Below, piece by piece: positions 1 to 64,000 of a DNA stretch of 64,000 nucleotides. Within the stretch, counting starts at the first letter, position 1, and each line of letters opens with the position of its first letter. A program made the position numbers and the translations under genes. The notes beneath the pieces are model-generated. The model made no database searches. It was given only the letters and a program-made list of their open reading frames with translations, and was not told the DNA's origin. Source of the stretch: Lunatimonas salinarum (GTDB lineage Bacteria; Bacteroidota; Bacteroidia; Cytophagales; Cyclobacteriaceae); NCBI RefSeq assembly GCF_017811155.1, contig NZ_JACVCV010000005.1, forward strand, positions 62,001 through 126,000, read 5' to 3'.

Positions 1-1
1 G

Positions 2-997
2 ATGCAGGCTTTTTTAGCCGATCAGCTGTACGAAGATGCGGGAGCCAAAATCGTCGAACGAGATACCTTACTGGCTTCGGCTGAAATGGTCTTCCAAATA
101 CAGCCACTAGAGGGTTCTGAACGGTCTAAACTTGGAAAGGGCAAAATCCTTATCGGTGTTTACCAGCCTTTGGTGGCAAGAGAACTGATGGGCGAAATTG
201 CTACACAGGGCATCACGCTATTGAGTATGGACGCTATTCCGCGAATTACACGTGCCCAAAGTATGGACGTACTCTCCAGTATGAGTACCGTTTCGGGGTA
301 CAAGGCGGTATTATTGGCCGCTAGCCATCTTCCTCGGTTTTTCCCTATGTTAATGACTGCCGCTGGTACTGTAGCACCCGCTAAAGTATTGGTGATTGGA
401 GCCGGAGTTGCAGGCCTACAGGCGATTGCGACTGCCAAGCGTCTTGGAGCCGTGGTAGAGGCATTCGACACCAGACCCTCTGTAAAAGAACAAGTGGAAA
501 GTCTCGGTGGCAAATTTGTGGAAGTTCCCGGTGCGGTAGAGGATAAAGCAGCAGGTGGGTATGCCGTCGAGCAGTCCGAAGAATACAAACAACGGCAAAG
601 TGAGATGTTGGAAAAATCCATCGTAAAATCGGATGTCATCATTACCACCGCGCTTATCCCTGGCAGAAGGGCTCCAATTCTGGTAACCCGAGACATGCTT
701 GTCAAAATGAAGCCCGGTGCAGTCATCGTGGATTTGGCGTCTATAAACGGCGGCAACTGTGAGGGAACCGTAGACAATGAAACCGTGCAGGTGGAGGGAG
801 TCACCATCATAGGAAATTCCGCTTTGCCCGCAACAATGCCGGAGGACGCCACCAAAATGTACAGCAAAAACGTCCATAACCTGCTGAAGCTTCTTCTAAA
901 AGAAGATCAACTGAACCTGAATTTTGAGGACGAAATCATCAAAGGAACTTGTATCACGCACGATGGAGCCATCGTGTATGGTCCCTTAATCAACTAA
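2..997 (+). CDS. pntAA: NAD(P) transhydrogenase subunit alpha 1, NAD-binding domain (5' partial)
   Basis: Binds NAD(H) as domain I of the proton-translocating transhydrogenase, which passes hydride between NADH and NADP+ using the proton gradient. The visible 331 residues carry the family signature RITRAQSMDVLSSMS near residues 81-95 and a Rossmann loop GAGVAG at 133-138, followed by an acidic residue in EAFDTRP. Family members are about 370-400 residues and begin with a MxIGVPKE-like stretch that is absent here. The first Met is therefore internal and the gene runs in from upstream of the window. Its stop lies 4 bases before the next subunit, so all three genes form one operon. The split into three chains resembles the Rhodospirillum type rather than the two-chain E. 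coli enzyme. Confidence 0.95.
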   Translation: MQAFLADQLYEDAGAKIVERDTLLASAEMVFQIQPLEGSERSKLGKGKILIGVYQPLVARELMGEIATQGITLLSMDAIPRITRAQSMDVLSSMSTVSGYKAVLLAASHLPRFFPMLMTAAGTVAPAKVLVIGAGVAGLQAIATAKRLGAVVEAFDTRPSVKEQVESLGGKFVEVPGAVEDKAAGGYAVEQSEEYKQRQSEMLEKSIVKSDVIITTALIPGRRAPILVTRDMLVKMKPGAVIVDLASINGGNCEGTVDNETVQVEGVTIIGNSALPATMPEDATKMYSKNVHNLLKLLLKEDQLNLNFEDEIIKGTCITHDGAIVYGPLIN

Positions 998-1001
998 ACC
1001 T

Positions 1002-1319
1002 ATGGAACAAATCATCCAATACCTTTCAGATAACCAACAACAATTTTATGTGTTCATCTTGGCGGTGTTTGTCGGCATAGAAGTCATATCCAAAGTGCCC
1101 ACTGTATTACACACCCCACTTATGTCCGGATCCAACGCACTTTCCGGAGTAGTGATTGTAGGTTCCATCTTGGTGCTCGGAAAAACGGATCCAGGCAATT
1201 ACCTGGCTCTTTCTTTGGGCTTCGTGGCCGTATTATTGGCCACCTTGAATGTAGTAGGAGGATTTGCGGTTACTGGCCGTATGTTGGAAATGTTTAAGAA
1301 AAAACCTGCCAAAAAATAA
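1002..1319 (+). CDS. pntAB: NAD(P) transhydrogenase subunit alpha 2 (membrane)
   Basis: A 105-residue membrane subunit that supplies the first helices of domain II, the proton channel of transhydrogenase. Three hydrophobic segments are visible (about residues 14-28, 45-62 and 68-90), followed by a Lys-rich cytoplasmic tail. Length and position between the NAD-binding subunit and subunit beta match the small alpha-2 chain of three-subunit enzymes. It is separated by 4 and 5 bases from its neighbours, so translation is probably coupled. Confidence 0.93.
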   Translation: MEQIIQYLSDNQQQFYVFILAVFVGIEVISKVPTVLHTPLMSGSNALSGVVIVGSILVLGKTDPGNYLALSLGFVAVLLATLNVVGGFAVTGRMLEMFKKKPAKK

Positions 1320-1324
1320 GCGAA

Positions 1325-2689
1325 ATGATAGCACAAATTATAGACATCTGCTACCTCGTAGCAGTGGTCCTTTTTATCTTGGGAATAAAGCTGATGAGTC
1401 ATCCCGATTCGGCCCGAAAGGGAAATGCCTTGGCGCTATCGGGTATGGTATTGGCCATTGTCGCTTCTTTCCTCACTCCCGGACTCAATAATATTGTATT
1501 GATTTTGGTGGCCATGGCTTTGGGAACCGGGGGCGGCCTCTACTTCGCCAAATCGGTTCAAATGACCGCCATGCCACAACTGGTTTCGTTCTTTAACGGT
1601 ATGGGAGGCGCAGCTGCTGCGCTTATCGGCTTGGTTGAATATGGTGATCTGCCGGTAAATGAAATTGGTAACGGAGCTGTGTTAATGGCATCCTTGGTGA
1701 TCGGTTCCATTTCATTTTCGGGCTCTTTAGTAGCCATGGGAAAACTTCAGGGAGTGATCAAAGACATCAATATCAACAAAATCCTAGCATTTCTGATTCT
1801 CGCCGTCGCTGTGGCATTGTCCATTTACGTCATCGCTTCCGGTGAGTCCCAGCCCGCATTGGTTTATGCCATAGTACTGATATCCCTTGTATATGGATTG
1901 GCATTCGTCTACCCTATTGGAGGAGCCGACATGCCGGTGGTTATCTCCCTGCTAAACTCCCTAACCGGCGTGACGGCAGCTACCACCGGCTTGCTTTACA
2001 ATAACATGGTCATGCTTATGGGCGGTATACTGGTAGGCTCTGCAGGGTTATTGCTCACGCTGCTGATGGCTAAAGCGATGAACCGATCAGTTGCTAACAT
2101 CCTGTTTACCTCCTTTGGAGGTTCATCCGCTGCGAGCGGTGCAGCCACTGGCGATCAAGTGGTACGCGAAATCAACCTAACTGACTCGTCAATCCTGCTC
2201 TCTTATGCAAAACGGGTAGTTGTAGTGCCTGGATATGGATTGGCGGTGGCCCAAGCCCAACATGCGGTGCACGACTTAGAAAAATCACTGGAAGAAAAAG
2301 GAGTTGAAGTCCTATATGGTATACATCCCGTGGCAGGGAGAATGCCCGGACACATGAATGTCTTGTTGGCCGAGTCCGACGTACCTTATGATAAACTCAT
2401 CGATATGGACGATATCAATGAGAAGTTTCCAAGCACAGACGTAGTCATGGTAATCGGAGCAAACGACGTGGTAAATCCAGCCGCAAACGACGATCCAAGT
2501 AGTCCAATTTATGGCATGCCAATATTAGAAGTAAACAGGGCAGCCAATGTGATTGTGATCAAGCGGGGTATGAGTTCCGGTTATGCGGGAATCGAAAACG
2601 CCTTGTTTTTTGACCCAAAAACCCGTATGCTCTTTGGCGATGCCAAAAAGGTGCTTACCAGCTTGGTAACGGAAGTGAAAAACATGTAA
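1325..2689 (+). CDS. pntB: NAD(P) transhydrogenase subunit beta
   Basis: Carries the rest of the membrane domain II and the NADP(H)-binding domain III. Residues 1 to about 260 form a run of hydrophobic helices with conserved small-residue stretches (NGMGGAAAAL at 91-100, SLTGVTAATTGL near 212). A soluble domain follows with the NADP loop VPGYGLAVAQAQ near 301-312, GANDVVNPAA, and KRGMSSGYAGIEN near the C terminus, all classical for domain III. At 454 residues it is full length. The physiological direction is probably NADPH formation during aerobic growth (inference). A hairpin terminator follows 30 bases after the stop. Confidence 0.97.
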   Translation: MIAQIIDICYLVAVVLFILGIKLMSHPDSARKGNALALSGMVLAIVASFLTPGLNNIVLILVAMALGTGGGLYFAKSVQMTAMPQLVSFFNGMGGAAAALIGLVEYGDLPVNEIGNGAVLMASLVIGSISFSGSLVAMGKLQGVIKDININKILAFLILAVAVALSIYVIASGESQPALVYAIVLISLVYGLAFVYPIGGADMPVVISLLNSLTGVTAATTGLLYNNMVMLMGGILVGSAGLLLTLLMAKAMNRSVANILFTSFGGSSAASGAATGDQVVREINLTDSSILLSYAKRVVVVPGYGLAVAQAQHAVHDLEKSLEEKGVEVLYGIHPVAGRMPGHMNVLLAESDVPYDKLIDMDDINEKFPSTDVVMVIGANDVVNPAANDDPSSPIYGMPILEVNRAANVIVIKRGMSSGYAGIENALFFDPKTRMLFGDAKKVLTSLVTEVKNM

Positions 2690-2718
2690 TTCATTTTCAA
2701 GGTCCGAAACTGCTTAGA

Positions 2719-2752
2719 AGGCCGCCCCAACGATTTTGGGGCGGCTTTTTTA
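2719..2752 (+). terminator. Rho-independent terminator after pntB
   Basis: The arms GCCGCCCCA and TGGGGCGGC form a 9-bp GC-rich stem with a short loop, followed by a run of six T. It ends the transhydrogenase operon. Confidence 0.9.
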
Positions 2753-2783
2753 ATGGTTTTAGCTGCTTCCCTTCGGAAAGATG

Positions 2784-3122
2784 CTATTTCAGGGAGAAAA
2801 TTTGATCCATTAACACCCATTTTTCACCGGGTTTGGCCCATGGAAGCGCCTGCTGCAAAGAACCCATGAGTGTCTCCCATTCCTGTACTTTTGGATTCTC
2901 TCTATCCATTTTCTCCTTCCGCTCAAAGGAAAATCCCTTTCCCACTTCCATAATCATAAAAAGACGGTTTCCGGTTAGGTAGATATCCATAACCTGAATA
3001 TCCGCATCGGTGATGCTCCGAATGATCTCAGGGGCTACCGAACGGTGGTGTGCAATGTATCGTTCAATGATTTCCGGATCATCTTTGAGATCCAACGCAA
3101 AACAATAGCGCTTCCTATCCAT
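2784..3122 (-). CDS. L-rhamnose mutarotase-family protein (possibly fucose mutarotase type 2)
   Basis: A 112-residue protein of the RhaM/DUF718 dimeric alpha-beta barrel family, which interconverts anomers of L-rhamnose or related 6-deoxysugars. Family features seen are RYCFALDLKDDP at the start, a conserved His pair in YIAHHRSV, an internal DIQVMDIYL strand, GNRLFMIMEV, and a WETLMGSLQQALPWAKPGEKW tail region. The frame stays open a further 105 codons upstream. That extension lies inside the preceding gene in another frame, so I chose the Met at 3122, 11 bases after the amidohydrolase stop. The lactonase partner makes a role in oxidative L-fucose or L-rhamnose use likely (inference). Confidence 0.88.
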   Translation of the reverse strand: MDRKRYCFALDLKDDPEIIERYIAHHRSVAPEIIRSITDADIQVMDIYLTGNRLFMIMEVGKGFSFERKEKMDRENPKVQEWETLMGSLQQALPWAKPGEKWVLMDQIFSLK

Positions 3123-3133
3123 GAGTTGCCTGC

Positions 3134-3967
3134 TTAATTGAGTTTGTAAAACTTTTCCGCGTTCTCTGCCCAAATCTTTTGCTGCACCTCCTCTGGGTAA
3201 CCTTCCAGAAATTTGCGTAAAACACCAATTACTTCCGAGTAGGATGCCGCCAAGAGACACACCGGCCAATCCGAACCATACATCAACCGATCCGCTCCAA
3301 ATATCTTCATCATCACATCCAAGTACGGATGGAAATCTCCTGCCTTCCATTGCGTCCAATCGTGTTCTGTCACCATACCGGAGAGCTTTCCATACACGTT
3401 GGGAAAACTCCCTAATTGCTCCATTTGATCTCTCCATGGCTCCAATTCCCCTTTTGCGATGGGAGGTTTGGCCAAGTGGTCGATGACCATGGAAGCCTCT
3501 GGAAAATTGCGTACCGTCTCGATCGCTCCGTCCAACTGCTTGGGAAACACCAAAATATCGTAACTGTACCCTTTTTTAAACAACGTTTCCAGTCCTTTTT
3601 GAAACTTTGGCCGAAGAATGTAGGCAGGATCTGCTTCGTCCTGAAGAATATGCCTAAATCCCTTTAACTTACGAAAGGGTAAGTAAGCATTGAGTTTCTC
3701 TTCCAGGTTAGGGGCCTCCAGATCAATCCATCCGACCACCCCCTGAATAAACGGGTGACTATCGGCTAGGCGAAGCAGGAAATTGGTTTCCTCTTCAGTC
3801 TGTGCTGCCTGTACAGCGACACAACCGGAAACCCCATTTATCTGAAACACTTTCTCCAGATCCTCCGGCAAAAAGTCTGTTTTCAACACATTCAGTGCAT
3901 CGGTAATCCAAGGAAACTCCTCGGGGCTATACTTCCAGAAATGCTGGTGGGAATCCACTATTCTCAT
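3134..3967 (-). CDS. Amidohydrolase family 2, L-fuconolactonase-like
   Basis: A 277-residue amidohydrolase-2 TIM barrel. It starts with the metal-ligand motif RIVDSHQHFW (residues 2-11) and has the conserved blocks GVVGWIDLEAP, GFRHILQDE, VIDHLAKP and MYGSDWPVC, where the Asp is the usual catalytic or metal residue. This set matches L-fuconolactonase, L-rhamnono-1,4-lactonase and related sugar-lactone hydrolases. A lactonase acting on an aldono-lactone of a 6-deoxysugar is the best guess, supported by the mutarotase-like gene 11 bases downstream. The KAS III-like gene ends 13 bases upstream, so the three genes look co-transcribed. No dehydrogenase or dehydratase of the pathway is nearby, so the pathway is incomplete here. 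Confidence 0.85.
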   Translation of the reverse strand: MRIVDSHQHFWKYSPEEFPWITDALNVLKTDFLPEDLEKVFQINGVSGCVAVQAAQTEEETNFLLRLADSHPFIQGVVGWIDLEAPNLEEKLNAYLPFRKLKGFRHILQDEADPAYILRPKFQKGLETLFKKGYSYDILVFPKQLDGAIETVRNFPEASMVIDHLAKPPIAKGELEPWRDQMEQLGSFPNVYGKLSGMVTEHDWTQWKAGDFHPYLDVMMKIFGADRLMYGSDWPVCLLAASYSEVIGVLRKFLEGYPEEVQQKIWAENAEKFYKLN

Positions 3968-3980
3968 AATCCATCGGGGC

Positions 3981-5078
3981 TTAGTTCTCGGGCATGGGAA
4001 CCCGATAAATCATTACGTTCGTATTCATGCCTGCTCCTACCGAGGCAAACATCAGGTAGTCACCCGGCGATATCCGGTGACCGGCTAATTCCTCTTTGAC
4101 CACCAGATCGTAAAGCACAGGAACGGTGGCTACCGAGTTATTTCCCAAAAACGAAATGGACATGGGCATGATACCTTCTGGCGGCTTCCCTTCCCCATAT
4201 AACTGAAACAAACGCTCCAGAATATTTTGATCCATTTTTTCGTTGGCTTGGTGTATAAAGACTTTTTTGATTTGGCCGAGTGGCAGATTGGCACGGTCCA
4301 GACAATCCTTTAATGCCTGAGGTACGGTTTTTATGGCATATTCATAGAGTTTTCTTCCCTGCATCTTGAGAAACAAGGTATCGTCTTTATAGTCTGGATT
4401 GTAAGAAACCTGCATTTCCAAAAGATGGGCGTGATGCAGGGTATCCGACCTCGTAAGGTGCTTAAGAATACCACTGGGCTGATCAGAAGATCTCGCCTCC
4501 AACACGACGGCACCTGCACCATCTGAAAATATCATGCTATCGATATCGTGGGGGTCAGAGATCCTCGATAAAGTCTCGGCACCTATCACCAATATGGCCT
4601 TTGCATCTCCGGATCGAATAAAATAATCTGCTTGAATCATGCCCTGCAACCAACCGGGGCATCCGAAGGGAAGGTCATATGCGACGGTGTACGGATTGGC
4701 AATACCCAGCTTGTGCTTAATCCTGGCTGCCAAGGTCGGACAGGTATCCACGCGAATATTGTTCTTTCGAATATCTCCAAAATTATGCGCTACGATAATG
4801 TAATCGAGTGCTTCCCGGTCCAAACCTGCATCCAACAAAGCAGCCTCTGCCGCCAAATAACCCATATCGGAAGTAACCTGATCATCTGCTATGTAGCACC
4901 TCTGCGCTATACCGGTGATTTTTTGTAGTGTACTCACTACGTCGGATACAGGCTTCTGTATCAACTCTCCCGATTCATTGAAAAACCGATGGTTTAAAAA
5001 ATCCCGATTTTTGACCACTTGCTCGGGAATGTACCTACCTGAACCCGTGATCACCCCACTAACCTTCTTCTCTTGCAT
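3981..5078 (-). CDS. 3-oxoacyl-ACP synthase III (FabH-like) family protein
   Basis: A thiolase-fold condensing enzyme of the KAS III type, 365 residues against about 320-335 for housekeeping FabH. The catalytic triad is intact: Cys140 in DLPFGCPGW, His276 in FIHQANEKM, and Asn313 in FLGNNSVATVP. The glycine-rich end SVGAGMNTN is also present. The extra length comes from an N-terminal insertion after the first strand (about residues 28-45, RFFNESGELIQKP) and a longer middle region. The protein could make a branched or specialised acyl chain, or an aryl or resorcinol precursor. Nothing nearby fixes the substrate. It lies at the head of an operon with two sugar enzymes, which is unusual company. 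Confidence 0.9.
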   Translation of the reverse strand: MQEKKVSGVITGSGRYIPEQVVKNRDFLNHRFFNESGELIQKPVSDVVSTLQKITGIAQRCYIADDQVTSDMGYLAAEAALLDAGLDREALDYIIVAHNFGDIRKNNIRVDTCPTLAARIKHKLGIANPYTVAYDLPFGCPGWLQGMIQADYFIRSGDAKAILVIGAETLSRISDPHDIDSMIFSDGAGAVVLEARSSDQPSGILKHLTRSDTLHHAHLLEMQVSYNPDYKDDTLFLKMQGRKLYEYAIKTVPQALKDCLDRANLPLGQIKKVFIHQANEKMDQNILERLFQLYGEGKPPEGIMPMSISFLGNNSVATVPVLYDLVVKEELAGHRISPGDYLMFASVGAGMNTNVMIYRVPMPEN

Positions 5079-5167
5079 GTCGGAAAAATTTCGAATACCG
5101 CTATCCTTTGTACGTCAGCTTAAAATTAACTAAAAATGCTATCGAATGGAAGATAATTCTACAAAAA

Positions 5168-5200
5168 GCAAAAAAACTGGGGTGGAATAATCCACCCCAT
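5168..5200 (-). terminator. Rho-independent terminator after the peroxiredoxin gene
   Basis: On the minus strand GGGGTGGA and TCCACCCC form a perfect 8-bp stem around a 4-base loop (5179-5198), followed by a T run (plus-strand A run 5171-5176). It lies 12 bases past the peroxiredoxin stop. Confidence 0.85.
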
Positions 5201-5212
5201 TATAAGCTACTT

Positions 5213-5848
5213 TCAAAGATTGGGTTGCGGTGTAGTACGGAGGTAAGGCTTGATGACCTTGTGACCCTTTGGGAACTTAGCAGGAATATCTTCATCCTTG
5301 ATCGCCGGGGCAATGACCACATCTTCTCCATGCTTCCAATTTGCCGGTGTGGCTACCGAATAATTTGCCGTCAACTGCAGCGAATCGATTACCCGAAGCA
5401 ACTCCTCGAAGTTTCTCCCCGTGCTCGCAGGGTATGTAATGATAAGCTTCACCTTCTTGTCGTTCCCGATAACAAATACAGAACGTACCGTAAAGTTTTC
5501 GTTTGCATTTGGGTGGATCATGTCATACAGCGCAGATACCTCGCGGTCTTCATCGGCGATGATCGGAAAATTTACCTCTGTGTGTTGCGTCTCATTTATA
5601 TCAGAGACCCACCCCTTATGGCTTTCCAGCCCATCTACGCTCAATGCCAGTACTTTGACGTTTCGCTTCGCAAATGCATCTTTCAGCTTGGCTACCGTGC
5701 CTAGCTCGGTTGTACAAACCGGGGTGTAATCTGCGGGATGGGAAAACAAAATCCCCCAACTGTCTCCCAGGTATTCGTGAAAATTGATCGTTCCCTCAGT
5801 TGTTTCGGCCGTAAAGTCTGGCGCAATATCGCCTAATCGTAGTGTCAT
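5213..5848 (-). CDS. 1-Cys peroxiredoxin (Prx6 type)
   Basis: Reduces hydrogen peroxide and alkyl hydroperoxides in the cytoplasm. The active site is in FSHPADYTPVCTTELG, with peroxidatic Cys45, and there is no other cysteine in the 211 residues, so it must be a 1-Cys enzyme resolved by an external thiol. The conserved Arg is in ENFTVRSVFVI. The long C-terminal extension (WKHGEDVVIAP to PKGHKVIKPYLRTTPQP) is the Prx6 hallmark. It is a single-gene unit with its own terminator, divergent from the tRNA-Glu genes across a 269-base gap. Confidence 0.95.
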   Translation of the reverse strand: MTLRLGDIAPDFTAETTEGTINFHEYLGDSWGILFSHPADYTPVCTTELGTVAKLKDAFAKRNVKVLALSVDGLESHKGWVSDINETQHTEVNFPIIADEDREVSALYDMIHPNANENFTVRSVFVIGNDKKVKLIITYPASTGRNFEELLRVIDSLQLTANYSVATPANWKHGEDVVIAPAIKDEDIPAKFPKGHKVIKPYLRTTPQPNL

Positions 5849-6049
5849 GATGTAATATTTTATAGTTTATTCTATAGGTTTAGTAGGGAAACGTTTAATC
5901 AAGCTGTTTAGTTTACATTTTGAAATGATTTTCAAAAAAGTCCCTTCTACCCACCCCGGCATATAAAGGACAAAATCTTCTATTGATCCAATATTTTTGG
6001 CTAACTTTCAACGTCTTGGGCGTGGCTTCCAAATATTTTTTTGTCCTTT

Positions 6050-6080
6050 TTTGCTTTATGGCCGAAACCGGCTATATTTG
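6050..6080 (+). promoter_or_regulatory. Bacteroidota promoter of the tRNA-Glu genes
   Basis: TTTG at 6050-6053 and TATATTTG at 6073-6080 match the -33 (TTTG) and -7 (TAnnTTTG) elements, with the preferred 19-base spacing. Transcription should start near 6086, about 31 bases before the first tRNA. Confidence 0.75.
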
Positions 6081-6085
6081 CATGA

Positions 6086-6211
6086 CATTTCGGGGAGGTA
6101 CAATTTTTCCTTTCTTTGGTCCGTTCGTCTAGGGGTTAGGACGTATCCCTTTCACGGATAAAACACGGGTTCGATTCCCGTACGGACTACAAAATCCAAC
6201 TTCCCGAAATG
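6086..6211 (+). other. Long-range inverted repeat enclosing the first tRNA-Glu
   Basis: CATTTCGGGGAG (6086-6097), at the predicted transcript start, can pair with CTTCCCGAAATG (6200-6211) in the spacer between the two tRNAs: 12 pairs, one of them G-U. The RNA stem would close around tRNA 1 as a possible processing structure. Confidence 0.5.
6118..6189 (+). tRNA. tRNA-Glu (anticodon TTC), copy 1
   Basis: A 72-base cloverleaf. The acceptor arms GGTCCGT and ACGGACT include a G-U first pair, the anticodon stem is TATCC/GGATA with loop CTTTCAC (anticodon TTC, reading GAA/GAG), and the T arm is ACGGG-TTCGATT-CCCGT. The discriminator base is A. The CCA end is not encoded. An identical copy follows after 27 bases. 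Confidence 0.97.
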
Positions 6212-6216
6212 CACTT

Positions 6217-6288
6217 GGTCCGTTCGTCTAGGGGTTAGGACGTATCCCTTTCACGGATAAAACACGGGTTCGATTCCCGTACGGACTA
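6217..6288 (+). tRNA. tRNA-Glu (anticodon TTC), copy 2
   Basis: Identical over all 72 bases to the copy 27 bases upstream, with the same arms and TTC anticodon. It is probably on the same transcript, which can end at the hairpin near 6371-6403. Confidence 0.97.
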
Positions 6289-6370
6289 CAACAAATGACG
6301 TTTATCTTCCTTGGTTTTATACCTATGGAATGGTAAACATTGTTTGTGGTTGTTAGTGGTTAAAGTGAAT

Positions 6371-6403
6371 AAAAAAGCCCGGTCTTTTGATCGGGCTTTT
6401 TTT
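6371..6403. terminator. Bidirectional terminator between tRNA-Glu and the sugar dehydrogenase gene
   Basis: AAAAAAGCCCG and CGGGCTTTTTT form a stem that is preceded by A and followed by T, so it can stop transcription from either side. It lies 22 bases past the stop of the convergent minus-strand gene. Confidence 0.85.
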
Positions 6404-6425
6404 GTGCTTTCAGCCATACGCGTGG

Positions 6426-7745
6426 TTAGGAAGCCGCATCATAGAAAATTCGCCAAACCTTACCGGTAACCGAATCCGAAACCAGGATAGTGCCATCCGG
6501 GGCTTCGGCAATTCCTGTAGGCCGGTGCTGGGCATCCGACGGACTATCGATCTTAGTTACACCCGCAAATCCCTCTGCCAATGCTTCATACGACCCCGTT
6601 GGTGTTCCATTTTCAAAGGGAACAAAGGCGACAAAGTAGCCCTTTTGCTCCAGAGGAGCCCTATTCCATGATCCATGAAATGCGACCAGTGCGCTACCTT
6701 TATACTTGGCCGGGAAATGCTCCCCCTGATAAAATTTGATATCATTTGGTGCCCAGTGGGCTGGAAAAGTCATCACAGGCTGCTCGGTACCTTCACATCT
6801 GCCTACCGTGGTCCCATCTCCCCCATATTCAGGAGACATCATGCGCTTTCCCTGTTGTGGATCGAAATAGCAATATGGCCAACCGAAATCCGCTCCATCT
6901 GTAAGCCGGAACATTTCCTCAGCTGGAATCTCGGCGTTGTCGCCTTCGTCAAAGGATTCCGGGAACAGGCTATTGAGCAAATCTCTCCCGTGCTGCACTA
7001 CGTACACGTGCTTATCGGAGGAATTGTACCCCAATGCAACTGCATTTCGGATTCCCGTAGAATACCGATAACCATGTTCCAATTGATTCTGGCCCACTTT
7101 ATCCGCATCAAACCGCCATACACCACCGGTACGTTCCAACAAGGGACAAGGATCTCCCATAGGAGGAGAGCCTTTTACGCGGTCTTCCTGTTGACAGGCA
7201 TTTGACGGGGCGCCCACGTTTACATAGAGATACCCTTGATCATCAAATGTTAGGGACTTGGCCGCGTGGGCCGTCTGCTGCGGTAGACCGTATACAATGG
7301 TGTCCGGAGCAGTGGCATTGTCCGGGACTAAATTTCCGGAAGAAAACGAAAAACGGAACACCGTACTGTCGTTGGAAGCATATAGGTAGCCGTTGTGAAA
7401 GGCCATGCCTGTACCTCCAAAATCCCCAAAATAGGCAATTTGATCGGCTCGTCCATCACCGTTTTCATCCCGAAGTGCTACAATGCCTCCCTTTTCATTT
7501 GGTTCCCTCAGATTCATGTAAATGTCCCCGTTGGAATTGACTGCCATGTGCCTACCCCTGCCCAAATTTTCGGCCACTACATACGCCTTCATTCCCGGGG
7601 CCAGGTTTAAACCACCGTTGTCATCATCTGCTGAAAAATAGGGGTCTGCTTTTTCGGTTTCCCTGGAATTTCCGCAGGCAATGGCTACTGCCATTAGGGC
7701 TGTCAACATCATAGGGCGGAATATCGTACTGTAGGTTGTACTCAT
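6426..7745 (-). CDS. PQQ-type glucose/sorbosone dehydrogenase-like lipoprotein
   Basis: A six-bladed beta-propeller of the soluble glucose/sorbosone dehydrogenase family, 439 residues from the chosen start. Family blocks are GRGRHMAVNSNGDIY, GGTGMAFHNGYLYAS, the His in QTAHAAKSLTFDDQG (expected catalytic region), YSTGIRNAVALGY, GADFGWPYCYF, ALVAFHGSWNR and RPTGIAEAPDGTILVSD. The frame is open 34 codons further upstream. I chose the Met at 7745 because it gives a clean lipoprotein signal with Cys24 in the lipobox VAIAC. It probably oxidises an aldose or related sugar in the periplasm with PQQ, but the substrate and cofactor are not proven. It is monocistronic. Confidence 0.85.
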   Translation of the reverse strand: MSTTYSTIFRPMMLTALMAVAIACGNSRETEKADPYFSADDDNGGLNLAPGMKAYVVAENLGRGRHMAVNSNGDIYMNLREPNEKGGIVALRDENGDGRADQIAYFGDFGGTGMAFHNGYLYASNDSTVFRFSFSSGNLVPDNATAPDTIVYGLPQQTAHAAKSLTFDDQGYLYVNVGAPSNACQQEDRVKGSPPMGDPCPLLERTGGVWRFDADKVGQNQLEHGYRYSTGIRNAVALGYNSSDKHVYVVQHGRDLLNSLFPESFDEGDNAEIPAEEMFRLTDGADFGWPYCYFDPQQGKRMMSPEYGGDGTTVGRCEGTEQPVMTFPAHWAPNDIKFYQGEHFPAKYKGSALVAFHGSWNRAPLEQKGYFVAFVPFENGTPTGSYEALAEGFAGVTKIDSPSDAQHRPTGIAEAPDGTILVSDSVTGKVWRIFYDAAS

Positions 7746-7969
7746 CTGAAAGATAGTTTGGTTTGCTAGGTCGAAATTTAACCGTAATTCACCAAACATC
7801 AAATGGTTTTTGGTGCAAATCACGCAACTTTTGATAGTGCCTTCCAATCATTCACCTACAAAATCATGCTATACACCTGCATTTTACCAATAAAAACAAC
7901 CGAAACTCTCTCAGTTATTTTGTAAGATTCCATTATTTTTGGCCCCAGCAAATAACCCGAAAATAGCCC

Positions 7970-8821
7970 ATGAACCGCACTAGAACCATCCGTAATCTCT
8001 GGATTTTTTCTTTGGTTGCCCTTGGCATAGGCTGGCTTGGTGTAGGGCTCGATAGCCAATTACCTGATCAGCAAGAGGAGGAAACCCTCGGAATGGCCAT
8101 CTGGCTGGTAACTCCGCTCCTGCTCGTGGTGATACTTAGGACCTTTTTTGGTGATGGCTGGAAGGATGCCGCACTCAAGCTTCGTCTAAGCAGCCAATGG
8201 CGGTGGTATGTGGTTGCTCTTTTCATTTTTCCGGTTGTGACATTGCTCTCCATGGCTGTGGGTGCCCTTACCGGATGGGTTGACTTTACCCCCTTTGATG
8301 CGGGAGCCTATTTCAGCACCTTTGCCATGCTCCTAGGCATCAATCTATTGAAAAACGTATTTGAGGAGTCGGTTTGGAGAGGATATCTGACTGCCAAGTT
8401 GATTGGTTTGAAGGTCGGTGACTGGGGCATTTACCTGGTTGCAGGCTTGGTAAGGGGATTGTGGCATTTGCCCTACTACCTGGAGTTTTTGCCGGCAGAG
8501 GCCATGTATACGGTTCTTCCCGTTAGCAAGGGTTGGTTTGCCGCCGTCGCAATAGGCAGTATGTTGGTTTGGACGGTGATGTTTACCGAAATTTTCCGGC
8601 TCACCGGGTCGGTATGGTCGGTGGTGCTACTCCATGCAGTAGAGGATGCTGTCATCAACCATTTGGTCATTGATGGCTTTGTGGTGTTACAACCCGGCAC
8701 AGAGATCCTGCTATCTCCTATCTGCGGGATACTGCCTACGTTATTGTATCTGTTGATTGGACTTTGGCTACGCAGGATGCGAATGCGGCAGGAATCAAGA
8801 GAGGCAAACCCATTTGATTAA
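7970..8821 (+). CDS. CPBP family intramembrane metalloprotease-like protein
   Basis: A 283-residue polytopic membrane protein with about seven or eight hydrophobic segments. It carries the CPBP (Abi/Rce1) motifs: motif 1 EESVWRGYL near residues 130-138 (Glu-Glu and Arg), motif 2 VRGLWHLPYYLEF with the catalytic-type His, and motif 3 LLHAVEDAVINHL with a second His. Relatives cleave membrane-anchored substrates or take part in bacteriocin self-protection and protein processing. The substrate is unknown. The gene stands alone between convergent and co-directional neighbours. A TATTTTTG -7-like element lies at 7934-7941, but no good -33 element was found. Confidence 0.85.
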   Translation: MNRTRTIRNLWIFSLVALGIGWLGVGLDSQLPDQQEEETLGMAIWLVTPLLLVVILRTFFGDGWKDAALKLRLSSQWRWYVVALFIFPVVTLLSMAVGALTGWVDFTPFDAGAYFSTFAMLLGINLLKNVFEESVWRGYLTAKLIGLKVGDWGIYLVAGLVRGLWHLPYYLEFLPAEAMYTVLPVSKGWFAAVAIGSMLVWTVMFTEIFRLTGSVWSVVLLHAVEDAVINHLVIDGFVVLQPGTEILLSPICGILPTLLYLLIGLWLRRMRMRQESREANPFD

Positions 8822-9060
8822 CCATTGAATTAGGATATTCTGATGGTTTTGTCATTCCTAAATCTGGACAAGTGGCCTATTTTTTTTGGTGCCTCTGTGA
8901 TTCACTAAAATACCTGTGGAAATAAGCTGTATTCGGTGTTTGTAAAACCTACAAAACACCTAAAACAAAAGAAATAACATACCTAAAAATAACCTATATT
9001 TAGATTAAAAGCTTGTTTTTATCGAAAATACAATTTATTTTTCTTTAAAAATTTCGATTT

Positions 9061-9573
9061 ATGAAATATTTACCATTCTTCTATTTTTGTTTATTGATCG
9101 GACCAGCCATTGCGCAATCCCATGATATCGATAAACCGAAAAACGTCCTCAAGTTAGAGGGGCCTATGGGAATCGTAAATGGAACCCTCCTAGCAGTCAA
9201 TGATTCTTCTATTACCGTTCTAAACCACCGATTACCGAATGCTGAACCCTTAGTCATCCCTTATAAAGAAATCAATACCATTAAAATCAGGAAAAAAAAT
9301 AGTGTAGCAAAAGGATTATGGATCGGCATGGCTGTTGGTGGTACGATGGGATTTATCATCAGCAAAGCTGCCTACGAGCCACCACCTGCCCCAGTACAAG
9401 TTTTCGTCCCGGAATCACGATCCACCGGAACGTGGACTATCATCGGGTTAATCGGCGGAGGACTGTTGGGTACAACAATCGGTTCTTCAAAGGTTCGCCT
9501 TCCAATCAACGGTCACTACCCCTCCTTCGTAGCTGCCACTGAAAAGCTACAATCCTACACCCAATCCAAATAA
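9061..9573 (+). CDS. Small exported protein with Gly-rich hydrophobic segments, unknown function
   Basis: 170 residues, not recognised. A signal peptide (about residues 1-18, ending AIAQ) is followed by a beta-rich domain (LEGPMGIVNGTLLAVNDSSITVLNH, VIPYKEINTIKIRKKNS) that resembles small ruler-like folds which sense or bind surfaces. Two Gly-rich hydrophobic stretches come next (GLWIGMAVGGTMGFIIS and WTIIGLIGGGLLGTTIG), similar to glycine zippers of envelope proteins. An A+T-rich 239-base gap precedes it, and the first sulfatase gene converges 24 bases after its stop. Codon use looks ordinary. It is probably a real, envelope-located protein. Confidence 0.65.
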   Translation: MKYLPFFYFCLLIGPAIAQSHDIDKPKNVLKLEGPMGIVNGTLLAVNDSSITVLNHRLPNAEPLVIPYKEINTIKIRKKNSVAKGLWIGMAVGGTMGFIISKAAYEPPPAPVQVFVPESRSTGTWTIIGLIGGGLLGTTIGSSKVRLPINGHYPSFVAATEKLQSYTQSK

Positions 9574-9597
9574 GCACTAAAACCCGCTGGAAAAAGC

Positions 9598-11367
9598 TTA
9601 GTTTTCCCGCCGTTCGATTTCCACCCACAAAGGAAAGATGCTTTTTCCACCTCCTGTAAAGTGCGGAATCAAGTCACTTTCCAATGCCGGTAATAGTACA
9701 TTTTCCCAACGGATAAGGTCTTCCCCAACGGCCGAAAATTCCTTCTGAAACACCCTCTCCCCAAGCTCCACCGTCATTCTACCGGCATGCTCAAGCGGTT
9801 GCAAAAATTTAAAGGTTAGGTTATACCGTCCTGCCTCCGTCCTCACTTTCCAAAGTCCAAAAACCTCGTCCTGCGTCCAAATGCCCCGCTGCCCGCCGGC
9901 ATCGTTGCGGTTTAAAAACACCGGATTTTCAAAGGGTGTCCCAACCCCGATGAAATGATCGTTTAAAAAATGAGGCGAACCGATCAGATCATCCAACAAG
10001 ACATCCATTTTCTGCTTCATTGCCGAGGCCAACCCCAAATTGTCTTTGGATATATCGAATTGCTCAAATGGGTCATTTGCCAGATCAAAAAGCGCAAACT
10101 CTTCTGGCTTTGCATCAAAACCGCCATTCCCTACCAGCTTATAGCCTCGCTGTTGAAGGGCCATATTCAGATAGGGTTCCGGATATTTTCGGCTCCAGTA
10201 GAAAAAAAGGGGCCGATTGTCAAAATCCTCGGTAGACTTCCCTTGGATGAGGGGCCAAAAACTCCTTCCATCGATAGTTCGGTCACCGGGCACTTGACCC
10301 TGGCACAATTCCGCCAAAGTGGGAAACACATCGATATGTGCCAGCGTCTGATCTATATCCAATCCATCTTGCCTTCCACCTGGCATTTTCATAAAGAAAG
10401 GAACCCGAACACCGCCGTTAAATACCGTTCCTTTCGAGCCTCGCATGCCGGCGTTGTAACGCCGTTGCTGTGGCCCATTGTCGGTCATGAAAATCACGAT
10501 GGTGTTGTCGGCGATTTGGAGGTCATCCAATCTGTTCATCAGCCTTCCAACATTGTCATCTATATTCGACACCATGGCATAGACCTTTCGGGCATCCTCT
10601 TTGTTCTTCTCGCTCATCTGGGGAAAGGGCTTTCCGTCGTCCCTGAACCCTGTAGATGGATCCAAATCTTTGTAGCGATCATAATATTCGTCCGGAACCT
10701 GTAACGGGGTATGGGGTGCGTTAAATGACAGGTAGCAGAAAAAGGGCTGATCTTTCTGCGCTCCAATAAAATGGATGGCTTCGTCGGTAAAAATATCCGA
10801 GCAATAGCCCTCATACGATTTTTGCTCGTTGTTATTCCAAAGTACCGGATCAAAATAGCTGCGGTCGCCTTGAAAGTAGGTGGTAAAATCACCCGGCTGT
10901 CCCATGCCGCCAGCCAAATGGATAACCGATTCGTCAAATCCCTGATCGCTGGGCCTGAAAGGATAATTGTCTCCCAAGTGCCACTTACCAAAAATCCCGG
11001 TTCGATATCCTGCGTCTTTTAGCATCTCTGCAAGCGTAATCTCTTCGGTGGCCATGGTAGCCCCGCCATTGTAGGTATCTCTTACACCCGTCCGTAGCGA
11101 ATAGCGTCCCGTCATTAGGCTTGACCGGGTTGGGGCGCAAACAGGAGACACATAAAATTGATTTAGCCGCACACTCTCTCTGGCCAAGGCATCCAGTACG
11201 GGAGTCTGTACATGGGGATTTCCCGTAAAACCCAGATCGCCATATCCTTGATCATCGGTGATGATTAGGATGATATTGGGAGATTTGGTGGATTGGGCAA
11301 GAGCGCCGGAACAAAACAAAAAGAGCATTATTAAAAATGTCAAGAGGGATTTGAAAGTGTGCTGCAT
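9598..11367 (-). CDS. Sulfatase (arylsulfatase A-like), exported
   Basis: A formylglycine-dependent type I sulfatase of 589 residues with a signal peptide (1-24, ending ALAQ). The metal-site Asp pair is in IIITDDQGYG (38-39), the modification motif C77-A-P-T-R81 in PVCAPTRSSLMTGR, then GIFGKWHLGD and FFCYLSFNAPHTP, followed by TDNGPQQRRYNAGMRGSKG. C-terminal residues from about 470 form a beta-sandwich appendage. It is the most distal gene of the utilisation locus and is preceded by a 442-base gap and a hairpin, so it may have its own promoter. The sulfated sugar it acts on is not known. No formylglycine-generating enzyme is in the window. Confidence 0.93.
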   Translation of the reverse strand: MQHTFKSLLTFLIMLFLFCSGALAQSTKSPNIILIITDDQGYGDLGFTGNPHVQTPVLDALARESVRLNQFYVSPVCAPTRSSLMTGRYSLRTGVRDTYNGGATMATEEITLAEMLKDAGYRTGIFGKWHLGDNYPFRPSDQGFDESVIHLAGGMGQPGDFTTYFQGDRSYFDPVLWNNNEQKSYEGYCSDIFTDEAIHFIGAQKDQPFFCYLSFNAPHTPLQVPDEYYDRYKDLDPSTGFRDDGKPFPQMSEKNKEDARKVYAMVSNIDDNVGRLMNRLDDLQIADNTIVIFMTDNGPQQRRYNAGMRGSKGTVFNGGVRVPFFMKMPGGRQDGLDIDQTLAHIDVFPTLAELCQGQVPGDRTIDGRSFWPLIQGKSTEDFDNRPLFFYWSRKYPEPYLNMALQQRGYKLVGNGGFDAKPEEFALFDLANDPFEQFDISKDNLGLASAMKQKMDVLLDDLIGSPHFLNDHFIGVGTPFENPVFLNRNDAGGQRGIWTQDEVFGLWKVRTEAGRYNLTFKFLQPLEHAGRMTVELGERVFQKEFSAVGEDLIRWENVLLPALESDLIPHFTGGGKSIFPLWVEIERREN

Positions 11368-11767
11368 GGCGTTTGGGCTGAATTTTGGGTCTCAAGATAA
11401 TAAAAACTATGTATCTCTGTGCGGTCTTTCTGTATTTTCATCTGTTTATAATTTGTTCTTTAGCGGTCAGATGGAATCTCGCACGTATTACAATCGTCCC
11501 TCTGTGTGTCGCTTGCGTCATGCTCGATTTCATTGCTTGCCGCTCCAAAACGTCCTAATTGGAGGGATGTCGAAAGGACAAATTGGGATTTACCTATTTA
11601 AAAGTTTCAATTTCATCCAATCTCTTTTAAAAAAGGCTATGTGAACTCGGCATCTATGGTAAAAACTCCAGATAGAATGGATTTGCAACCATAGTAACGG
11701 GACACGGGAAATGCAAACTCCTAAATCTGTCATCGCAACTGCAAATTTCGAGGAGCGAATTCCTTTA
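11368..11767. other. Non-coding gap between two sulfatase genes
   Basis: About 400 bases with no credible gene on either strand. The short open frames are in random register and lack signals. It should hold the promoter of the sulfatase that starts at 11367, but I could not pick convincing -33/-7 elements. Confidence 0.5.
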
Positions 11768-11802
11768 AAGACCTTCGGGGTTTGAAAAACCCCAAAGGTC
11801 AA
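11768..11802 (-). terminator. Hairpin terminator after the second sulfatase
   Basis: Arms at 11770-11783 and 11787-11800 (GACCTTCGGGGTTT against AAACCCCAAAGGTC) pair with one mismatch and a 3-base loop. It lies 8 bases past the sulfatase stop. Hairpins of this GGGGTTT type are common at gene ends in Bacteroidota. The T run on the minus strand is short. Confidence 0.65.
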
Positions 11803-11809
11803 AATCAAA

Positions 11810-13744
11810 TCAATCAACAACCCTCCTATTAGGATACAATTCCATGGCATCTTTTATAATCCGTTGTCCATAGCCAAAAAACGTTCCCTCATCCCCTTCT
11901 TTAAATCCCTGTTCGCCAAATTTCCGCCAATCCTCCAATGTCAGTCTGTCATCGGTATGGCTGTATTGGAAGGCATTTAGTCCAAAAAGAAACACGTAAC
12001 CGTTATCTGTTGTCGTAACTTCCTTCCAAATAGCATCAAATGATTTATCCTTATCCCCGCTTACCCCTAGCGCTTGTGCCGCTAAAATCCGATTGGCGGC
12101 GAATGGGTCCGTAGCTATACGTTTTTTTAATTTTTGTTGAACAGATTCAGCTGTTGACCTGACCTGGAATAAACCATAAATCCCCCAAAACCTAACAATT
12201 GGATTTTCATGATCCATGGCCACCATATAATCAGACAGATACCTTGAATCCCCTAAGCTCGCTAATTTGGCGATTTCCAGAATCTCAGCGATTGGATAAT
12301 CCTCCCTACTTTGCGCAAACTCATAGATGGTCTTAAACCTTTTTTCCTCCCCTGTCAACTCATGGAACATGGGTTCCGGAATCAAACCCACATCCCGGGT
12401 CTTTATCATCCAAGCATCCAACTCTTCGGAAAGATGGGTTATTCTATCCTGAAAGGCATTATCAGCAACAAGGTTTTCTACATGCCAAGGATCTCCTTTT
12501 GAATCGAAGAGTTCAATTGATTCCTTTGGCTCGAAAAACTTGGACTGCAAGTCATTGGTTTTGCCCGCCTCATGATGCGCCTCCCATGCACGCCAGTTGG
12601 CTTGCACCTCATAGCCATACCTGGAATCCCTTCCCAAGGGTTTATGGGGCATAAAATTTCTAATAAAATAATAGTGGCCATCCGTTACCGCCCGTGAAAG
12701 GTCATACCGTTCGGCCATCCGGTCCCTGTAAAAATGAACAAACTTTGGGTCACTTTTTGAATCCAAAAAATTTGTTCCCTGCATGATATCAGGGACGTCA
12801 CAACCCGCCAAGGAGAGTACCGTCGGTGCCAAATCGACGAAACTAACAAGGCTCTCGTCTTTTGAAAGGTCAGATTTAGGTGAAAGATGTTTCCACTTGT
12901 CAGGAAGATACACCATCAGCGGAACTTGCGTGCCTACGTTAAAGATAAACCGCTTGGATCTTGACAGTTGGCCTCCATGGTCGGAATAAAAGAAAACGAT
13001 GGTATTGTCAGCAAGCCCCTCCTCTTCCAGTTCCCGCAACAAATCTCCCGTCATCTTGTCCATTAGTGTGATCAGATCATGGAATCTGGCCCAATCGTTT
13101 CTGATTTCGGGCAAATCGGGATGGTAAGGAGGTAAATTTATTTCCCCGGGATCTATTCGGGGTCTAGTCGGAATTTGTTGTGTTTCGATGTAATGGTTGA
13201 TCCTATCCTCGCTTAACTGGCTTTCATGGGTCACCATGTTGTTAAATACAGCGAAAAAAGGTTGCCCGGGCTTTCTGTTTTTGTAATGCGCCTGGTTACT
13301 GGATTCATCCCAAACCTCCGTGTCCGTTTCAAAGGTTGAATTATAATCCTTTTTACTGTTGTTGGTGCAATAGTAACCCGCTTCCCGAAGAAGTTTTGGA
13401 TAGGCCGGTATTTCCTCCGGCAGCTGAATCCTGCTCCGCATTTGGTGGGTTCCTGTAGTGGAGGCATACATGCCGGACAAAATGGTTGCTCTTGCCACGG
13501 CACATACGGGTGCATTTGCGTAGGCATGTGTAAATTGGATGGATTTTTTGGCCAGTTTGTCCAGGTTTGGCGTATACGCCTGTTCAAAGCCATAACTGCC
13601 CAAATAGGGACTGATATCCTCACAGGTTATCCATAAGATATTGGGCTTTTCGCTTTTGCTACTGGTGTTTTTTTGTTGGGAAAATCCCAAATTGGCTAAT
13701 CCACACAGGACAATTGTGAATAGGAGTGCGTTTTTAATTATCAT
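11810..13744 (-). CDS. Sulfatase with C-terminal HEAT-like region (N-sulfoglucosamine sulfohydrolase-like)
   Basis: A 644-residue exported sulfatase with a signal peptide ending LGFSQ. It has the metal site in WITCEDISPYLG, the modification motif C81-A-V-A-R85 in APVCAVARATILSGM, then TNNSKKDYN and FFYSDHGGQLSRSKRF. Position 3 of the motif is Val where Pro or Ala is usual. Residues from about 455 to the end (helical, with RYLSDYMVAMDHENPIVRFWG and RILAAQALGVSGD) look like HEAT repeats appended to the catalytic domain. Its start codon overlaps the stop of the next sulfatase gene by four bases, so the two are translationally coupled. It belongs to the heparan-sulfamidase-like branch by overall look, but that branch acts on many sugars. 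Confidence 0.92.
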   Translation of the reverse strand: MIIKNALLFTIVLCGLANLGFSQQKNTSSKSEKPNILWITCEDISPYLGSYGFEQAYTPNLDKLAKKSIQFTHAYANAPVCAVARATILSGMYASTTGTHQMRSRIQLPEEIPAYPKLLREAGYYCTNNSKKDYNSTFETDTEVWDESSNQAHYKNRKPGQPFFAVFNNMVTHESQLSEDRINHYIETQQIPTRPRIDPGEINLPPYHPDLPEIRNDWARFHDLITLMDKMTGDLLRELEEEGLADNTIVFFYSDHGGQLSRSKRFIFNVGTQVPLMVYLPDKWKHLSPKSDLSKDESLVSFVDLAPTVLSLAGCDVPDIMQGTNFLDSKSDPKFVHFYRDRMAERYDLSRAVTDGHYYFIRNFMPHKPLGRDSRYGYEVQANWRAWEAHHEAGKTNDLQSKFFEPKESIELFDSKGDPWHVENLVADNAFQDRITHLSEELDAWMIKTRDVGLIPEPMFHELTGEEKRFKTIYEFAQSREDYPIAEILEIAKLASLGDSRYLSDYMVAMDHENPIVRFWGIYGLFQVRSTAESVQQKLKKRIATDPFAANRILAAQALGVSGDKDKSFDAIWKEVTTTDNGYVFLFGLNAFQYSHTDDRLTLEDWRKFGEQGFKEGDEGTFFGYGQRIIKDAMELYPNRRVVD

Positions 13745-15366
13745 CTGGTAGTTGATAATTCATCGGGGTTGGGAAATTCCCGCATGGGGCTATAACGGAT
13801 ATAGGAATCAAACACTTCTTTATCAGGGCCTACTACCCGGGGGTCTTTCGAATCGGTTAGTTCCGCCATCAGCACTTCCTGCATTTCATTTTTTAAACCC
13901 ATGTGATCCGGATCGTCGGCAAGATTGACAAGACAATAAGGGTCGTTAGCTACGTCAAACAGTTGGTATTCGGGAATTTTGGCATATGCAGCGTCAAAAA
14001 ACGGCCTTACCTCTTCATCTTCCCGATTCTCAATAATATACGATTTCGTCGGGGAGGGATCCACATCGGTAAAGGCCCAATCAGAGTGATGAACGCCATC
14101 TTCATCTATCCCATACATGGGAAGTAGTTCATTATCCGTTCCCGGTTTAATCGCCTGCGGATCTCCTGCAGGCCATCGGTCCGGTTTTGCATTCCAAACC
14201 AACAAATGACTTTCGCTCCGGACAGCTCTTTGCGGGTATCCCCAGTTTTGATAGCGGGACGAAGAGTGTCTCTCCCGACCTGAAAACACATAGGTAAAGT
14301 TTTCGTCAATTTTGCCTTGTTTATCAGACTCTAGGAGATGTCGGAAATTCCTTCCGGTTATGGGCAGCATGCCGGCGGAACTGGTATTGGTCACATCTAA
14401 AATCGTGGGGGCCAAATCCGAAAAGCTGATAGGATCATCCACCTTTCTTCCACCCGGAAAAGCCTTGGGATATCTTACCGCAAAAGGCACATGCACACCA
14501 TAGTCGTAACTGTTGGCTTTGGCCCTAGGAAAAGGCATTCCGTTATCGGCTGTTACGATGATAATGGTATTTTCAAGCTCACCAATTTCCTCCAAATAAT
14601 TCAGCATCAATTCCAGGTGGTGATCAAACCATTCAATTTCCACGGCATAATCCAGCATGTCACCACGAACGATATCATGATCAGGAAAAAACGCTGGAAC
14701 TTGCACATCGGATAATTTTTTATCGGTTCTCTTCCAAGAATCTTTTTCATAGTCTCGGTGTGGCTCCGTGGCACCATACCAGAAGAAAAAGGGTTGGTCC
14801 GTGCGGACAGTGTCCATAAAATACTTGAAGTTTTCAAAATAATTCAAGTCACTGATTTTAGTGGAAGGTCTTGGGTCATTGCCTGCGTCGTATCGGATAT
14901 TGGAATGGGTAATTCCTGCGGCATCCGTTTCCCTCCAAAGGGAATCATTTTCGTCTCGGGCATACCGAAATGGCGAGACGCCCTTTCCGGTTCTGCCGGT
15001 CACATATCCATTTGCATCGAGTAGATCTACAAACGGTACGTACTTTTTTGGCCAGGGAGCGGCATGCTGACCCGCCTGTTCATTTTGCCAGTGATACCTG
15101 CCGGTGACTATGGCACTTCGAGAAGGCGCACAACCGGGAGATCCCGCCATGCAATGGCTAAAGTACACCCCTTCTCTAGCTACCCGGTCAAATCCGGGGG
15201 TATTGACAAAGGTACTTCCCGCAAAACTCGTATGCGCAAAAGACTGGTCATCGCTAATGACAAAGAGGATATTAGGTCTCTTGACCTCAGAGTTTTCTGA
15301 TCTGCCTTCACAACCTGACAGCAGGCAAATGACTAAAAGGCCTAAAACGAACGGAATGTATTTCAT
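13741..15366 (-). CDS. Sulfatase lipoprotein
   Basis: A 541-residue sulfatase from the chosen start at 15366. The frame is open 27 codons earlier, but only this Met gives a lipoprotein signal (LLSGC, Cys19). The metal site is in FVISDDQSFAH (Asp39-Asp40) and the modification motif is C79-A-P-S-R83 in GSPGCAPSRSAIVTGR, fully canonical. Next come FFWYGATEPHRDYE and VTADNGMPFPRAKANSYDYG, which resemble heparan N-sulfatase-like enzymes of marine Bacteroidota. It is probably anchored to the inner face of the outer membrane or displayed on the surface. Its stop shares ATGA with the start of the next sulfatase. Confidence 0.93.
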   Translation of the reverse strand: MKYIPFVLGLLVICLLSGCEGRSENSEVKRPNILFVISDDQSFAHTSFAGSTFVNTPGFDRVAREGVYFSHCMAGSPGCAPSRSAIVTGRYHWQNEQAGQHAAPWPKKYVPFVDLLDANGYVTGRTGKGVSPFRYARDENDSLWRETDAAGITHSNIRYDAGNDPRPSTKISDLNYFENFKYFMDTVRTDQPFFFWYGATEPHRDYEKDSWKRTDKKLSDVQVPAFFPDHDIVRGDMLDYAVEIEWFDHHLELMLNYLEEIGELENTIIIVTADNGMPFPRAKANSYDYGVHVPFAVRYPKAFPGGRKVDDPISFSDLAPTILDVTNTSSAGMLPITGRNFRHLLESDKQGKIDENFTYVFSGRERHSSSRYQNWGYPQRAVRSESHLLVWNAKPDRWPAGDPQAIKPGTDNELLPMYGIDEDGVHHSDWAFTDVDPSPTKSYIIENREDEEVRPFFDAAYAKIPEYQLFDVANDPYCLVNLADDPDHMGLKNEMQEVLMAELTDSKDPRVVGPDKEVFDSYIRYSPMREFPNPDELSTTR

Positions 15367-15676
15367 GGTGTGGTATTGAAGGTGGTAATTATCGTAAATT
15401 TGAAAAATCAGTTGATTGCATCGAAACCAAAGCAAGTGATTTATCAACTACTAGCTCATCATCCCTACTAGACATCAACCAAGCGGTAAGTTATAAAATT
15501 ACAGGTTTTCCGTAAAGGCTAATAGAAAGTTTCTTATTGAATTTGATCAAACCAATCCTTTTAATCATCCTTCAGAAAATGTGGAAGAAAGGTACTGTTC
15601 CCTTAGTCAAGCCTTCGTATCACCCCCCGCGCATTTCACAATTCCCTTAGTACAGGGGGATTACTTGAAAGTGGTG
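15367..15676. other. Non-coding gap between the GH97 and sulfatase genes
   Basis: 310 bases without a credible gene. It may carry an internal promoter for the sulfatase pair. No strong hairpin or promoter elements were seen. Confidence 0.45.
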
Positions 15677-17596
15677 CTACTCTAAAGGAGAAAATATCAC
15701 CGCTAAACCATTCTGTTGAAATACATTTCTTTCAAAAACAGTATTAGAGTCAACTTCCATATCTTCAATAAGCAGATTGGTATGGGTATTAAGGGATTTA
15801 TCGTCGGAAAATACAGTTGCTTTATAGGCGGTATTCTCATCTAAGAAATCAAGCTTTAACGAAAGGCTGTATTCTTCTGTCCCAGCTATTGCACCCAAGT
15901 ACCATTTTTCACCATGTTTACGTGCAATGGATACATATTTACCCGGATATCCTTCCAGCACTTTGGTATCATCCCAAACGGTTGGGACATCATCAAAAAA
16001 TTGGAGGTCTTCTATTTCAGGGATTAGCCCATCAGCCCCTCCAGCACCACCTGTTTTAAAAGGAGCACCTTCCGGCCTATCATACCAATATAAAAATTGC
16101 CAGGGACTATAGATACAAATCACCTTTGCCATTTGCGACGCATGCGATCCCATTTTTTCCGTGACGCGCGAGGCAAAATAACAATTGGTCTGATCTCCGG
16201 CACCAGCAATCATTCGGGTAAAAATAGTCGTGATAACACCGTCATTTGGTGTGCTTTCCTCATCGCCCCGAATCCCCTCCTGTGTCATTAAATTAGGATA
16301 AGTTCGTGAGTAACCCGTAGGCCGGTATTCATCATGTACATCAACCATCAATTCGTGCTCGGCGGCTTTCCTCACGGCTTCATGAAGCCAGCTTGTCCAC
16401 TTTTGCGGACCTACTTGTACAAATCCATATTTTATGCCAGCCACACCCCACGACTTAACCAAAGGTAAAACTTCGTCCAATTGTTTTTCCAGTGCCCTAC
16501 GATTCACGTAAAGGATTATTCCTATCCCCCTTTCCTTGGCATAATCTATCACCTTTGGTAAATCAAGGGGGCCAGGAGAGCGGTTCGGATCAACCGTCAC
16601 GGTTGTTGCATCCGATGCGTCATCGTATTCATTACCATACCACCCGGCATCGAATTCAACGAACTGAAGGTTGTGCTTTACCGCAAAATCCACACATGCA
16701 ATTCCTCCCTGCGTAGTTAGGGTAACCTCGCGTAACACTTTCCCAGGTTTTATAAAGGATGCATCAGCGATTTTATTTGCTTCATTCAAGTTTAACAGCA
16801 AGAAATTGTTTTGCAAAATCTGTGCTGTATTTTTTCCCGCCATTACATAACGCCATGGCAGGTTGTAACCACCCTTGGGAACAAAGACGGAGTATTGATT
16901 TTTATCGCCTTTTTCAAGTGAGGCCATGAGGGTGTTGGATTTTGCCCCATGTTTTTCAAATTTCATGCGGGCAAAATCGACCAAAGCCGCTTCACCAATT
17001 GCTGTAAAAACCGAATCCGATAGTTCCGCCAGCAATGGTCTTTCCGCAATAAACGAAAGCGCCGAAAGCTTTTGCCTTTTTATTTCGCTTTGGGCAGCAG
17101 CACTTACCCAAGCATTTACATCAGCAGGGTACGTAAATTCCGTCAATTCCTCATCGATATGTAAATCGGCTTCACTGGTAATCTCGTATCTGAAAGCCAC
17201 ACCCTCGTTGTATGCGCGAACGCGAAGGGCGAACTCGCCCTCCAAAGCAATGCTTTTTAGGTAAACGACCATTTCGTTGTAGTGATCTACGTACTCACTT
17301 TGCTCGCCATATACAGGTTTCCAACTGGTATTATTGGATGTTTTTTCGATTTTCACAACCGTAACAGCTTCTTGCAGTATTGTACCATCGTTTAGTTCAA
17401 AGCCTAAAGCTGACTTTTCGATAATTGATACGCCATTCCAGCTAACAGCGTATGCAAAGGCATCTTTGAGATCAAGGTGAAATGTGTACAAATTATCCGG
17501 ACTATTTAGCTCGACTGTATCAAGACTGCTTTTACAACCGGATATGCAAAGTGTCAGGATAAAAATCCAACATAGACTATTTTTCAACGTTGACAT
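15677..17596 (-). CDS. Glycoside hydrolase family 97 lipoprotein
   Basis: A 639-residue GH97 enzyme with a lipoprotein signal (LCISGC, Cys21). The N-terminal beta-supersandwich holds LNSPDNLYTFHLDL and RAYNEGVAFRYEI. The catalytic barrel holds FVEFDAGWYGNEYDD, GVAGIKYGFVQVGPQ, MVDVHDEYRPTGYSRTYPNL and QEGIRGDEE. GH97 contains retaining alpha-galactosidases, whose nucleophile is Asp in a KxDF-type motif, and inverting SusB-like alpha-glucosidases with Gly there. This protein has Gly (KYGF), so it resembles the inverting branch. However, its HDEYRPTG motif differs from the HEATRPTG that I recall for SusB. Specificity is open. It lies within the SusCD locus. Confidence 0.92.
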   Translation of the reverse strand: MSTLKNSLCWIFILTLCISGCKSSLDTVELNSPDNLYTFHLDLKDAFAYAVSWNGVSIIEKSALGFELNDGTILQEAVTVVKIEKTSNNTSWKPVYGEQSEYVDHYNEMVVYLKSIALEGEFALRVRAYNEGVAFRYEITSEADLHIDEELTEFTYPADVNAWVSAAAQSEIKRQKLSALSFIAERPLLAELSDSVFTAIGEAALVDFARMKFEKHGAKSNTLMASLEKGDKNQYSVFVPKGGYNLPWRYVMAGKNTAQILQNNFLLLNLNEANKIADASFIKPGKVLREVTLTTQGGIACVDFAVKHNLQFVEFDAGWYGNEYDDASDATTVTVDPNRSPGPLDLPKVIDYAKERGIGIILYVNRRALEKQLDEVLPLVKSWGVAGIKYGFVQVGPQKWTSWLHEAVRKAAEHELMVDVHDEYRPTGYSRTYPNLMTQEGIRGDEESTPNDGVITTIFTRMIAGAGDQTNCYFASRVTEKMGSHASQMAKVICIYSPWQFLYWYDRPEGAPFKTGGAGGADGLIPEIEDLQFFDDVPTVWDDTKVLEGYPGKYVSIARKHGEKWYLGAIAGTEEYSLSLKLDFLDENTAYKATVFSDDKSLNTHTNLLIEDMEVDSNTVFERNVFQQNGLAVIFSPLE

Positions 17597-17746
17597 GATC
17601 TAGCTATTTTCTTTATTGCAAGTATTTGAAATGTCTTGCATAGATGGCGGGTGAATTCCAGGAAGCATCAACACGTCCTCTCAACGGAATTACGCTTTCT
17701 CTGGTAATATTTTCTTTTTATTAGTTGCCGGCAAAATTAAGCCTTT

Positions 17747-19246
17747 TTATTTCACCCCTTTCAATTTCATCATATCCCTATCCATTTTTTGGGGCAATCT
17801 AAAGACTTTTCCGCCCTTGGTGGAGAAGTATAGGCTTGATTCTGAAGGTTGCCTTCCGTGACCATCCGCCCAAAAAGCATAAAAATCAGCATGCGCATTA
17901 ATTGGCTTTCGGGCATAGGAATGGTTTTTTTCGCTTTGTGATGTGAGCACCTTTTCTTCCTTCCAAGTTTTACCTTTGTCTTTACTAATCCACATAACCA
18001 TCTCACCTCCTGTGTTGAACAATTGTGGACCTGGTAGGGTTGGTCCGATGATCCGCCAGGTACCATCCGCCTCCAAATAAATGGATCCCATATCATAATT
18101 GTTATCCGAGGAAGTTATTTCGCTAAAGATCCATGTCGAACCTGTCCAATACGCCAAATTCCAGGTTCTAGGATTATTGGACGGTCCGGCTTCATAGCCA
18201 CCACTTGTTACATATAGGATGGCAGGATATCCCTTTTCATCAAAGCTAACATCGTTGATATACACGTTCAAGCCCAAACTTGCATAATCCTTCACCAATG
18301 CGCTATTTTCAATGGCTGTAAGAGGCAGATTCATATTTTCCCCTTGGATATTTTGCCACGAATTGCCAAAATCGGTCGTTTCCAGATAATACAGATTGGT
18401 CCTGTAGTTGAGTCCGGAACCATTTTGGATATTCGGGTGGTGGTTGAAGGTTGTAGCTACCTTGCCGTTTTTGTAAAAACTGGTCTGGTAATGCCCTTCT
18501 TCTATAGTGGCTATATCCTTCCATTCAGACCAATGTTCTCCATCTGGGCTGGTCATGTAGCTGATAATCCGGCTTTGCTTTGACCCGTAGGCCAATTCCT
18601 TCTGTTCATAATGGGTAAAGAGCCCGAAAAAACCAGCTCCGGGCTGATAATACATTTGAACATACGAGAAATTGTCCATGGGGACTTTGGAGCCATTTTC
18701 AGTCTTAACCGCATTTATCGGTTTAAATTCGCTGATATCGTAAGGCTTGACACTCCGATGAATATACGACGGTCTCCAAACACCATGTGAGGTAGAGAAA
18801 AGCCAGATATACCCATCTTTGTCCATACTCATCACCGGATTGTCGTGGGCGTCGTTGGTTCTTTTATCCAGAACAGCCACCGGCCTGGCCACTTGCTTGG
18901 TCCGGTGATCGAAAAAGGAGACGGCATGGATCAAGCTTCCTTCCTCATTTACTCCTCCATAGCAGAAAAAAGTCTTGTTTACCTCAGGAGAATATATCGA
19001 AAAGGGGTAGTGGTTTGAAGGATATGTGCCCAAACCACCACTGTACTTGTATACATATTCATCCGATGAGGGCTGGTTGGCATACCATATCCCTTGGAAT
19101 CCTTCCAAAGGCTTATTTAGCAATACAGCCTCCGCGTACTGGGCATCCGGATGGACAGGGGTGTTTGATTGTTGGGCATAGCCTACAAAAAAGACCATGG
19201 GAAAAAGAACCGCAAGGGTGAATAATTTATTGGCATTTTTTTGCAT
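17747..19246 (-). CDS. BNR-4 repeat beta-propeller protein, candidate polysaccharide lyase
   Basis: A 499-residue exported protein (signal peptide ending GYAQQ) of the BNR_4 type, a seven-bladed propeller family that includes the PL24 and PL25 ulvan lyases. Typical blocks are GFQGIWYANQP, YSGGLGTYPSNHYPF, TNDAHDNPVMSMDKDG, YIWLFSTSHGVWRPSYIHRS and SYVQMYYQPGAGF. Two His twenty residues apart (His134 and His154), with Tyr199 and nearby Tyr195/Tyr200 and Arg226, are plausible active-site residues. As I recall, PL25 uses a comparable His/His/Tyr/Arg set. Its place just after SusD fits the role of an outer depolymerase. It might instead be a non-catalytic binding propeller or a sialidase-like hydrolase. 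Confidence 0.75.
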   Translation of the reverse strand: MQKNANKLFTLAVLFPMVFFVGYAQQSNTPVHPDAQYAEAVLLNKPLEGFQGIWYANQPSSDEYVYKYSGGLGTYPSNHYPFSIYSPEVNKTFFCYGGVNEEGSLIHAVSFFDHRTKQVARPVAVLDKRTNDAHDNPVMSMDKDGYIWLFSTSHGVWRPSYIHRSVKPYDISEFKPINAVKTENGSKVPMDNFSYVQMYYQPGAGFFGLFTHYEQKELAYGSKQSRIISYMTSPDGEHWSEWKDIATIEEGHYQTSFYKNGKVATTFNHHPNIQNGSGLNYRTNLYYLETTDFGNSWQNIQGENMNLPLTAIENSALVKDYASLGLNVYINDVSFDEKGYPAILYVTSGGYEAGPSNNPRTWNLAYWTGSTWIFSEITSSDNNYDMGSIYLEADGTWRIIGPTLPGPQLFNTGGEMVMWISKDKGKTWKEEKVLTSQSEKNHSYARKPINAHADFYAFWADGHGRQPSESSLYFSTKGGKVFRLPQKMDRDMMKLKGVK

Positions 19247-19358
19247 CTGTATTTAGTTTATTTTTCTGCAATAAAACAGGCGTAATCACTCGTCAAACGT
19301 TCAGCAGATTCTGTTTACATAAAACAAACGGTGAATCTGTTTTATAGGATATGAAGTA

Positions 19359-19403
19359 CGAAAACGGTTGATAGAAAAAAAGGGATTCTCCAAACCGTTT
19401 TCG
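19359..19403. repeat. Inverted repeat between the susD-like and BNR-4 genes
   Basis: CGAAAACGGTT (19359-19369) and AACCGTTTTCG (19393-19403) are perfect 11-bp inverted arms around 23 bases. In the minus-strand transcript the structure lies 25 bases past the susD stop. It could be an mRNA-stabilising hairpin or an attenuator between the uptake genes and the enzyme genes. Confidence 0.55.
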
Positions 19404-19428
19404 CCTTCCTTCATTAAATAACGTACTA

Positions 19429-20841
19429 CTATTCTTGAGCAGCCCACCAAAGTGGTTTGTTGTATATGGCTACTTCATTGATGTCCGTGGGAGTATTCGA
19501 GTTTCTGCTAAGTTCATCTGTGGGGTAAGGCAGCCTCAGAAATGTTCCCCGCTCGTTTTTCATCTCAGGAAACTGGGTCCTTCTCCAATCATTGAAAGCT
19601 TCTAAGGGCAAAAACATCCAAAAAGAAATGTATTTTTGACCTACTATATCCTCCAACCGAAAATCAGCAATTCCTTTGTCTACGGCAGGGAGTGCCATAT
19701 ATTCAGCAATTTCGTCTTCATTGAAATGCTCCTTTTCCAAGGCTGCCCTTACACCTGCCAAATAGGCGTCATAGGCCTCACTTCTTCTATTTAGCCGTAA
19801 CAACGCCTCTGACTCAATGAATTTCAACTCATCGTACATGAGTAACGGCTGAGGCGCATGATCAGTAAGAACATTTGCAGTAGAAGGAGCTGAATACAGG
19901 ACATGGTTTGGGTCTGCCACTGTCTGACCGCTTACACCACCAATTATTTCACCGTCGATTTTTGAAAACCACTTGTCAGACCTAGGATCGGCTGATAAAC
20001 TTCCAGAAAACATTTCCATCACTTCTAAAATGGTGGTACTTATTCCAAAAATTTGCTGAGGTTTTTGAATTCCGGTCCATGGGTTATCGAAAGCAGTTCC
20101 TTGCTGGTATCCCGAAAACACAAAGGCTTCGTCGGAATTTGAAAACGAATTTGCGATCGCCTCGAGTGCAGCAATTGCAGATCCTTCGGGATCTCTTAGG
20201 CTAAGTCTGTTGTGTAGCCGGGCTTTCAAGCCATAAGCCGTTTTAATCCACATAGATTTGTCTCCCGAAAAAATCAGGTCCAAATTTCCTGGATTATCAA
20301 CCGACTCCCGTTCTAGGTTTGTGATCGCCCTGTCCAAGAGTCCGAACAATTCATTGTAGACGGTTTCCTGAGAATCAAATTTCGGATTTCGGATTGCACT
20401 TCCCTTCAGAGCCTCGGTCATGGGAATATCGCCATACACATCCGTTAATTGACTAAAAATATAGGCGGTCAATACCTGACCAATCCCAAGGTAAGTATAA
20501 AACCCGTCCTGTTCAGCCCTTTCAATCATTGCCTGTAGGTCATTCAAAGCCAAATAGGAATTTTCCCAAAGGCTTGAGGCGATAAAGAATGGGTCGATAA
20601 CATTGTTTACACTGACATTGCTGGTGTGCTCCACAATAAAGGATACCTGATTCATTGTAAAATTTCCCCCAACCCCATAAACGGCCCCCATGGTGGCCTG
20701 AGGCAATAGAAGGTCCACCGATACGTTGACGGGGGCATTGGGGTTGGTATCTATTTGGTTTAAAATCTCATCCGAACAGGAAGACAAAATGCCAATCATT
20801 CCGATCAAAAGAACTATTCGTTGCATATTTTTAAATTTCAT
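19429..20841 (-). CDS. SusD/RagB family glycan-binding lipoprotein
   Basis: The surface lipoprotein partner of the SusC channel; it closes over the channel like a lid and binds glycan. 470 residues from the chosen start at 20841. An earlier in-frame Met would overlap susC and lacks a signal. From this start the lipobox is LSSC (GILSSCSDE). SusD features include NPNAPVNVSVDLLLPQA, the TPR-like QVLTAYIFSQLTDVYGDIPMTEAL with the conserved DVYGDIP, and YDELKFIESEALLRL near the C terminus. The susC stop lies 19 bases upstream, so the pair is coupled as is usual. Confidence 0.95.
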   Translation of the reverse strand: MKFKNMQRIVLLIGMIGILSSCSDEILNQIDTNPNAPVNVSVDLLLPQATMGAVYGVGGNFTMNQVSFIVEHTSNVSVNNVIDPFFIASSLWENSYLALNDLQAMIERAEQDGFYTYLGIGQVLTAYIFSQLTDVYGDIPMTEALKGSAIRNPKFDSQETVYNELFGLLDRAITNLERESVDNPGNLDLIFSGDKSMWIKTAYGLKARLHNRLSLRDPEGSAIAALEAIANSFSNSDEAFVFSGYQQGTAFDNPWTGIQKPQQIFGISTTILEVMEMFSGSLSADPRSDKWFSKIDGEIIGGVSGQTVADPNHVLYSAPSTANVLTDHAPQPLLMYDELKFIESEALLRLNRRSEAYDAYLAGVRAALEKEHFNEDEIAEYMALPAVDKGIADFRLEDIVGQKYISFWMFLPLEAFNDWRRTQFPEMKNERGTFLRLPYPTDELSRNSNTPTDINEVAIYNKPLWWAAQE

Positions 20842-20860
20842 GACTAACCTATTTAAATTT

Positions 20861-23800
20861 TCAGAAGGAAACGACAATGCCGGCACCATAACTCGCTATC
20901 TGTGGAAAAACAAGGTATTCTTCCCCTTGTAGATTTCCACCTCCTGAGTTAAGCTCAGGGTCGAAGTTAGGCAGTGCCGCATTTAACCAAAGATTCCGTC
21001 CTGTCAAATACACATTGGCTCGTTGAACCTTTAATCGTTCTAGCAACTCACTGGGGATATCACATGAGAGTCGCACCTCCCTCAGTCTAACGAATGACGC
21101 ATCATACACATTCGATTCGATAATTTGATCAAGTACATTCCGGTACAAAAACTCACCTGGCTTAATAACAATGTCATTTGTTCCTTCGACTACGAGTGTC
21201 CCATCATTTTGATAAAATCCCTTAACACCCTCGAAAACCAAATCCTCTTCCCGATTACCGGTTTCGGCTAAACTCCCGTATAACTTACCCAATCGATTGC
21301 TGCCGGATGCGATTTTACCGCCCTGCCTCCAGTCTACCTGCACGTCCAAACTCAGAAACTTATAGGTAAACTTGTTAATGAAGCCAAATTCAAAGTCTGG
21401 AATTACTCTCCCCAGATAATTAATTTGTTGGCTCGACCTAAGTGGCATGCCATATTGTGGATTTGGATTACCATTGGGAAGCGTCTGTCTGGAATCTACC
21501 ACAATCTGATTTGTCTGTGGATCTCTTGCGAATGCGGAACCTAACATCGTTGGGTAGGATTGGCCTTCTTCAGCAACTATATTCACTCTGAATCCTCCGA
21601 GATTCAGTCTTTCAATGCCTTCCGCAAGCCGGTCAACCGTATTTTCGTAGGCAGTAAAATTTGTGAGAATATTCCACCTGAAATCCCCTGCGATAATCGG
21701 GGTCAAATCCAAAATAAACTCGTGCCCCCTAACCGACATTTGGCCTGCATTTCTCAATTCCGAGCTGAATCCTGTAGAAACGGCTACTGGGACACGGAAT
21801 ATCTGTCCTTGAGAGAGCGAACGGTAGTAGGTGTAATCGATGCCAATCCTTCGATTGAAAAATCTCATATCAATCCCAAATTCGGTTGTTCTGGTGTTTT
21901 CAGGAACGATATCCAAACTCGTTAACGCAGGATCCCTCCTAAATGCCGTGATTCCCTCAAACGGAAACACAAAAGCTCCTGCCCCAACGGCATTGTTAAC
22001 CTGTCCCCTCAAAAAGACATTGTCCGATACATATAATGGTCCAGCTTGTCCTACTTCAGCAACGCTCACCCGCACCTTTCCAAAATCAAGGATGCCGGAG
22101 TCAGCCCCCAGTAACTCGCTGAACGCAAACCCTAATCCCACAGATGGATACAAAAAGGATCGATTACCGGCCGGCATATTGGATACCACATCATTTCGCA
22201 ACGATGCATTCAAAAAAAGTAAATCCTTCCAATCTAACGCAAGATTGGTATAAAACCCCGCCACTCTTGATCGGTTAATCCCTTCACTTGGAAACTGGGT
22301 TGCTGTATTTGATAAATGATGAAACCCTCCTATCGTAAAGTCGTTGCCCGTGACAGAAAGACTTCTGCTGTAGAAATCAAATAGTTCGTTCCCCGCCATA
22401 AAGTTCAGTCGAAAGTCTTCGCCAAAACTTTTATCTATAATCATGTTAAATGTGGAATTAAATTGACGCTGAAAGAATGTCCCCTCTACGATTCGACCAC
22501 CTCTAGGCGGTACGGTCCTGCCTCCCGTGGCACCGGAACCAAGAGAAAGTACTTCCTTTGACTGGGTATTAAAATAGTCCATTCCCACCCGATAATTGAA
22601 TGTAAGCCAATCCGTTGGCTTATAATCAAGCAGTACATTTCCGAATGTTCGGTAGGTAAGTCTGTTATTACTGTTGTTTCGAATTGACCAATAAATATTG
22701 TCATGGCCTCCTCGGAAATTGATTTGTTGATATGGGTTGCTTGGAGTGGCGATAGGTTTATTTTTGAGATCATAACTTACCGGCGCAAAAAACGACGCAT
22801 AAAACAAACTGCTATTTCCGGCACCATCCACGATTCTGTCATCCTCGGACGATGAAAAATTCACCGACGTGCTTACCCGAACCTTTGAATGCAGGGCGTA
22901 GTCTGTCGCAAACTTCAAATTATACCGCTTGAATCCTGAATTTTCAATGGTTCCCTTTTGGTCAGTATAGGAAGCCCCGATTTGGAAATTTCCCTTTTCA
23001 AATCGGTTTGCCACTTCCACATTTGCATTGTACGTACCTCCTGGCCTAAAAAAATTCCGCATATTATCGTAAACAGCTGCTTGTTCAAGCTCCCCCAATT
23101 GATTGGTATATTGTCCCATTTCCTGGATTCGTGGTCCCCAAGAAAACGTGCTAAACGGCCTAAATTCACCTTGTTCCCCTTGGGCATATTGGGTCTGCAG
23201 CTCCGGATACCGCGTTACAACATCGACGTTATACCCATTATCTATAGTAACTGTCGGTTTGCCGAGCTGAGAGTCCTTCCCTCTTTTGGTAGTTATAACC
23301 ACTACACCATTTGATGCTCTGATACCATACAAAGCCGCTGCATTTGGGCCTTTTAAGACATTCAACGATTCGATATCGTTGGGGTTTAAATCGATTGGCC
23401 TACCACTAATCGGTAGTCCATCCACCACGTATAACGGCTCGTTATTACCTGTGATAGAACGGCTTCCTCTGATATTCACTATGGGTGAACTACCTGGAGC
23501 GCCACTGGTTTGACGTACAGTAACACCGGCTACTTTGCCCTGCAATCCGTTTAATAGATTGGGATTATTCACCTTTGCCAATTCCTTGCCTTCCAATTTC
23601 TGGACAGAATAGCTCAGCGCCTTTTCCTGGCGCTCGATCCCAAAAGCAGTCACCACCACCTCATCCAAAGACTCTGAATCTTGAACCAATACGATCGTAT
23701 AGTTCGACTGCGTTCCTATTTGCCTGGTTTGAGAAACATAGCCGATGTAGGATATGACGATTGTTTGCCCCTCTTCTACTGCAAGTGAAAAATTTCCATC

Positions 23801-24295
23801 TATGTCGGTCACTGTTCCCGAGGATGTTCCACGAACGGATATGGTAGCACCCGGAAGGGGCTCGTTATTCTCATCGGTGACTTTGCCCATAATGGTAATA
23901 GGGTCATCCGCTTCCACAACTACTTCACTCCTTTCATCCCTGAGCACATCAATGCTGTGATTGTATTGCCGAAAAGAAAGTTCCCCCTGTCTGGCAGCTT
24001 GTTTAAGGAATCCCTCCAGCGTACCTTCTTTTTCTGAAAACGACAATGGAATCATTCGATCGATGATCCGGCTGTCGTAACTAAACTTAAAGGGTGTTTG
24101 GCGCTGAACTTCACGGAAGAACTGACCTACCGTGAGCCCTTCACTGGATAAACGCACATTTACTTCTTCAATGCTTTTGTACTGCCCGTTGGCATTCACT
24201 GCTAGACCTAAGTTTAGGAAAAGTAACTGTATGGTAAAGCCATATAGGAAGTATCTGGACAACATATAAATTGCCTTAAGTAATTTATTTTTCAT
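20861..24295 (-). CDS. SusC/RagA family TonB-dependent receptor with STN signalling domain
   Basis: A 1144-residue outer-membrane importer of oligosaccharides, energised by TonB. Domains in order: signal peptide (to about 37), STN domain (about 45-120, from SIEEVNVRLSSEGLTVGQFF), carboxypeptidase-like beta-sandwich (about 134-205, MGKVTDENNEPLPGATI), TonB box and plug (about 210-330, DEVVVTAFG, LQGKVAGVTV and the SusC signature NIRGSRSITGNNEPLYVVDG), then the barrel ending GAGIVVSF. The STN domain is the part that contacts a FecR-type anti-sigma factor, and such a gene lies just upstream. Substrate binding should thus induce the locus (established for the family, inferred here). Confidence 0.97.
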   Translation of the reverse strand: MKNKLLKAIYMLSRYFLYGFTIQLLFLNLGLAVNANGQYKSIEEVNVRLSSEGLTVGQFFREVQRQTPFKFSYDSRIIDRMIPLSFSEKEGTLEGFLKQAARQGELSFRQYNHSIDVLRDERSEVVVEADDPITIMGKVTDENNEPLPGATISVRGTSSGTVTDIDGNFSLAVEEGQTIVISYIGYVSQTRQIGTQSNYTIVLVQDSESLDEVVVTAFGIERQEKALSYSVQKLEGKELAKVNNPNLLNGLQGKVAGVTVRQTSGAPGSSPIVNIRGSRSITGNNEPLYVVDGLPISGRPIDLNPNDIESLNVLKGPNAAALYGIRASNGVVVITTKRGKDSQLGKPTVTIDNGYNVDVVTRYPELQTQYAQGEQGEFRPFSTFSWGPRIQEMGQYTNQLGELEQAAVYDNMRNFFRPGGTYNANVEVANRFEKGNFQIGASYTDQKGTIENSGFKRYNLKFATDYALHSKVRVSTSVNFSSSEDDRIVDGAGNSSLFYASFFAPVSYDLKNKPIATPSNPYQQINFRGGHDNIYWSIRNNSNNRLTYRTFGNVLLDYKPTDWLTFNYRVGMDYFNTQSKEVLSLGSGATGGRTVPPRGGRIVEGTFFQRQFNSTFNMIIDKSFGEDFRLNFMAGNELFDFYSRSLSVTGNDFTIGGFHHLSNTATQFPSEGINRSRVAGFYTNLALDWKDLLFLNASLRNDVVSNMPAGNRSFLYPSVGLGFAFSELLGADSGILDFGKVRVSVAEVGQAGPLYVSDNVFLRGQVNNAVGAGAFVFPFEGITAFRRDPALTSLDIVPENTRTTEFGIDMRFFNRRIGIDYTYYRSLSQGQIFRVPVAVSTGFSSELRNAGQMSVRGHEFILDLTPIIAGDFRWNILTNFTAYENTVDRLAEGIERLNLGGFRVNIVAEEGQSYPTMLGSAFARDPQTNQIVVDSRQTLPNGNPNPQYGMPLRSSQQINYLGRVIPDFEFGFINKFTYKFLSLDVQVDWRQGGKIASGSNRLGKLYGSLAETGNREEDLVFEGVKGFYQNDGTLVVEGTNDIVIKPGEFLYRNVLDQIIESNVYDASFVRLREVRLSCDIPSELLERLKVQRANVYLTGRNLWLNAALPNFDPELNSGGGNLQGEEYLVFPQIASYGAGIVVSF

Positions 24296-24446
24296 AATTT
24301 TAAAGGTTTATTGAATAAATCGTTCAGTAATCCTGATCTCAGGTTGTGTCATTCCCCAATGCGTATAACCGGTAGATCAGTCACAAGCCGGCCGGAATTC
24401 ATTCCGGTCGGTTTTTAATTAAGGCCCATTTGGTTGCTTCATCATG

Positions 24447-25493
24447 TCAAAATTTAAATTTCACTTGCTTACCTTCCATCGTGTACTTAAATCGCTGCGT
24501 GTAAGAAAGGCTGTTTAATACATCTTCCAATGTTTGATCTTTATACGCCGCACTGAATTTCCAGCGTATTTCTTCGCCATTTTCTACTTTTATGTGTACT
24601 CCGTACCAATCCTCCAGTCGTCTTACCACGGTGAAAAGAGACGCATCTGTAAATACTAAATTTCCATCTTTCCAAGCCGTCACTTGGCCTATGTCAAACG
24701 ACCGAATCTGCTGCGAATGGTCCTCGGTCGAATAGCTAAGTTGCTTTCCAGGATCAAGAAGTACCCCATTATCAGAAGAAGAGGATACTTTCACCTTTCC
24801 GGTTAGTAGGGAAATACGGATCTTACCTTCCTCCCTGGTATTAATATTAAAAGACGTACCCAGGGCGGTGGTGGAGAGTCCGTTGGTTTCGACGATAAAT
24901 GGCCGCAAACTGTCTTCCGCCACCTCAAAATATGCCTCACCGATCAACGTGATTCGCCGTTCCAGTGAATCAAATGTTTCGGGAAACGCTACTTCCGTAG
25001 CCGCATTCATCCAAACTTTAGACCCATCCCTAAGCGTAAGCTGTAACTTTTCACCGGGCAACGTAGCCTTCTTCAACCAAGTAACAGATATTGCTTCTGT
25101 CTCAGCGGGGACAGGAGTAATACCCGGGCTTAGCAGCCAACCCAACCCAAGCCCTATGGCTAGTATGGCGGCTATCCGGTAAAACTGACTTACTTGAAAG
25201 TAACCGATCCGCTTAATGGAAAGCGGCAGTTGACTCGGCTTTTGATCTGATTCCTTGAATTCCTTCTGAGGTGCTTTAAGCAGCTTATTCAGGATTTCCT
25301 CCCTCGTTCCATCAACAGACCTGATTTCCTCGTATTGCATACGCAGCAAAAATTCCCGGGCCAATTTTATGGTAGGAAGGTGGTCTGGATTGGCTTGAAT
25401 CCACTTTGCCCAGTAGTCATCCAATTGACTAGTGGGACGTTTCACCCACAGGACAAATTCCGGATTAGTCAAAAAGTCTTGAATTGATTGCAT
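24447..25493 (-). CDS. FecR-type anti-sigma factor
   Basis: An inner-membrane anti-sigma factor of 348 residues. The N-terminal cytoplasmic part (1-105) should hold the sigma factor, one membrane helix is at about 106-123 (RIAAILAIGLGLGWLLS), and the periplasmic FecR domain (about 141-245) has PGEKLQLTLRDGSKVWMNAATEVAFP. The C-terminal DUF4974-like domain (about 275-348) holds DASLFTVVRRLEDWYGV and YKDQTLEDVLNSLSYT. It sits between the sigma-factor gene and susC, the standard trans-envelope relay in Bacteroidota: the STN domain of SusC touches FecR, which releases the sigma factor. Confidence 0.95.
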   Translation of the reverse strand: MQSIQDFLTNPEFVLWVKRPTSQLDDYWAKWIQANPDHLPTIKLAREFLLRMQYEEIRSVDGTREEILNKLLKAPQKEFKESDQKPSQLPLSIKRIGYFQVSQFYRIAAILAIGLGLGWLLSPGITPVPAETEAISVTWLKKATLPGEKLQLTLRDGSKVWMNAATEVAFPETFDSLERRITLIGEAYFEVAEDSLRPFIVETNGLSTTALGTSFNINTREEGKIRISLLTGKVKVSSSSDNGVLLDPGKQLSYSTEDHSQQIRSFDIGQVTAWKDGNLVFTDASLFTVVRRLEDWYGVHIKVENGEEIRWKFSAAYKDQTLEDVLNSLSYTQRFKYTMEGKQVKFKF

Positions 25494-25578
25494 ACTGCTG
25501 TAAGATATTTGGAGTAAATGCAGCAGCCCCCGAAAAAAACACCCTCTAACTAAAAAAAAAAGTGTAATTTTTTTCTAT

Positions 25579-26220
25579 CTATTTGATAATCAGTAATAAA
25601 AATAAAATAAACGATGTAAGCGAATCACGCAAAAAATTCAATGCCTTGTAAAGTAGGTTTCTGGTGGCCTTTAGGCTTTCAAGACCCATAATTTCCTGAG
25701 TTTGTTCGTAGGTCAATCCCTCATAGAAAAAATAATAGATGATTTCCTTCTTGCGGGGGCTCAACTGTCCAATGGCACGGTTTAGCTTTTCGGATTGTTC
25801 CCTGCCTATCTGCTGATCGATCAACAACTGCTCCGGCGAAAGTGAAAAATCAAAATTGGTGTTGGTGTCTATGGACAGCCTGCGGCTTTCCCACCGGGAC
25901 GAAGCCCTGTACAGCTTACGCTTCAAACAGGCAAACAGGTAAAACTTGATAGAATCCGTAGGGCCAACTTTAGATCGCAATTCCTTTAAGTCATAAAAAA
26001 CTTCCTGAATCCCGTCCTTTACCATGGCGTGATCACCAGCAACCCGAACTCCATAGGCATACAGCGAATCAAAATATTTTTCGTAAATCTCTACAAAGGC
26101 CGCATCACTCCCCTTTCGATAGGCTTCCCAGAGGCACATTTCCGATGAACCGATGCCCTCCTTAGCGGAGCCAAACTCTACTTCCTTTGGAAAACGATGA
26201 GTTGGATTCTGTTTAGGCAT
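25579..26220 (-). CDS. ECF RNA polymerase sigma factor (FecI/PUL type)
   Basis: A 213-residue sigma-70 family ECF factor. Region 2 is around residues 30-100 (DAAFVEIYEKYFDSLYAYG, DGIQEVFYDLKE, FYLFACLKRKLYR) and region 4 around 140-195 (LNRAIGQLSPRKKEIIYYFFYEGLTYEQTQEIMGL). A hydrophobic C-terminal tail (LTSFILFLLLIIK) is unusual and could contact the membrane or the anti-sigma factor. It is the first gene of the locus, separated from the FecR gene by 85 bases, and likely drives susC and the genes beyond. Confidence 0.95.
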   Translation of the reverse strand: MPKQNPTHRFPKEVEFGSAKEGIGSSEMCLWEAYRKGSDAAFVEIYEKYFDSLYAYGVRVAGDHAMVKDGIQEVFYDLKELRSKVGPTDSIKFYLFACLKRKLYRASSRWESRRLSIDTNTNFDFSLSPEQLLIDQQIGREQSEKLNRAIGQLSPRKKEIIYYFFYEGLTYEQTQEIMGLESLKATRNLLYKALNFLRDSLTSFILFLLLIIK

Positions 26221-26595
26221 TTTGGGCTAACTATTACTTTCATTCAATAATTGGCCAAGTTTACAAAAATTTAAAATGTTTCTACCAAATCCTACCAAAA
26301 AAGGCTTGATGAAAAATTCGCTTGGATAGCCGTAAAATACACCTAAAGCCTCGCCGATGCCCTACCGGCAGCAAGCCGCTAGGCTGTTAGGCATAAACTT
26401 CCCACGAAATTTATCGCTTCAAAACTGAAAACCAGTGTTTGTTAACAAACACTTTTTACTATTTTTATAAAAATTCAGGTTGCTGGATTACAATCTTGAT
26501 CGCATTAAATCAATCGTTTGAGGCGTTTTCGGCAAGAGCTGCTGAGCGACTTCAATCGGCAAGAATAGGATACTTGAAATTCGAACGTCTATAAA
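26221..26595. promoter_or_regulatory. Divergent control region between the sigma factor and CocE-like genes
   Basis: 375 non-coding bases between two divergent genes. It holds an imperfect stem-loop at 26342-26391 (CCTAAAGCCT against AGGCTGTTAGG with one bulge) and a perfect 20-bp palindrome at 26434-26453. No complete TTTG/TAnnTTTG promoter pair was seen on either strand. Confidence 0.5.
26434..26453. repeat. Perfect 20-bp palindrome
   Basis: AGTGTTTGTT immediately followed by its exact complement AACAAACACT, then TTTTTA. There is no gene end next to it, so it looks more like an operator for a dimeric regulator than a terminator. Confidence 0.55.
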
Positions 26596-28467
26596 ATGAA
26601 ACCCACCTTCCTCCTAGGCCTATTGATAGTTTTTTCACTATCCATTACTTCTGCTATTGGGCAACAAACGGGATATGTACCCAACCACTACGACAAAAAA
26701 GAGTATAAAATCCCTATGCGGGATGGAATACATCTTCACACGATCGTGTATATCCCTAAAGATCAAGGCAAAAAATACCCCATACTCATGCAGCGCACAC
26801 CCTACAGTGCGGGGCCGTATGGAGAAGGAAGCTTCCGACCGACCATCGGCCCCTCACCCAGTCTAATGGAAGATGGCTACATCATAGTCTACCAAGATGT
26901 ACGTGGACGCTGGATGTCGGAAGGCCAATACGACAACATGCGGCCTACCCTTTCGACTAGGGACAAAAAGTCCAAAGCCATAGATGAAAGCACCGACACC
27001 TACGATACCATCGAATGGCTGCTCAAAAACCTGAAAAACCACAACGAACGCGTAGGTATGTGGGGGATCAGCTATCCGGGATTTTATTCCGCAGCTGCAC
27101 TGCCCTTTGCCCATCCGAACCTAAAGGCTGTCTCCCCTCAAGCACCTATAGGTGATTTTTACTTCGATGATTTTCACCACAACGGGGCCTACTTCCTGAG
27201 TTACTGGCTGGCCACTACGGTATTTGGCTATCAAAAGGAGGGCCCCACAGATGAGCCTTGGTACCAGATGGTAGATCCAGGAACCAGAGATGGGTACCAA
27301 TTCTTTATGGATATGGGATCATTAAAAAACGCCGATAATTATTACGGTCCAGATAACTTCTTTTGGCAACAGTTAAAGGAAAATCCCGATTACAATGCCT
27401 TTTGGCAGGAAAGATCCATTATCCCCCATCTAAAGGAAGTAACCCCGGCAGTAATGACAGTGGGTGGATGGTTTGATGCAGAAGACCTTTACGGACCACT
27501 TACCATTTATAAAACGATCGAAAAAAACAACCCTGCCACCTACAATACCCTGGTAATGGGTCCGTGGTCCCACGGAGATTGGTCTGCAGAGCCCGGACCT
27601 CAGGTGGTCTCCAGTATGTACTTCGGAGATTCGCTGTCTACCTGGTACCAAAAGGAGGTAGAGTTCCGATTCTTTGACCACTTCTTAAAAGGTGCCGGTG
27701 ACGGAAAAACCGATTTACCGGAAGCCTACCTCTTCGATACGGGAACCAATGAATGGAAAACCTTTGATCAATGGCCTCCTGCGGATGCCAAAACAATCAG
27801 TATGTATGTGCATGCTGATGGCAAGCTAAAAACGGAAAAACCAGATAGCTTTGGATATCAGGAGTTTGTTTCAGATCCGCAAAAACCGGTACCCTACACG
27901 CAAGATATAAAACTTAACTTTACGCCTCGCAAATATATGGCCGACGACCAACGTTTTGCTGCACGACGTCCCGATGTACTTGTCTTCGAAACGGACATAC
28001 TGGAAGAGGATATCACGCTGGCAGGTGAAATCAAGGCAAAGCTAAAGGTGAGTACCTCTGAAACAGACGCCGATTGGATCGTAAAGCTTATAGACGTGTT
28101 CCCTGGAAACACCCCTAACCACGACTACGTACAAGAGGGTATGGATATGGGTAACTACCACCTAAAGGTGCGCTCTGAGGCTATGCGCGGGAGGTACCGA
28201 GAGAGCCTTTCCGAACCAAAGCCCTTTGTGCCTAACGAGGTTACCGACGTAGCCTTCCGACTACAGGATGTGCTGCATACCTTTAAAAAGGGGCATAAGA
28301 TTCAAATCCAAATCCAAAGCACTTGGTTTCCCCTGATAGACCGCAATCCGCAGAAGTATTTGGAAAATATTTTCAAAGCGGAAGAAACGGACTTTGTTCG
28401 CGCCACCCACCGAGTTTATCATTCCATTTCCCACCCCACTTCCCTGGAAGTTCAGGTTTTGGAATAG
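26596..28467 (+). CDS. CocE/NonD family hydrolase (X-Pro dipeptidyl-peptidase S15 type), exported
   Basis: A 623-residue serine hydrolase with a signal peptide (1-22, ending SAIGQ). The alpha/beta hydrolase core starts at the YKIPMRDGIHLHTIVYIP strand. QRTPYSAGPYG and YQDVRGRWMSEG follow, and then the nucleophile elbow GMWGISYPGFYSAAA with Ser159. A conserved GGWFDAEDLYG (acid residue region) and GPWSHGDW (His region) complete the triad. The C-terminal jelly-roll (from about 430) is the family's galactose-binding-like domain. Relatives include cocaine esterase, glutaryl-7-ACA acylase and Xaa-Pro peptidases, and the real substrate is probably an ester or peptide amide in the periplasm. It is divergent from the glycan locus, and a link to it is not shown. 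Confidence 0.9.
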   Translation: MKPTFLLGLLIVFSLSITSAIGQQTGYVPNHYDKKEYKIPMRDGIHLHTIVYIPKDQGKKYPILMQRTPYSAGPYGEGSFRPTIGPSPSLMEDGYIIVYQDVRGRWMSEGQYDNMRPTLSTRDKKSKAIDESTDTYDTIEWLLKNLKNHNERVGMWGISYPGFYSAAALPFAHPNLKAVSPQAPIGDFYFDDFHHNGAYFLSYWLATTVFGYQKEGPTDEPWYQMVDPGTRDGYQFFMDMGSLKNADNYYGPDNFFWQQLKENPDYNAFWQERSIIPHLKEVTPAVMTVGGWFDAEDLYGPLTIYKTIEKNNPATYNTLVMGPWSHGDWSAEPGPQVVSSMYFGDSLSTWYQKEVEFRFFDHFLKGAGDGKTDLPEAYLFDTGTNEWKTFDQWPPADAKTISMYVHADGKLKTEKPDSFGYQEFVSDPQKPVPYTQDIKLNFTPRKYMADDQRFAARRPDVLVFETDILEEDITLAGEIKAKLKVSTSETDADWIVKLIDVFPGNTPNHDYVQEGMDMGNYHLKVRSEAMRGRYRESLSEPKPFVPNEVTDVAFRLQDVLHTFKKGHKIQIQIQSTWFPLIDRNPQKYLENIFKAEETDFVRATHRVYHSISHPTSLEVQVLE

Positions 28468-28595
28468 TAGTGAATAGCCTCCATAACATCGTACATTCGG
28501 AAGGTTTCTGGCAATGGAAGAATCCTATAACCGACCGCCACTCACGCCAATGGCAGATGTAAAGCGCAGTCTTAAGGGATGTATAGCTACAAATC

Positions 28596-31376
28596 TCACC
28601 TTGCCAAAAACTGCCGAAGTACGTAATGTAGTATCCCACCATTTTTGTAATAGGCAATCTCAATCGCAGAATCCAACCGTGCAACGGCCTCAAAGGTTAA
28701 TACGGAACCATCCGTTCTCTTTGCAGAAACCTTCAGCGATTTCAGCGGGGTCAAGCCTGCTGATATTCCCTCAATGCTAAAAACCTCTTTTCCGGTAAGA
28801 CCAAGCGAATCGGCCGTTTTCCCTGCTACATACTGCAGAGGCAGTACGCCCATGCCTACGAGGTTGCTACGGTGGATCCGCTCGTAGCTTTCGGCCAGAA
28901 CTGCCTTTATCCCCAGCAAATTAGTCCCCTTAGCCGCCCAGTCCCGAGAACTACCGCTGCCATACTCCTTTCCCGCCAACACAAGCAGGGGCGTTTGGTC
29001 TGCTTGGTACTTCAAAGACGCATCATATACGGTCATTTCTTCCCCGGAAGGAACATGCAAGGTATACCCGCCCTCTTTCTGCACCAGCTGGTTTTTTATG
29101 CGTACATTTGCAAAGGTACCTCTAACCATCACCTCGTCATTACCTCTACGGGATCCGTAAGAATTAAACTGATCCACCGGCACGCCCCGTTCAGCCAGGT
29201 ATCTTCCAGCGGCGGAATCAGCCCTAAAAGACCCTGCCGGAGAAATGTGGTCGGTCGTGATTGAATCCCCTAGTTTTAACAACACCCGGGCCTCTCGGAT
29301 ATCGCTGGGTTCAGGCACCTCCTCGGTAATACCTTGAAAAAAAGGCGCTTCTTTGATGTAAGTCGACTCCGCAGACCAAAGATATACATCATCATCAGGG
29401 GCAGTCAATGCCTGCCATTGTTCGTTTCCTGCAAAAATCTCACCGTAGTTCTTTTCAAAATCCTTCGGTGACAACACCTTTCCGATGACCTCCATAATTT
29501 CCTCCTGTGTGGGCCAGATATCTTTTAGATATACCGGTTCTAAGTTAGGGTCATACCCAAGGGGTTCTTCGTTCAGATCCACGTCCACTCGGCCCGCAAG
29601 TGCATACGCAACTACCAACATAGGGGACATCAGGTAATTCATTTTTACCTGTGGGTGCACCCGAGCTTCAAAATTTCTATTGCCGGAAAGTACGGAGGCA
29701 ACCACCAGGTCATTTTCCTCTACTGCCTGGGCAATGTGCATGGGCAAAGGTCCGGAATTACCTATGCAAGAAGTGCATCCATAACCCACTACATGAAAAC
29801 GCAGTGCCTCAAGATCGTCCAACAGACCCGCATTTTGCAAGTAATCAGTCACCACTTTGGAACCTGGAGCAAGGGACGTTTTTACCCATGGCTTTACATC
29901 TAGGCCACGCTGCCTAGCCTTCTTGGCTATCAACCCAGCACCTACCATCACACTAGGATTAGAGGTATTGGTGCAGGAAGTAATGGCAGCAATGACCACG
30001 GAACCATCGTGGAGCGCAAACTTTTCATCGTGATGCTTGACCACTACCGTTTTCAGGCCATCCTTTATCTTGGTTTCGATTTCAATATCTTTGGCCCCTA
30101 GACCATCACCGGAACCCATTGGTTGCCCGCCCCCACCTTCCGCATACCAACGACTTTCGTCCCGTTGGTCCATGGGAATGTACTGACGTCCATGCACCTC
30201 ATGCAGCAGCTCTCCGAATTTCCCTTTAAAGTTTCTAAGCAGAATCTTATCCTGGGGCCGCTTGGGACCAGAAACTGTCGGTTCTACTGTGCCTAGATCA
30301 AGCTCAACTAAGCTTGAATAAGTGATGGAGTCTTCGTTTTCCCGCCATAAGAGATTGGCCTTTGCATAGGATTCAACCAGTCTCACCTGTTCAGCAGGCC
30401 TATTGGTTTTCACCATGTAGTCCAGCGTACGGTCGTCGATCGGAAAATAAGTCACCGTACATCCAAATTCCGGTGACATATTGGAGATCGTAGCGCGATC
30501 TGGCACAGAAAGGCTATCCAATCCGGGGCCAAAGACCTCTACAAACTTACCCACTACTCCATGATCTCTTAGCAACTTGGTTATGGTCAACACCATATCC
30601 GTAGCCGTGGTACCCAATGGCAGCTTTCCGGAAAGCCTCAACCCCACTACCTCCGGCATGATAAAATAAATTGGCTGCCCCAAGAGGGCTGCCTCGGCCT
30701 CTATACCTCCTACTCCCCAACCGACTACGCCGATCCCATTCACCATCGGAGTATGTGAATCCGTACCTACCAAGGTATCCGGAAAAACACTTCCGTCCCG
30801 GGCTATCACGCCTTGCGCTAGGTACTCCAAGTTTACCTGATGGCAGATGCCCATTCCGGGCGGTACCACAGAAAAGTTGTCAAAAGACTTTTGGGCCCAC
30901 TTCAAAAATTCGTAGCGTTCTCCGTTGCGCTCATATTCTACATCAACATTCTTTTTGTAGGAATAATTGGTGCCAAAAAAATCAACCTGCACAGAATGGT
31001 CTACCACCAAGTCTACGGGAATCAATGGGTTGATTTTGTTAGGATCCTTACCCTTTCTGACAGCCTCTGCCCGAAGTGAGGCAATATCAACCACTGCGGG
31101 TACTCCCGTAAAATCTTGCATCAATACTCGTGCGGGCTTAAAAGGGATATCCCTATCGGATGGCTGAGGCGTCCAATTTAACAGGGTCTCGAGATTTTCC
31201 TGCGTAATAGCAAAATCATCAAAATTCCGGCAGGCATTCTCCAATAGGATCCGGATCGAAAAGGGGAGTTTCTCGATGGCATAGCCTTGTCTTTGAAGCT
31301 CCAGAAGACTCCAATAGGTTAAGCCACCTTCTCGGGTTTCTAAAATCTGCTTAATTTGGAAAGGATCGTGTGACAT
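28596..31376 (-). CDS. acnA: Aconitate hydratase A
   Basis: Converts citrate to isocitrate via cis-aconitate in the TCA cycle, with a [4Fe-4S] cluster. It is full length at 926 residues. The AcnA features are GTDSHTPMVNGIGVVGWGVGGIEAEA, the first cluster Cys in AITSCTNTSNPSVM, the CxxC pair in GYGCTSCIGNSGPL, and the swivelling C-terminal domain with FNSYGSRRGNDEVMVRGTFANVRI and KEYGSGSSRDWAAKG. It is monocistronic and convergent with the CocE-like gene. No terminator stands out in the 128-base gap. Confidence 0.98.
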   Translation of the reverse strand: MSHDPFQIKQILETREGGLTYWSLLELQRQGYAIEKLPFSIRILLENACRNFDDFAITQENLETLLNWTPQPSDRDIPFKPARVLMQDFTGVPAVVDIASLRAEAVRKGKDPNKINPLIPVDLVVDHSVQVDFFGTNYSYKKNVDVEYERNGERYEFLKWAQKSFDNFSVVPPGMGICHQVNLEYLAQGVIARDGSVFPDTLVGTDSHTPMVNGIGVVGWGVGGIEAEAALLGQPIYFIMPEVVGLRLSGKLPLGTTATDMVLTITKLLRDHGVVGKFVEVFGPGLDSLSVPDRATISNMSPEFGCTVTYFPIDDRTLDYMVKTNRPAEQVRLVESYAKANLLWRENEDSITYSSLVELDLGTVEPTVSGPKRPQDKILLRNFKGKFGELLHEVHGRQYIPMDQRDESRWYAEGGGGQPMGSGDGLGAKDIEIETKIKDGLKTVVVKHHDEKFALHDGSVVIAAITSCTNTSNPSVMVGAGLIAKKARQRGLDVKPWVKTSLAPGSKVVTDYLQNAGLLDDLEALRFHVVGYGCTSCIGNSGPLPMHIAQAVEENDLVVASVLSGNRNFEARVHPQVKMNYLMSPMLVVAYALAGRVDVDLNEEPLGYDPNLEPVYLKDIWPTQEEIMEVIGKVLSPKDFEKNYGEIFAGNEQWQALTAPDDDVYLWSAESTYIKEAPFFQGITEEVPEPSDIREARVLLKLGDSITTDHISPAGSFRADSAAGRYLAERGVPVDQFNSYGSRRGNDEVMVRGTFANVRIKNQLVQKEGGYTLHVPSGEEMTVYDASLKYQADQTPLLVLAGKEYGSGSSRDWAAKGTNLLGIKAVLAESYERIHRSNLVGMGVLPLQYVAGKTADSLGLTGKEVFSIEGISAGLTPLKSLKVSAKRTDGSVLTFEAVARLDSAIEIAYYKNGGILHYVLRQFLAR

Positions 31377-31494
31377 GGGAAAGCGGTTTATGTGGACGAA
31401 AAAAGATTGAATCTTACACTCTTAAATTGAATGTTCATTTTACACGTTATTTAAGCAAAAACCAAACTAAAAATGGAAGTTGGCATAGATATAA

Positions 31495-31526
31495 CAAAAA
31501 AAAGCGGAAATATTTCCGCCTTTTTG
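31495..31526. terminator. Terminator between acnA and the mlaD-like gene
   Basis: An 8-base A run, the palindrome GCGGAAATATTTCCGC (31504-31519), then TTTTT. It lies 1-2 bases past the stop of the MCE gene on the minus strand, so it ends the Mla operon and shields acnA's promoter region. Confidence 0.8.
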
Positions 31527-31527
31527 G

Positions 31528-32511
31528 TTATTCTTCCTGTGCCTCTTCCTTGGCTCGTTCACTTTTGCGGAACGAGCGTCGGAAAAACCAATGATATCTG
31601 AGTGCCTCCAATGTCTCATTAAACGAATGGGTACCAGAATCCAGATTTTGCATGGTTCCTTTTAGGTATTCGGCAAACTCCTCATCCGAAAGCAGCATGC
31701 CTACTGCGTTGTTGCTTCTACCTAACTTATCTGTTACTACCTTTAAATTTGTCGCGGCAGCATTCGCTTGCTGCATCGTTTCCTCCAAACCGGCCGTTGA
31801 GGCTCTCAGGGATGAAACCATTGTCGTATCGGATAAGAACTCGTCGATGGGTGTACCCTTTTGATTTAGTTTCCTGGACAAGGATGCCAACTCGCCTGTA
31901 AGTACCCGGCTATTCTCTGCCGAACGGTCCAAGTCTATCAGTAACTGTCGGAAACCCAATGCCAGCGTCGAATCTGTCAGAAGTGCTCCCACAATTCCGT
32001 CTCCAGCTGCAATTCTACCCGTGAGGACTTTTAGGTCGTTGGTGATTGAAACGAGGTTTTGATTGTTTTCTTGCAGGGTTTCCATCATCTTATCCGTATC
32101 GAGGGGCATCACGGCTTCCAGTCTGTCACCCGGATCAATTATGGGCGCTTCGTTGGTACCCCCATAGATCACAATGATCTTGTTTCCAATCAGCCCGTCT
32201 GAACTGATGGTTGCTTTGGAGTTTTTCCGGATAAAATCACGGGTATTCGACTCCAAATTCATCTCAATCTCAACCTGTGAGTCACCGTAAAAATTGATTT
32301 TCTTAACAGTGCCAATCTTCACCCCGGAAAACCACACATTATTCCCCGTTTGCAATCCGGCGATATCGTCGAAAACCGCAAAAACGCGGTAGCTCTTTAC
32401 GAAGGCCTTTTGCTGTGCACCAAGTGTCATCACTCCGGCAACCAAGATGATGATGCCTATCAGCACAAAAATTCCTACCGTTACGGTTTTTTTATTATCA
32501 TTCTTCATCAC
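31528..32511 (-). CDS. mlaD: MCE-domain lipid-binding protein (MlaD-like)
   Basis: The periplasmic lipid-carrying subunit of an Mla-type ABC transporter, anchored by one N-terminal helix (about 10-30, VGIFVLIGIIILVAGVMTLG). The MCE domain (about 40-115) has FAVFDDIAGLQTGNNVWFSGVKIGTVKKI, with the pore-loop-forming segment, and VEIEMNLES. The remaining 200 residues are largely helical with coiled-coil character (NNQNLVSITNDLKVLTGRI), as in longer MCE proteins that form a tube or bind partners. It is 327 residues, longer than E. coli MlaD (about 180). Its start overlaps the ATPase stop by four bases. Confidence 0.92.
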   Translation of the reverse strand: MMKNDNKKTVTVGIFVLIGIIILVAGVMTLGAQQKAFVKSYRVFAVFDDIAGLQTGNNVWFSGVKIGTVKKINFYGDSQVEIEMNLESNTRDFIRKNSKATISSDGLIGNKIIVIYGGTNEAPIIDPGDRLEAVMPLDTDKMMETLQENNQNLVSITNDLKVLTGRIAAGDGIVGALLTDSTLALGFRQLLIDLDRSAENSRVLTGELASLSRKLNQKGTPIDEFLSDTTMVSSLRASTAGLEETMQQANAAATNLKVVTDKLGRSNNAVGMLLSDEEFAEYLKGTMQNLDSGTHSFNETLEALRYHWFFRRSFRKSERAKEEAQEE

Positions 32512-33254
32512 TCAGTAAAATTATAGTCGTAAAATGATTTAATTCGAGGGTCTTGGGTTTGGAAAACTTCTTTAAAGGTACCTTGAGCACTGAAGACACC
32601 ATCCAAAAGAATCACTACCCTATCCCCTGTCATCTTTGCACAAGTCAAGTCATGCGTAATAATAATGGAGGAGGTGTGATACCGGGTATTTACCTCGTTG
32701 ATCAAATTATTGATCTCGACACAGGTAATCGGGTCCAGCCCTGCGGTGGGCTCGTCGTACAACATGATCTCAGGATTCAGTATCAAGGTCCGGGCTATAC
32801 CGATCCGCTTCCGTTGTCCTCCCGAAAGCTCCGAAGGCATCTGATTGATGGTAGATAATAGCCCTACGCCGTCAAGGACTTCCTCCACACGCTTGTCTTT
32901 CTCTAGTTTCGTAAGGTTCTTCACATTTCGAATCAGGGGAAACTCCAGATTTTCCCTCACGGTCATACTGTCGTATAATGCACTGTTTTGAAAAGAGAAG
33001 CCAATCTTGAGTCGTAGCTTATTTAAGTCCTTAGGAGAAAGGTTTTCCACCTCCTGCCCCAGTACCTTGCAACTCCCTTCGTCCTGATAAAGCAACCCAA
33101 CCATGATTTTGATCAGCACCGATTTCCCGCTTCCCGATTTTCCCAAAACCACTAAATTTTCACTTTTATACAAGTCCAGATCCACCCCTTTTAAAACATG
33201 CAGGTCGCCGAAGGACTTCACTAAGTTCTTTATTTCAATTACCTTTTCCCGCAT
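32508..33254 (-). CDS. mlaF: ABC transporter ATP-binding protein (MlaF-like)
   Basis: The cytoplasmic ATPase that drives MCE lipid transport. 248 residues with Walker A in VLGKSGSGKSVLIK, Q-loop FSFQNSALYDSM, signature LSGGQRKRIGIAR, Walker B ILNPEIMLYDEPTAGLDP and switch His in IIITHD. The preference SALYDSMTV after the Q-loop is typical for MlaF-type proteins. Gene order is permease, ATPase, MCE, with spacing of 3 bases upstream and a 4-base overlap downstream. Confidence 0.95.
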   Translation of the reverse strand: MREKVIEIKNLVKSFGDLHVLKGVDLDLYKSENLVVLGKSGSGKSVLIKIMVGLLYQDEGSCKVLGQEVENLSPKDLNKLRLKIGFSFQNSALYDSMTVRENLEFPLIRNVKNLTKLEKDKRVEEVLDGVGLLSTINQMPSELSGGQRKRIGIARTLILNPEIMLYDEPTAGLDPITCVEINNLINEVNTRYHTSSIIITHDLTCAKMTGDRVVILLDGVFSAQGTFKEVFQTQDPRIKSFYDYNFTE

Positions 33255-33257
33255 CGC

Positions 33258-34055
33258 TTATAGTTGTCTAAAGAAGTTGGTAATCTGCAGTGCCAGCAGC
33301 TCTTCGATAAAGATCAAAAACATCGCCATCACTACCGCTGCATTTGCTGCCTTTCCCACGCCTTCGGTTCCTTTGGTAGAGTTATACCCCTTGTAGCACC
33401 CCACTATCCCAATGGTAAATCCAAAAACCAGCGACTTGATCAGTGAAGAGGTAATATCCAAAAAAGAAAGTGCATCGAACACCTGCACAAAAAAGGTACT
33501 CAAGCTTACCAGCTCATTCTGATTTACATTGATAAAGGAACCTATCAGCGCTACGAAATCCGTGTACATCACCAAAATGGGAATCATAAATGTACTGGCC
33601 AAAACACGGCTTACGACCAAAAACTTAAAGGGGTTAGTGGCCGAAACCTCCATCGCATCTATTTGCTCAGTGACTTTCATGGAGCCAATTTCCGCACCAA
33701 TGCTGGAACCTACCTTTCCCGCAGCGATCAATGCAGTCACCAAAGGTCCCATCGCACGTACCACTGCAATGGAAATCAGGGCGGGCAGCCATGAGGTAGC
33801 ACCGAACTCGGAAAGAGACGGCCGGGACTGATTGGTAAATACAATACCTACGATGAATCCTGTGAGCGAGATCAATGGAAGCGAGTTATACCCGATTTGA
33901 TAACATTGACGAACAAACTCCTTGCCTTCGTAAGGAGGTAGCCATACCTCTACAAAAAACCGCTTTACAAAATTGAAGGCATCCGCCATGCCTACAAAAA
34001 ACTTATTTAATCGCTTGCCAAGAAATAATTTATCGTCAGCTGATTCTATTGCCAT
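33258..34055 (-). CDS. mlaE: ABC transporter permease (MlaE-like)
   Basis: The inner-membrane permease of the MCE system. 265 residues with five to six hydrophobic segments and the MlaE family blocks LISLTGFIVGIVFTNQ, GPLVTALIAAGKVGSSIGAEIGSMKVTEQIDAMEV (EQIDAME is the coupling-helix motif) and the C-terminal LVFGFTIGIVGCYKGYNSTKGTEGVG. It is the first gene of the operon. The transport direction (retrograde phospholipid return or export) cannot be told from sequence. Confidence 0.95.
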   Translation of the reverse strand: MAIESADDKLFLGKRLNKFFVGMADAFNFVKRFFVEVWLPPYEGKEFVRQCYQIGYNSLPLISLTGFIVGIVFTNQSRPSLSEFGATSWLPALISIAVVRAMGPLVTALIAAGKVGSSIGAEIGSMKVTEQIDAMEVSATNPFKFLVVSRVLASTFMIPILVMYTDFVALIGSFINVNQNELVSLSTFFVQVFDALSFLDITSSLIKSLVFGFTIGIVGCYKGYNSTKGTEGVGKAANAAVVMAMFLIFIEELLALQITNFFRQL

Positions 34056-34093
34056 TACCGATTGCTATTTTCTTCATGTATTAACGCCCTTTT

Positions 34094-34101
34094 CAAAGGT
34101 A
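34094..34101 (-). promoter_or_regulatory. Probable -7 element of the mla operon
   Basis: On the minus strand the bases read TACCTTTG (TAnnTTTG), about 39 bases before the mlaE start. No clear TTTG at the right distance upstream, so only half the promoter is supported. Confidence 0.42.
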
Positions 34102-34104
34102 GCG

Positions 34105-35280
34105 TTATAAAAACTCATCAATTACTTCTTTTCTCAGTGGTTTTACCAGAAATCCACTCACCATTTCAAAATGCTGGCTCTTCTCTATATCCCGGGGATC
34201 CAATGAGGAAGTCAACATTTTAACCTCCATATTAATTCCGCGCTCTGCCATAAGCTGCAGAAAGTCCCAACCCTCCATTGCAGGCATATTGATATCTAGC
34301 AGCAAAATATCGGCCACATTACGCTCCAGCCAACTCAGTGCTTCATAGGGATCCTCAAAAAACACCAGTTCTAAGCGGGGATTGATCTTCATCAAAACCC
34401 GCTTATTGATCATATGCTGAACCTTGTCGTCGTCGACAAAGATAATGACCTTTGCCGGATTATCCCTTCTTTCTGAAAATCTACTTACTCCACCGTTTTC
34501 CATCAGCATGCTGTTTACCTTCTTGACCTCTTTATCCAATTTTTTTGCGGATTTCTTAAGCATTTGCAGCTCCTCCCCTGACGGAACCTGCTGATGATCT
34601 CCCAATAAGTTGACGATCCCCATGATATTTGCCAAGTGGCTGCGTATATGGTGGGAATGCAAAAAAGAAAAATTCTTTAACCGCTCATTCTGCGCCACCA
34701 ATGAGTTATTTAATTGAACATTTTCCTCCAGAGAACGGTGCACGTTGGAATGATCCACCACTAGCGCCAATATTGAGGGCCTGTTTTCGTATTCAAGCGG
34801 CATCATAAACAAGTCAACCTGCCTAGGTTCGTAAAACCTGTCCACCATCACCAAATTACGTTTGGTAACCGGCTGGATCACCCGTTCTAACTTCACTTGG
34901 ATGGGGTCTTGAAAAAGTAACCGAAAGTTACTCCCCACGGCCTCCTCCTCGCTGAGTGCTCCAAAGTATCGCGTTGCCATCTCGTTCGCCAGTAAAATAT
35001 TCCCGCTTTCCGGTGACAAAATCCAAACGGAATCGGGAAGTTTCTCAAAGATAACCCTGTATTGCCGACTGATTCGATCCTCCAACAACCGGTAGCGTTT
35101 GGAGGTTAAATAAGCATGTATAACCACAAACACGGTTATAAATCCTGCCATCATGGACACAAACAATCCCTCCGGCAAATTCAGATACGATCTGATGGGG
35201 GTATAAAATAAGGAAGGGAGCAAAAAAACAGCTCCTGCTAAGATCCCATATTGAAGGGTGCATTTGATCTCAGGCCTCAT
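34105..35280 (-). CDS. Membrane PAS / HisKA-like / receiver protein without ATPase domain
   Basis: 391 residues from the Met at 35280; the frame is open 18 codons further up and either start is possible. Domains in order: two membrane helices (about 10-25 and 40-57), a PAS domain (about 70-185, IFEKLPDSVWILSPESGNILLAN), a helical HisKA-like dimer segment (about 203-262, FLHSHHIRSHLANIMG with the expected phosphate-accepting His210), then directly a receiver domain (about 277-391). The receiver has acidic pair VDDD, phosphoacceptor Asp329 in LLLDINMP and Lys380 in FLVKPL. The HATPase_c kinase domain, normally between HisKA and receiver, is missing. It could accept phosphate from another kinase, or act as a scaffold. 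It is followed at once by the mla operon. Confidence 0.82.
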   Translation of the reverse strand: MRPEIKCTLQYGILAGAVFLLPSLFYTPIRSYLNLPEGLFVSMMAGFITVFVVIHAYLTSKRYRLLEDRISRQYRVIFEKLPDSVWILSPESGNILLANEMATRYFGALSEEEAVGSNFRLLFQDPIQVKLERVIQPVTKRNLVMVDRFYEPRQVDLFMMPLEYENRPSILALVVDHSNVHRSLEENVQLNNSLVAQNERLKNFSFLHSHHIRSHLANIMGIVNLLGDHQQVPSGEELQMLKKSAKKLDKEVKKVNSMLMENGGVSRFSERRDNPAKVIIFVDDDKVQHMINKRVLMKINPRLELVFFEDPYEALSWLERNVADILLLDINMPAMEGWDFLQLMAERGINMEVKMLTSSLDPRDIEKSQHFEMVSGFLVKPLRKEVIDEFL

Positions 35281-35357
35281 AGCAATAAATTGGAGGCATG
35301 AAGATAAATATAATATTTGGATTAAGCCCACCATAGTAGGTTATCACCGGCCCCACT

Positions 35358-38228
35358 TTATCTACCACAAAGAGAATTGTAAGGACAATAGGCGCATTTC
35401 TGCACATCTTCTGTCTGATCAAAAGGCAAGGCTTCATGGAAAATTTCCCCTATTACATCCCGCAGACCCTCCTCAAACTCCTCGCTATATTCCCCATAAT
35501 CTTGTACCTCCCTCCTATTGCTCCTAGACTCCACATGGACTAGGTAGGGATTAAAATCCTCTTTGAAGATTTCCCTCAGATTTAAAATGGCGGGCTTGAG
35601 GGGCCGATGATTGTCGGGAAAGTTTTGCTTAAATAAAAACCCATAGAACAGCGTTTGCATCGCCGCCTTGTTTCGTTTTTTATCGGCTCGATCAAACAAG
35701 CTTGCTATGGAGGCAAATTGCTTTTCATCTTTGCCTGATTTGTAATCCATTAGACGAATCACCTCCTCATGCAAATCTACCCGGTCAATAATCCCCCCTA
35801 GAGCAACCCGTTTGATCCCGCCATTTACCTTTAACTCTAGCTGGGCCCGATACTTCCTTCCAGCCTCTAACGAAATAATCTGAAAGGGAGCCGATCGCTC
35901 GTCCCATTTAAGCACCTGTATGATGTATTTATGCAAGACATCTCGCACGATTGCCAACTGCCCTTGAAACTTGACAGGTTGGGCTTCCTCCAAAAAATAC
36001 TGCTTTCGGATAGCCAGCTCTATAGCCGGTCCCACAAATGGCCTCAGTCCCGGAAAATCGTCCCTTTCCAACACCCTCCGACTTTTTCTTGCAATAAAGC
36101 CCAGGTATAGGTTTTCGAGTGCCCCATGCACTAAGTTGCCAAATACAGCCGCATCCACCTCTTCGCTGACCTCCTCCGGCTCTGCTATCTCGGCGATATA
36201 CTTAAAATAAAACTTTAACCGACAATCCAGCCAGTTACTAATTGCTGAGGGTGAAAATGCCACGGGATTGTCCCGCTCTGGGGAAAACACATACCGCTCC
36301 AGCACCTCCATGATAGCTACATTTTTAGGGATACAGATTTCCACTGCCTTGCGCACATCCACGGGAACAAACACCACCTCCTCGTGCTGGACGATAGGTG
36401 CTGCGTTCATCTCTTCCAATAGCTGCAGCAAATAACGGCTCTTCTCTCCCGGTTTTCCTTCTCCTCCGGAAGTGGTATAAATCAGGTGGACTTCTTCCGC
36501 CCGGTGAAATAACCGGTAAAAGGTGTAGGAATACACTGCATCGTTCTGCTCCTGAACCGGAAGTCCAAAGGCAGAACGCAGGTTATAAGGGACCATTGAA
36601 TTCAGTGCCCCCGAAGGCGGAAAACTGCCTTCATTCATGTCACAGATGATCACCCGTTTGAAATCGAGGTTTCGGGATTCCAGCACCCCCATCACTTGCA
36701 GGCCGCGCAAAGGTTCCCCTTCAAAGGGAACTCGAATTTGCCGAAAAAGCTGTCGGAATATACGAAGCACCAACTCCAGACTTGGAATCTTATCCTCCCT
36801 TGAATCGAAGATCTCCCCTAACCGCGTTAGCTGTCGATAGCACTGAAACAAATAACTGCGTTCCAGCCCCTCTTCTTTGAGCTGTTTGGATAGCTGTACC
36901 ATGATCTGGCGCAGTCCTTCCAAGATAGATGCCGGACAGTATGCCTTAAAAATCAGCCCAAAAAGCTCCCCGCCTTGCGCCAAGGAGTCAGCTGTTACAT
37001 AAACATGGTTCTGAAGCACGATTTGCTCAGAAATCCTCCTACAAAAATCCGGATTTAGCTGTTTAAGGTATACCGAGGCCAATAGCTCGGTCACCGGTTT
37101 ATGATAAAACAAAACCTGATCATCCTCCCGCTTGACGTACCGCTGTAGTTCCAAGGCCGCTTCCAAAAAAATGTATACTGGTGTGTTTTTTATCGAATAC
37201 CCCATCGTCACATTGACACTCTCGACAGTTTCGGGCAAATAATTCAACACGGGAAAAAGCAGCTGTTCATCTGGAAGGATAACTACGGTATCTTCCCACG
37301 CCTCCTGAGATAATTTCTGTTGCAAAATGCTGCCTACTAAGTTGGCTTGCGTCACTTTAAGTGGTGTGACGTAGGTTTTGATGGTTTTCGGATGGGTTCT
37401 AATCCTATCTGGCGCCTCTGCGGGAAAAGTAGGCCCAAGAACCCTGTCTGTTTTGTATTGCCTGAAAAACATACCGGCCTCCTGAGCTGTGTCGTTCAAA
37501 TAATAGGCGTCCACATCCCAAAACACCTCCGCCCCTCTCTCCTCCACGAAATGCTTCACAAGTACTTCTTCAGTCTTCGTAAAAGCATTGAAACCCACAA
37601 AGACCAACTGGCTAGCCGGCAGGGGCAACTCCTCCAAATGCTCTGCAACTCGACGGTAAAGCATGCCAGGATAGGCAAATCCGGCTACGTGCAGGGAGGA
37701 GCGAAAACGTTCATAAAGCTCATACAATACCTCCCAAAACTTCAAAAACCGCTCCTGATGCTTGCTGTCACTGCCTTCGAAAGACTTCCAAAATGCCCGA
37801 ATCAACGCTACTTGATGTTCGGTCAGATAGGACCAGTCCTTCTCGATCACCTTGAGGTCAGCCAAATGATGATATAGCTTTTTGGCATCGACCATAAACT
37901 GATCCACATCGTTAAAATCTTTGAGCATCAATTCCCCCCAAAAATAAAACCGGTCAAAAGGCTCAGCATTTTTGTGAAGGCTAGCATAGACTTCAAATAG
38001 CTCAAAAATCAACGTCAGTTGATCGGTAGGACGCTGTCCTGCCAGATCGTAAAAAAGATCCTCAATGGTGATCACCTTGGGCATCCATGTGGGACGGTCT
38101 ATCAACTCTCCCAACTGCTTGATAAAAAAAATCCCAGCCCTTCGGTTTGGAAAAACCACGGTTATGTCTTTAAGAGATTGGTACCTTTCCACCAATTGCT
38201 TTGCGGTATCTTTCAAAAAACGCTCCAT
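35358..38228 (-). CDS. addB: AddB-type PD-(D/E)XK nuclease/helicase-like subunit
   Basis: The second subunit of the AddAB double-strand-break repair nuclease, 956 residues. It begins with an inactivated helicase-like fold (VVFPNRRAGIFFIKQLGE in place of a Walker A). It ends with a RecB-like nuclease module: Cys in NWLDCRLKFYFKYI, Asp/Lys core RLMDYKSGKDEKQ, and the CAYCPYNSLCGR end. These cysteines are the four ligands expected for an iron-sulfur cluster. The start overlaps the addA stop by one base (TGATG), so the pair is coupled. It should load RecA after degrading DNA ends, together with AddA. Confidence 0.9.
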   Translation of the reverse strand: MERFLKDTAKQLVERYQSLKDITVVFPNRRAGIFFIKQLGELIDRPTWMPKVITIEDLFYDLAGQRPTDQLTLIFELFEVYASLHKNAEPFDRFYFWGELMLKDFNDVDQFMVDAKKLYHHLADLKVIEKDWSYLTEHQVALIRAFWKSFEGSDSKHQERFLKFWEVLYELYERFRSSLHVAGFAYPGMLYRRVAEHLEELPLPASQLVFVGFNAFTKTEEVLVKHFVEERGAEVFWDVDAYYLNDTAQEAGMFFRQYKTDRVLGPTFPAEAPDRIRTHPKTIKTYVTPLKVTQANLVGSILQQKLSQEAWEDTVVILPDEQLLFPVLNYLPETVESVNVTMGYSIKNTPVYIFLEAALELQRYVKREDDQVLFYHKPVTELLASVYLKQLNPDFCRRISEQIVLQNHVYVTADSLAQGGELFGLIFKAYCPASILEGLRQIMVQLSKQLKEEGLERSYLFQCYRQLTRLGEIFDSREDKIPSLELVLRIFRQLFRQIRVPFEGEPLRGLQVMGVLESRNLDFKRVIICDMNEGSFPPSGALNSMVPYNLRSAFGLPVQEQNDAVYSYTFYRLFHRAEEVHLIYTTSGGEGKPGEKSRYLLQLLEEMNAAPIVQHEEVVFVPVDVRKAVEICIPKNVAIMEVLERYVFSPERDNPVAFSPSAISNWLDCRLKFYFKYIAEIAEPEEVSEEVDAAVFGNLVHGALENLYLGFIARKSRRVLERDDFPGLRPFVGPAIELAIRKQYFLEEAQPVKFQGQLAIVRDVLHKYIIQVLKWDERSAPFQIISLEAGRKYRAQLELKVNGGIKRVALGGIIDRVDLHEEVIRLMDYKSGKDEKQFASIASLFDRADKKRNKAAMQTLFYGFLFKQNFPDNHRPLKPAILNLREIFKEDFNPYLVHVESRSNRREVQDYGEYSEEFEEGLRDVIGEIFHEALPFDQTEDVQKCAYCPYNSLCGR

Positions 38229-41200
38229 CAGTCTTGAATTTCTACGATGACCATCTCATCCAAATAACACAGATAACCTTTTACAGGCAACCCGGTAAGT
38301 TCCCCGACCAATTCCATGTATTCGTTTACCTGCCGGCTATGGAATTCGCGCGGCAATCCGGTTTTAAAATCAACTACTTCCGCCCCGTCCGAGAACAATA
38401 AGATACGATCCGGCCGCTTGGAGGTACCATCTGGCAGTAAAATTCCCTGTTCACTCAAGATTTCACCTTCGCCGCCAAACCATTTGGAGAATTGTGGATG
38501 CTGCAAAAGGAACTCCAATTGCTGCCGTAGGCTGTCCCGCTCTTCTAGATTGATAAACCCATTATAATACAGCTCCTCCAAACCCAGAAAGATATCCCGG
38601 CTTCTAAGGGATTTTTCGAGCAAGCTATGTACCAAGGTACCAAAGGCTCCCTTCTGCCTAAGCTTCAAATTATCGTCCGAAAACTCGGTAGCCAAGGCTT
38701 TTACCGTCAGTAAATCTCCCCAACTTCTGCTTTTCCAAGGCAATGGATAAGGTTGATAGCCTCCGTGCAGCGATGCCTGTCTAGAGGGCCAATCCCCATA
38801 TTGAAAAACACCTTCTGCTGCATCAAAATAATCACCTAGGCAAAGTTGATCCCCCGGAAGAGCCGGTGCCCGAAAAATCGCCTCTAGGTTGGACGCCAAG
38901 TTCCCGTATTGTGGATTAGTCGTTTGGGCTGCCGGCGCCAAGGCCCAAAAAACCTCCTCCGCGCGAGTCATCGCTACATATACCATATTTAAAGAGTCCA
39001 AAAAAGCCAGTATTGCTTCTTCCTGATAAACCGAACGGAAGCCCGATTCCATCAACTGAGAAGACATGGAGAGTGGTATCACGACTTCTTGAAAGGCCTG
39101 ATCGAACTGATAGGGAGTCCAGACAATTTGATTTTTGGTCATATCAAATATCTTCCAATCCAAAAAAGGCATCAAGACTACCTTAAACTGCAGCCCTTTG
39201 GACTTGTGGATGGTCAAGATGCGCATGGCATCATGGTCTTCGGGAATCTTGATCGTCCGCTTCTCCTTCTTCGATTCCCACCAAGAAAGGAACCCTGGCA
39301 AATCGGCGCGCTTGGTCGAAACGAAATCGTACACCGTTTCTTTAAATGCCTCCAGATAGGCTAGCTCCCCGCCCTTCACTTGCAGATCCAAAAAATCAAT
39401 CAGACGCTCTACCATATCCAAAAGCTGCATTTGAAGCAGGTCTTCCTTTATTTCCTCAAAGCGCTGCTGCATTGCCTGAATTTTAGGAATTGAATTCGCT
39501 ACACCAAACAAATCATGGGTAACTGGATGACCGAAAATTACCGCCCAATGATACCACATCGTTTTGAGGTAAATCGATTCCTCCATATTAGCTAAGTATT
39601 TTAGTCCGGACACCACGCAACTAACCGTAGTGGATTTACTCACTAGCATGGCCTCGTCAGAAACTACATCGAAAGAATAAGGGGAAGCAGGATTGGCTAA
39701 GCCAAATGAAATCAATTGGTCGGCAATTTTCACCCCCTCCTTCTTGGTTCGTACCAAAAAGGCAATGTCCCTGGGCCGGTAGCCCTTTTCCTGAAGGTCT
39801 ATCACCATTTGTGGAACCTTGGACAAGGCCAACTCTCCAAATTTCTCTTCGGACTCCTCGGATGCCAAAAATGCTACCCGAACCAACCCGGCGTGGGCTT
39901 GGTTTTCTTTGAAAGCAGCCACCTGCTGACTCACATCCTGATATGCCCGGGCAAGTATACCCGCATCTTCCACCTCAAACTTGCGTTCCAGTACGCCCAT
40001 TAACTGCTTTGGCAGGTAGGTAAAGACCGCATTGTTGACCTTTACCACATGGGGAAGGCTACGGAAATTGGTATCCAAGTTCTTTATCTCCACCCCAAAC
40101 TGATGAATCTCCGCTTCTACCTCCTCCAACAGCAATCGCAGTTCCCCTCCTCGCCAGCGATAGATGGACTGCTTGACATCCCCTACCAACAAATTGGCAT
40201 GCCCCTGAGACAAACTGTCGATTAGCAAAGGCCTGAAACTATCCCACTGGAAACCCGAGGTATCCTGAAATTCATCTATAAGGTAGTGCCTGTATTTGTT
40301 TCCCACCTTCTCGTAAATAAAAGGAGCCTCGTTGTCTGCGGTGATCTCCCGCAAAAAATCATTGGCATCTGAAATTAACAGGATATTTTCCTCCTCTTTC
40401 AAATCGTCCAACTCCCGGAGCAGAAACTTAAATATTCCGAACACATCCAAATTCTTCCGAATTGCTTCGTTGGTGTTCCAATCTACGTAAAGCGGTTGAA
40501 TTTGGCTCCAAATCGCCGCTAGGCCATCGTAAAAAGCCGCTTGAATCTGATGGGCCTGCTGACTGGATTTGGTAAACCAGGCCTCCAGACGCTCCTCCAG
40601 ACCAACCTGCGTAGGCGATAAGATTGGAAAAGGGGACTGCCGATCCCCTAGGGCATCGAACTTGAGCGCAAAGGAACGGCTACTCCCTTTGAAATCCTCC
40701 CATTGCAATCCGTGCCGCTCGCGAATGGATGTAGCCTGCATTTTTAACCCATGCCCCTTCTCAATCAGCTGATTTCTCCTTGCGATTACCTTTTGCTTAA
40801 GTGTGTCTAGCTGTGCGTCGTCCTGCAAAAACTCCTGAATCTGAAACCGGTAACGCTTAAAGGCTTCCTGAAACAACTGACTACCCAGTGATTTGATATT
40901 TCTGCGTATATCCCAAGACTTGCCTTCTTGGATTTGCTCGATGGAATAGTCGATCAGCCACTTGTGCAGAAATGCATCCTCGGTAACGGTAAGCATAAGC
41001 CGTTCTACCAAGCGATCCAATACCCCATCCTGGTCCAGTTCTAAATCAAACTTGGCCTGCAAATCAATCTCACGGGCGAAGGATCGTATGATGCGTTGAA
41101 AAAAACTATCGATCGTGCTGACGGAAAACGAGGCATAATCATGCAAAATCGCCGAAAGTGCGGATTCGGCACGCTGCATCAGCACTTCGGAACCGATACC

Positions 41201-41443
41201 TAAATGGGTCAAAAGCTCCCTATCCATGGTTTGCGAAGGATCTACCTGCCGCTTTAGCCGGGAAAGCTCCTTAAGGATACGATCCTTCATCTCCTGCGTA
41301 GCCTTGTTGGTAAACGTCACGGCAAGAATCGCGCGAAAGGCAGTAGGGAACACCAACGCCAGCTTCAGATACTCCATGGTCAGTGTGTAGGTCTTACCAG
41401 AACCAGCAGATGATTTGTAAATGATGAAGGGAGTGTTTTGCAT
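38228..41443 (-). CDS. addA: AddA-type UvrD/RecB helicase-nuclease
   Basis: A 1071-residue superfamily-1 helicase that resects double-strand DNA ends for recombination. Walker A is SSAGSGKTYTL (residues 11-21), with motif Ia AVTFTNKATQEMKDRI, Walker B-like HYLIDEFQDTSGFQW, VGDVKQSIYRWRGG, MRILTIHKSKGLQFKVV and VYVAMTRA. A C-terminal PD-(D/E)XK nuclease is indicated by RPDRILLFSDGAEVVDFKTG. Both nuclease motifs present on AddA and AddB make this a two-nuclease AddAB rather than RecBCD. The gene is divergent from the YdcF-like gene across 100 bases. Confidence 0.93.
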   Translation of the reverse strand: MQNTPFIIYKSSAGSGKTYTLTMEYLKLALVFPTAFRAILAVTFTNKATQEMKDRILKELSRLKRQVDPSQTMDRELLTHLGIGSEVLMQRAESALSAILHDYASFSVSTIDSFFQRIIRSFAREIDLQAKFDLELDQDGVLDRLVERLMLTVTEDAFLHKWLIDYSIEQIQEGKSWDIRRNIKSLGSQLFQEAFKRYRFQIQEFLQDDAQLDTLKQKVIARRNQLIEKGHGLKMQATSIRERHGLQWEDFKGSSRSFALKFDALGDRQSPFPILSPTQVGLEERLEAWFTKSSQQAHQIQAAFYDGLAAIWSQIQPLYVDWNTNEAIRKNLDVFGIFKFLLRELDDLKEEENILLISDANDFLREITADNEAPFIYEKVGNKYRHYLIDEFQDTSGFQWDSFRPLLIDSLSQGHANLLVGDVKQSIYRWRGGELRLLLEEVEAEIHQFGVEIKNLDTNFRSLPHVVKVNNAVFTYLPKQLMGVLERKFEVEDAGILARAYQDVSQQVAAFKENQAHAGLVRVAFLASEESEEKFGELALSKVPQMVIDLQEKGYRPRDIAFLVRTKKEGVKIADQLISFGLANPASPYSFDVVSDEAMLVSKSTTVSCVVSGLKYLANMEESIYLKTMWYHWAVIFGHPVTHDLFGVANSIPKIQAMQQRFEEIKEDLLQMQLLDMVERLIDFLDLQVKGGELAYLEAFKETVYDFVSTKRADLPGFLSWWESKKEKRTIKIPEDHDAMRILTIHKSKGLQFKVVLMPFLDWKIFDMTKNQIVWTPYQFDQAFQEVVIPLSMSSQLMESGFRSVYQEEAILAFLDSLNMVYVAMTRAEEVFWALAPAAQTTNPQYGNLASNLEAIFRAPALPGDQLCLGDYFDAAEGVFQYGDWPSRQASLHGGYQPYPLPWKSRSWGDLLTVKALATEFSDDNLKLRQKGAFGTLVHSLLEKSLRSRDIFLGLEELYYNGFINLEERDSLRQQLEFLLQHPQFSKWFGGEGEILSEQGILLPDGTSKRPDRILLFSDGAEVVDFKTGLPREFHSRQVNEYMELVGELTGLPVKGYLCYLDEMVIVEIQD

Positions 41444-41543
41444 GCAATTTGAAAGACGGCCAAAGCTGAAATTAAGAAATTAAATTTGAATCTTTGTATT
41501 CACGTTTTGTCAATACCCGTCATTCAGTTAACATATAACGCCT

Positions 41544-42314
41544 ATGTTTTTCTATATTTCGCAGCTTTTCAGCTTTTTAGTAATGCCGTTGACCAGTGTA
41601 ATCATACTTTTGCTTGCTGGGCAATTTATGCGGAAGCGTAAGTGGAAGATATGGTTTCAGGTGGCAGGACTTATTTTACTCCTTATAGTCAGTAATAATT
41701 TTTTGGCAAACCTCGTGATCAATTACTGGGAGCCCCCATTCAAGCCCATAGCTGAACTCCCGCATTACGAGGTAGGCATTGTGCTTACCGGTGTGACTAA
41801 TCTAAATAAAACGGCGGAGGACAGAACCTTTTTTGCACATGGAGCAGACCGGGCCACTCAGGCAGTACAGTTATACAACGAAAAGAAGTTGGGCAAAATA
41901 CTGATTTCCGGAGGACAGGGACTTGATCCGGTGAATGACCAAAGAGAAGCGCGTAAACTGGCGGAATTCATGGTGGTTGCAGGGGTGCCTCCCGAAGACA
42001 TCATCGTAGAGGATGCAGCCAAAAACACCCGTGAAAACGCCCTATTTACCAAAGAAATGCTGGAGTCCCACCATTATTCAATCGATCAGACTTACTTGTT
42101 GATCACATCAGCCTTTCACATGTACCGCGCTGAGGGGTGCTTTAAAAAAGTCGGGGTGAAGGTAGACACCTTTCCGGTGGACTATTACGGAAATGACCGG
42201 ATCCTGGATTATAAGGGAATCGTTCAGCCGAACCCAAACGCAATCTTGATATGGCATAAACTTGTCAAAGAATGGCTGGGAATCACTATGTACCGTTTGG
42301 TAGGGTATATGTAA
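41544..42314 (+). CDS. YdcF/ElyC family membrane protein (DUF218)
   Basis: 256 residues with two N-terminal membrane helices (about 8-26 and 35-55) and a DUF218 periplasmic domain: VGIVLTGVTNLNKT, RATQAVQLYNEKKLGKILISGGQG, REARKLAEFMVVAGVPPEDIIVEDAAKNTRENA, and LLITSAFHMYRAEGCF. Homologues ElyC and SanA affect envelope integrity and peptidoglycan precursor supply, and the enzymatic activity is not settled. It is monocistronic. Confidence 0.88.
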   Translation: MFFYISQLFSFLVMPLTSVIILLLAGQFMRKRKWKIWFQVAGLILLLIVSNNFLANLVINYWEPPFKPIAELPHYEVGIVLTGVTNLNKTAEDRTFFAHGADRATQAVQLYNEKKLGKILISGGQGLDPVNDQREARKLAEFMVVAGVPPEDIIVEDAAKNTRENALFTKEMLESHHYSIDQTYLLITSAFHMYRAEGCFKKVGVKVDTFPVDYYGNDRILDYKGIVQPNPNAILIWHKLVKEWLGITMYRLVGYM

Positions 42315-42754
42315 ACTAGCGGAGGATGCAAGTTGCCATTCGGATACAGCTTCATCTACAGGCCCCCGACTCATTTTGGAAATGGAAGCTCAGCGCTGAA
42401 TCGCTGAACCATAAGGACGCCCTTCTTCTGGGTTACAACAAAAATTTCAGAGGCATCACACAGCCTACACGTCAGAAGGGCTTTGTGGTATCTGAATGGC
42501 GATGATGACAAATCAATTCTTCTAGGTAAAATGACCGAGAACCTGCCTTTCTTAGGCTATTTTACCGCGTTTTAGATAGTGAAAGGCATAAATCGCCGGT
42601 TTCCTTTTTTGGGTAAAACCAGGAAGCCAACAGGATTATTTAAAACCTAAGTAGCCCCGCAGATTCCAATGTGCTCTAGGGCGGATCGGACAAATGGATC
42701 GGCCGCCCGTTTCGGGCAGCCGATTATGAATAAATTAACAATGGGTGATGGGGT
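42315..42754. other. Non-coding gap with one GC-rich hairpin
   Basis: 440 bases between the YdcF-like gene and the convergent CBS gene, with no supported gene. It holds an open stretch of about 55 codons (roughly 42408-42573, plus strand) that lacks a start codon. ATCGGC-C-GCCCG at 42698-42709 pairs with CGGGC-A-GCCGAT at 42713-42724. That hairpin may end the CBS gene transcript although no T run follows. Confidence 0.5.
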
Positions 42755-43216
42755 TTACCACGTAGCGGACTTTAGCTTTGCCATTGCCCTTACAATATCA
42801 CTGACACTCAACTGTCCGAGCAATTTCCCGTCTTTCACCACCGGAAACCGCCGGATCTTTAGCGCCAGAAATTCCTGGGCGGCATCGAAAATAGACAGCT
42901 CCGGATGCATGGTGATCACTTCCTTAGTCATCAGTTCCGAAACCGGAGCCGGAAATCTGGGGGTATTTGTATACTGCCCCTTTGAGATTGCCTTAAGACA
43001 ATCCCCTTCCGAAATCATGCCTACCAATTGTCCCATACTATCTAGAACCGGCCCCCCGGAAATTTTCTTTCGGGTAAGTACTTCCATTACGTAGTCTATT
43101 GTGTCATCGGGATGGAATGTAATCACATTGGCCGTCATGAAGTCCTTTATTAGGATCTTCTGATCCCTTCCATTCTTGACGGGAATCTCCCGTACTCCTT
43201 GAAAACTCTTTACCAT
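42755..43216 (-). CDS. Tandem CBS-domain protein
   Basis: 153 residues made of two CBS domains (about 20-80 and 85-145) of the stand-alone type that senses adenylate or other nucleotides. Typical strings are MTANVITFHPDDTIDYVMEVLTRKKISGGPVLD, GMISEGDCLKAI, LMTKEVITMHPELSIFDAAQEF and RRFPVVKDGKLLGQLSVSDIVRAM. Possible partners are unknown. There is no operon with neighbours. Confidence 0.9.
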   Translation of the reverse strand: MVKSFQGVREIPVKNGRDQKILIKDFMTANVITFHPDDTIDYVMEVLTRKKISGGPVLDSMGQLVGMISEGDCLKAISKGQYTNTPRFPAPVSELMTKEVITMHPELSIFDAAQEFLALKIRRFPVVKDGKLLGQLSVSDIVRAMAKLKSATW

Positions 43217-43320
43217 GGCTTTATTTGGGTTTTTTGTTAGAGGTTTAATTTACCAAAAAACGACCAAATAAACCAACAAAAGACCGGTTAAATCCAGATA
43301 AAGCGCCCCAATGCAACCTC

Positions 43321-44073
43321 TTAACCGAAACCGGCTACGGCTTTGATTGCCTGCCGGTACTGCAAAACCTTGTCAGGAGAAACCGTGAGCAAGCACCGAA
43401 AGCCCTCCGGATCGGCCGAAAGCTGAACATAGGGAGAGAAAAAGGTACTTGTGGATTCCCGGTAGGCTTTGCAGCTGCTGTGTACTTCCCTTAATTGGCC
43501 GGTCAGGGCAAGTTCCTTCAAGTGTTCCGGACGGGTACCTCCTCCCGGCATCACCGTGATAGCGTCACCACCCGCTTCGAACATCTCCTTCAAATTATCA
43601 AATCCTTCATCCACCGAGTTTCGACCTCCCGAACTCAAGACCCGGCGAAAACCGCAGCGTATTATCGTATCTAATGATTCCATCAGATCCTTTGACACAT
43701 CGATGGCCCGGTGAAAGGTGCAAGGCTTACCCTCGGCAGTAGCTATCAAACGGCGGCATTCGGCAGCATTGACTGCCCCATCCTTATCAAGTATCCCAAA
43801 CACAAAACCGTCCGCCCCTGCCATCCCCATCAAACGGATATCATACTCCATTACCGTCACCTCTTCGGGCGAATAGCAAAAATCTCCCCCCCTCGGTCGG
43901 ATCATCACAAAAATCGGGATCGAAACCCGCTCTTTTAAATAGGTCAACAATCCCACACTGGGGGTAGTCCCCCCCTCTCCCACATCTGCACACAGTTCCA
44001 GCCGATCAGCCCCGTGTTTGGCGGCAAGCAGGGCTGCTTCCACCGTATAGACGGGTACTTCCAATTGTATCAT
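43321..44073 (-). CDS. cutC: CutC family protein
   Basis: A 250-residue TIM-barrel protein historically linked to copper homeostasis. Signature stretches are ADRLELCADVGEGGTTPS, FVMIRPRGGDFCYS, GADGFVFGILDKDG, FHRAIDVSKD, GFRRVLSSGG and VMPGGGTRPEH. The copper role is disputed and sugar-related contexts occur elsewhere. Here the gene sits 3 bases downstream of a glycosylasparaginase gene, so a sugar salvage role is possible (inference). Confidence 0.95.
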   Translation of the reverse strand: MIQLEVPVYTVEAALLAAKHGADRLELCADVGEGGTTPSVGLLTYLKERVSIPIFVMIRPRGGDFCYSPEEVTVMEYDIRLMGMAGADGFVFGILDKDGAVNAAECRRLIATAEGKPCTFHRAIDVSKDLMESLDTIIRCGFRRVLSSGGRNSVDEGFDNLKEMFEAGGDAITVMPGGGTRPEHLKELALTGQLREVHSSCKAYRESTSTFFSPYVQLSADPEGFRCLLTVSPDKVLQYRQAIKAVAGFG

Positions 44074-44076
44074 CTC

Positions 44077-45066
44077 CTATTTTCGCTTAAAATGACTGCC
44101 CGAGTTCACCATGCCTCTTTCTCCCAAGGCATGCCGTGCAAAATTGAATCCCGGATGAACGGCGTAGGCGCCAAATTCTCCGTCTTTATTCAAAGCCAGA
44201 AATCCAGCTTGGATATTTTCAATATTACTATTTTTTGCGACAAGTCGCCTTACTGCTTCCTCACAGGCTTCTTGCGGACTCCTGCCCTGACGCATCAATT
44301 CCACGATCAAAAAGCTTCCACTGATTCGGATAATGGATTCACCCAACCCTGTGGCGGTAGCTGCGCCGACTTCGTCGTCTACAAAAAGGCCCGCCCCAAT
44401 GATGGGGCTATCGCCTACTCTCCCGTGCATTTTATAAGCCAAACCACTGGTGGTACAGGATCCTGCCATTTTCCCATTGGCATCCATACCAATCATGCCA
44501 ATGGTATCGTGATTTTCGATGTTTATTACCGGCTTGTACTCAGAAGTCTTCTTCCAGTTCTGATAGGCTCTTTCAGCCTTTTCACTCAACACTTCCTGTT
44601 CCATTGGAAATCCCTCGGCAAGTGCAAATTGGCGTGCTCCTTCCCCTACCAACATCACATGGGGGGTCTTCTCCATAACCAACCTTGCCAATGAAATGGG
44701 GTGCTTCACCTGTCGAACAAAGGCCACCGCCCCGCAGGCACCATCACCTCGCATAATCGAAGCATCCAACGTGGTAATACCTTCCCTATCCGGTAGTCCC
44801 TGAAGACCCACGGAAAGATTGTCCAAGTCATTCTCCGTCACCTTAACCCCTTCTTCTACCGCATCCACAATAGACTTACCACTATTAAGCACCTCCCATG
44901 CACGCTCGTTGGCTGCCATCCCATGGTCCCAGGTGGATAATATAAGCGGCATACTGCCTTTCCCAACAGGTTTGCCAAATGAGCCTTCTGCTATGGCAAG
45001 AGGAAAGGCAGCGCCAGCTCCAATTACCGTTTTTATTAAAAATTTTCTTCTACCTAGCATGGTCAT
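44077..45066 (-). CDS. N4-(beta-N-acetylglucosaminyl)-L-asparaginase (glycosylasparaginase)
   Basis: An Ntn-hydrolase that splits the GlcNAc-Asn bond left after glycoprotein breakdown. 329 residues. The autocleavage site and nucleophile Thr188 lie in ENHDTIGMIGMDANG, with downstream CTTSGLAYKMHGRVGDSPIIGAGLF and ATATGLGESIIRI, all matching the Flavobacterium enzyme family. The N terminus MTMLGRRKFLIKTVIGAGAAF looks like a Tat-type signal (twin Arg). The exact start could be Met1 or Met3. It lies 3 bases before cutC on the same strand and 269 bases from the divergent ROK regulator of the amino-sugar cluster. Confidence 0.93.
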   Translation of the reverse strand: MTMLGRRKFLIKTVIGAGAAFPLAIAEGSFGKPVGKGSMPLILSTWDHGMAANERAWEVLNSGKSIVDAVEEGVKVTENDLDNLSVGLQGLPDREGITTLDASIMRGDGACGAVAFVRQVKHPISLARLVMEKTPHVMLVGEGARQFALAEGFPMEQEVLSEKAERAYQNWKKTSEYKPVINIENHDTIGMIGMDANGKMAGSCTTSGLAYKMHGRVGDSPIIGAGLFVDDEVGAATATGLGESIIRISGSFLIVELMRQGRSPQEACEEAVRRLVAKNSNIENIQAGFLALNKDGEFGAYAVHPGFNFARHALGERGMVNSGSHFKRK

Positions 45067-45289
45067 ACGTTAAATTTTAAAGGTTTTGATCTGAATTCGC
45101 ATCGAAAAAACATTTTTTTTAGAAATTACTTTTTCTTTTAGTAATTTTATCCATCGCTTGCCGAATAGGTACGGCCTCAATTAAACCACTTCCATCATCG
45201 AGCTATCGGATACAACTGTCGGAAACTGCCTACAAACGACTGACCAAATTTAAATGAAAAGTTGGAAAATATTTTAACTTAAGTATATA

Positions 45290-45318
45290 TTGATTAATAA
45301 AATTTTTTACTAACTTGC
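45290..45318 (+). promoter_or_regulatory. Probable promoter of the ROK regulator
   Basis: TTG at 45290-45292 and TAACTTGC at 45311-45318 lie 18 bases apart. The -7 element deviates from TAnnTTTG by one base. The regulator starts 17 bases later, so the leader is short. The surrounding 100 bases are very A+T-rich. Confidence 0.4.
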
Positions 45319-45335
45319 ATTAATTTTAAACAAGC

Positions 45336-46580
45336 ATGAATCTAATAGACCCAAAAGTAGTATTAGACAAAAAAGAAGGTGTAGTTGAGATAAAAAATTA
45401 CATCAATAAAATTAGAATCATTAAGGAATTATATACCGGCGGTAGCAATACAGCCAGTAATATTTGCCAAATGGTGGGCATAAGCCTTCCCACGGTTAAT
45501 TTATTGCTTTCCGATCTACTTGACGAAAAGATTGTGGTCAAGGAGGGCCGGGGGCAATCACAGGGAGGAAGAAAACCTGACCTATATGGACTTTCCGAGG
45601 ATTCCTTTTACGTTGTAGGAATTGACTTAAACCGCTTCTCCGGAAAAGCAGCAGTATATAACACCAAGAATCAACGCGTCACCGATATCTTCGTCAAAAA
45701 TATCCCATTAAACAACGAGGCAGTCACCATCGACTTGATTTACGAATTTGGCCAAGAAGTTATCCAAAGATCTGGAATTGCCGATGAAAAAATCATTGCC
45801 ATCGGGATTACCATGCCAGGCTTGGTAGACGGAACGGCGGGATTCAACCATACTTACCTTAAGTCTTCCAAGAAAAGTCTGACAGAGATTTGGGAAGGTA
45901 GATTCGGCCGTAAGGTATTTATCGAAAACGACGCCCGGGCCAAAACGCTTGCCGAATTTAAATTTGGGCAAAAGGGAGACTTGAAGAATGTACTCGGGAT
46001 GTTTGTTGACTGGGGAATAGGTTTGGGAATCATCATAGATGGCAAGCTTTACCGCGGATTTTCCGGTTTTTCGGGAGAATTTAGTCATTCACCCCTTTTT
46101 GATAACAAAGACATCTCTTGCTCCTGCGGAAAAAGGGGATGCTTGGAATCTGTGGCCTCCGGTACGGCAGTTATCAGGTTGGCCAAAGAGGCCATTGCAT
46201 TGGATGCGGAGTCGATATTGGCAAAGATGGCGCAGGCAAAGGGACAGGAACTGGATCCGTCTACGGTAGTGGAGGCGGCTATAGCGGGAGATCAACGTGC
46301 AATCGGGATTCTCTCAGATGTGGGGCTGGACTTAGGCAGAGGCATCGCCATATTGATTCAGTTGCTCAATCCGGAACTCATCATATTGGGTGGTGCGATA
46401 GCCGAAGCAAGTCAGTACATTACCACGCCTATACAGCAAGCGCTGAATATCTACAGCATGGCGAAACTTCGCGAAAAAACCGAGATCCAACTATCCAAAT
46501 TGGGAAGCGAAGTGGGCTTGATGGGTGCTGTAGCTATTGTCAACGAACACATATTCGAAGACACAATCAACTACAATTGA
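45336..46580 (+). CDS. ROK family transcriptional regulator (NagC/Mlc-like)
   Basis: 414 residues with an N-terminal winged helix (about 25-80, NTASNICQMVGISLPTVNLLLSDLLDEKIV) and a ROK sugar-binding domain. The ROK part holds VVGIDLNRF, ITMPGLVDG, ENDAR (Asp199) and the full zinc motif: His251 and C262-S-C-G-K-R-G-C269. It should repress or activate the adjacent NagB-like gene in response to a phosphorylated amino sugar, as NagC does (inference). It heads a plus-strand cluster with the NagB-like gene 35 bases on. Confidence 0.92.
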   Translation: MNLIDPKVVLDKKEGVVEIKNYINKIRIIKELYTGGSNTASNICQMVGISLPTVNLLLSDLLDEKIVVKEGRGQSQGGRKPDLYGLSEDSFYVVGIDLNRFSGKAAVYNTKNQRVTDIFVKNIPLNNEAVTIDLIYEFGQEVIQRSGIADEKIIAIGITMPGLVDGTAGFNHTYLKSSKKSLTEIWEGRFGRKVFIENDARAKTLAEFKFGQKGDLKNVLGMFVDWGIGLGIIIDGKLYRGFSGFSGEFSHSPLFDNKDISCSCGKRGCLESVASGTAVIRLAKEAIALDAESILAKMAQAKGQELDPSTVVEAAIAGDQRAIGILSDVGLDLGRGIAILIQLLNPELIILGGAIAEASQYITTPIQQALNIYSMAKLREKTEIQLSKLGSEVGLMGAVAIVNEHIFEDTINYN

Positions 46581-46615
46581 ACCAATTAGAGAAGACGAAA
46601 AAATAAATCTGCATT

Positions 46616-48943
46616 ATGCTAGCGAACTATCCTTTATCACCTGCTGAAGAAGCCTTTTTGAAAGAGTCCGGGGTGGAAAAAATCACCAGCAAAATCCCCT
46701 ACCTGATTGTGGACAATTTCCCAAAATTGGGATTGATGACTGCATGTCGGTTTTTAGAGTGGGCTGCTGACAATCCAAACGGTGTGATCAGCCTGCCTAC
46801 CGGAAAGACGCCGGAATACTTCATCAAATGGACGCAGTTTCTTCTGGAAAACTGGGACAAGAAAAAGGGAATGGAAATCCGTGAAAAATACAACCTTCAA
46901 AACGTCAAAAAGCCGGTTTTGAAGGATCTGCAATTTGTTCAGATAGACGAGTTTTACCCTATTTCCTCTTCTCAAAAAAACAGCTTCTACCATTATGTAA
47001 ATAAATTTTACATAGAAGGTTTCGGACTGGATCCAAAAAAAGCCCTTCTGATCAATTCGGACGAGATACCCCTCGCAAAAGGGAAATCCTACCGAGAAGT
47101 GTTTCCGGACTTCAAAGTGGATCTGTCACTACGCTTCCGAGAAGCCAACACCGAGAGTGAAAAGCAAAAGCAAGAGTCCATTTACCTAATAGACAAGTGG
47201 TGTGCAGAGTATGAAGCCAAAATAAGAGCGAAGGGCGGAATTGGATTTTTCCTAGGAGGCATTGGCCCCGACGGACACATCGCATTTAACACACGTGGCT
47301 CTGACCTTTTTTCAACCACACGGTTGACTGAAACGAATTTCGAAACACAGGCTGTTGCAGCCGGAGATCTGGGCGGCATTGAAATTTCGGCAAACCGATT
47401 GGTGATCACTATTGGCCTTGACACCATCGTACACAACCCCGAGGCAGTGGCAATAATCATTGCGGCGGGAGAGGCCAAAGCACCGATCGTAAAAAGCTCC
47501 CTGGAATCCGAGATGACCAACCTCTATCCGGCCACGGTACTTCAAAAATTGAAAGCAGGCAGATTCTACCTTACAAAAGGAGCTGCCGTTAAGCTGGAAG
47601 ATAGTGTGGAACGCTTTTACACCCAAGGGGAATGGTCTGAGACCAAAACAGAACGAGCCGTGCTGGATCTGTGTAAAAAGCTGCGGAAATATGGTCACCG
47701 CATCACACTGGAAGACCTTAGAAACGACAAATATACTGCGCTAATTCCAACCTTGAATGAACGAACGGCCAAGGAGGTAATCAAAAGCATCAGCGCAAAA
47801 ATAGACCGTGGTCTTGCGGAAGAAAAAAATGAGGTTTTACTTCATACGGGGCCTCACCACGACGATATTTCGCTGGGCATCTTGCCCCATATCACTAAAC
47901 AACTCCATGAAAATTCCAACTCAGCTCACTTTGCTGTATTGACTTCAGGATTCACGGCGGTAACCAATTCCTTCGTAATAGACACCCTGAAAAACACAAA
48001 GCGGTTTTTGGATGAAGGGCGGATTCAGATGGTGAAGTATGACGACTTTTTTGATACCGGCTACAAGCTAAAAATGGACAAAGATGTGTACCATTACCTG
48101 ACCAACGTAGCCTCTGAAAATGCAGACGAACGTCTACGAGGTCTGTGCCACCGGGTAGTGAGAGCCATCGTGTTTATCTATGGTGTAAAATCGCCCATGG
48201 AGCTTCGCGATCAGATCAACGAGATCATCACCGTTCTTAAAAACTCCTACGATGGGGAGAAAAATCCGAAAAACATACAGACGCTGAAAGGTATGATCCG
48301 GGAGTTTGAGGAAGAGTTGGTTTGGGCACACTTTGGTGTTCAGGTAAAAAACGTGCACCATCTACGCCTCGGGTTCTATACTGGTGATATCTTCACCGAG
48401 CAACCCGACAAAAAACGGGATGTGGAGCCCATTTTAAACATGCTCCGTGAAATCCGCCCTACCAAACTTAGCCTAACCTTGGATCCGGAGGGAAGCGGTC
48501 CGGACACGCACTACAAAGTATTACAAGCTACCGCTGAGGCCGTCAGGCAATGGGGAGAAGAAGAAGATCTGAGTAATTTCAAAGTAATCGGATACCGAAA
48601 CGTTTGGTTTAAATTTGATGCCGCAGAGGCCAACGTGATCGTACCGGTTTCACTCGGTGACATGTCTGTGATGGAGGATTCCTTTTCCAACTGCTACCTA
48701 AGCCAGGTAAACGCTTCGTTCCCAAGTTATGCCCACAATGGCAAATTCAGTACCCTGGCCAAAAATACTTGGGTAAACCAGTTGAGCGACGTTCAGCTAC
48801 TTCTTGGGAAAAACTATTTCTACCAACACGATACCGCAAAAGTGCGCTCAAGCCATGGACTGATTTTCTTCAGGGAGATGAATGTGGACGAATTTTTGCG
48901 TGAGGCAAGAGAGCTGGAGAAATCTACAGAAGGCATGTTCTGA
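46616..48943 (+). CDS. NagB-like deaminase / PIG-L deacetylase fusion protein
   Basis: 775 residues in two parts. Residues 1 to about 335 are a glucosamine-6-phosphate deaminase-like domain: LPTGKTPEYF, FVQIDEFYPI (Asp111 and Glu112) and GGIGPDGHIAFNTRG (Asp219 and His221). Canonical NagB has DGHIAFNE with a catalytic-triad Glu, and here Thr226 stands in that place. From about 405 a PIG-L (LmbE-like) zinc-deacetylase domain starts with HTGPHHDDISLG (His414, His415, Asp416, Asp417). Such fusions are known in Bacteroidota under the NagB name. The pair would suit a combined deacetylation and deamination of GlcNAc-6-phosphate to fructose-6-phosphate. That is a hypothesis, and no nagA lies in the window. 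It lies 35 bases behind the ROK regulator gene. Confidence 0.9.
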   Translation: MLANYPLSPAEEAFLKESGVEKITSKIPYLIVDNFPKLGLMTACRFLEWAADNPNGVISLPTGKTPEYFIKWTQFLLENWDKKKGMEIREKYNLQNVKKPVLKDLQFVQIDEFYPISSSQKNSFYHYVNKFYIEGFGLDPKKALLINSDEIPLAKGKSYREVFPDFKVDLSLRFREANTESEKQKQESIYLIDKWCAEYEAKIRAKGGIGFFLGGIGPDGHIAFNTRGSDLFSTTRLTETNFETQAVAAGDLGGIEISANRLVITIGLDTIVHNPEAVAIIIAAGEAKAPIVKSSLESEMTNLYPATVLQKLKAGRFYLTKGAAVKLEDSVERFYTQGEWSETKTERAVLDLCKKLRKYGHRITLEDLRNDKYTALIPTLNERTAKEVIKSISAKIDRGLAEEKNEVLLHTGPHHDDISLGILPHITKQLHENSNSAHFAVLTSGFTAVTNSFVIDTLKNTKRFLDEGRIQMVKYDDFFDTGYKLKMDKDVYHYLTNVASENADERLRGLCHRVVRAIVFIYGVKSPMELRDQINEIITVLKNSYDGEKNPKNIQTLKGMIREFEEELVWAHFGVQVKNVHHLRLGFYTGDIFTEQPDKKRDVEPILNMLREIRPTKLSLTLDPEGSGPDTHYKVLQATAEAVRQWGEEEDLSNFKVIGYRNVWFKFDAAEANVIVPVSLGDMSVMEDSFSNCYLSQVNASFPSYAHNGKFSTLAKNTWVNQLSDVQLLLGKNYFYQHDTAKVRSSHGLIFFREMNVDEFLREARELEKSTEGMF

Positions 48944-48968
48944 TCCTAAGGATCATGCCAAGAAAGGG

Positions 48969-49020
48969 GAACTTACCCTGCCGGATGGTTGCTGGCAGGG
49001 TAAGTTCTCAGTTCTTTTTT
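48969..49020 (+). terminator. Strong hairpin between the NagB-like and ROK kinase genes
   Basis: Perfect 14-bp arms at 48969-48982 and 48994-49007 (GAACTTACCCTGCC and its complement) around an 11-base loop, then TTTTTT at 49015-49020 after 7 bases. It probably terminates or attenuates transcription into the kinase gene. Confidence 0.75.
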
Positions 49021-49110
49021 GTTTTAAAAACGAATAGGCCAAAAATCTGGTGGTTATACCAAGCTTACAAAGTGGAACTGCCGCCGATTAATCAGCCGAA
49101 TAGACATCAG

Positions 49111-50004
49111 ATGATAGCTAAAAATCACGTTTTAGGGTTAGACATCGGAGGAACCAAAATCAGCTCAGGGCTTAACGCCGATGGGTTGATCTTTGAGCGA
49201 TTGGAGAACAAAACACCTCATTCCGAATCACAGGAATACATCCTCGAGGCCATTGCTGAACAGATTTCCCACTACCTCCCCTATCGCTTCCAAGCCATTG
49301 GAATCGGAATACCGGGATTAGTAGATCCTGACAGGGGCATCGTATATAATTTAGCCAATATTCCTTCTTTTCAAAAAGTGCCAATGAAGGACTTTCTGGA
49401 AAGCCGGTTTAATGTGCCTGTTGTGGTAAATAATGATGCGAATTGCTTCACACTAGGAGAGTATCATTTCGGCCCAACTAAAATTCACCGTCATGTCGTA
49501 GGTATTACCTTAGGAACCGGTATAGGCACGGGAATCATTGCCAATAACCACCTCTATACAGGCTACATTTGTGGAGCAGGAGAATGGGGCGGGGTTAGTT
49601 ACCTCGACAAGACCTTTGAAGACTACTGCTCTAGCAAATTTTTCAAAGACCAGTATGGAGAGAGCGCCAAACGTCTGGCGAAACGAGCATTAGATCAAGA
49701 CCCGCTGGGGGTAGAAGCATTCAGCACGTATGGAACACACCTCGGCACACTCATCACCCGGATCCTATACACGTATGCACCCGAAGCCATTGTAATCGGA
49801 GGATCCATTCGAAAGGCTTTCCCTTTGTTTGAAAAAACCATGATGCAGGCGGTGGATACTTTCCCCTACAAAGCTATTTCGAACCATTTACGGATTTATG
49901 TTTCCGAATTGGACGACTCAGCGATATTAGGAGCGATTTCTCTGGTAGCGGAGCATCAATTTCAACAGGATAATTCCAAAATTTCTAATCCGGCCATCAG
50001 TTGA
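49111..50004 (+). CDS. ROK family sugar kinase without zinc motif
   Basis: 297 residues from the Met at 49111. The frame is open 52 codons earlier, but that part runs through the upstream hairpin and does not look like ROK protein. It has the ATP loop LGLDIGGTKISSG, GIGIPGLVDPD, catalytic base Asp109 in VVVNNDANCF, and ITLGTGIGTGIIANNHLYTG. The usual GExGH...CxCGxxGC zinc module is replaced by GAGEWGGVSYLDKTFEDYC, with neither the His nor the Cys cluster. It may phosphorylate GlcNAc or a similar hexose given its neighbours, but specificity is not proven. It has 106 bases between it and the hairpin and ends 77 bases before the haloperoxidase-like gene. Confidence 0.88.
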   Translation: MIAKNHVLGLDIGGTKISSGLNADGLIFERLENKTPHSESQEYILEAIAEQISHYLPYRFQAIGIGIPGLVDPDRGIVYNLANIPSFQKVPMKDFLESRFNVPVVVNNDANCFTLGEYHFGPTKIHRHVVGITLGTGIGTGIIANNHLYTGYICGAGEWGGVSYLDKTFEDYCSSKFFKDQYGESAKRLAKRALDQDPLGVEAFSTYGTHLGTLITRILYTYAPEAIVIGGSIRKAFPLFEKTMMQAVDTFPYKAISNHLRIYVSELDDSAILGAISLVAEHQFQQDNSKISNPAIS

Positions 50005-50081
50005 GCCAAGGGGAGGATCTGCGTCCCACTTGATCCTTCCCGAAATTTACCATACTTAAACTCGTTAATACAGCAGGCGTT

Positions 50082-51458
50082 ATGAGATGGAGAAGATTTG
50101 GTTTTCTTTTTTTGGCAATCATCAGCTGCCTCTCCGAACAGGTCATGGCAAGAGTCGAAACTATAGAAACCCCGGCTACCAAAGATGTCACCCTGTTTAT
50201 TGAGCATTTGTTTTCTGCTACCGATGTGATGGTGACCGATGTAGCCACTCCTACTGGCGCGGCGCGTTTTTATGCTTACATACTCCTTGGAGCCTATGCT
50301 GTTCAAGCTGAGTTGGTTCCCGATGAAGTTGATCCGGCTTTGTTCCGGCGGTTGAACGAATCCTTTGAAAACAAGCCCTTTACTGGAGACGTGTCTGATT
50401 TGAATGCAGCATTTTGTACCATCTATAGTATGCTTGAAGTTGGAAAGTCGATCATGCCATCAGGAATAAAATTAGCTGAAAGCCAACAGCTTCTTATTAC
50501 ACAGTTTACCAAAGGAGGCAAGATCAAAAAAAAGCATCTTGCGGATCATATTGCTTACGCAGAGGCCAAAGCAAATCAGGTCATTGCGTATGCGGCGACC
50601 GATGGGTACCGAAAACTCAGTACGCTTCGCCGCTACAGCCCCAGCCCGGAAAAAGGACGCTGGTATCCTACTCCTCCATCGTATATGGCTGCCATTGATC
50701 CCGAGTGGGGTACCCTCCGCACGTTCTTCTTGGATGACCTACCCCGGTTTGATCCTGCTCCACCGGTCCCCTTTTCAGAAGATCGGAATAGCCCGTTTAT
50801 CCTGCTGACTGAAGAAGTATACCAAGTTACTGCTGCCCTAACAGAAGAACAGAAGCTGATCGCAAATTTTTGGGACTGCAACCCGTTTTTCGTCGCCTAC
50901 AGTGGCCACATGGCCATTGGAATCAAAAAAATTTCGCCTGGCGGTCATTGGATAGGTATAACGGGAATTGCGAGCCAACAGGCGGGGCTTACCTTTGCCG
51001 AAACCGTTCATATACATACTTTGCTGGCCCTTTCCCTTCATGATGCTTTCGTCAGCTGCTGGTCGGAGAAATACCGCAGCGATCGAATAAGGCCCATCAC
51101 TGCCATCAATAAATACCTGGATGAATCATGGCAACCTCTACTCCAAACGCCCCCCTTTCCGGAATATACCAGTGGTCACAGTGTCATCTCTAGGGTAAGT
51201 GCCCGGGTGTTATCCGCCTATTTGGGTGATGATTTCAATTTTATAGATACTTCCGAAGTATATTTTGGTTTGCCGGAGCGGGCATTCAGTTCGTTCATGC
51301 AGGCCGCCGAAGAAGCTGCGATTTCCCGGCTATATGGAGGTATTCATTTCCGCGATGCCATAGAAGAGGGTGTAAAACAGGGAGACAAAATTGCAGATTA
51401 TATCCTGGAAATCAACGATCCAAAGGGGGGGGCATCGGTTTCCAAATTAATCAAATAA
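50082..51458 (+). CDS. Vanadium-dependent haloperoxidase / PAP2 superfamily protein, exported
   Basis: 458 residues with a signal peptide (about 1-23). The C-terminal half carries the three vanadate/phosphate motifs: K330 with R337-P338 (KYRSDRIRP, KX6RP), SGH at 364-366 (PEYTSGHSV), and S415-R416-H422 (SRLYGGIH, SRX5H). The layout, with a long N-terminal helical domain and GHMAIGIKKISPGGHW near 275-290, matches bacterial vanadium haloperoxidase-like proteins. It could oxidise halides or act as a periplasmic phosphatase, and sequence alone does not decide. It follows the kinase gene by 77 bases. Confidence 0.88.
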   Translation: MRWRRFGFLFLAIISCLSEQVMARVETIETPATKDVTLFIEHLFSATDVMVTDVATPTGAARFYAYILLGAYAVQAELVPDEVDPALFRRLNESFENKPFTGDVSDLNAAFCTIYSMLEVGKSIMPSGIKLAESQQLLITQFTKGGKIKKKHLADHIAYAEAKANQVIAYAATDGYRKLSTLRRYSPSPEKGRWYPTPPSYMAAIDPEWGTLRTFFLDDLPRFDPAPPVPFSEDRNSPFILLTEEVYQVTAALTEEQKLIANFWDCNPFFVAYSGHMAIGIKKISPGGHWIGITGIASQQAGLTFAETVHIHTLLALSLHDAFVSCWSEKYRSDRIRPITAINKYLDESWQPLLQTPPFPEYTSGHSVISRVSARVLSAYLGDDFNFIDTSEVYFGLPERAFSSFMQAAEEAAISRLYGGIHFRDAIEEGVKQGDKIADYILEINDPKGGASVSKLIK

Positions 51459-51526
51459 TACCTCGGCAATTTATCAAAAAATAAGTGAGGGAAATTTGAC
51501 AAACAAACTTCCCTCGCTACATGGAA

Positions 51527-52039
51527 TTATTTCCGGCTAAAATCGTCCTGCACCCTGACGATATCTTCCTCGTCAGAGGGGTTTTCAGAGTCAGTATGCA
51601 TCCAGATTTCCGCTACCACTCCCCAGTTGTCGAGCCCAATTAACCTATGTCGTTCGCCTTGCCTTAGGCGAATTACTTCATTCAACACCATTTTGTTCAA
51701 ATCTCCCTCTACATCGGTTTCACTTCGGATAATCCCACCTTCGCCCGCGATAAGCTTCCATATCTCAGCGCGGCGGAAATGATATTGCCAAGAAAGGCGC
51801 ATCTCTGGTGCTACCAATAGTATCTTTGGGCTTAGCTTATTTTTTAATTGGAATTCAGAAAAGGCTACTTCCGAAAAAAATGTTGCCCGAAACGCCTCTA
51901 TTTGCTTCTCGTTGATCACAAAAAACCCACCCCATGGTCTTTGAGAATCTTCACTAAAGATCTCAAACCCCTTCTCTTTTAGCCAATTTCGAACCTCGTC
52001 GAAAACTTCCTCCTTTGTCAAATCCTTCTGAATCTTCAT
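51527..52039 (-). CDS. Cupin protein, mannose-6-phosphate isomerase-like
   Basis: 170 residues from the Met at 52039; an earlier Met at 52078 adds 13 unlikely residues. The core is a type II phosphomannose isomerase-like cupin: RPWGGFFVINEKQ, the metal site in LSWQYHFRRAEIWKLIAGEG, VIRLRQGERHRLIG and VVAEIWMHTDSENPSDEEDIVRVQDDF. The short size means it has only the cupin part, without a nucleotidyltransferase domain. It may isomerise a sugar phosphate. It lies 96 bases downstream of a ROK kinase gene on the same strand, which fits sugar metabolism. Confidence 0.82.
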   Translation of the reverse strand: MKIQKDLTKEEVFDEVRNWLKEKGFEIFSEDSQRPWGGFFVINEKQIEAFRATFFSEVAFSEFQLKNKLSPKILLVAPEMRLSWQYHFRRAEIWKLIAGEGGIIRSETDVEGDLNKMVLNEVIRLRQGERHRLIGLDNWGVVAEIWMHTDSENPSDEEDIVRVQDDFSRK

Positions 52040-52135
52040 CAAAATCAAAATTAACGTAAAACAAACTTCTCCGCACACGCTATCATGCGCAACTACCCCA
52101 CAAGTAATTTGAACAAATATATAAATATAATACTG

Positions 52136-53002
52136 TTATTCTGAAAGTAAACGTATGCAATTACTAGCCGCACCGATCAGTGCTGCATCTTCGCCCAGTT
52201 GACTGAAGTGAACCGTCACGAGCCTGTGTTGCCGTTCCAATTCCTGCATCATTTCCGAATAAAAATAATCTCTCCCCTTGGCCAGGTTACCACCTATGAC
52301 GATCTGATCGATTCGCTCCATCTGAATGATTCCTGCGAGGAAATCGGCAAGATTCCTTCCAAATTCCTTAAAGGCTTGCTTGGCTACATCGGGCTCCAAG
52401 GCCAACAACTCTTTAGGACCTATTCCTTCACGCCCACATGTTTCGCTGGCATATCGGATAAACCACTCTGTACCCAAATAGTACTCCGCTTGCCGGCCCC
52501 TAAAGGGAGAAGACCAGAGCGCCGCATCCATTGCTTGATCGCCAAACCGGAATGCAGAACCCAATCCAGTACCGAGCGTGATACCCATAAGCCGATGTAT
52601 GGTAGGGATCCGTTGGTAAAGAGCCTCACCCTGTAAAAATGAAGCGGCATCGTTAAAAAAATGAATTTGAGCAGGTTGCAGACCCAAGCCCTGAGCCAAC
52701 AGATTCTTTACATTGCAAGCATATAGATGGCGAAACTTTCCCTGCTCCTTGAGTAGCGCCACCCCCTCGCCATAGTCAAATGGGGCAGGCATGGCAATTC
52801 CGATTTGATCCTCATGGGCTAGATGAAACGATGAGAGTACCTCCAGCCAAGCAGAGAGGATTTGGTCCTTTGTACCGTAAGAATCTACCGGCCGACGAAC
52901 CACCGATGCCGGAACCAATCTGAGTCGCTCCAACTCAACCCATCCGGCGGTGATATGAGACCCTCCAATATCTACGCCCAAAACCTTTCGGGAAAATTTC
53001 AT
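52136..53002 (-). CDS. ROK family kinase (glucokinase-like) without zinc motif
   Basis: 288 residues with VLGVDIGGSHITAG at the start, GIAMPAPFDYGEG, catalytic base Asp119 in HFFNDAASFLQGE, GITLGTGLGSA, and a late VIGGNLAKGRDYF. The region where ROK enzymes carry the His plus CxCGxxGC zinc cluster reads SSPFRGRQAEYYLGTEW, with no Cys pair, as in the plus-strand ROK kinase nearby. Its sugar is unknown. It begins 16 bases after the TPR lipoprotein gene. Confidence 0.88.
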   Translation of the reverse strand: MKFSRKVLGVDIGGSHITAGWVELERLRLVPASVVRRPVDSYGTKDQILSAWLEVLSSFHLAHEDQIGIAMPAPFDYGEGVALLKEQGKFRHLYACNVKNLLAQGLGLQPAQIHFFNDAASFLQGEALYQRIPTIHRLMGITLGTGLGSAFRFGDQAMDAALWSSPFRGRQAEYYLGTEWFIRYASETCGREGIGPKELLALEPDVAKQAFKEFGRNLADFLAGIIQMERIDQIVIGGNLAKGRDYFYSEMMQELERQHRLVTVHFSQLGEDAALIGAASNCIRLLSE

Positions 53003-53018
53003 CTTTGTACCGGTGTAT

Positions 53019-54542
53019 CTATCGGAAAATATCTTTGAACCGATCGTGCTGACGGAAAAACAAAAACTCCATGTCTGCCATGGCCCGCTGCCTCAGGTAT
53101 TCATTTTTTTCAACAGCTTTGGCGATATTCTCAAAAAAACGATCTTCCTCTCCGTTTCTAGCACCAATCAAGGCAAGTCCATAAAAAGGATAACCGTTTT
53201 CGATTTCCAGCACAGCGCTGTCTTCAAAGGCGGTCAGGGCATTGTAATAGTCTTCCATCATCAAATAGGCCAGGCCCCTATTAAACATATTGACCTGATT
53301 CCGATCCCCTTGGTTCAAATGAGTTGCCGCAAGCCTGTAGTCTCCATTCAAAATAGACACGGCACCCAGCTTGGCTTGATGCAGCTTTCGGAGTTCCTCG
53401 GACTGCGTAAGAGACATGCTGATGTAAAAACCTTGGTAAGCTTCCAGGAAATTCCCTTGTAAAGCTTCGATCATAGCGATATTGAAAGATGCATAGGGAT
53501 TTTCAAAAATACCGTTTGCACGTTCAAACGCATCACGTGCCGCACTCAAAAAACCAATCTTTTTACTTTTATCAACCTCCCTCTGGTACATGTTGAGGTA
53601 AGTTACCCCTAGGTTATTCCATGAAAACACACTGGGATACCCCTTTACCATCGCAAAGTAGAGTTTGTTTTTCTCCGATAGACGTGGCTCATTGGCCGCT
53701 GCATAAGCCAGTTCAGACTCGGTAAGCACTTGAGGAACAGCGTTATTATTTCGAATGTGATGGGCCATTATTGATATCTCCATCGGTGTTTTCTGAATCG
53801 CTGGCAAGCCGGAAGTCAAGTTGGGAATACGCAAAATAACCTCTCTTCTCAACGCCACATAGTGCGGACTTTCTTGCAGTTGCTTTTCTTTGTACGAAAA
53901 ATCCCCTCTTCCTTGTATAAGCGTCATAATCTGGGCCCTTTCATCCATTCCTATTCCACTGTAGGATTGAAGTGCATCTTTAAAAGTCCGCCAGCCGTCT
54001 TGAAACATACCATAGCTATCCCTTCCTTCCAAGGGAACGTACATACCTATCTGAAAAACATCACCCGATTCATAGCGCTGCCCCAGTTGCGTAAGTGAAG
54101 GCGTATTCTTTACTCCTCGGGCGATCACCGTGCTTTTTGTACGCCTCTGGTACCATCCGCTATTATTGTAAGCAATGCCATAGACCTCCAAAGTCCCTGA
54201 CTCCATACCGTCTTCAAAACGCATAGAAAACTTTTGGCGCTTTTCCGGAGTAACAGATGGCTCGATCTTTGCTCCTTCGAAAACAAAAGTGGTCTCATCA
54301 AAGACCACGGCGCGGCTACCATAATGAAATTCGGGGATCAATTTGTAATTTGCATTCTTATGGAAGACTTGTCTGGGTAGGGAAACCCTGAGTTCGAATC
54401 GGACGGAATCACCATATCGTTCCAAGGGAACCGGATTTAAAGTGATTTTCTGATTTTCAACTTTTTTTATAACTTGCTGAACGCTACAGGAAGAAAACAG
54501 CAATAGAAAAAAAAGAATCGTATGAATTGTCGGCTTTAACAT
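53019..54542 (-). CDS. TPR-repeat lipoprotein, unknown function
   Basis: 507 residues with a lipoprotein signal (FLLLFSSC, Cys19). The first 160 residues are beta-rich (VRFELRVSLP, FKLIPEFHYG-like strands and VEVYGIAYN region). The rest is largely helical with tetratricopeptide-like repeats (ESELAYAAANEPRLSEKNKLYFAMVKG, ARDAFERANGIFENPYASFNIAMIEALQGN, TAFEDSAVLEIENGYPFYGLALIGARNG). It is conserved-looking and outer-membrane anchored, probably a scaffold. A minus-strand unit runs from here to the ROK kinase and cupin genes. Confidence 0.78.
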   Translation of the reverse strand: MLKPTIHTILFFLLLFSSCSVQQVIKKVENQKITLNPVPLERYGDSVRFELRVSLPRQVFHKNANYKLIPEFHYGSRAVVFDETTFVFEGAKIEPSVTPEKRQKFSMRFEDGMESGTLEVYGIAYNNSGWYQRRTKSTVIARGVKNTPSLTQLGQRYESGDVFQIGMYVPLEGRDSYGMFQDGWRTFKDALQSYSGIGMDERAQIMTLIQGRGDFSYKEKQLQESPHYVALRREVILRIPNLTSGLPAIQKTPMEISIMAHHIRNNNAVPQVLTESELAYAAANEPRLSEKNKLYFAMVKGYPSVFSWNNLGVTYLNMYQREVDKSKKIGFLSAARDAFERANGIFENPYASFNIAMIEALQGNFLEAYQGFYISMSLTQSEELRKLHQAKLGAVSILNGDYRLAATHLNQGDRNQVNMFNRGLAYLMMEDYYNALTAFEDSAVLEIENGYPFYGLALIGARNGEEDRFFENIAKAVEKNEYLRQRAMADMEFLFFRQHDRFKDIFR

Positions 54543-54619
54543 AACAAACGTAGGTTGTCGAGGTTATCTTCAATGTTGAATTTTTATTTGCTCCAGTTTA
54601 CCGTCTAATTAATCGCTAT

Positions 54620-54838
54620 ATGGAAAAGATCAAACTGTACTTTCAGGAGAGCGCCTTCGGTGTCTGTTCAAAATTAGGGGAAAAACTCAACTTCCCCATA
54701 GATAGTATCCGGTTGTTTTTCATTTATACGTCATTTATTACGTTGGGATCGCCCATTATCCTATACGTAAGTCTGGCCATGATGATGAAACTCAAAAAAT
54801 ATTTCAGAAGAATGGCAAACCCGGCCCTTTTTGACTAA
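54620..54838 (+). CDS. PspC domain protein
   Basis: 72 residues with one PspC-like domain: FGVCSKLGEKLNFPIDSIRLFFIYTSF followed by a hydrophobic helix ITLGSPIILYVSLAMMM and a basic tail. Small PspC proteins are membrane-stress associated. It overlaps the end of the convergent glycosyltransferase gene by four bases. Confidence 0.82.
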   Translation: MEKIKLYFQESAFGVCSKLGEKLNFPIDSIRLFFIYTSFITLGSPIILYVSLAMMMKLKKYFRRMANPALFD

Positions 54839-55845
54839 GGAATATCGGTATATCTGGTCTTGCCACGCAAATAGTAAGCCAAAATGATGCTTCTTACCCC
54901 CCCTATTTTGGTTGATATCTGGGAGGGGAAGCTCATGTGATCTCTATTCATCAAGTGCCGGTCTCGTAGGAAATGCACGTATGCCTTATGTATGGCCCAG
55001 CTGTGCGCCAGCCCATTCGAAAAAGCAATATGTACCAACGCCCCAAAATCCAGAACGATGCGCATGGCAAATACTTTTAAAAATGCTAAACCAGAAAGGT
55101 TTTTATACAGCATAAAAAGGCTGTTTCGGAAATTTAAGTAGGTCTTTTTCGGATGGCTTTTTTTTAGTGTACCTCCACCTAAATGAAATACACCGACCTC
55201 CGGATTGACTGCAATCTGCCATCCCCTCCTTCGTATTCGCCAGCAAAAATCAATCTCCTCCATATGTGCAAAAAAATGCTCATCAAACCCCCCAAATGTA
55301 TGAAAAACCTCGGCTCGCACACAGAAACAAGCACCTGATGCCCAGTCAAGGGGTACATTCATTTGATACTGTCCTTGGTCCTGTTCCAACGTATGCAGAA
55401 TCCTGCCGCGGCAATAGGGATAACCAAAAGCGTCTAAAAAGCCACCCGCAGCTCCGGCATAGTCAAAATAGCCCTTTTGTACGCAAGAAAGCATTTTCGG
55501 CTGTGCTACTGCGACCTCTGATTTTGCTTCCAAAAAGTGAATCATCCGACGATCCCAATCGGGAGTTACTTCAATATCGGAATTTAAAAGAATATAATAG
55601 GCGTATTGGCCTTTCAACTGGGCTAATCCAGCATTGTACCCCCCACTATAACCACCATTTTTGGGAAGTGTCACTATTTTGATAGCTGGATAGTGGCTTT
55701 CCAGGAATGGCACCGAACCATCAGTACTGGCATTATCGACCACTACAATATCAAAGACACTATGCTGAACAACGGATGGAAGAAACCTGCGGAACATGGC
55801 TTCTCCGTTGTAATTCAAGATAACAATCGCGGCAGTGCGCATCAA
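54835..55845 (-). CDS. Glycosyltransferase family 2
   Basis: 336 residues of the GT-A type used in polysaccharide or rhamnosyl/galactosyl transfer: AIVILNYNGEAMF, VVDNASTDGSV, the DxD-like region in YYILLNSDIEVTPDWD, and a WASGACFCVRAEVFHTFGGFDEHFFAHMEEIDFCWRIRRRGW block that is characteristic of GT2 proteins of the WcaA/RfbN sort. A hydrophobic amphipathic end follows. The start overlaps the stop of the ybaB gene by four bases, and the donor sugar is unknown. Confidence 0.92.
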   Translation of the reverse strand: MMRTAAIVILNYNGEAMFRRFLPSVVQHSVFDIVVVDNASTDGSVPFLESHYPAIKIVTLPKNGGYSGGYNAGLAQLKGQYAYYILLNSDIEVTPDWDRRMIHFLEAKSEVAVAQPKMLSCVQKGYFDYAGAAGGFLDAFGYPYCRGRILHTLEQDQGQYQMNVPLDWASGACFCVRAEVFHTFGGFDEHFFAHMEEIDFCWRIRRRGWQIAVNPEVGVFHLGGGTLKKSHPKKTYLNFRNSLFMLYKNLSGLAFLKVFAMRIVLDFGALVHIAFSNGLAHSWAIHKAYVHFLRDRHLMNRDHMSFPSQISTKIGGVRSIILAYYLRGKTRYTDIP

Positions 55846-56174
55846 AACATATTGCCAAAGTCCATCCCTGGGATGTTGGGCATCATACCCTCAGTAGCAC
55901 CTTTCATTTTTTCCTTGATTTTCACTTCAACGGACTGCATGGCGTAGTTCGTTGCCGCCACGATAAGGTCCTTCATCATTTCCTTATCGGCTGCATTTAC
56001 GAGCGAATCGTCTATAAACATGTCCAGAACCTTCCGCTCCCCGTTTACCACCACCCGAACCATGCCCGCACCGGCTTCTCCTTCCGCCCTCAGGTGGATC
56101 AATTCCTGCTGTGCAGATTTAATTTTTGCCTGGGCCTCCTTGACCTTATTCATCATCGACATGATATCAAACAT
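55842..56174 (-). CDS. YbaB/EbfC family nucleoid-associated protein
   Basis: 110 residues with the YbaB pattern of long N-terminal helix, VRVVVNGERKVLDMFIDDSLV strands, and a C-terminal helix MQSVEVKIKEKMKG. YbaB binds DNA as a dimer and organises the nucleoid. It usually follows dnaX-recR, but here it precedes a glycosyltransferase. It overlaps that gene by ATGA. Confidence 0.93.
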   Translation of the reverse strand: MFDIMSMMNKVKEAQAKIKSAQQELIHLRAEGEAGAGMVRVVVNGERKVLDMFIDDSLVNAADKEMMKDLIVAATNYAMQSVEVKIKEKMKGATEGMMPNIPGMDFGNMF

Positions 56175-56198
56175 ACGCTTGGGGTTTATCTTTTTTTA

Positions 56199-56206
56199 CA
56201 AATATA
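56199..56206 (-). promoter_or_regulatory. Probable -7 element of ybaB
   Basis: The minus strand reads TATATTTG, matching TAnnTTTG, 25 bases before the ybaB start. No convincing -33 TTTG was found. Confidence 0.42.
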
Positions 56207-56312
56207 AAACAAATCAAATGTAGGGCATGGGAGACAACTAAAATTTAATTCCAAATTATCCATAAGAACATATTATTATATGGATAAAATAAATTATAAA
56301 AGTGATTGAAAC

Positions 56313-56320
56313 TATATTTG
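56313..56320 (+). promoter_or_regulatory. Probable -7 element of the 97-residue gene
   Basis: TATATTTG lies 63 bases before the start codon at 56384. No -33 element at the correct distance. Confidence 0.38.
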
Positions 56321-56383
56321 ATAGATTACCGTAAGAAAAGTTTGTAAGGCAATTACTCAAAAACAACCCTAACCAACGACTAT

Positions 56384-56677
56384 ATGGAAAATTACGAAAA
56401 AGAAATTTTAAAGATTGACAAGGAGGCTGTTCGAGAAATCAGCTTCTCGAAAACAGATGTGCTGCTTGATGAGGATGCAAAAAAACTAAGAAATCATGAT
56501 CTTCACCGAGCTCAAATATTGGGAAACAGTTCAAAAAGCAAAGTTTCCATTACTTTTGAGGCTGAAAATAAAAGAGCCTATCAGATAGAAACAACCATAT
56601 GGTGTGTTGGCTCGCAATTTATCACACTAAAAGGCGGTGTATGCATCCCCATCCAGTCCATCACAAAAGTGGATTAG
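56384..56677 (+). CDS. Small protein of unknown function
   Basis: 97 residues, not recognised. It has no signal peptide or membrane helix. The N terminus is charged and helical (MENYEKEILKIDKEAVREISFSK). The C-terminal half is beta-rich and ends TTIWCVGSQFITLKGGVCIPIQSITKVD. It looks like a small cytoplasmic protein. The 209-base upstream gap, own -7 element and tail terminator suggest a genuine single-gene unit. Confidence 0.6.
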   Translation: MENYEKEILKIDKEAVREISFSKTDVLLDEDAKKLRNHDLHRAQILGNSSKSKVSITFEAENKRAYQIETTIWCVGSQFITLKGGVCIPIQSITKVD

Positions 56678-56685
56678 CAGGCGAG

Positions 56686-56716
56686 GCGGTCAAAAGTTAA
56701 TTTGACCGCATTTTTT
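56686..56716 (+). terminator. Terminator after the 97-residue gene
   Basis: GCGGTCAAA (56686-56694) and TTTGACCGC (56701-56709) form a 9-bp stem with a 6-base loop, then TTTTTT. It abuts the hisS stop codon from the other strand. Confidence 0.85.
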
Positions 56717-58085
56717 ATGTCAGTTCAGCTAGTACTCCGTCAAAATCCATCGTTTGCTGTTCTCCGGATTTTAGGTTTTTGAGGGTAATTTTTCCAGACT
56801 TCATCTCCTCTGAACCTATAACAATTGCATAAGAAATTTGCTTCTTGTCCGCATACACAAATTGCTTTTTGATCTTTGCCACTTCCGGGAAAATCTCCGA
56901 TGCTATACCGGCATTTCGCAGCTTGGACAAGATTCCGAGCCCAAAAGCCATTTCTTCTGGACCAAAGTGTGCGATCATCACCTTTACGGGAGATTCACTT
57001 AAGTCCTGAAAAAGCCCAAGTTCGTTCAATACATCATAAATCCGATCCACTCCAAAAGAAAAGCCTACTCCCGACACACCCGGAAGCCCAAATACGCCGG
57101 TTAAGTTATCGTAACGACCTCCACCACTTACCGAACCAATGGATACGTTATTTACTTTCACCTCAAATATCGCACCGGTGTAATAGGACAGTCCACGCGC
57201 AAGCATGGGATCGAACTGAATGAATGTTTGCTCTCCGCCAAGTTTATCTAACAGGCTAAAAACCTCTACCAACTCCGAAACACCTCTTGAACCTACTGCA
57301 CTATCTTTCATTAGATCCCTGAAAAAGGCGATAGACTCGGCATTCCCATCAGGTTGTCTCAACACCATAGGAGCTAATTTTTCCGTGGCCTCAACCGAAA
57401 ATCCACGCTCAAAAAGCTCCTCACGAACTTTCTCCCAACCGATCTTGTCCAGTTTATCTATCGCCACGCAGAGCTCCTGTTCTTTGCCAGGCGCTCCGAT
57501 AACCTCCGCCAATCCGGTCAAGATTTTCCGGTTATTTACCTTAATGGTGTATTCTTCCAACCCAAACGTGGCAAAAACACGCTTAATCATAAGGAGTATT
57601 TCCGCTTCACAGACAAGGCTATCAGTGCCCACCACATCGGCATCACACTGATAAAACTCCCTGTATCGCCCTCGCTGGGGGCGATCGGCCCGCCACACCG
57701 GCTGAATCTGAAATCGCTTGAACGGAAAAACAAGTTCGTTTCGGTTCATCACCACAAAGCGCGCAAAGGGTACCGTCAAGTCGTACCTCAGCCCTTTCTC
57801 GGAAATCTTTGGAAGCATCGAAGGCGCACCCTGCGCAAGATCCTCCATCGTAACCTGCTTCAGATAGTCTCCACTATTGAGGATTTTGAAAAGCAATTGA
57901 TCTCCTTCATCTCCATACTTCCCAGTCAGTGTAGCTAAGCTCTCCATCGCTGGAGTCTCCAACTGCTGAAACCCAAACAAGCGGAACGTATCTTTGATGG
58001 TTTCTAAAATATAGTTTCTTCTGGCCATCTCAATGGGGCCAAAATCACGGGTGCCTTTCGGGATACTGGGCTTGGAAATACTCAT
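56715..58085 (-). CDS. hisS: Histidyl-tRNA synthetase
   Basis: Charges tRNA-His with histidine. A class II synthetase of 456 residues. It shows KGTRDFGPIEMARRN at the start, the LTVPFARFVVMNR segment, motif 2 with FKRFQIQPVWRADRPQRGRYREFYQCDAD, the histidine site LARGLSYYTGAIFEV and SGGGRYDNLTGVFG, and motif 3 GVSGVGFSFGVDRI. The C-terminal anticodon-binding domain follows (VMIAHFGPEEMAFG to KSGEQQTMDFDGV). A likely -7 element lies just upstream. Confidence 0.98.
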   Translation of the reverse strand: MSISKPSIPKGTRDFGPIEMARRNYILETIKDTFRLFGFQQLETPAMESLATLTGKYGDEGDQLLFKILNSGDYLKQVTMEDLAQGAPSMLPKISEKGLRYDLTVPFARFVVMNRNELVFPFKRFQIQPVWRADRPQRGRYREFYQCDADVVGTDSLVCEAEILLMIKRVFATFGLEEYTIKVNNRKILTGLAEVIGAPGKEQELCVAIDKLDKIGWEKVREELFERGFSVEATEKLAPMVLRQPDGNAESIAFFRDLMKDSAVGSRGVSELVEVFSLLDKLGGEQTFIQFDPMLARGLSYYTGAIFEVKVNNVSIGSVSGGGRYDNLTGVFGLPGVSGVGFSFGVDRIYDVLNELGLFQDLSESPVKVMIAHFGPEEMAFGLGILSKLRNAGIASEIFPEVAKIKKQFVYADKKQISYAIVIGSEEMKSGKITLKNLKSGEQQTMDFDGVLAELT

Positions 58086-58102
58086 CGATCACAAATTTTG
58101 GC

Positions 58103-58110
58103 CAAAGTTA
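58103..58110 (-). promoter_or_regulatory. Probable -7 element of hisS
   Basis: The minus strand reads TAACTTTG, an exact TAnnTTTG match, 18 bases before the start codon. No clear TTTG 19 bases further upstream. Confidence 0.42.
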
Positions 58111-58205
58111 TCAAATGCCTCATTAAATAAACAGTGTTTGGCTACCTCCTTTTACATCCCTCCTATTTTTCCCAAAAATGCCATGGAGATATCCGATTAT
58201 TACAC

Positions 58206-58213
58206 TATCTTTG
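58206..58213 (+). promoter_or_regulatory. Probable -7 element of the 46-residue gene
   Basis: TATCTTTG fits TAnnTTTG, 36 bases before the ATG at 58250. No convincing -33 element. Confidence 0.4.
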
Positions 58214-58249
58214 CCCCTCATTTGAACTTACTTGTAATCCTGAATAGCA

Positions 58250-58390
58250 ATGGCCGTTACTACATTAAAAAGAAAGCTGAGAAGAAAAAGACAGGGACAA
58301 AACACAAGAGTGCTTAAAATCAAGCAGTTGAATGCGAAGCCTGTAATCAAGAACGTAGATGTGGAGGAAATCAAAAAAAGTTTTTCCTAA
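58250..58390 (+). CDS. Short basic conserved-looking protein (46 residues)
   Basis: Starts MAVTTLKRKLRRKRQGQN and ends VDVEEIKKSFS, with a conserved-looking core LKIKQLNAKPVIKNVDVE. Fourteen of 46 residues are Lys or Arg, mostly in the N-terminal half, like small ribosome-associated or nucleic-acid-binding proteins. I believe short proteins with this pattern occur across Bacteroidota without a known function. The gene has an A-rich region before its ATG and a TATCTTTG promoter-like element at a good distance. A 94-codon open frame overlapping it in another register is spurious. Confidence 0.75.
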   Translation: MAVTTLKRKLRRKRQGQNTRVLKIKQLNAKPVIKNVDVEEIKKSFS

Positions 58391-58434
58391 GGTTCCGCCT
58401 GGGGAAAATGCCTTTCATTGAATGCCCGGTTTCT

Positions 58435-58950
58435 TTACTTAGAGCTGGGCATTCCTCTTTTTCCAAGTTCCACCACTACCAAATCGCAAACTTTTCCATT
58501 TCGAACCGTAAATTTCAGTAAGGTTCTCACCTTATGAAACCCTTGAAGCCCTACTGCACCTGGGTTCATGTACAAGCAGGCCAACTGTGCATCGTATTCG
58601 ACCCTGCAAATATGGGAGTGCCCACATACAAACAAGGAGGCACCCGATGACTGAATACGGTCTTTGACCCCTTTGGCATACCTTTTGGGACTGCCTCCAA
58701 TATGCAGCATAAGTACGCTCAGCCCTTCTACCTCGAAATACAGTTCCCCGGGAAAATGATCACACATTGCTTTGTCGTCGATGTTGCCGGTAACGATGCG
58801 TAGGACCTTCCCTTTTGGCAGACGGGTCACCACATCGATAGCACCAATATCCCCAGCGTGCCATATCTCATCAACCTCTTCCAAATGGGTCAATATGCCA
58901 TCGTCCATGTGGCTATGGGTATCCGAAATCAATGCAACCGAAATAGGCAT
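58435..58950 (-). CDS. YfcE/MJ0936-like metallophosphoesterase
   Basis: 171 residues of the calcineurin-like phosphodiesterase fold. The metal ligands are in ALISDTHSHMD (Asp10 and His12), WHAGDIGAID, VTGNIDDKAM, LMLHIGGSPKRY and FVCGHSHICRVEY. Relatives hydrolyse phosphodiesters with two metal ions. The in vivo substrate is unknown. It converges with the 46-residue gene. Confidence 0.93.
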   Translation of the reverse strand: MPISVALISDTHSHMDDGILTHLEEVDEIWHAGDIGAIDVVTRLPKGKVLRIVTGNIDDKAMCDHFPGELYFEVEGLSVLMLHIGGSPKRYAKGVKDRIQSSGASLFVCGHSHICRVEYDAQLACLYMNPGAVGLQGFHKVRTLLKFTVRNGKVCDLVVVELGKRGMPSSK

Positions 58951-59114
58951 ATTTTAATGTTTATGGAGGATTTGCTACAATAAAAATCAAATACTGGATT
59001 TTTGCAACCTAGCAAGCGGGTAGGGTCGGAAGCATTCAAGTTAATTAGCCGCTTGAACTTGGTTATTGGGAGATTCCTTTCTATTTTTACGACCATAGAT
59101 AATTTTGCATATAC

Positions 59115-60095
59115 ATGAAAGAAATACAGTTTAGAGACGCTATTCGGGACGCCATGTCGGAAGAAATGAGACGGGACAAAAACGTCTTTCTGATGGGTGA
59201 AGAGGTGGCCGAATACAATGGCGCTTACAAGGCAAGCCAAGGGATGTTGGACGAATTCGGCCCCGATAGGGTTTACGATACACCGATATCGGAGCTTGGT
59301 TTTGCTGGATTGGGGGTCGGGGCAGCAATGAACGGGTTAAGGCCCATCATTGAATTTATGACTTTCAACTTTTCGCTGGTAGCCATAGACCAAATCATCA
59401 ACTCGGCGGCAAAAATGTATGCGATGTCCGGAGGTCAGTATTCGGTACCAATCGTATTTCGTGGCCCAACCGGAAATGCAGGCCAATTGGGCGCTACGCA
59501 CTCTTCCAACTTTGAAAATTGGTTCGCCAATACGCCCGGCCTAAAGGTGGTGGTACCTTCCAATCCCTATGATGCGAAAGGACTGTTGAAAGCTTCCATT
59601 AGGGACAATAATCCTGTCATCTTCATGGAATCTGAGCTGATGTATGGTGACAAAGGTGAAGTACCCGAGGGCGAATACTTGCTTCCACTTGGTGTGGCCG
59701 ACATAAAACGTAAAGGAAAAGACGTGACCATCGTTTCCTTCGGTAAAATTATCAAAGTTGCTTACGAAGCGGCAGAGGAGTTGGCAAAAGACGGTATCGA
59801 GGTGGAAATCATAGACCTGCGAACCGTGCGCCCTATCGATTACGATACGGTTATACAGTCGGTAAAAAAGACCAACCGCTGCGTAATTGTAGAGGAGGCA
59901 AACCCCTTATCTTCCATTGCCACAGACCTGGCATTTAACATTCAACGCCTGGCATTTGATTACCTGGATGCCCCTATCCTGAGGGTGAACTCCATGGATG
60001 TGCCATTGAGCTATGCTCCAACCTATATCGAAGCAACCCTACCTAATGCCAAACGAACGATTCAGGCAGTCAAAAAAGTGCTTTACAGGGATTAG
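59115..60095 (+). CDS. pdhB: Pyruvate dehydrogenase E1 component, beta subunit
   Basis: The beta chain of the thiamine-diphosphate E1 heterotetramer that makes acetyl-CoA from pyruvate. 326 residues beginning MKEIQFRDAIRDAMSEEMRRDKNVFLMGEEVAEYNGAYKAS. The ThDP/alpha-contact region is FAGLGVGAAMNGLRPIIEFMTFNF. FRGPTGNAGQLGATHSSNFE, PSNPYDAKGLLKASI and GKIIKVAYEAAEELAKDGIEVEIIDLRTVRPID are typical. The alpha subunit gene is not in the window. A strong terminator follows. A TAATTTTG element ends 7 bases before the ATG (59100-59107), too close for a normal leader. Confidence 0.95.
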   Translation: MKEIQFRDAIRDAMSEEMRRDKNVFLMGEEVAEYNGAYKASQGMLDEFGPDRVYDTPISELGFAGLGVGAAMNGLRPIIEFMTFNFSLVAIDQIINSAAKMYAMSGGQYSVPIVFRGPTGNAGQLGATHSSNFENWFANTPGLKVVVPSNPYDAKGLLKASIRDNNPVIFMESELMYGDKGEVPEGEYLLPLGVADIKRKGKDVTIVSFGKIIKVAYEAAEELAKDGIEVEIIDLRTVRPIDYDTVIQSVKKTNRCVIVEEANPLSSIATDLAFNIQRLAFDYLDAPILRVNSMDVPLSYAPTYIEATLPNAKRTIQAVKKVLYRD

Positions 60096-60117
60096 TATTA
60101 GCTCCAAATCCGGAACT

Positions 60118-60153
60118 AAAAAAAAGGCTTCCACGCGGAAGCCTTTTTTTTTT
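60118..60153. terminator. Bidirectional terminator after pdhB
   Basis: An A run, GGCTTCC (60126-60132), loop ACGC, GGAAGCC (60137-60143), then ten T. It serves pdhB and probably the convergent receptor gene. Confidence 0.92.
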
Positions 60154-60176
60154 AATAAACTCAATCCCAAACTCTT

Positions 60177-62675
60177 TTAATTCTCAATCATGGTACCTCC
60201 GCCCTGTTGCTTAAGGTCTTCGTTAGTGACGCCTCGCTTCTTTCTGCGCTGACCGCCATCCACACTTAGTTTGCCTATCCGATAGGAGAAATTCACCTTA
60301 AAGTTCATGTTTCTAAGGGAGGTGATACTTTGCTGCATGATGGTTGGTGTATACAATTCATTTCGGATCTTAAACTCGGTAGTAAAAAAGTTCTCCGCAC
60401 CAAACCCTATCGTGCCGCGTTTTTCGTTAAACTGCTTGTTCAAGCTCAAGCTGTAGATCCCAAACCCTCCGGCGGTACCCTGCAACTGTACTGCCCGGCC
60501 TCTATAGAATGAAAAAGCTTGGATCTGCCAGTTTTTTGGCAGGGTGTAATTTCCAAACAATCGGCCACTCACCACAAAACCTTCATTTTGAGCTGCGTAT
60601 AGAGGATCCTCCAGACCGTTGTCTAATTTCGCATAATAGGTATCTACGCTGCCGTTGATGGAAAACTTGCCGGACACATTGACGTTTGAAAAAACGCTCA
60701 ACCCGTACGCCTGTTCTCTACCGATATTCTCATAGGTAGTAAATATCACGTCATCGTCTTGAACGGTTCGCAAAGGTTGAATAGATCCTGTCGTATTTCG
60801 ATAGTAGCTGGTAAAATTGAGCGATGATCCTTTGATATACGTGCTATAGGACATCTCATAGTTGTCTGTCAATTCAGGATCCAACAACGGATTACCCTGC
60901 GTAATCTGTAGTGGGTTGGCTGCCTGTATGTTTGGATTCAGGAAAGTAAGGGACGGACGCTGAATACGCCTGTTATAGGCAGCCTTTACCATGTTACCGT
61001 TGGAAAGCTTTCTGCCTAGATTCACACTCGGCACAAAAACTCCGTAATCAGGGATATTTGCGGGTAAATCCGAATTTCTGAAATCCGCCTGAATAGTCGT
61101 GTACTCATACCGTAGACCAGCCTTTAAGGTGTAATTTTCCAAAAAAGCCTGGGTAAACGACAAATATCCTGCGGTTACGTTTTGGTCGTAATTAAACTGA
61201 TTGGAAAACGTGACATTTTCATTCTGAACGAATGGTGCCCCGGGTCCATCTGCTTCGAAGTACGCGAAATCACTGACCGCCTTTCTCAAAATATTTTTGG
61301 CTCCGTACTCCAAAATTTGATCACCACCAGATCCTAAGGGAGTTACATAATCCAATTGAATAGTAAATTCTTCGTTGATACCTGCATTGTCGTTTCTTAC
61401 GCGGTAGATAATCTCATCAAAGCTGGAATTGTACAGGCTATTGGTGAAATCGTTCGTCAGGTTGTTTCTGCTATATAGGGTGGAGATTGCAAATTCCTTC
61501 TGTGGCTTTTCGAATGTCTTGGTGTAATTGAAATTGAAATCGATGGTATTGGACAAGTTGTCCGTGTTTACATCCCGGAGCAAAGAGCTGAGTAGTTCTT
61601 CTTCCCGATAGGTATCGGTCAATAGTCCATCCTGCCGGTTCCGCATGTTCCTTACACCTACGCTCAATGAGGCGGTCAGAAAGTTGTATTTATTAATATC
61701 GTAATCCCAGCCCAGATTGTACCTTCCAAACAACATGTTATTTCTTGTATCTGCAGACTGCAAAATACGGGTATTGGCTCCATTGGGATCGAGGAGAGTC
61801 TGCTCGTTTTCAAAGCTGCCCAAGATATTGTAGCCAGAACGCCCAAAACCTCCCAGACTCCATCCCATTTTCCCCTTTTTAACACTTGCGTTTGCCCCCA
61901 AATTGGACCCGCGTAAGCCCGCGCTACTATTGATATTCAGGGAAACGCCCTGAAGCTTATTTTTCTTAGTGACAATATTGATCACACCGCCCGTACCTTC
62001 TGCGTCGTATTTTGCCGAGGGGGAAGTGATTACCTCTACCGATTTAATCTCCTCCGCAGGAATCTGCTTCAACGCTTCAGCGATGTTGTTTGCTACAATT
62101 GCCGATTGCCTACCGTCTATTAATACCAAGATATTACTACTGCCCCTCATGGAAACATTTCCATCAAGGTCCACAGAAAGCATTGGCACCCTGCGCAAAA
62201 CGTCGGAGGCATCGCCCCCTGCGGTGGTTAAATCATTTTCAGCATTGTAAATGGTTCGATCCACTTTCTCTTCAATCAGTTGTCTTTGCCCCTGAACGAC
62301 CACTTCTTGAAGAGCTACCGATTCCTCTACCAACTGTATTTCGCCTAAATTGAAATAATTACTGGTCGGAGTGACTTTCAACTCGATAGGTTCGGACGTA
62401 TTGTATCCCATAAAAGATACACGAAGTCGATAGTTACCATCCTTAAATCCGGTGATGAAAAATTCACCGTCATCGTCTGCAACAGCACCTGCCACGTTCT
62501 TATCTGTTTCAGCTTCCACTAGTATAACAGATGCATAGGATACCGGATTTTGGGACTTATCGGTTACCTTTCCGGTGATTTGGTAACTTCCGGCTACATT
62601 TTGCCCAAACGACGAAAAGCCGAGACCTAAGAAGGCCGCCACAATCAGCAAGGCACTAACAGTAATTTTTTTCAT
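60177..62675 (-). CDS. TonB-dependent receptor, CarboxypepD-reg plus outer-membrane beta-barrel family
   Basis: 832 residues from the Met at 62675, which starts a typical signal peptide (MKKITVSALLIVAAFLGLGFSSFG); the frame is open 14 codons earlier. An N-terminal carboxypeptidase-like domain (ITGKVTDKSQNPVSYASVIL) is followed by a plug (ALQEVVVQGQ, GGDASDVLRRVPMLSVDLDG, RGSSNILVLIDGRQ, AEEIKSVEVITSPSAKYDAEGTGGVINIVTKKN) and a barrel ending MNFKVNFSYRIGKLS. The short plug and barrel resemble the OMP_b-brl_3 group, whose substrate is often unknown and may be siderophore or peptide. No SusD gene is near it. Confidence 0.92.
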   Translation of the reverse strand: MKKITVSALLIVAAFLGLGFSSFGQNVAGSYQITGKVTDKSQNPVSYASVILVEAETDKNVAGAVADDDGEFFITGFKDGNYRLRVSFMGYNTSEPIELKVTPTSNYFNLGEIQLVEESVALQEVVVQGQRQLIEEKVDRTIYNAENDLTTAGGDASDVLRRVPMLSVDLDGNVSMRGSSNILVLIDGRQSAIVANNIAEALKQIPAEEIKSVEVITSPSAKYDAEGTGGVINIVTKKNKLQGVSLNINSSAGLRGSNLGANASVKKGKMGWSLGGFGRSGYNILGSFENEQTLLDPNGANTRILQSADTRNNMLFGRYNLGWDYDINKYNFLTASLSVGVRNMRNRQDGLLTDTYREEELLSSLLRDVNTDNLSNTIDFNFNYTKTFEKPQKEFAISTLYSRNNLTNDFTNSLYNSSFDEIIYRVRNDNAGINEEFTIQLDYVTPLGSGGDQILEYGAKNILRKAVSDFAYFEADGPGAPFVQNENVTFSNQFNYDQNVTAGYLSFTQAFLENYTLKAGLRYEYTTIQADFRNSDLPANIPDYGVFVPSVNLGRKLSNGNMVKAAYNRRIQRPSLTFLNPNIQAANPLQITQGNPLLDPELTDNYEMSYSTYIKGSSLNFTSYYRNTTGSIQPLRTVQDDDVIFTTYENIGREQAYGLSVFSNVNVSGKFSINGSVDTYYAKLDNGLEDPLYAAQNEGFVVSGRLFGNYTLPKNWQIQAFSFYRGRAVQLQGTAGGFGIYSLSLNKQFNEKRGTIGFGAENFFTTEFKIRNELYTPTIMQQSITSLRNMNFKVNFSYRIGKLSVDGGQRRKKRGVTNEDLKQQGGGTMIEN

Positions 62676-63037
62676 TTTGTAAATTGTACGGAGCATTTTG
62701 ATTGGTTTCTTTTTCAAAATCTAACCCAAAGGAACGGAATGAGTTTACCCAGAAAAAATCTACTAGACGAAACCGCATCTTTTATAGACGAAATACCCCA
62801 AATCTACGGTATCTCCATCTCGGCGCCTCAAAAGAACGTTGGTCGACCAAAATCGCGAATCTACCGATTCATTCCGCAGAACTGTATATTGAATAGCTTG
62901 ATAAATCGACTATTTATTATGTTTACCGTCTAAAATCAGTGCCCCCAGCGACTCCGGTTCGGATTCCCTGCCGCATATACCTTCCTCATTTGACAATACG
63001 AATGGGCAATGCCAAACTTTCGGAATAACATCGTAAA
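62676..63037. other. Divergent intergenic region
   Basis: 362 bases between the receptor and kinase genes, with no supported gene. It holds a perfect 12-bp palindrome TTGGTCGACCAA (62839-62850) and a short inverted pair GAATC-TACC-GATTC just after it. Open frames of about 64 codons here have no family features. Confidence 0.5.
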
Positions 63038-64000
63038 ATGAAACCTACCCTATTTAGAAAAAACTTAACGGTATTGGTGCATGTGCTTGCTTGGCTACTG
63101 GTAGCGTTGGCCTTGTTTGTCATCAACCCATTGTCTTGGAGAATAGATCTTCCTATGGAGTTTTGGGTGAAGCAATTCCTTATTTTAACCATATTGATTT
63201 GGTCGTTTTACGGAAACATCCTCTACGTGGCACCCAAATTTCTCTTCCGGGGAAATTACTGGCAGTATTTGTTTATCGTTCTATTTGCCGGCTTGGCCTT
63301 CGTCCTGATTTTACAAAAGTACGATAGTTGGGTAGAGTTTTCCCGTCTGATGCATGAGGCTTTTCGCCCGGGACAACCGTATGTGCCCAGACCGAAAAGC
63401 TATACGTGGGATATTGTCTTCTACATGCAGTATGCGCTTAGTATAGGCATAAGCACCAGTATCGCAGCAGTTCATAAGTGGCAACTGGAGGATATAGTAA
63501 GACGCCAATTAGAAGAACAGAAAAAACTATCCGAGCTTTCTTACCTGAAAGCACAAATCAACCCCCATTTCTTTTTCAATACATTAAATAATATATATGC
63601 CCTTATCAATTTCGACGTAGAGCAGGCCAAAACTGCACTATTGAAACTCTCCAGAATGATGAGATATGTGCTATATGAAACAGAAAAGGACAAAACCTTC
63701 CTCAGCGCTGAAATCAGTTTTATCAAAGATTATATTTCACTGATGCAAATACGCGTATCCGAAAAAGTGAAATTAGACATCCAAATTCAAGAAAAATTCG
63801 ATGAGGTGCCCATAGCCCCCATGATGATCTTGCCGTTTGTCGAAAACTGCTTTAAGCACGGTGTGAGTGGAAGCAACCAAAGCTATATCAAAATACACTT
63901 GCACATGGAGGAAAAGCGACTGATCCTTGTAACAGAAAACAAAATCACAGATAAAAACCAGGCTAGTCCGGAAACATCCCGAAAAGGTATAGGTCTGACA
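63038..64000 (+). CDS. LytS/YehU-type sensor histidine kinase (3' partial)
   Basis: Runs off the window end, with 321 codons visible. The N terminus has four hydrophobic segments (starting LTVLVHVLAWLLVALALFVIN, then ILTILIWSFYGNILYVA). The His_kinase (LytS family) motif with the phosphoaccepting His is in KAQINPHFFFNTLNNIYAL. The N-box reads ILPFVENCFKHGVSG. Such kinases act with LytTR response regulators, so one probably follows beyond the window. The ATP-lid end of the domain is not seen. Confidence 0.93.
   Translation, partial: MKPTLFRKNLTVLVHVLAWLLVALALFVINPLSWRIDLPMEFWVKQFLILTILIWSFYGNILYVAPKFLFRGNYWQYLFIVLFAGLAFVLILQKYDSWVEFSRLMHEAFRPGQPYVPRPKSYTWDIVFYMQYALSIGISTSIAAVHKWQLEDIVRRQLEEQKKLSELSYLKAQINPHFFFNTLNNIYALINFDVEQAKTALLKLSRMMRYVLYETEKDKTFLSAEISFIKDYISLMQIRVSEKVKLDIQIQEKFDEVPIAPMMILPFVENCFKHGVSGSNQSYIKIHLHMEEKRLILVTENKITDKNQASPETSRKGIGLT

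Follow-up and report, generated by a model that had tools for sequence, protein, structure and literature searches.

The fusion gene, its predicted folds and its neighbours

The window, that is, the whole stretch of DNA that was analyzed, comprises 64,000 nucleotides from Lunatimonas salinarum. Positions 46616..48943 of its plus strand form a single intact open frame, from ATG to TGA, encoding a 775-aa protein in which a NagB-like half is followed by a PIG-L half. We call this protein and its homologues the long form. The locus contains the following genes and features.

44077..45066, minus strand: Asparaginase_2 family protein, possibly a glycosylasparaginase (profile match)
45336..46580, plus strand: NagC-like ROK-family repressor, with an HTH and a ROK part carrying CxCGxxGC (profile matches, motif)
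46616..48943, plus strand: 775-aa NagB-like/PIG-L fusion protein, the long form (open reading frame, profile matches, homologues)
46694..47620, plus strand: predicted NagB-fold domain, residues 27-335 (AlphaFold2 model, VIA-align structure comparison)
47621..47821, plus strand: predicted helical linker, residues 336-402 (AlphaFold2 model; hardly touched by the fold comparison)
47822..48901, plus strand: predicted PIG-L-fold domain, residues 403-762, with a large helical insert (fold comparison)
48967..49009, plus strand: terminator-like hairpin just 3' of the fusion gene (18 pairs, T run, fold z -6.6)
49111..50004, plus strand: ROK sugar kinase without the zinc motif (profile matches, motif reading)

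The AlphaFold2 model of the fusion protein (pLDDT 90, pTM 0.88; 58-row alignment) predicts two complete folds in one protein with high confidence, which bears out the fusion of a NagB-like and a PIG-L part proposed in the earlier note. When compared with known structures by VIA-align, residues 27-335 matched 2bkv (Z 30.8) and E. coli NagB 1dea (Z 30.4), and residues 403-762 matched BshB 6p2t (Z 20.1), diacetylchitobiose deacetylase 8bgo (Z 18.9) and MshB 1q74 (Z 14.8). In profile searches the protein stayed under the cut-offs of TIGR00502 (NagB; 88.9 vs 236.9 bits) and NF002557 (PRK02122; 198.7 vs 384), and its PIG-L half stayed under the Pfam gathering score (20.2 vs 28.2 bits). Since long forms fall below these NCBIfam and Pfam cut-offs, standard annotation may overlook or misname them. 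When the PIG-L part was searched against the PDB by itself, only a chance match came up. We assign the C-terminal half to PIG-L because of its predicted fold and conserved zinc residues, despite the low Pfam score.

Conservation of the locus was analyzed in the best 80 of 456 confirmed relatives (73-97% identity), nearly all of which bear the names of Cyclobacteriaceae genera, a few being MAGs under other labels. A ROK kinase gene adjoins the long-form gene on its downstream side in 77 of these 80 loci, the exceptions being L058, L112 and L119, the last of which lies at a contig end. The repressor gene, which in L. salinarum stops 35 bases upstream of the fusion gene, has a counterpart in 13/80 loci, and the Asparaginase_2 gene in 7/80. 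The CxCGxxGC zinc motif was missing from 77 of the 78 kinase frames examined (L042-L121 and 49111-50004; the frame in excess of the 77 loci carried another ROK label). The kinase at 49111-50004 has GEWGG where ExGH is usual. A CutC gene also lies near the fusion gene on the opposite strand, and a third, divergent ROK-family gene, weakly similar to polyphosphate glucokinase, is found near the cluster at 52136-53002 (minus strand).

The mechanically called kinase frame, starting at 48955, crosses the hairpin, which makes 49111 the likelier start. In a simple scan, such a hairpin was detected in 25/79 loci, as against 0/79 mononucleotide shuffles; a general terminator scan found 3 sites where 3.3 were expected, and only the 18-pair stem stands out. 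Because the hairpin lies between the fusion gene and the kinase gene, their adjacency need not mean one transcript, and the idea of a strict single operon with the kinase is weakened by so strong a terminator-like structure.

The two putative active sites

Residue equivalences were taken from a profile alignment to E. coli NagB (1cd5), in which D111 corresponds to Asp72, D219 to Asp141, H221 to His143, T226 to Glu148 and K288 to Lys208. Their conservation was analyzed in an alignment of 83 NagB domains, from 39 long forms, 19 short fusions of the PRK02122 type and 25 single-domain NagB-like proteins. H221 is invariant in all 83; the other sites of the fusion protein, including those of the PIG-L half, are as follows.

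46805..46807, plus strand: Lys64 in the substrate loop TGKTP (39/39 long forms; Ser, Asn, Thr, Pro or Ala in the other rows)
46946..46948, plus strand: Asp111, equivalent of NagB Asp72 (invariant in 83/83 rows)
47132..47134, plus strand: Arg173 in a family-specific insert (39/39 long forms)
47270..47293, plus strand: DGHIAFNT, residues 219-226 (translation; profile alignment to E. coli NagB)
47477..47479, plus strand: Lys288, equivalent of NagB Lys208 (invariant in 83/83 rows)
47855..47866, plus strand: HHDD, residues 414-417 (H414 and D417 expected zinc ligands, D416 expected base)
48509..48511, plus strand: His632 in DPEGSGPDTH, expected third zinc ligand (39/39 long, 19/19 short forms)

Thr226 (codon 47291-47293) lies in the string GGIGPDGHIAFNT. 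That it occupies the place of Glu148, as noted earlier, was confirmed by the profile alignment and by all 80 Cyclobacteriaceae-type loci (best 80 of 456 relatives), every one of which has Thr. The residue is no sequencing error, because these loci share it with the proteins of two congeners (94 and 97% identical). Across the 39 long forms, position 226 is Thr in 16, Val in 17 and Ile in 6, and an acid in none; by contrast, it is Glu in 19/19 short forms and Glu or Asp (19 and 6) in the single-domain proteins, and thus acidic in 44/44. This comparison of Bacteroidota homologues gives no support to Thr as a special catalytic residue, and rules out Thr226 as a functional replacement.

D219 is Asp in 39/39 long forms, Thr, Asn or Ser in the short forms, and Asn (15) or Asp (10) in the single-domain proteins, so that the otherwise universal acid of the 83-row alignment is the one at position 148 and not that at 141. 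Judging from these residue patterns, the long and the short fusion families each lack a different putative relay acid. L018-L038 are PRK02122-type fusions with Thr, Asn or Ser at the Asp141 position (GRTGHIGFNE).

Arg172 and Lys208 are the phosphate pair of NagB. The position of Arg172 holds Gly, Thr, Val or Ser in long forms and Lys or Arg in 19/25 single-domain proteins, in an alignment that is possibly one residue off at this point; the fusion protein has no Arg or Lys within two residues of it. Our guess is that K64 and R173 might compensate for the lost Arg172. At position 238, which corresponds to the allosteric-site Lys160, long forms have Thr, Ile or Met. According to the accessible text of one report, Glu148 of the E. 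coli enzyme is in contact with His143 when the enzyme is in its R state and with Lys160 when it is in its T state (PMC4008608), so that Glu148 and Lys160 of this switch have been lost together in the long forms.

In the C-terminal half, the HHDD zinc motif, described as intact in the earlier note, is indeed present as H414-H415-D416-D417. Zinc ligands His, Asp and His and a base Asp would make up a putative metal site, with the roles of H414, D416 and D417 assigned on the assumption that they are those of BshB and MshB; H414, D416, D417 and H632 are invariant across the aligned fusions (39 long forms, 19 short forms). The first His of the motif is followed by a second His in all long forms (PHHDD) and by Pro in all short forms (PHPDD), and the last zinc His is preceded by DPEGSGPDTH in the former and mostly by DPHGTH in the latter. 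Typical PIG-L proteins have a His three residues ahead of the last zinc His (HPDH-type motif), and in MshB the His at that place is the proposed general acid. This His is missing from the long forms, 39/39 of which have Pro (P629); we can only guess that E625 or D630 could stand in for it.

Distribution, operons and NagA/NagB content

The long form was found in 9/59 related genomes, L. salinarum itself included, and no short fusion was seen in any of these 9 among the matches listed. In the phylum it was found in 35/395 genomes, 5 in the family to which L. salinarum belongs and 30 in other classes; the latter, referred to as group B, are 45-50% identical to the fusion protein (23 aligned) and have Val or Ile at position 226 in the proteins examined. 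In a tree of the NagB domains, built by a quick method for which long branches are a known risk, a very long branch with full support set all 39 long forms apart from the other rows. The tree rules out a recent origin of the Thr form from the short form and points to the long forms as an old clade distinct from PRK02122. They apparently constitute a widespread family of about 775-800 aa that is seemingly without prior study, as a search of the open-access literature found no study of the long-form fusion.

Among the 76 nearest neighbours of 20 group-B loci, few families recurred (GH18, GH94, ROK and MurQ/GKRP-type SIS 2 each; Amidase_3 3). Two genomes from different families, G177 and G135, have the long-form gene in what looks like a chitin operon. 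The gene order in G177 is GH18, GH94, long form, canonical NagB (437 bits) and DUF4954, the end of the GH94 gene overlapping the start of the long-form gene; in G135 it is GH18, GH94, an SSF transporter, long form, an acyl-CoA ligase, canonical NagB (432 bits) and DUF4954. We read the GH94 substrate from the adjoining GH18. The G135 ligase scored 547 bits against an acetate-CoA ligase alpha model with a cut-off of 567 and is related to ADP-forming acetate-CoA ligases; an acetate-activating ligase would fit such a chitin operon. NagA was not found in either genome at E<=1e-15. Both operons thus resemble a chitin route whose deacetylase slot is filled by the long form only, and we judge them to be the strongest single argument for a deacetylase role. 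Since both also contain a canonical NagB, the NagB half is not the sole deaminase there. The DUF4954/DUF6819 protein beside the canonical NagB in the two operons (L211:2081-4063, L212:2444-4423) has a weak left-handed-helix match.

The earlier note had suggested that the fusion might replace NagA, and had advised looking for nagA elsewhere in the genome. NagA (276 bits) and canonical NagB (271 bits) are both encoded elsewhere in the L. salinarum genome and both score over cut-off, so replacement fails for L. salinarum itself; for part of the family it is plausible, NagA being absent (E<=1e-15) from 24 of 43 long-form genomes and present in 19. NagB was over cut-off in 19/43 of these genomes, 7 of which have no NagA. 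In the control, the NagA search missed Bacillus subtilis, which we take to possess NagA, at E<=1e-15, and some NagA may therefore go undetected. At E<=1e-30, NagA was detected in 13/35 long-form genomes, 36/132 short-form-like genomes (the other genomes with a match at E<=1e-20, in most cases a short form) and 22/228 genomes with neither fusion. NagA is thus commoner with the long form than without either fusion and does not differ between long and short forms, which rules out that long forms in general simply stand in for NagA. These counts indicate that the long form accompanies amino-sugar metabolism in general, and the likely amino-sugar role expected earlier is supported.

A second NagB-like gene of L. 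salinarum, with the string ENGHLAFND, lies next to a sugar transporter gene of the MFS type in L040 (G000:C33:174098-174826) and possibly encodes a galactosamine-type deaminase. In several Cyclobacteriaceae, NagB-like and NagA-like matches fall within a single frame of ~627-644 aa, a NagB-NagA fusion (G003:C99:158289-160070, G035:C55:122778-124526, G468:C7:143746-145515 and G464:C17:137541-139310, among others).

All 11 Echinicola genomes examined have the long-form gene; 4 encode a NagA-like protein below cut-off and 7 gave generic 27-29 bit matches only. Of the five bacteria covered by Price et al., as far as the accessible text goes, four (panels A-D) were reported to need NagA to some degree when using glucosamine; panel E is the one for which E. 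vietnamensis is named. Echinicola vietnamensis mutants also have fitness data there for glucosamine and for GlcNAc (PMC9007349). In the available part of its description, GlcNAc is not among the sugars listed as used by Echinicola marina (PMC8683446). Algoriphagus locisalis, which carries the long-form gene (L094), is listed as GlcNAc-negative in API 50CH in the excerpt at hand (PMC11532033), and two Algoriphagus species from outside the genomes examined here for the long form are given as GlcNAc-positive in another (PMC12205151). For the 'NagB' of the F. johnsoniae chitin locus, the available passages report that deletion was harmless for chitin growth and that expression failed (PMC5127042).

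Proposed function and relation to known systems

From the domains, predicted folds, residue patterns, clade and neighbourhoods we infer both activities, the substrate and the pathway. De-N-acetylation is the likeliest predicted activity of the PIG-L half. As a tentative best explanation, this half would be a de-N-acetylase that depends on zinc and has GlcNAc-6-P, or a GlcNAc compound close to it, as its substrate; in part of the long-form family it would take over the step that in most bacteria falls to the unrelated enzyme NagA. The NagB-like half would be a binding domain and no standard deaminase. It would still bind a phosphorylated amino sugar, since the substrate loop, Asp72, His143 and Lys208 are kept and Lys64 and Arg173 are gained; without the acid assisting His143 and without the phosphate-binding Arg172, it would not be a standard GlcN-6-P deaminase and may serve for binding, regulation or channelling. 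A separate NagB, where present, would carry out deamination, and elsewhere GlcN-6-P may enter GlmM salvage. Two observations make us prefer such a binding role to standard deamination: the relay acid and Arg172 are lost throughout, and a separate NagB is encoded in two of the operons.

Several observations count against this explanation. L. salinarum has its own NagA and NagB, NagA is no rarer in long-form genomes, and most of the other group-B neighbours are unrelated to amino sugars. The PIG-L half is without the usual His, A. locisalis is reported as GlcNAc-negative, and the NagB pocket is conserved more strictly than would be expected of a mere relic. In addition, 14/43 long-form genomes lack NagA as well as any further NagB-like match at E<=1e-25, which a non-deaminating half leaves unexplained unless only salvage takes place. 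An overlapping set of 48 named Cyclobacteriaceae genomes, drawn from 50 of the 80 loci, has NagA in 27 and a NagB-like match (E<=1e-25) in 32, 7 of them over cut-off; both are missing from 16/48, and in 14 of the 16 no AgaS-type match was found either.

Because of such genomes without another deaminase, and because Asp72, Asp141 and His143 are strictly conserved (D111, D219, H221 and K288 are invariant in 39/39 long forms), deamination by the NagB half keeps some probability. The PIG-L half would then deacetylate GlcNAc-6-P and the NagB half, despite the lost Glu148, deaminate GlcN-6-P at a phosphate site rebuilt with Lys64 and Arg173, one protein replacing both NagA and NagB; we consider this possible but doubtful. 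It is likewise doubtful that, together with the kinase, such an enzyme provides a full route from GlcNAc to fructose-6-P, or that it serves GlcNAc catabolism or salvage where no other known enzymes exist. The loss of the acid and of Arg172 across the whole family speaks against a bifunctional enzyme, as do the canonical NagB in the same operon in two genomes and over cut-off in 19/43, and the A. locisalis phenotype.

It is quite unlikely that the NagB half runs a different reaction, as an isomerase or hydrolase of another sugar phosphate, coupled to deacetylation. 6-Phosphogluconolactonases have the DGH motif without the Glu, and the NagB-fold domain also resembles them in the fold comparison (Z 21-23); the strictly conserved, changed pocket and the very long branch that parts the long forms from all other rows are consistent with a new reaction. 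However, NagBs match far better (Z 30), and no neighbour points to such a substrate. That the protein is a sensor or scaffold in the metabolism of the cell wall or of amino sugars, neither half being an efficient enzyme, would fit two altered sites and the phosphosugar-sensing NagB-like folds of LsrR-type regulators (weak match to 4l5i/4l4y), but is very unlikely given zinc and catalytic-type residues that are invariant in 39/39 long forms and the presence of the gene in chitin-type operons without NagA.

In pathway annotation, NagA and NagB are taken as diagnostic of GlcNAc use. If, as in our preferred explanation, long forms deacetylate GlcNAc-6-P, many Bacteroidota scored as NagA-less have this step through an unrelated enzyme class; if the NagB half has remained a deaminase, the role currently accepted for Glu148 in the relay of NagB will have to be revised.

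Among known systems, the PRK02122/NF002557 short fusions (~650 aa, 'glucosamine-6-phosphate deaminase-like protein') have the same order, NagB-like then PIG-L, and share with the long forms the H143, D72 and K208 equivalents, HxDD and the final zinc His. The long form is about 120 aa longer and 23-26% identical to them; short forms keep Glu148 and have Thr, Asn or Ser at Asp141 and SPHPDD, whereas long forms keep Asp141, have lost Glu148 and carry PHHDD. To NagB (E. coli 1dea/1cd5, B. subtilis 2bkv) the likeness lies in the predicted fold (Z about 30) and in Asp72, Asp141, His143 and Lys208; unlike NagB, the long form lacks Glu148, Arg172 and the allosteric-site Lys160 and has inserts. With the PIG-L/LmbE deacetylases BshB, MshB and diacetylchitobiose deacetylase it shares the predicted fold, HxDD and the final zinc His, and it differs from them in its large helical insert and in having DPEGSGPDTH for the HPDH-type motif. 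The likeness to NagA (TIGR00221) is confined to the proposed reaction, deacetylation of GlcNAc-6-P, NagA being an amidohydrolase whose fold and ancestry are different from those of PIG-L.
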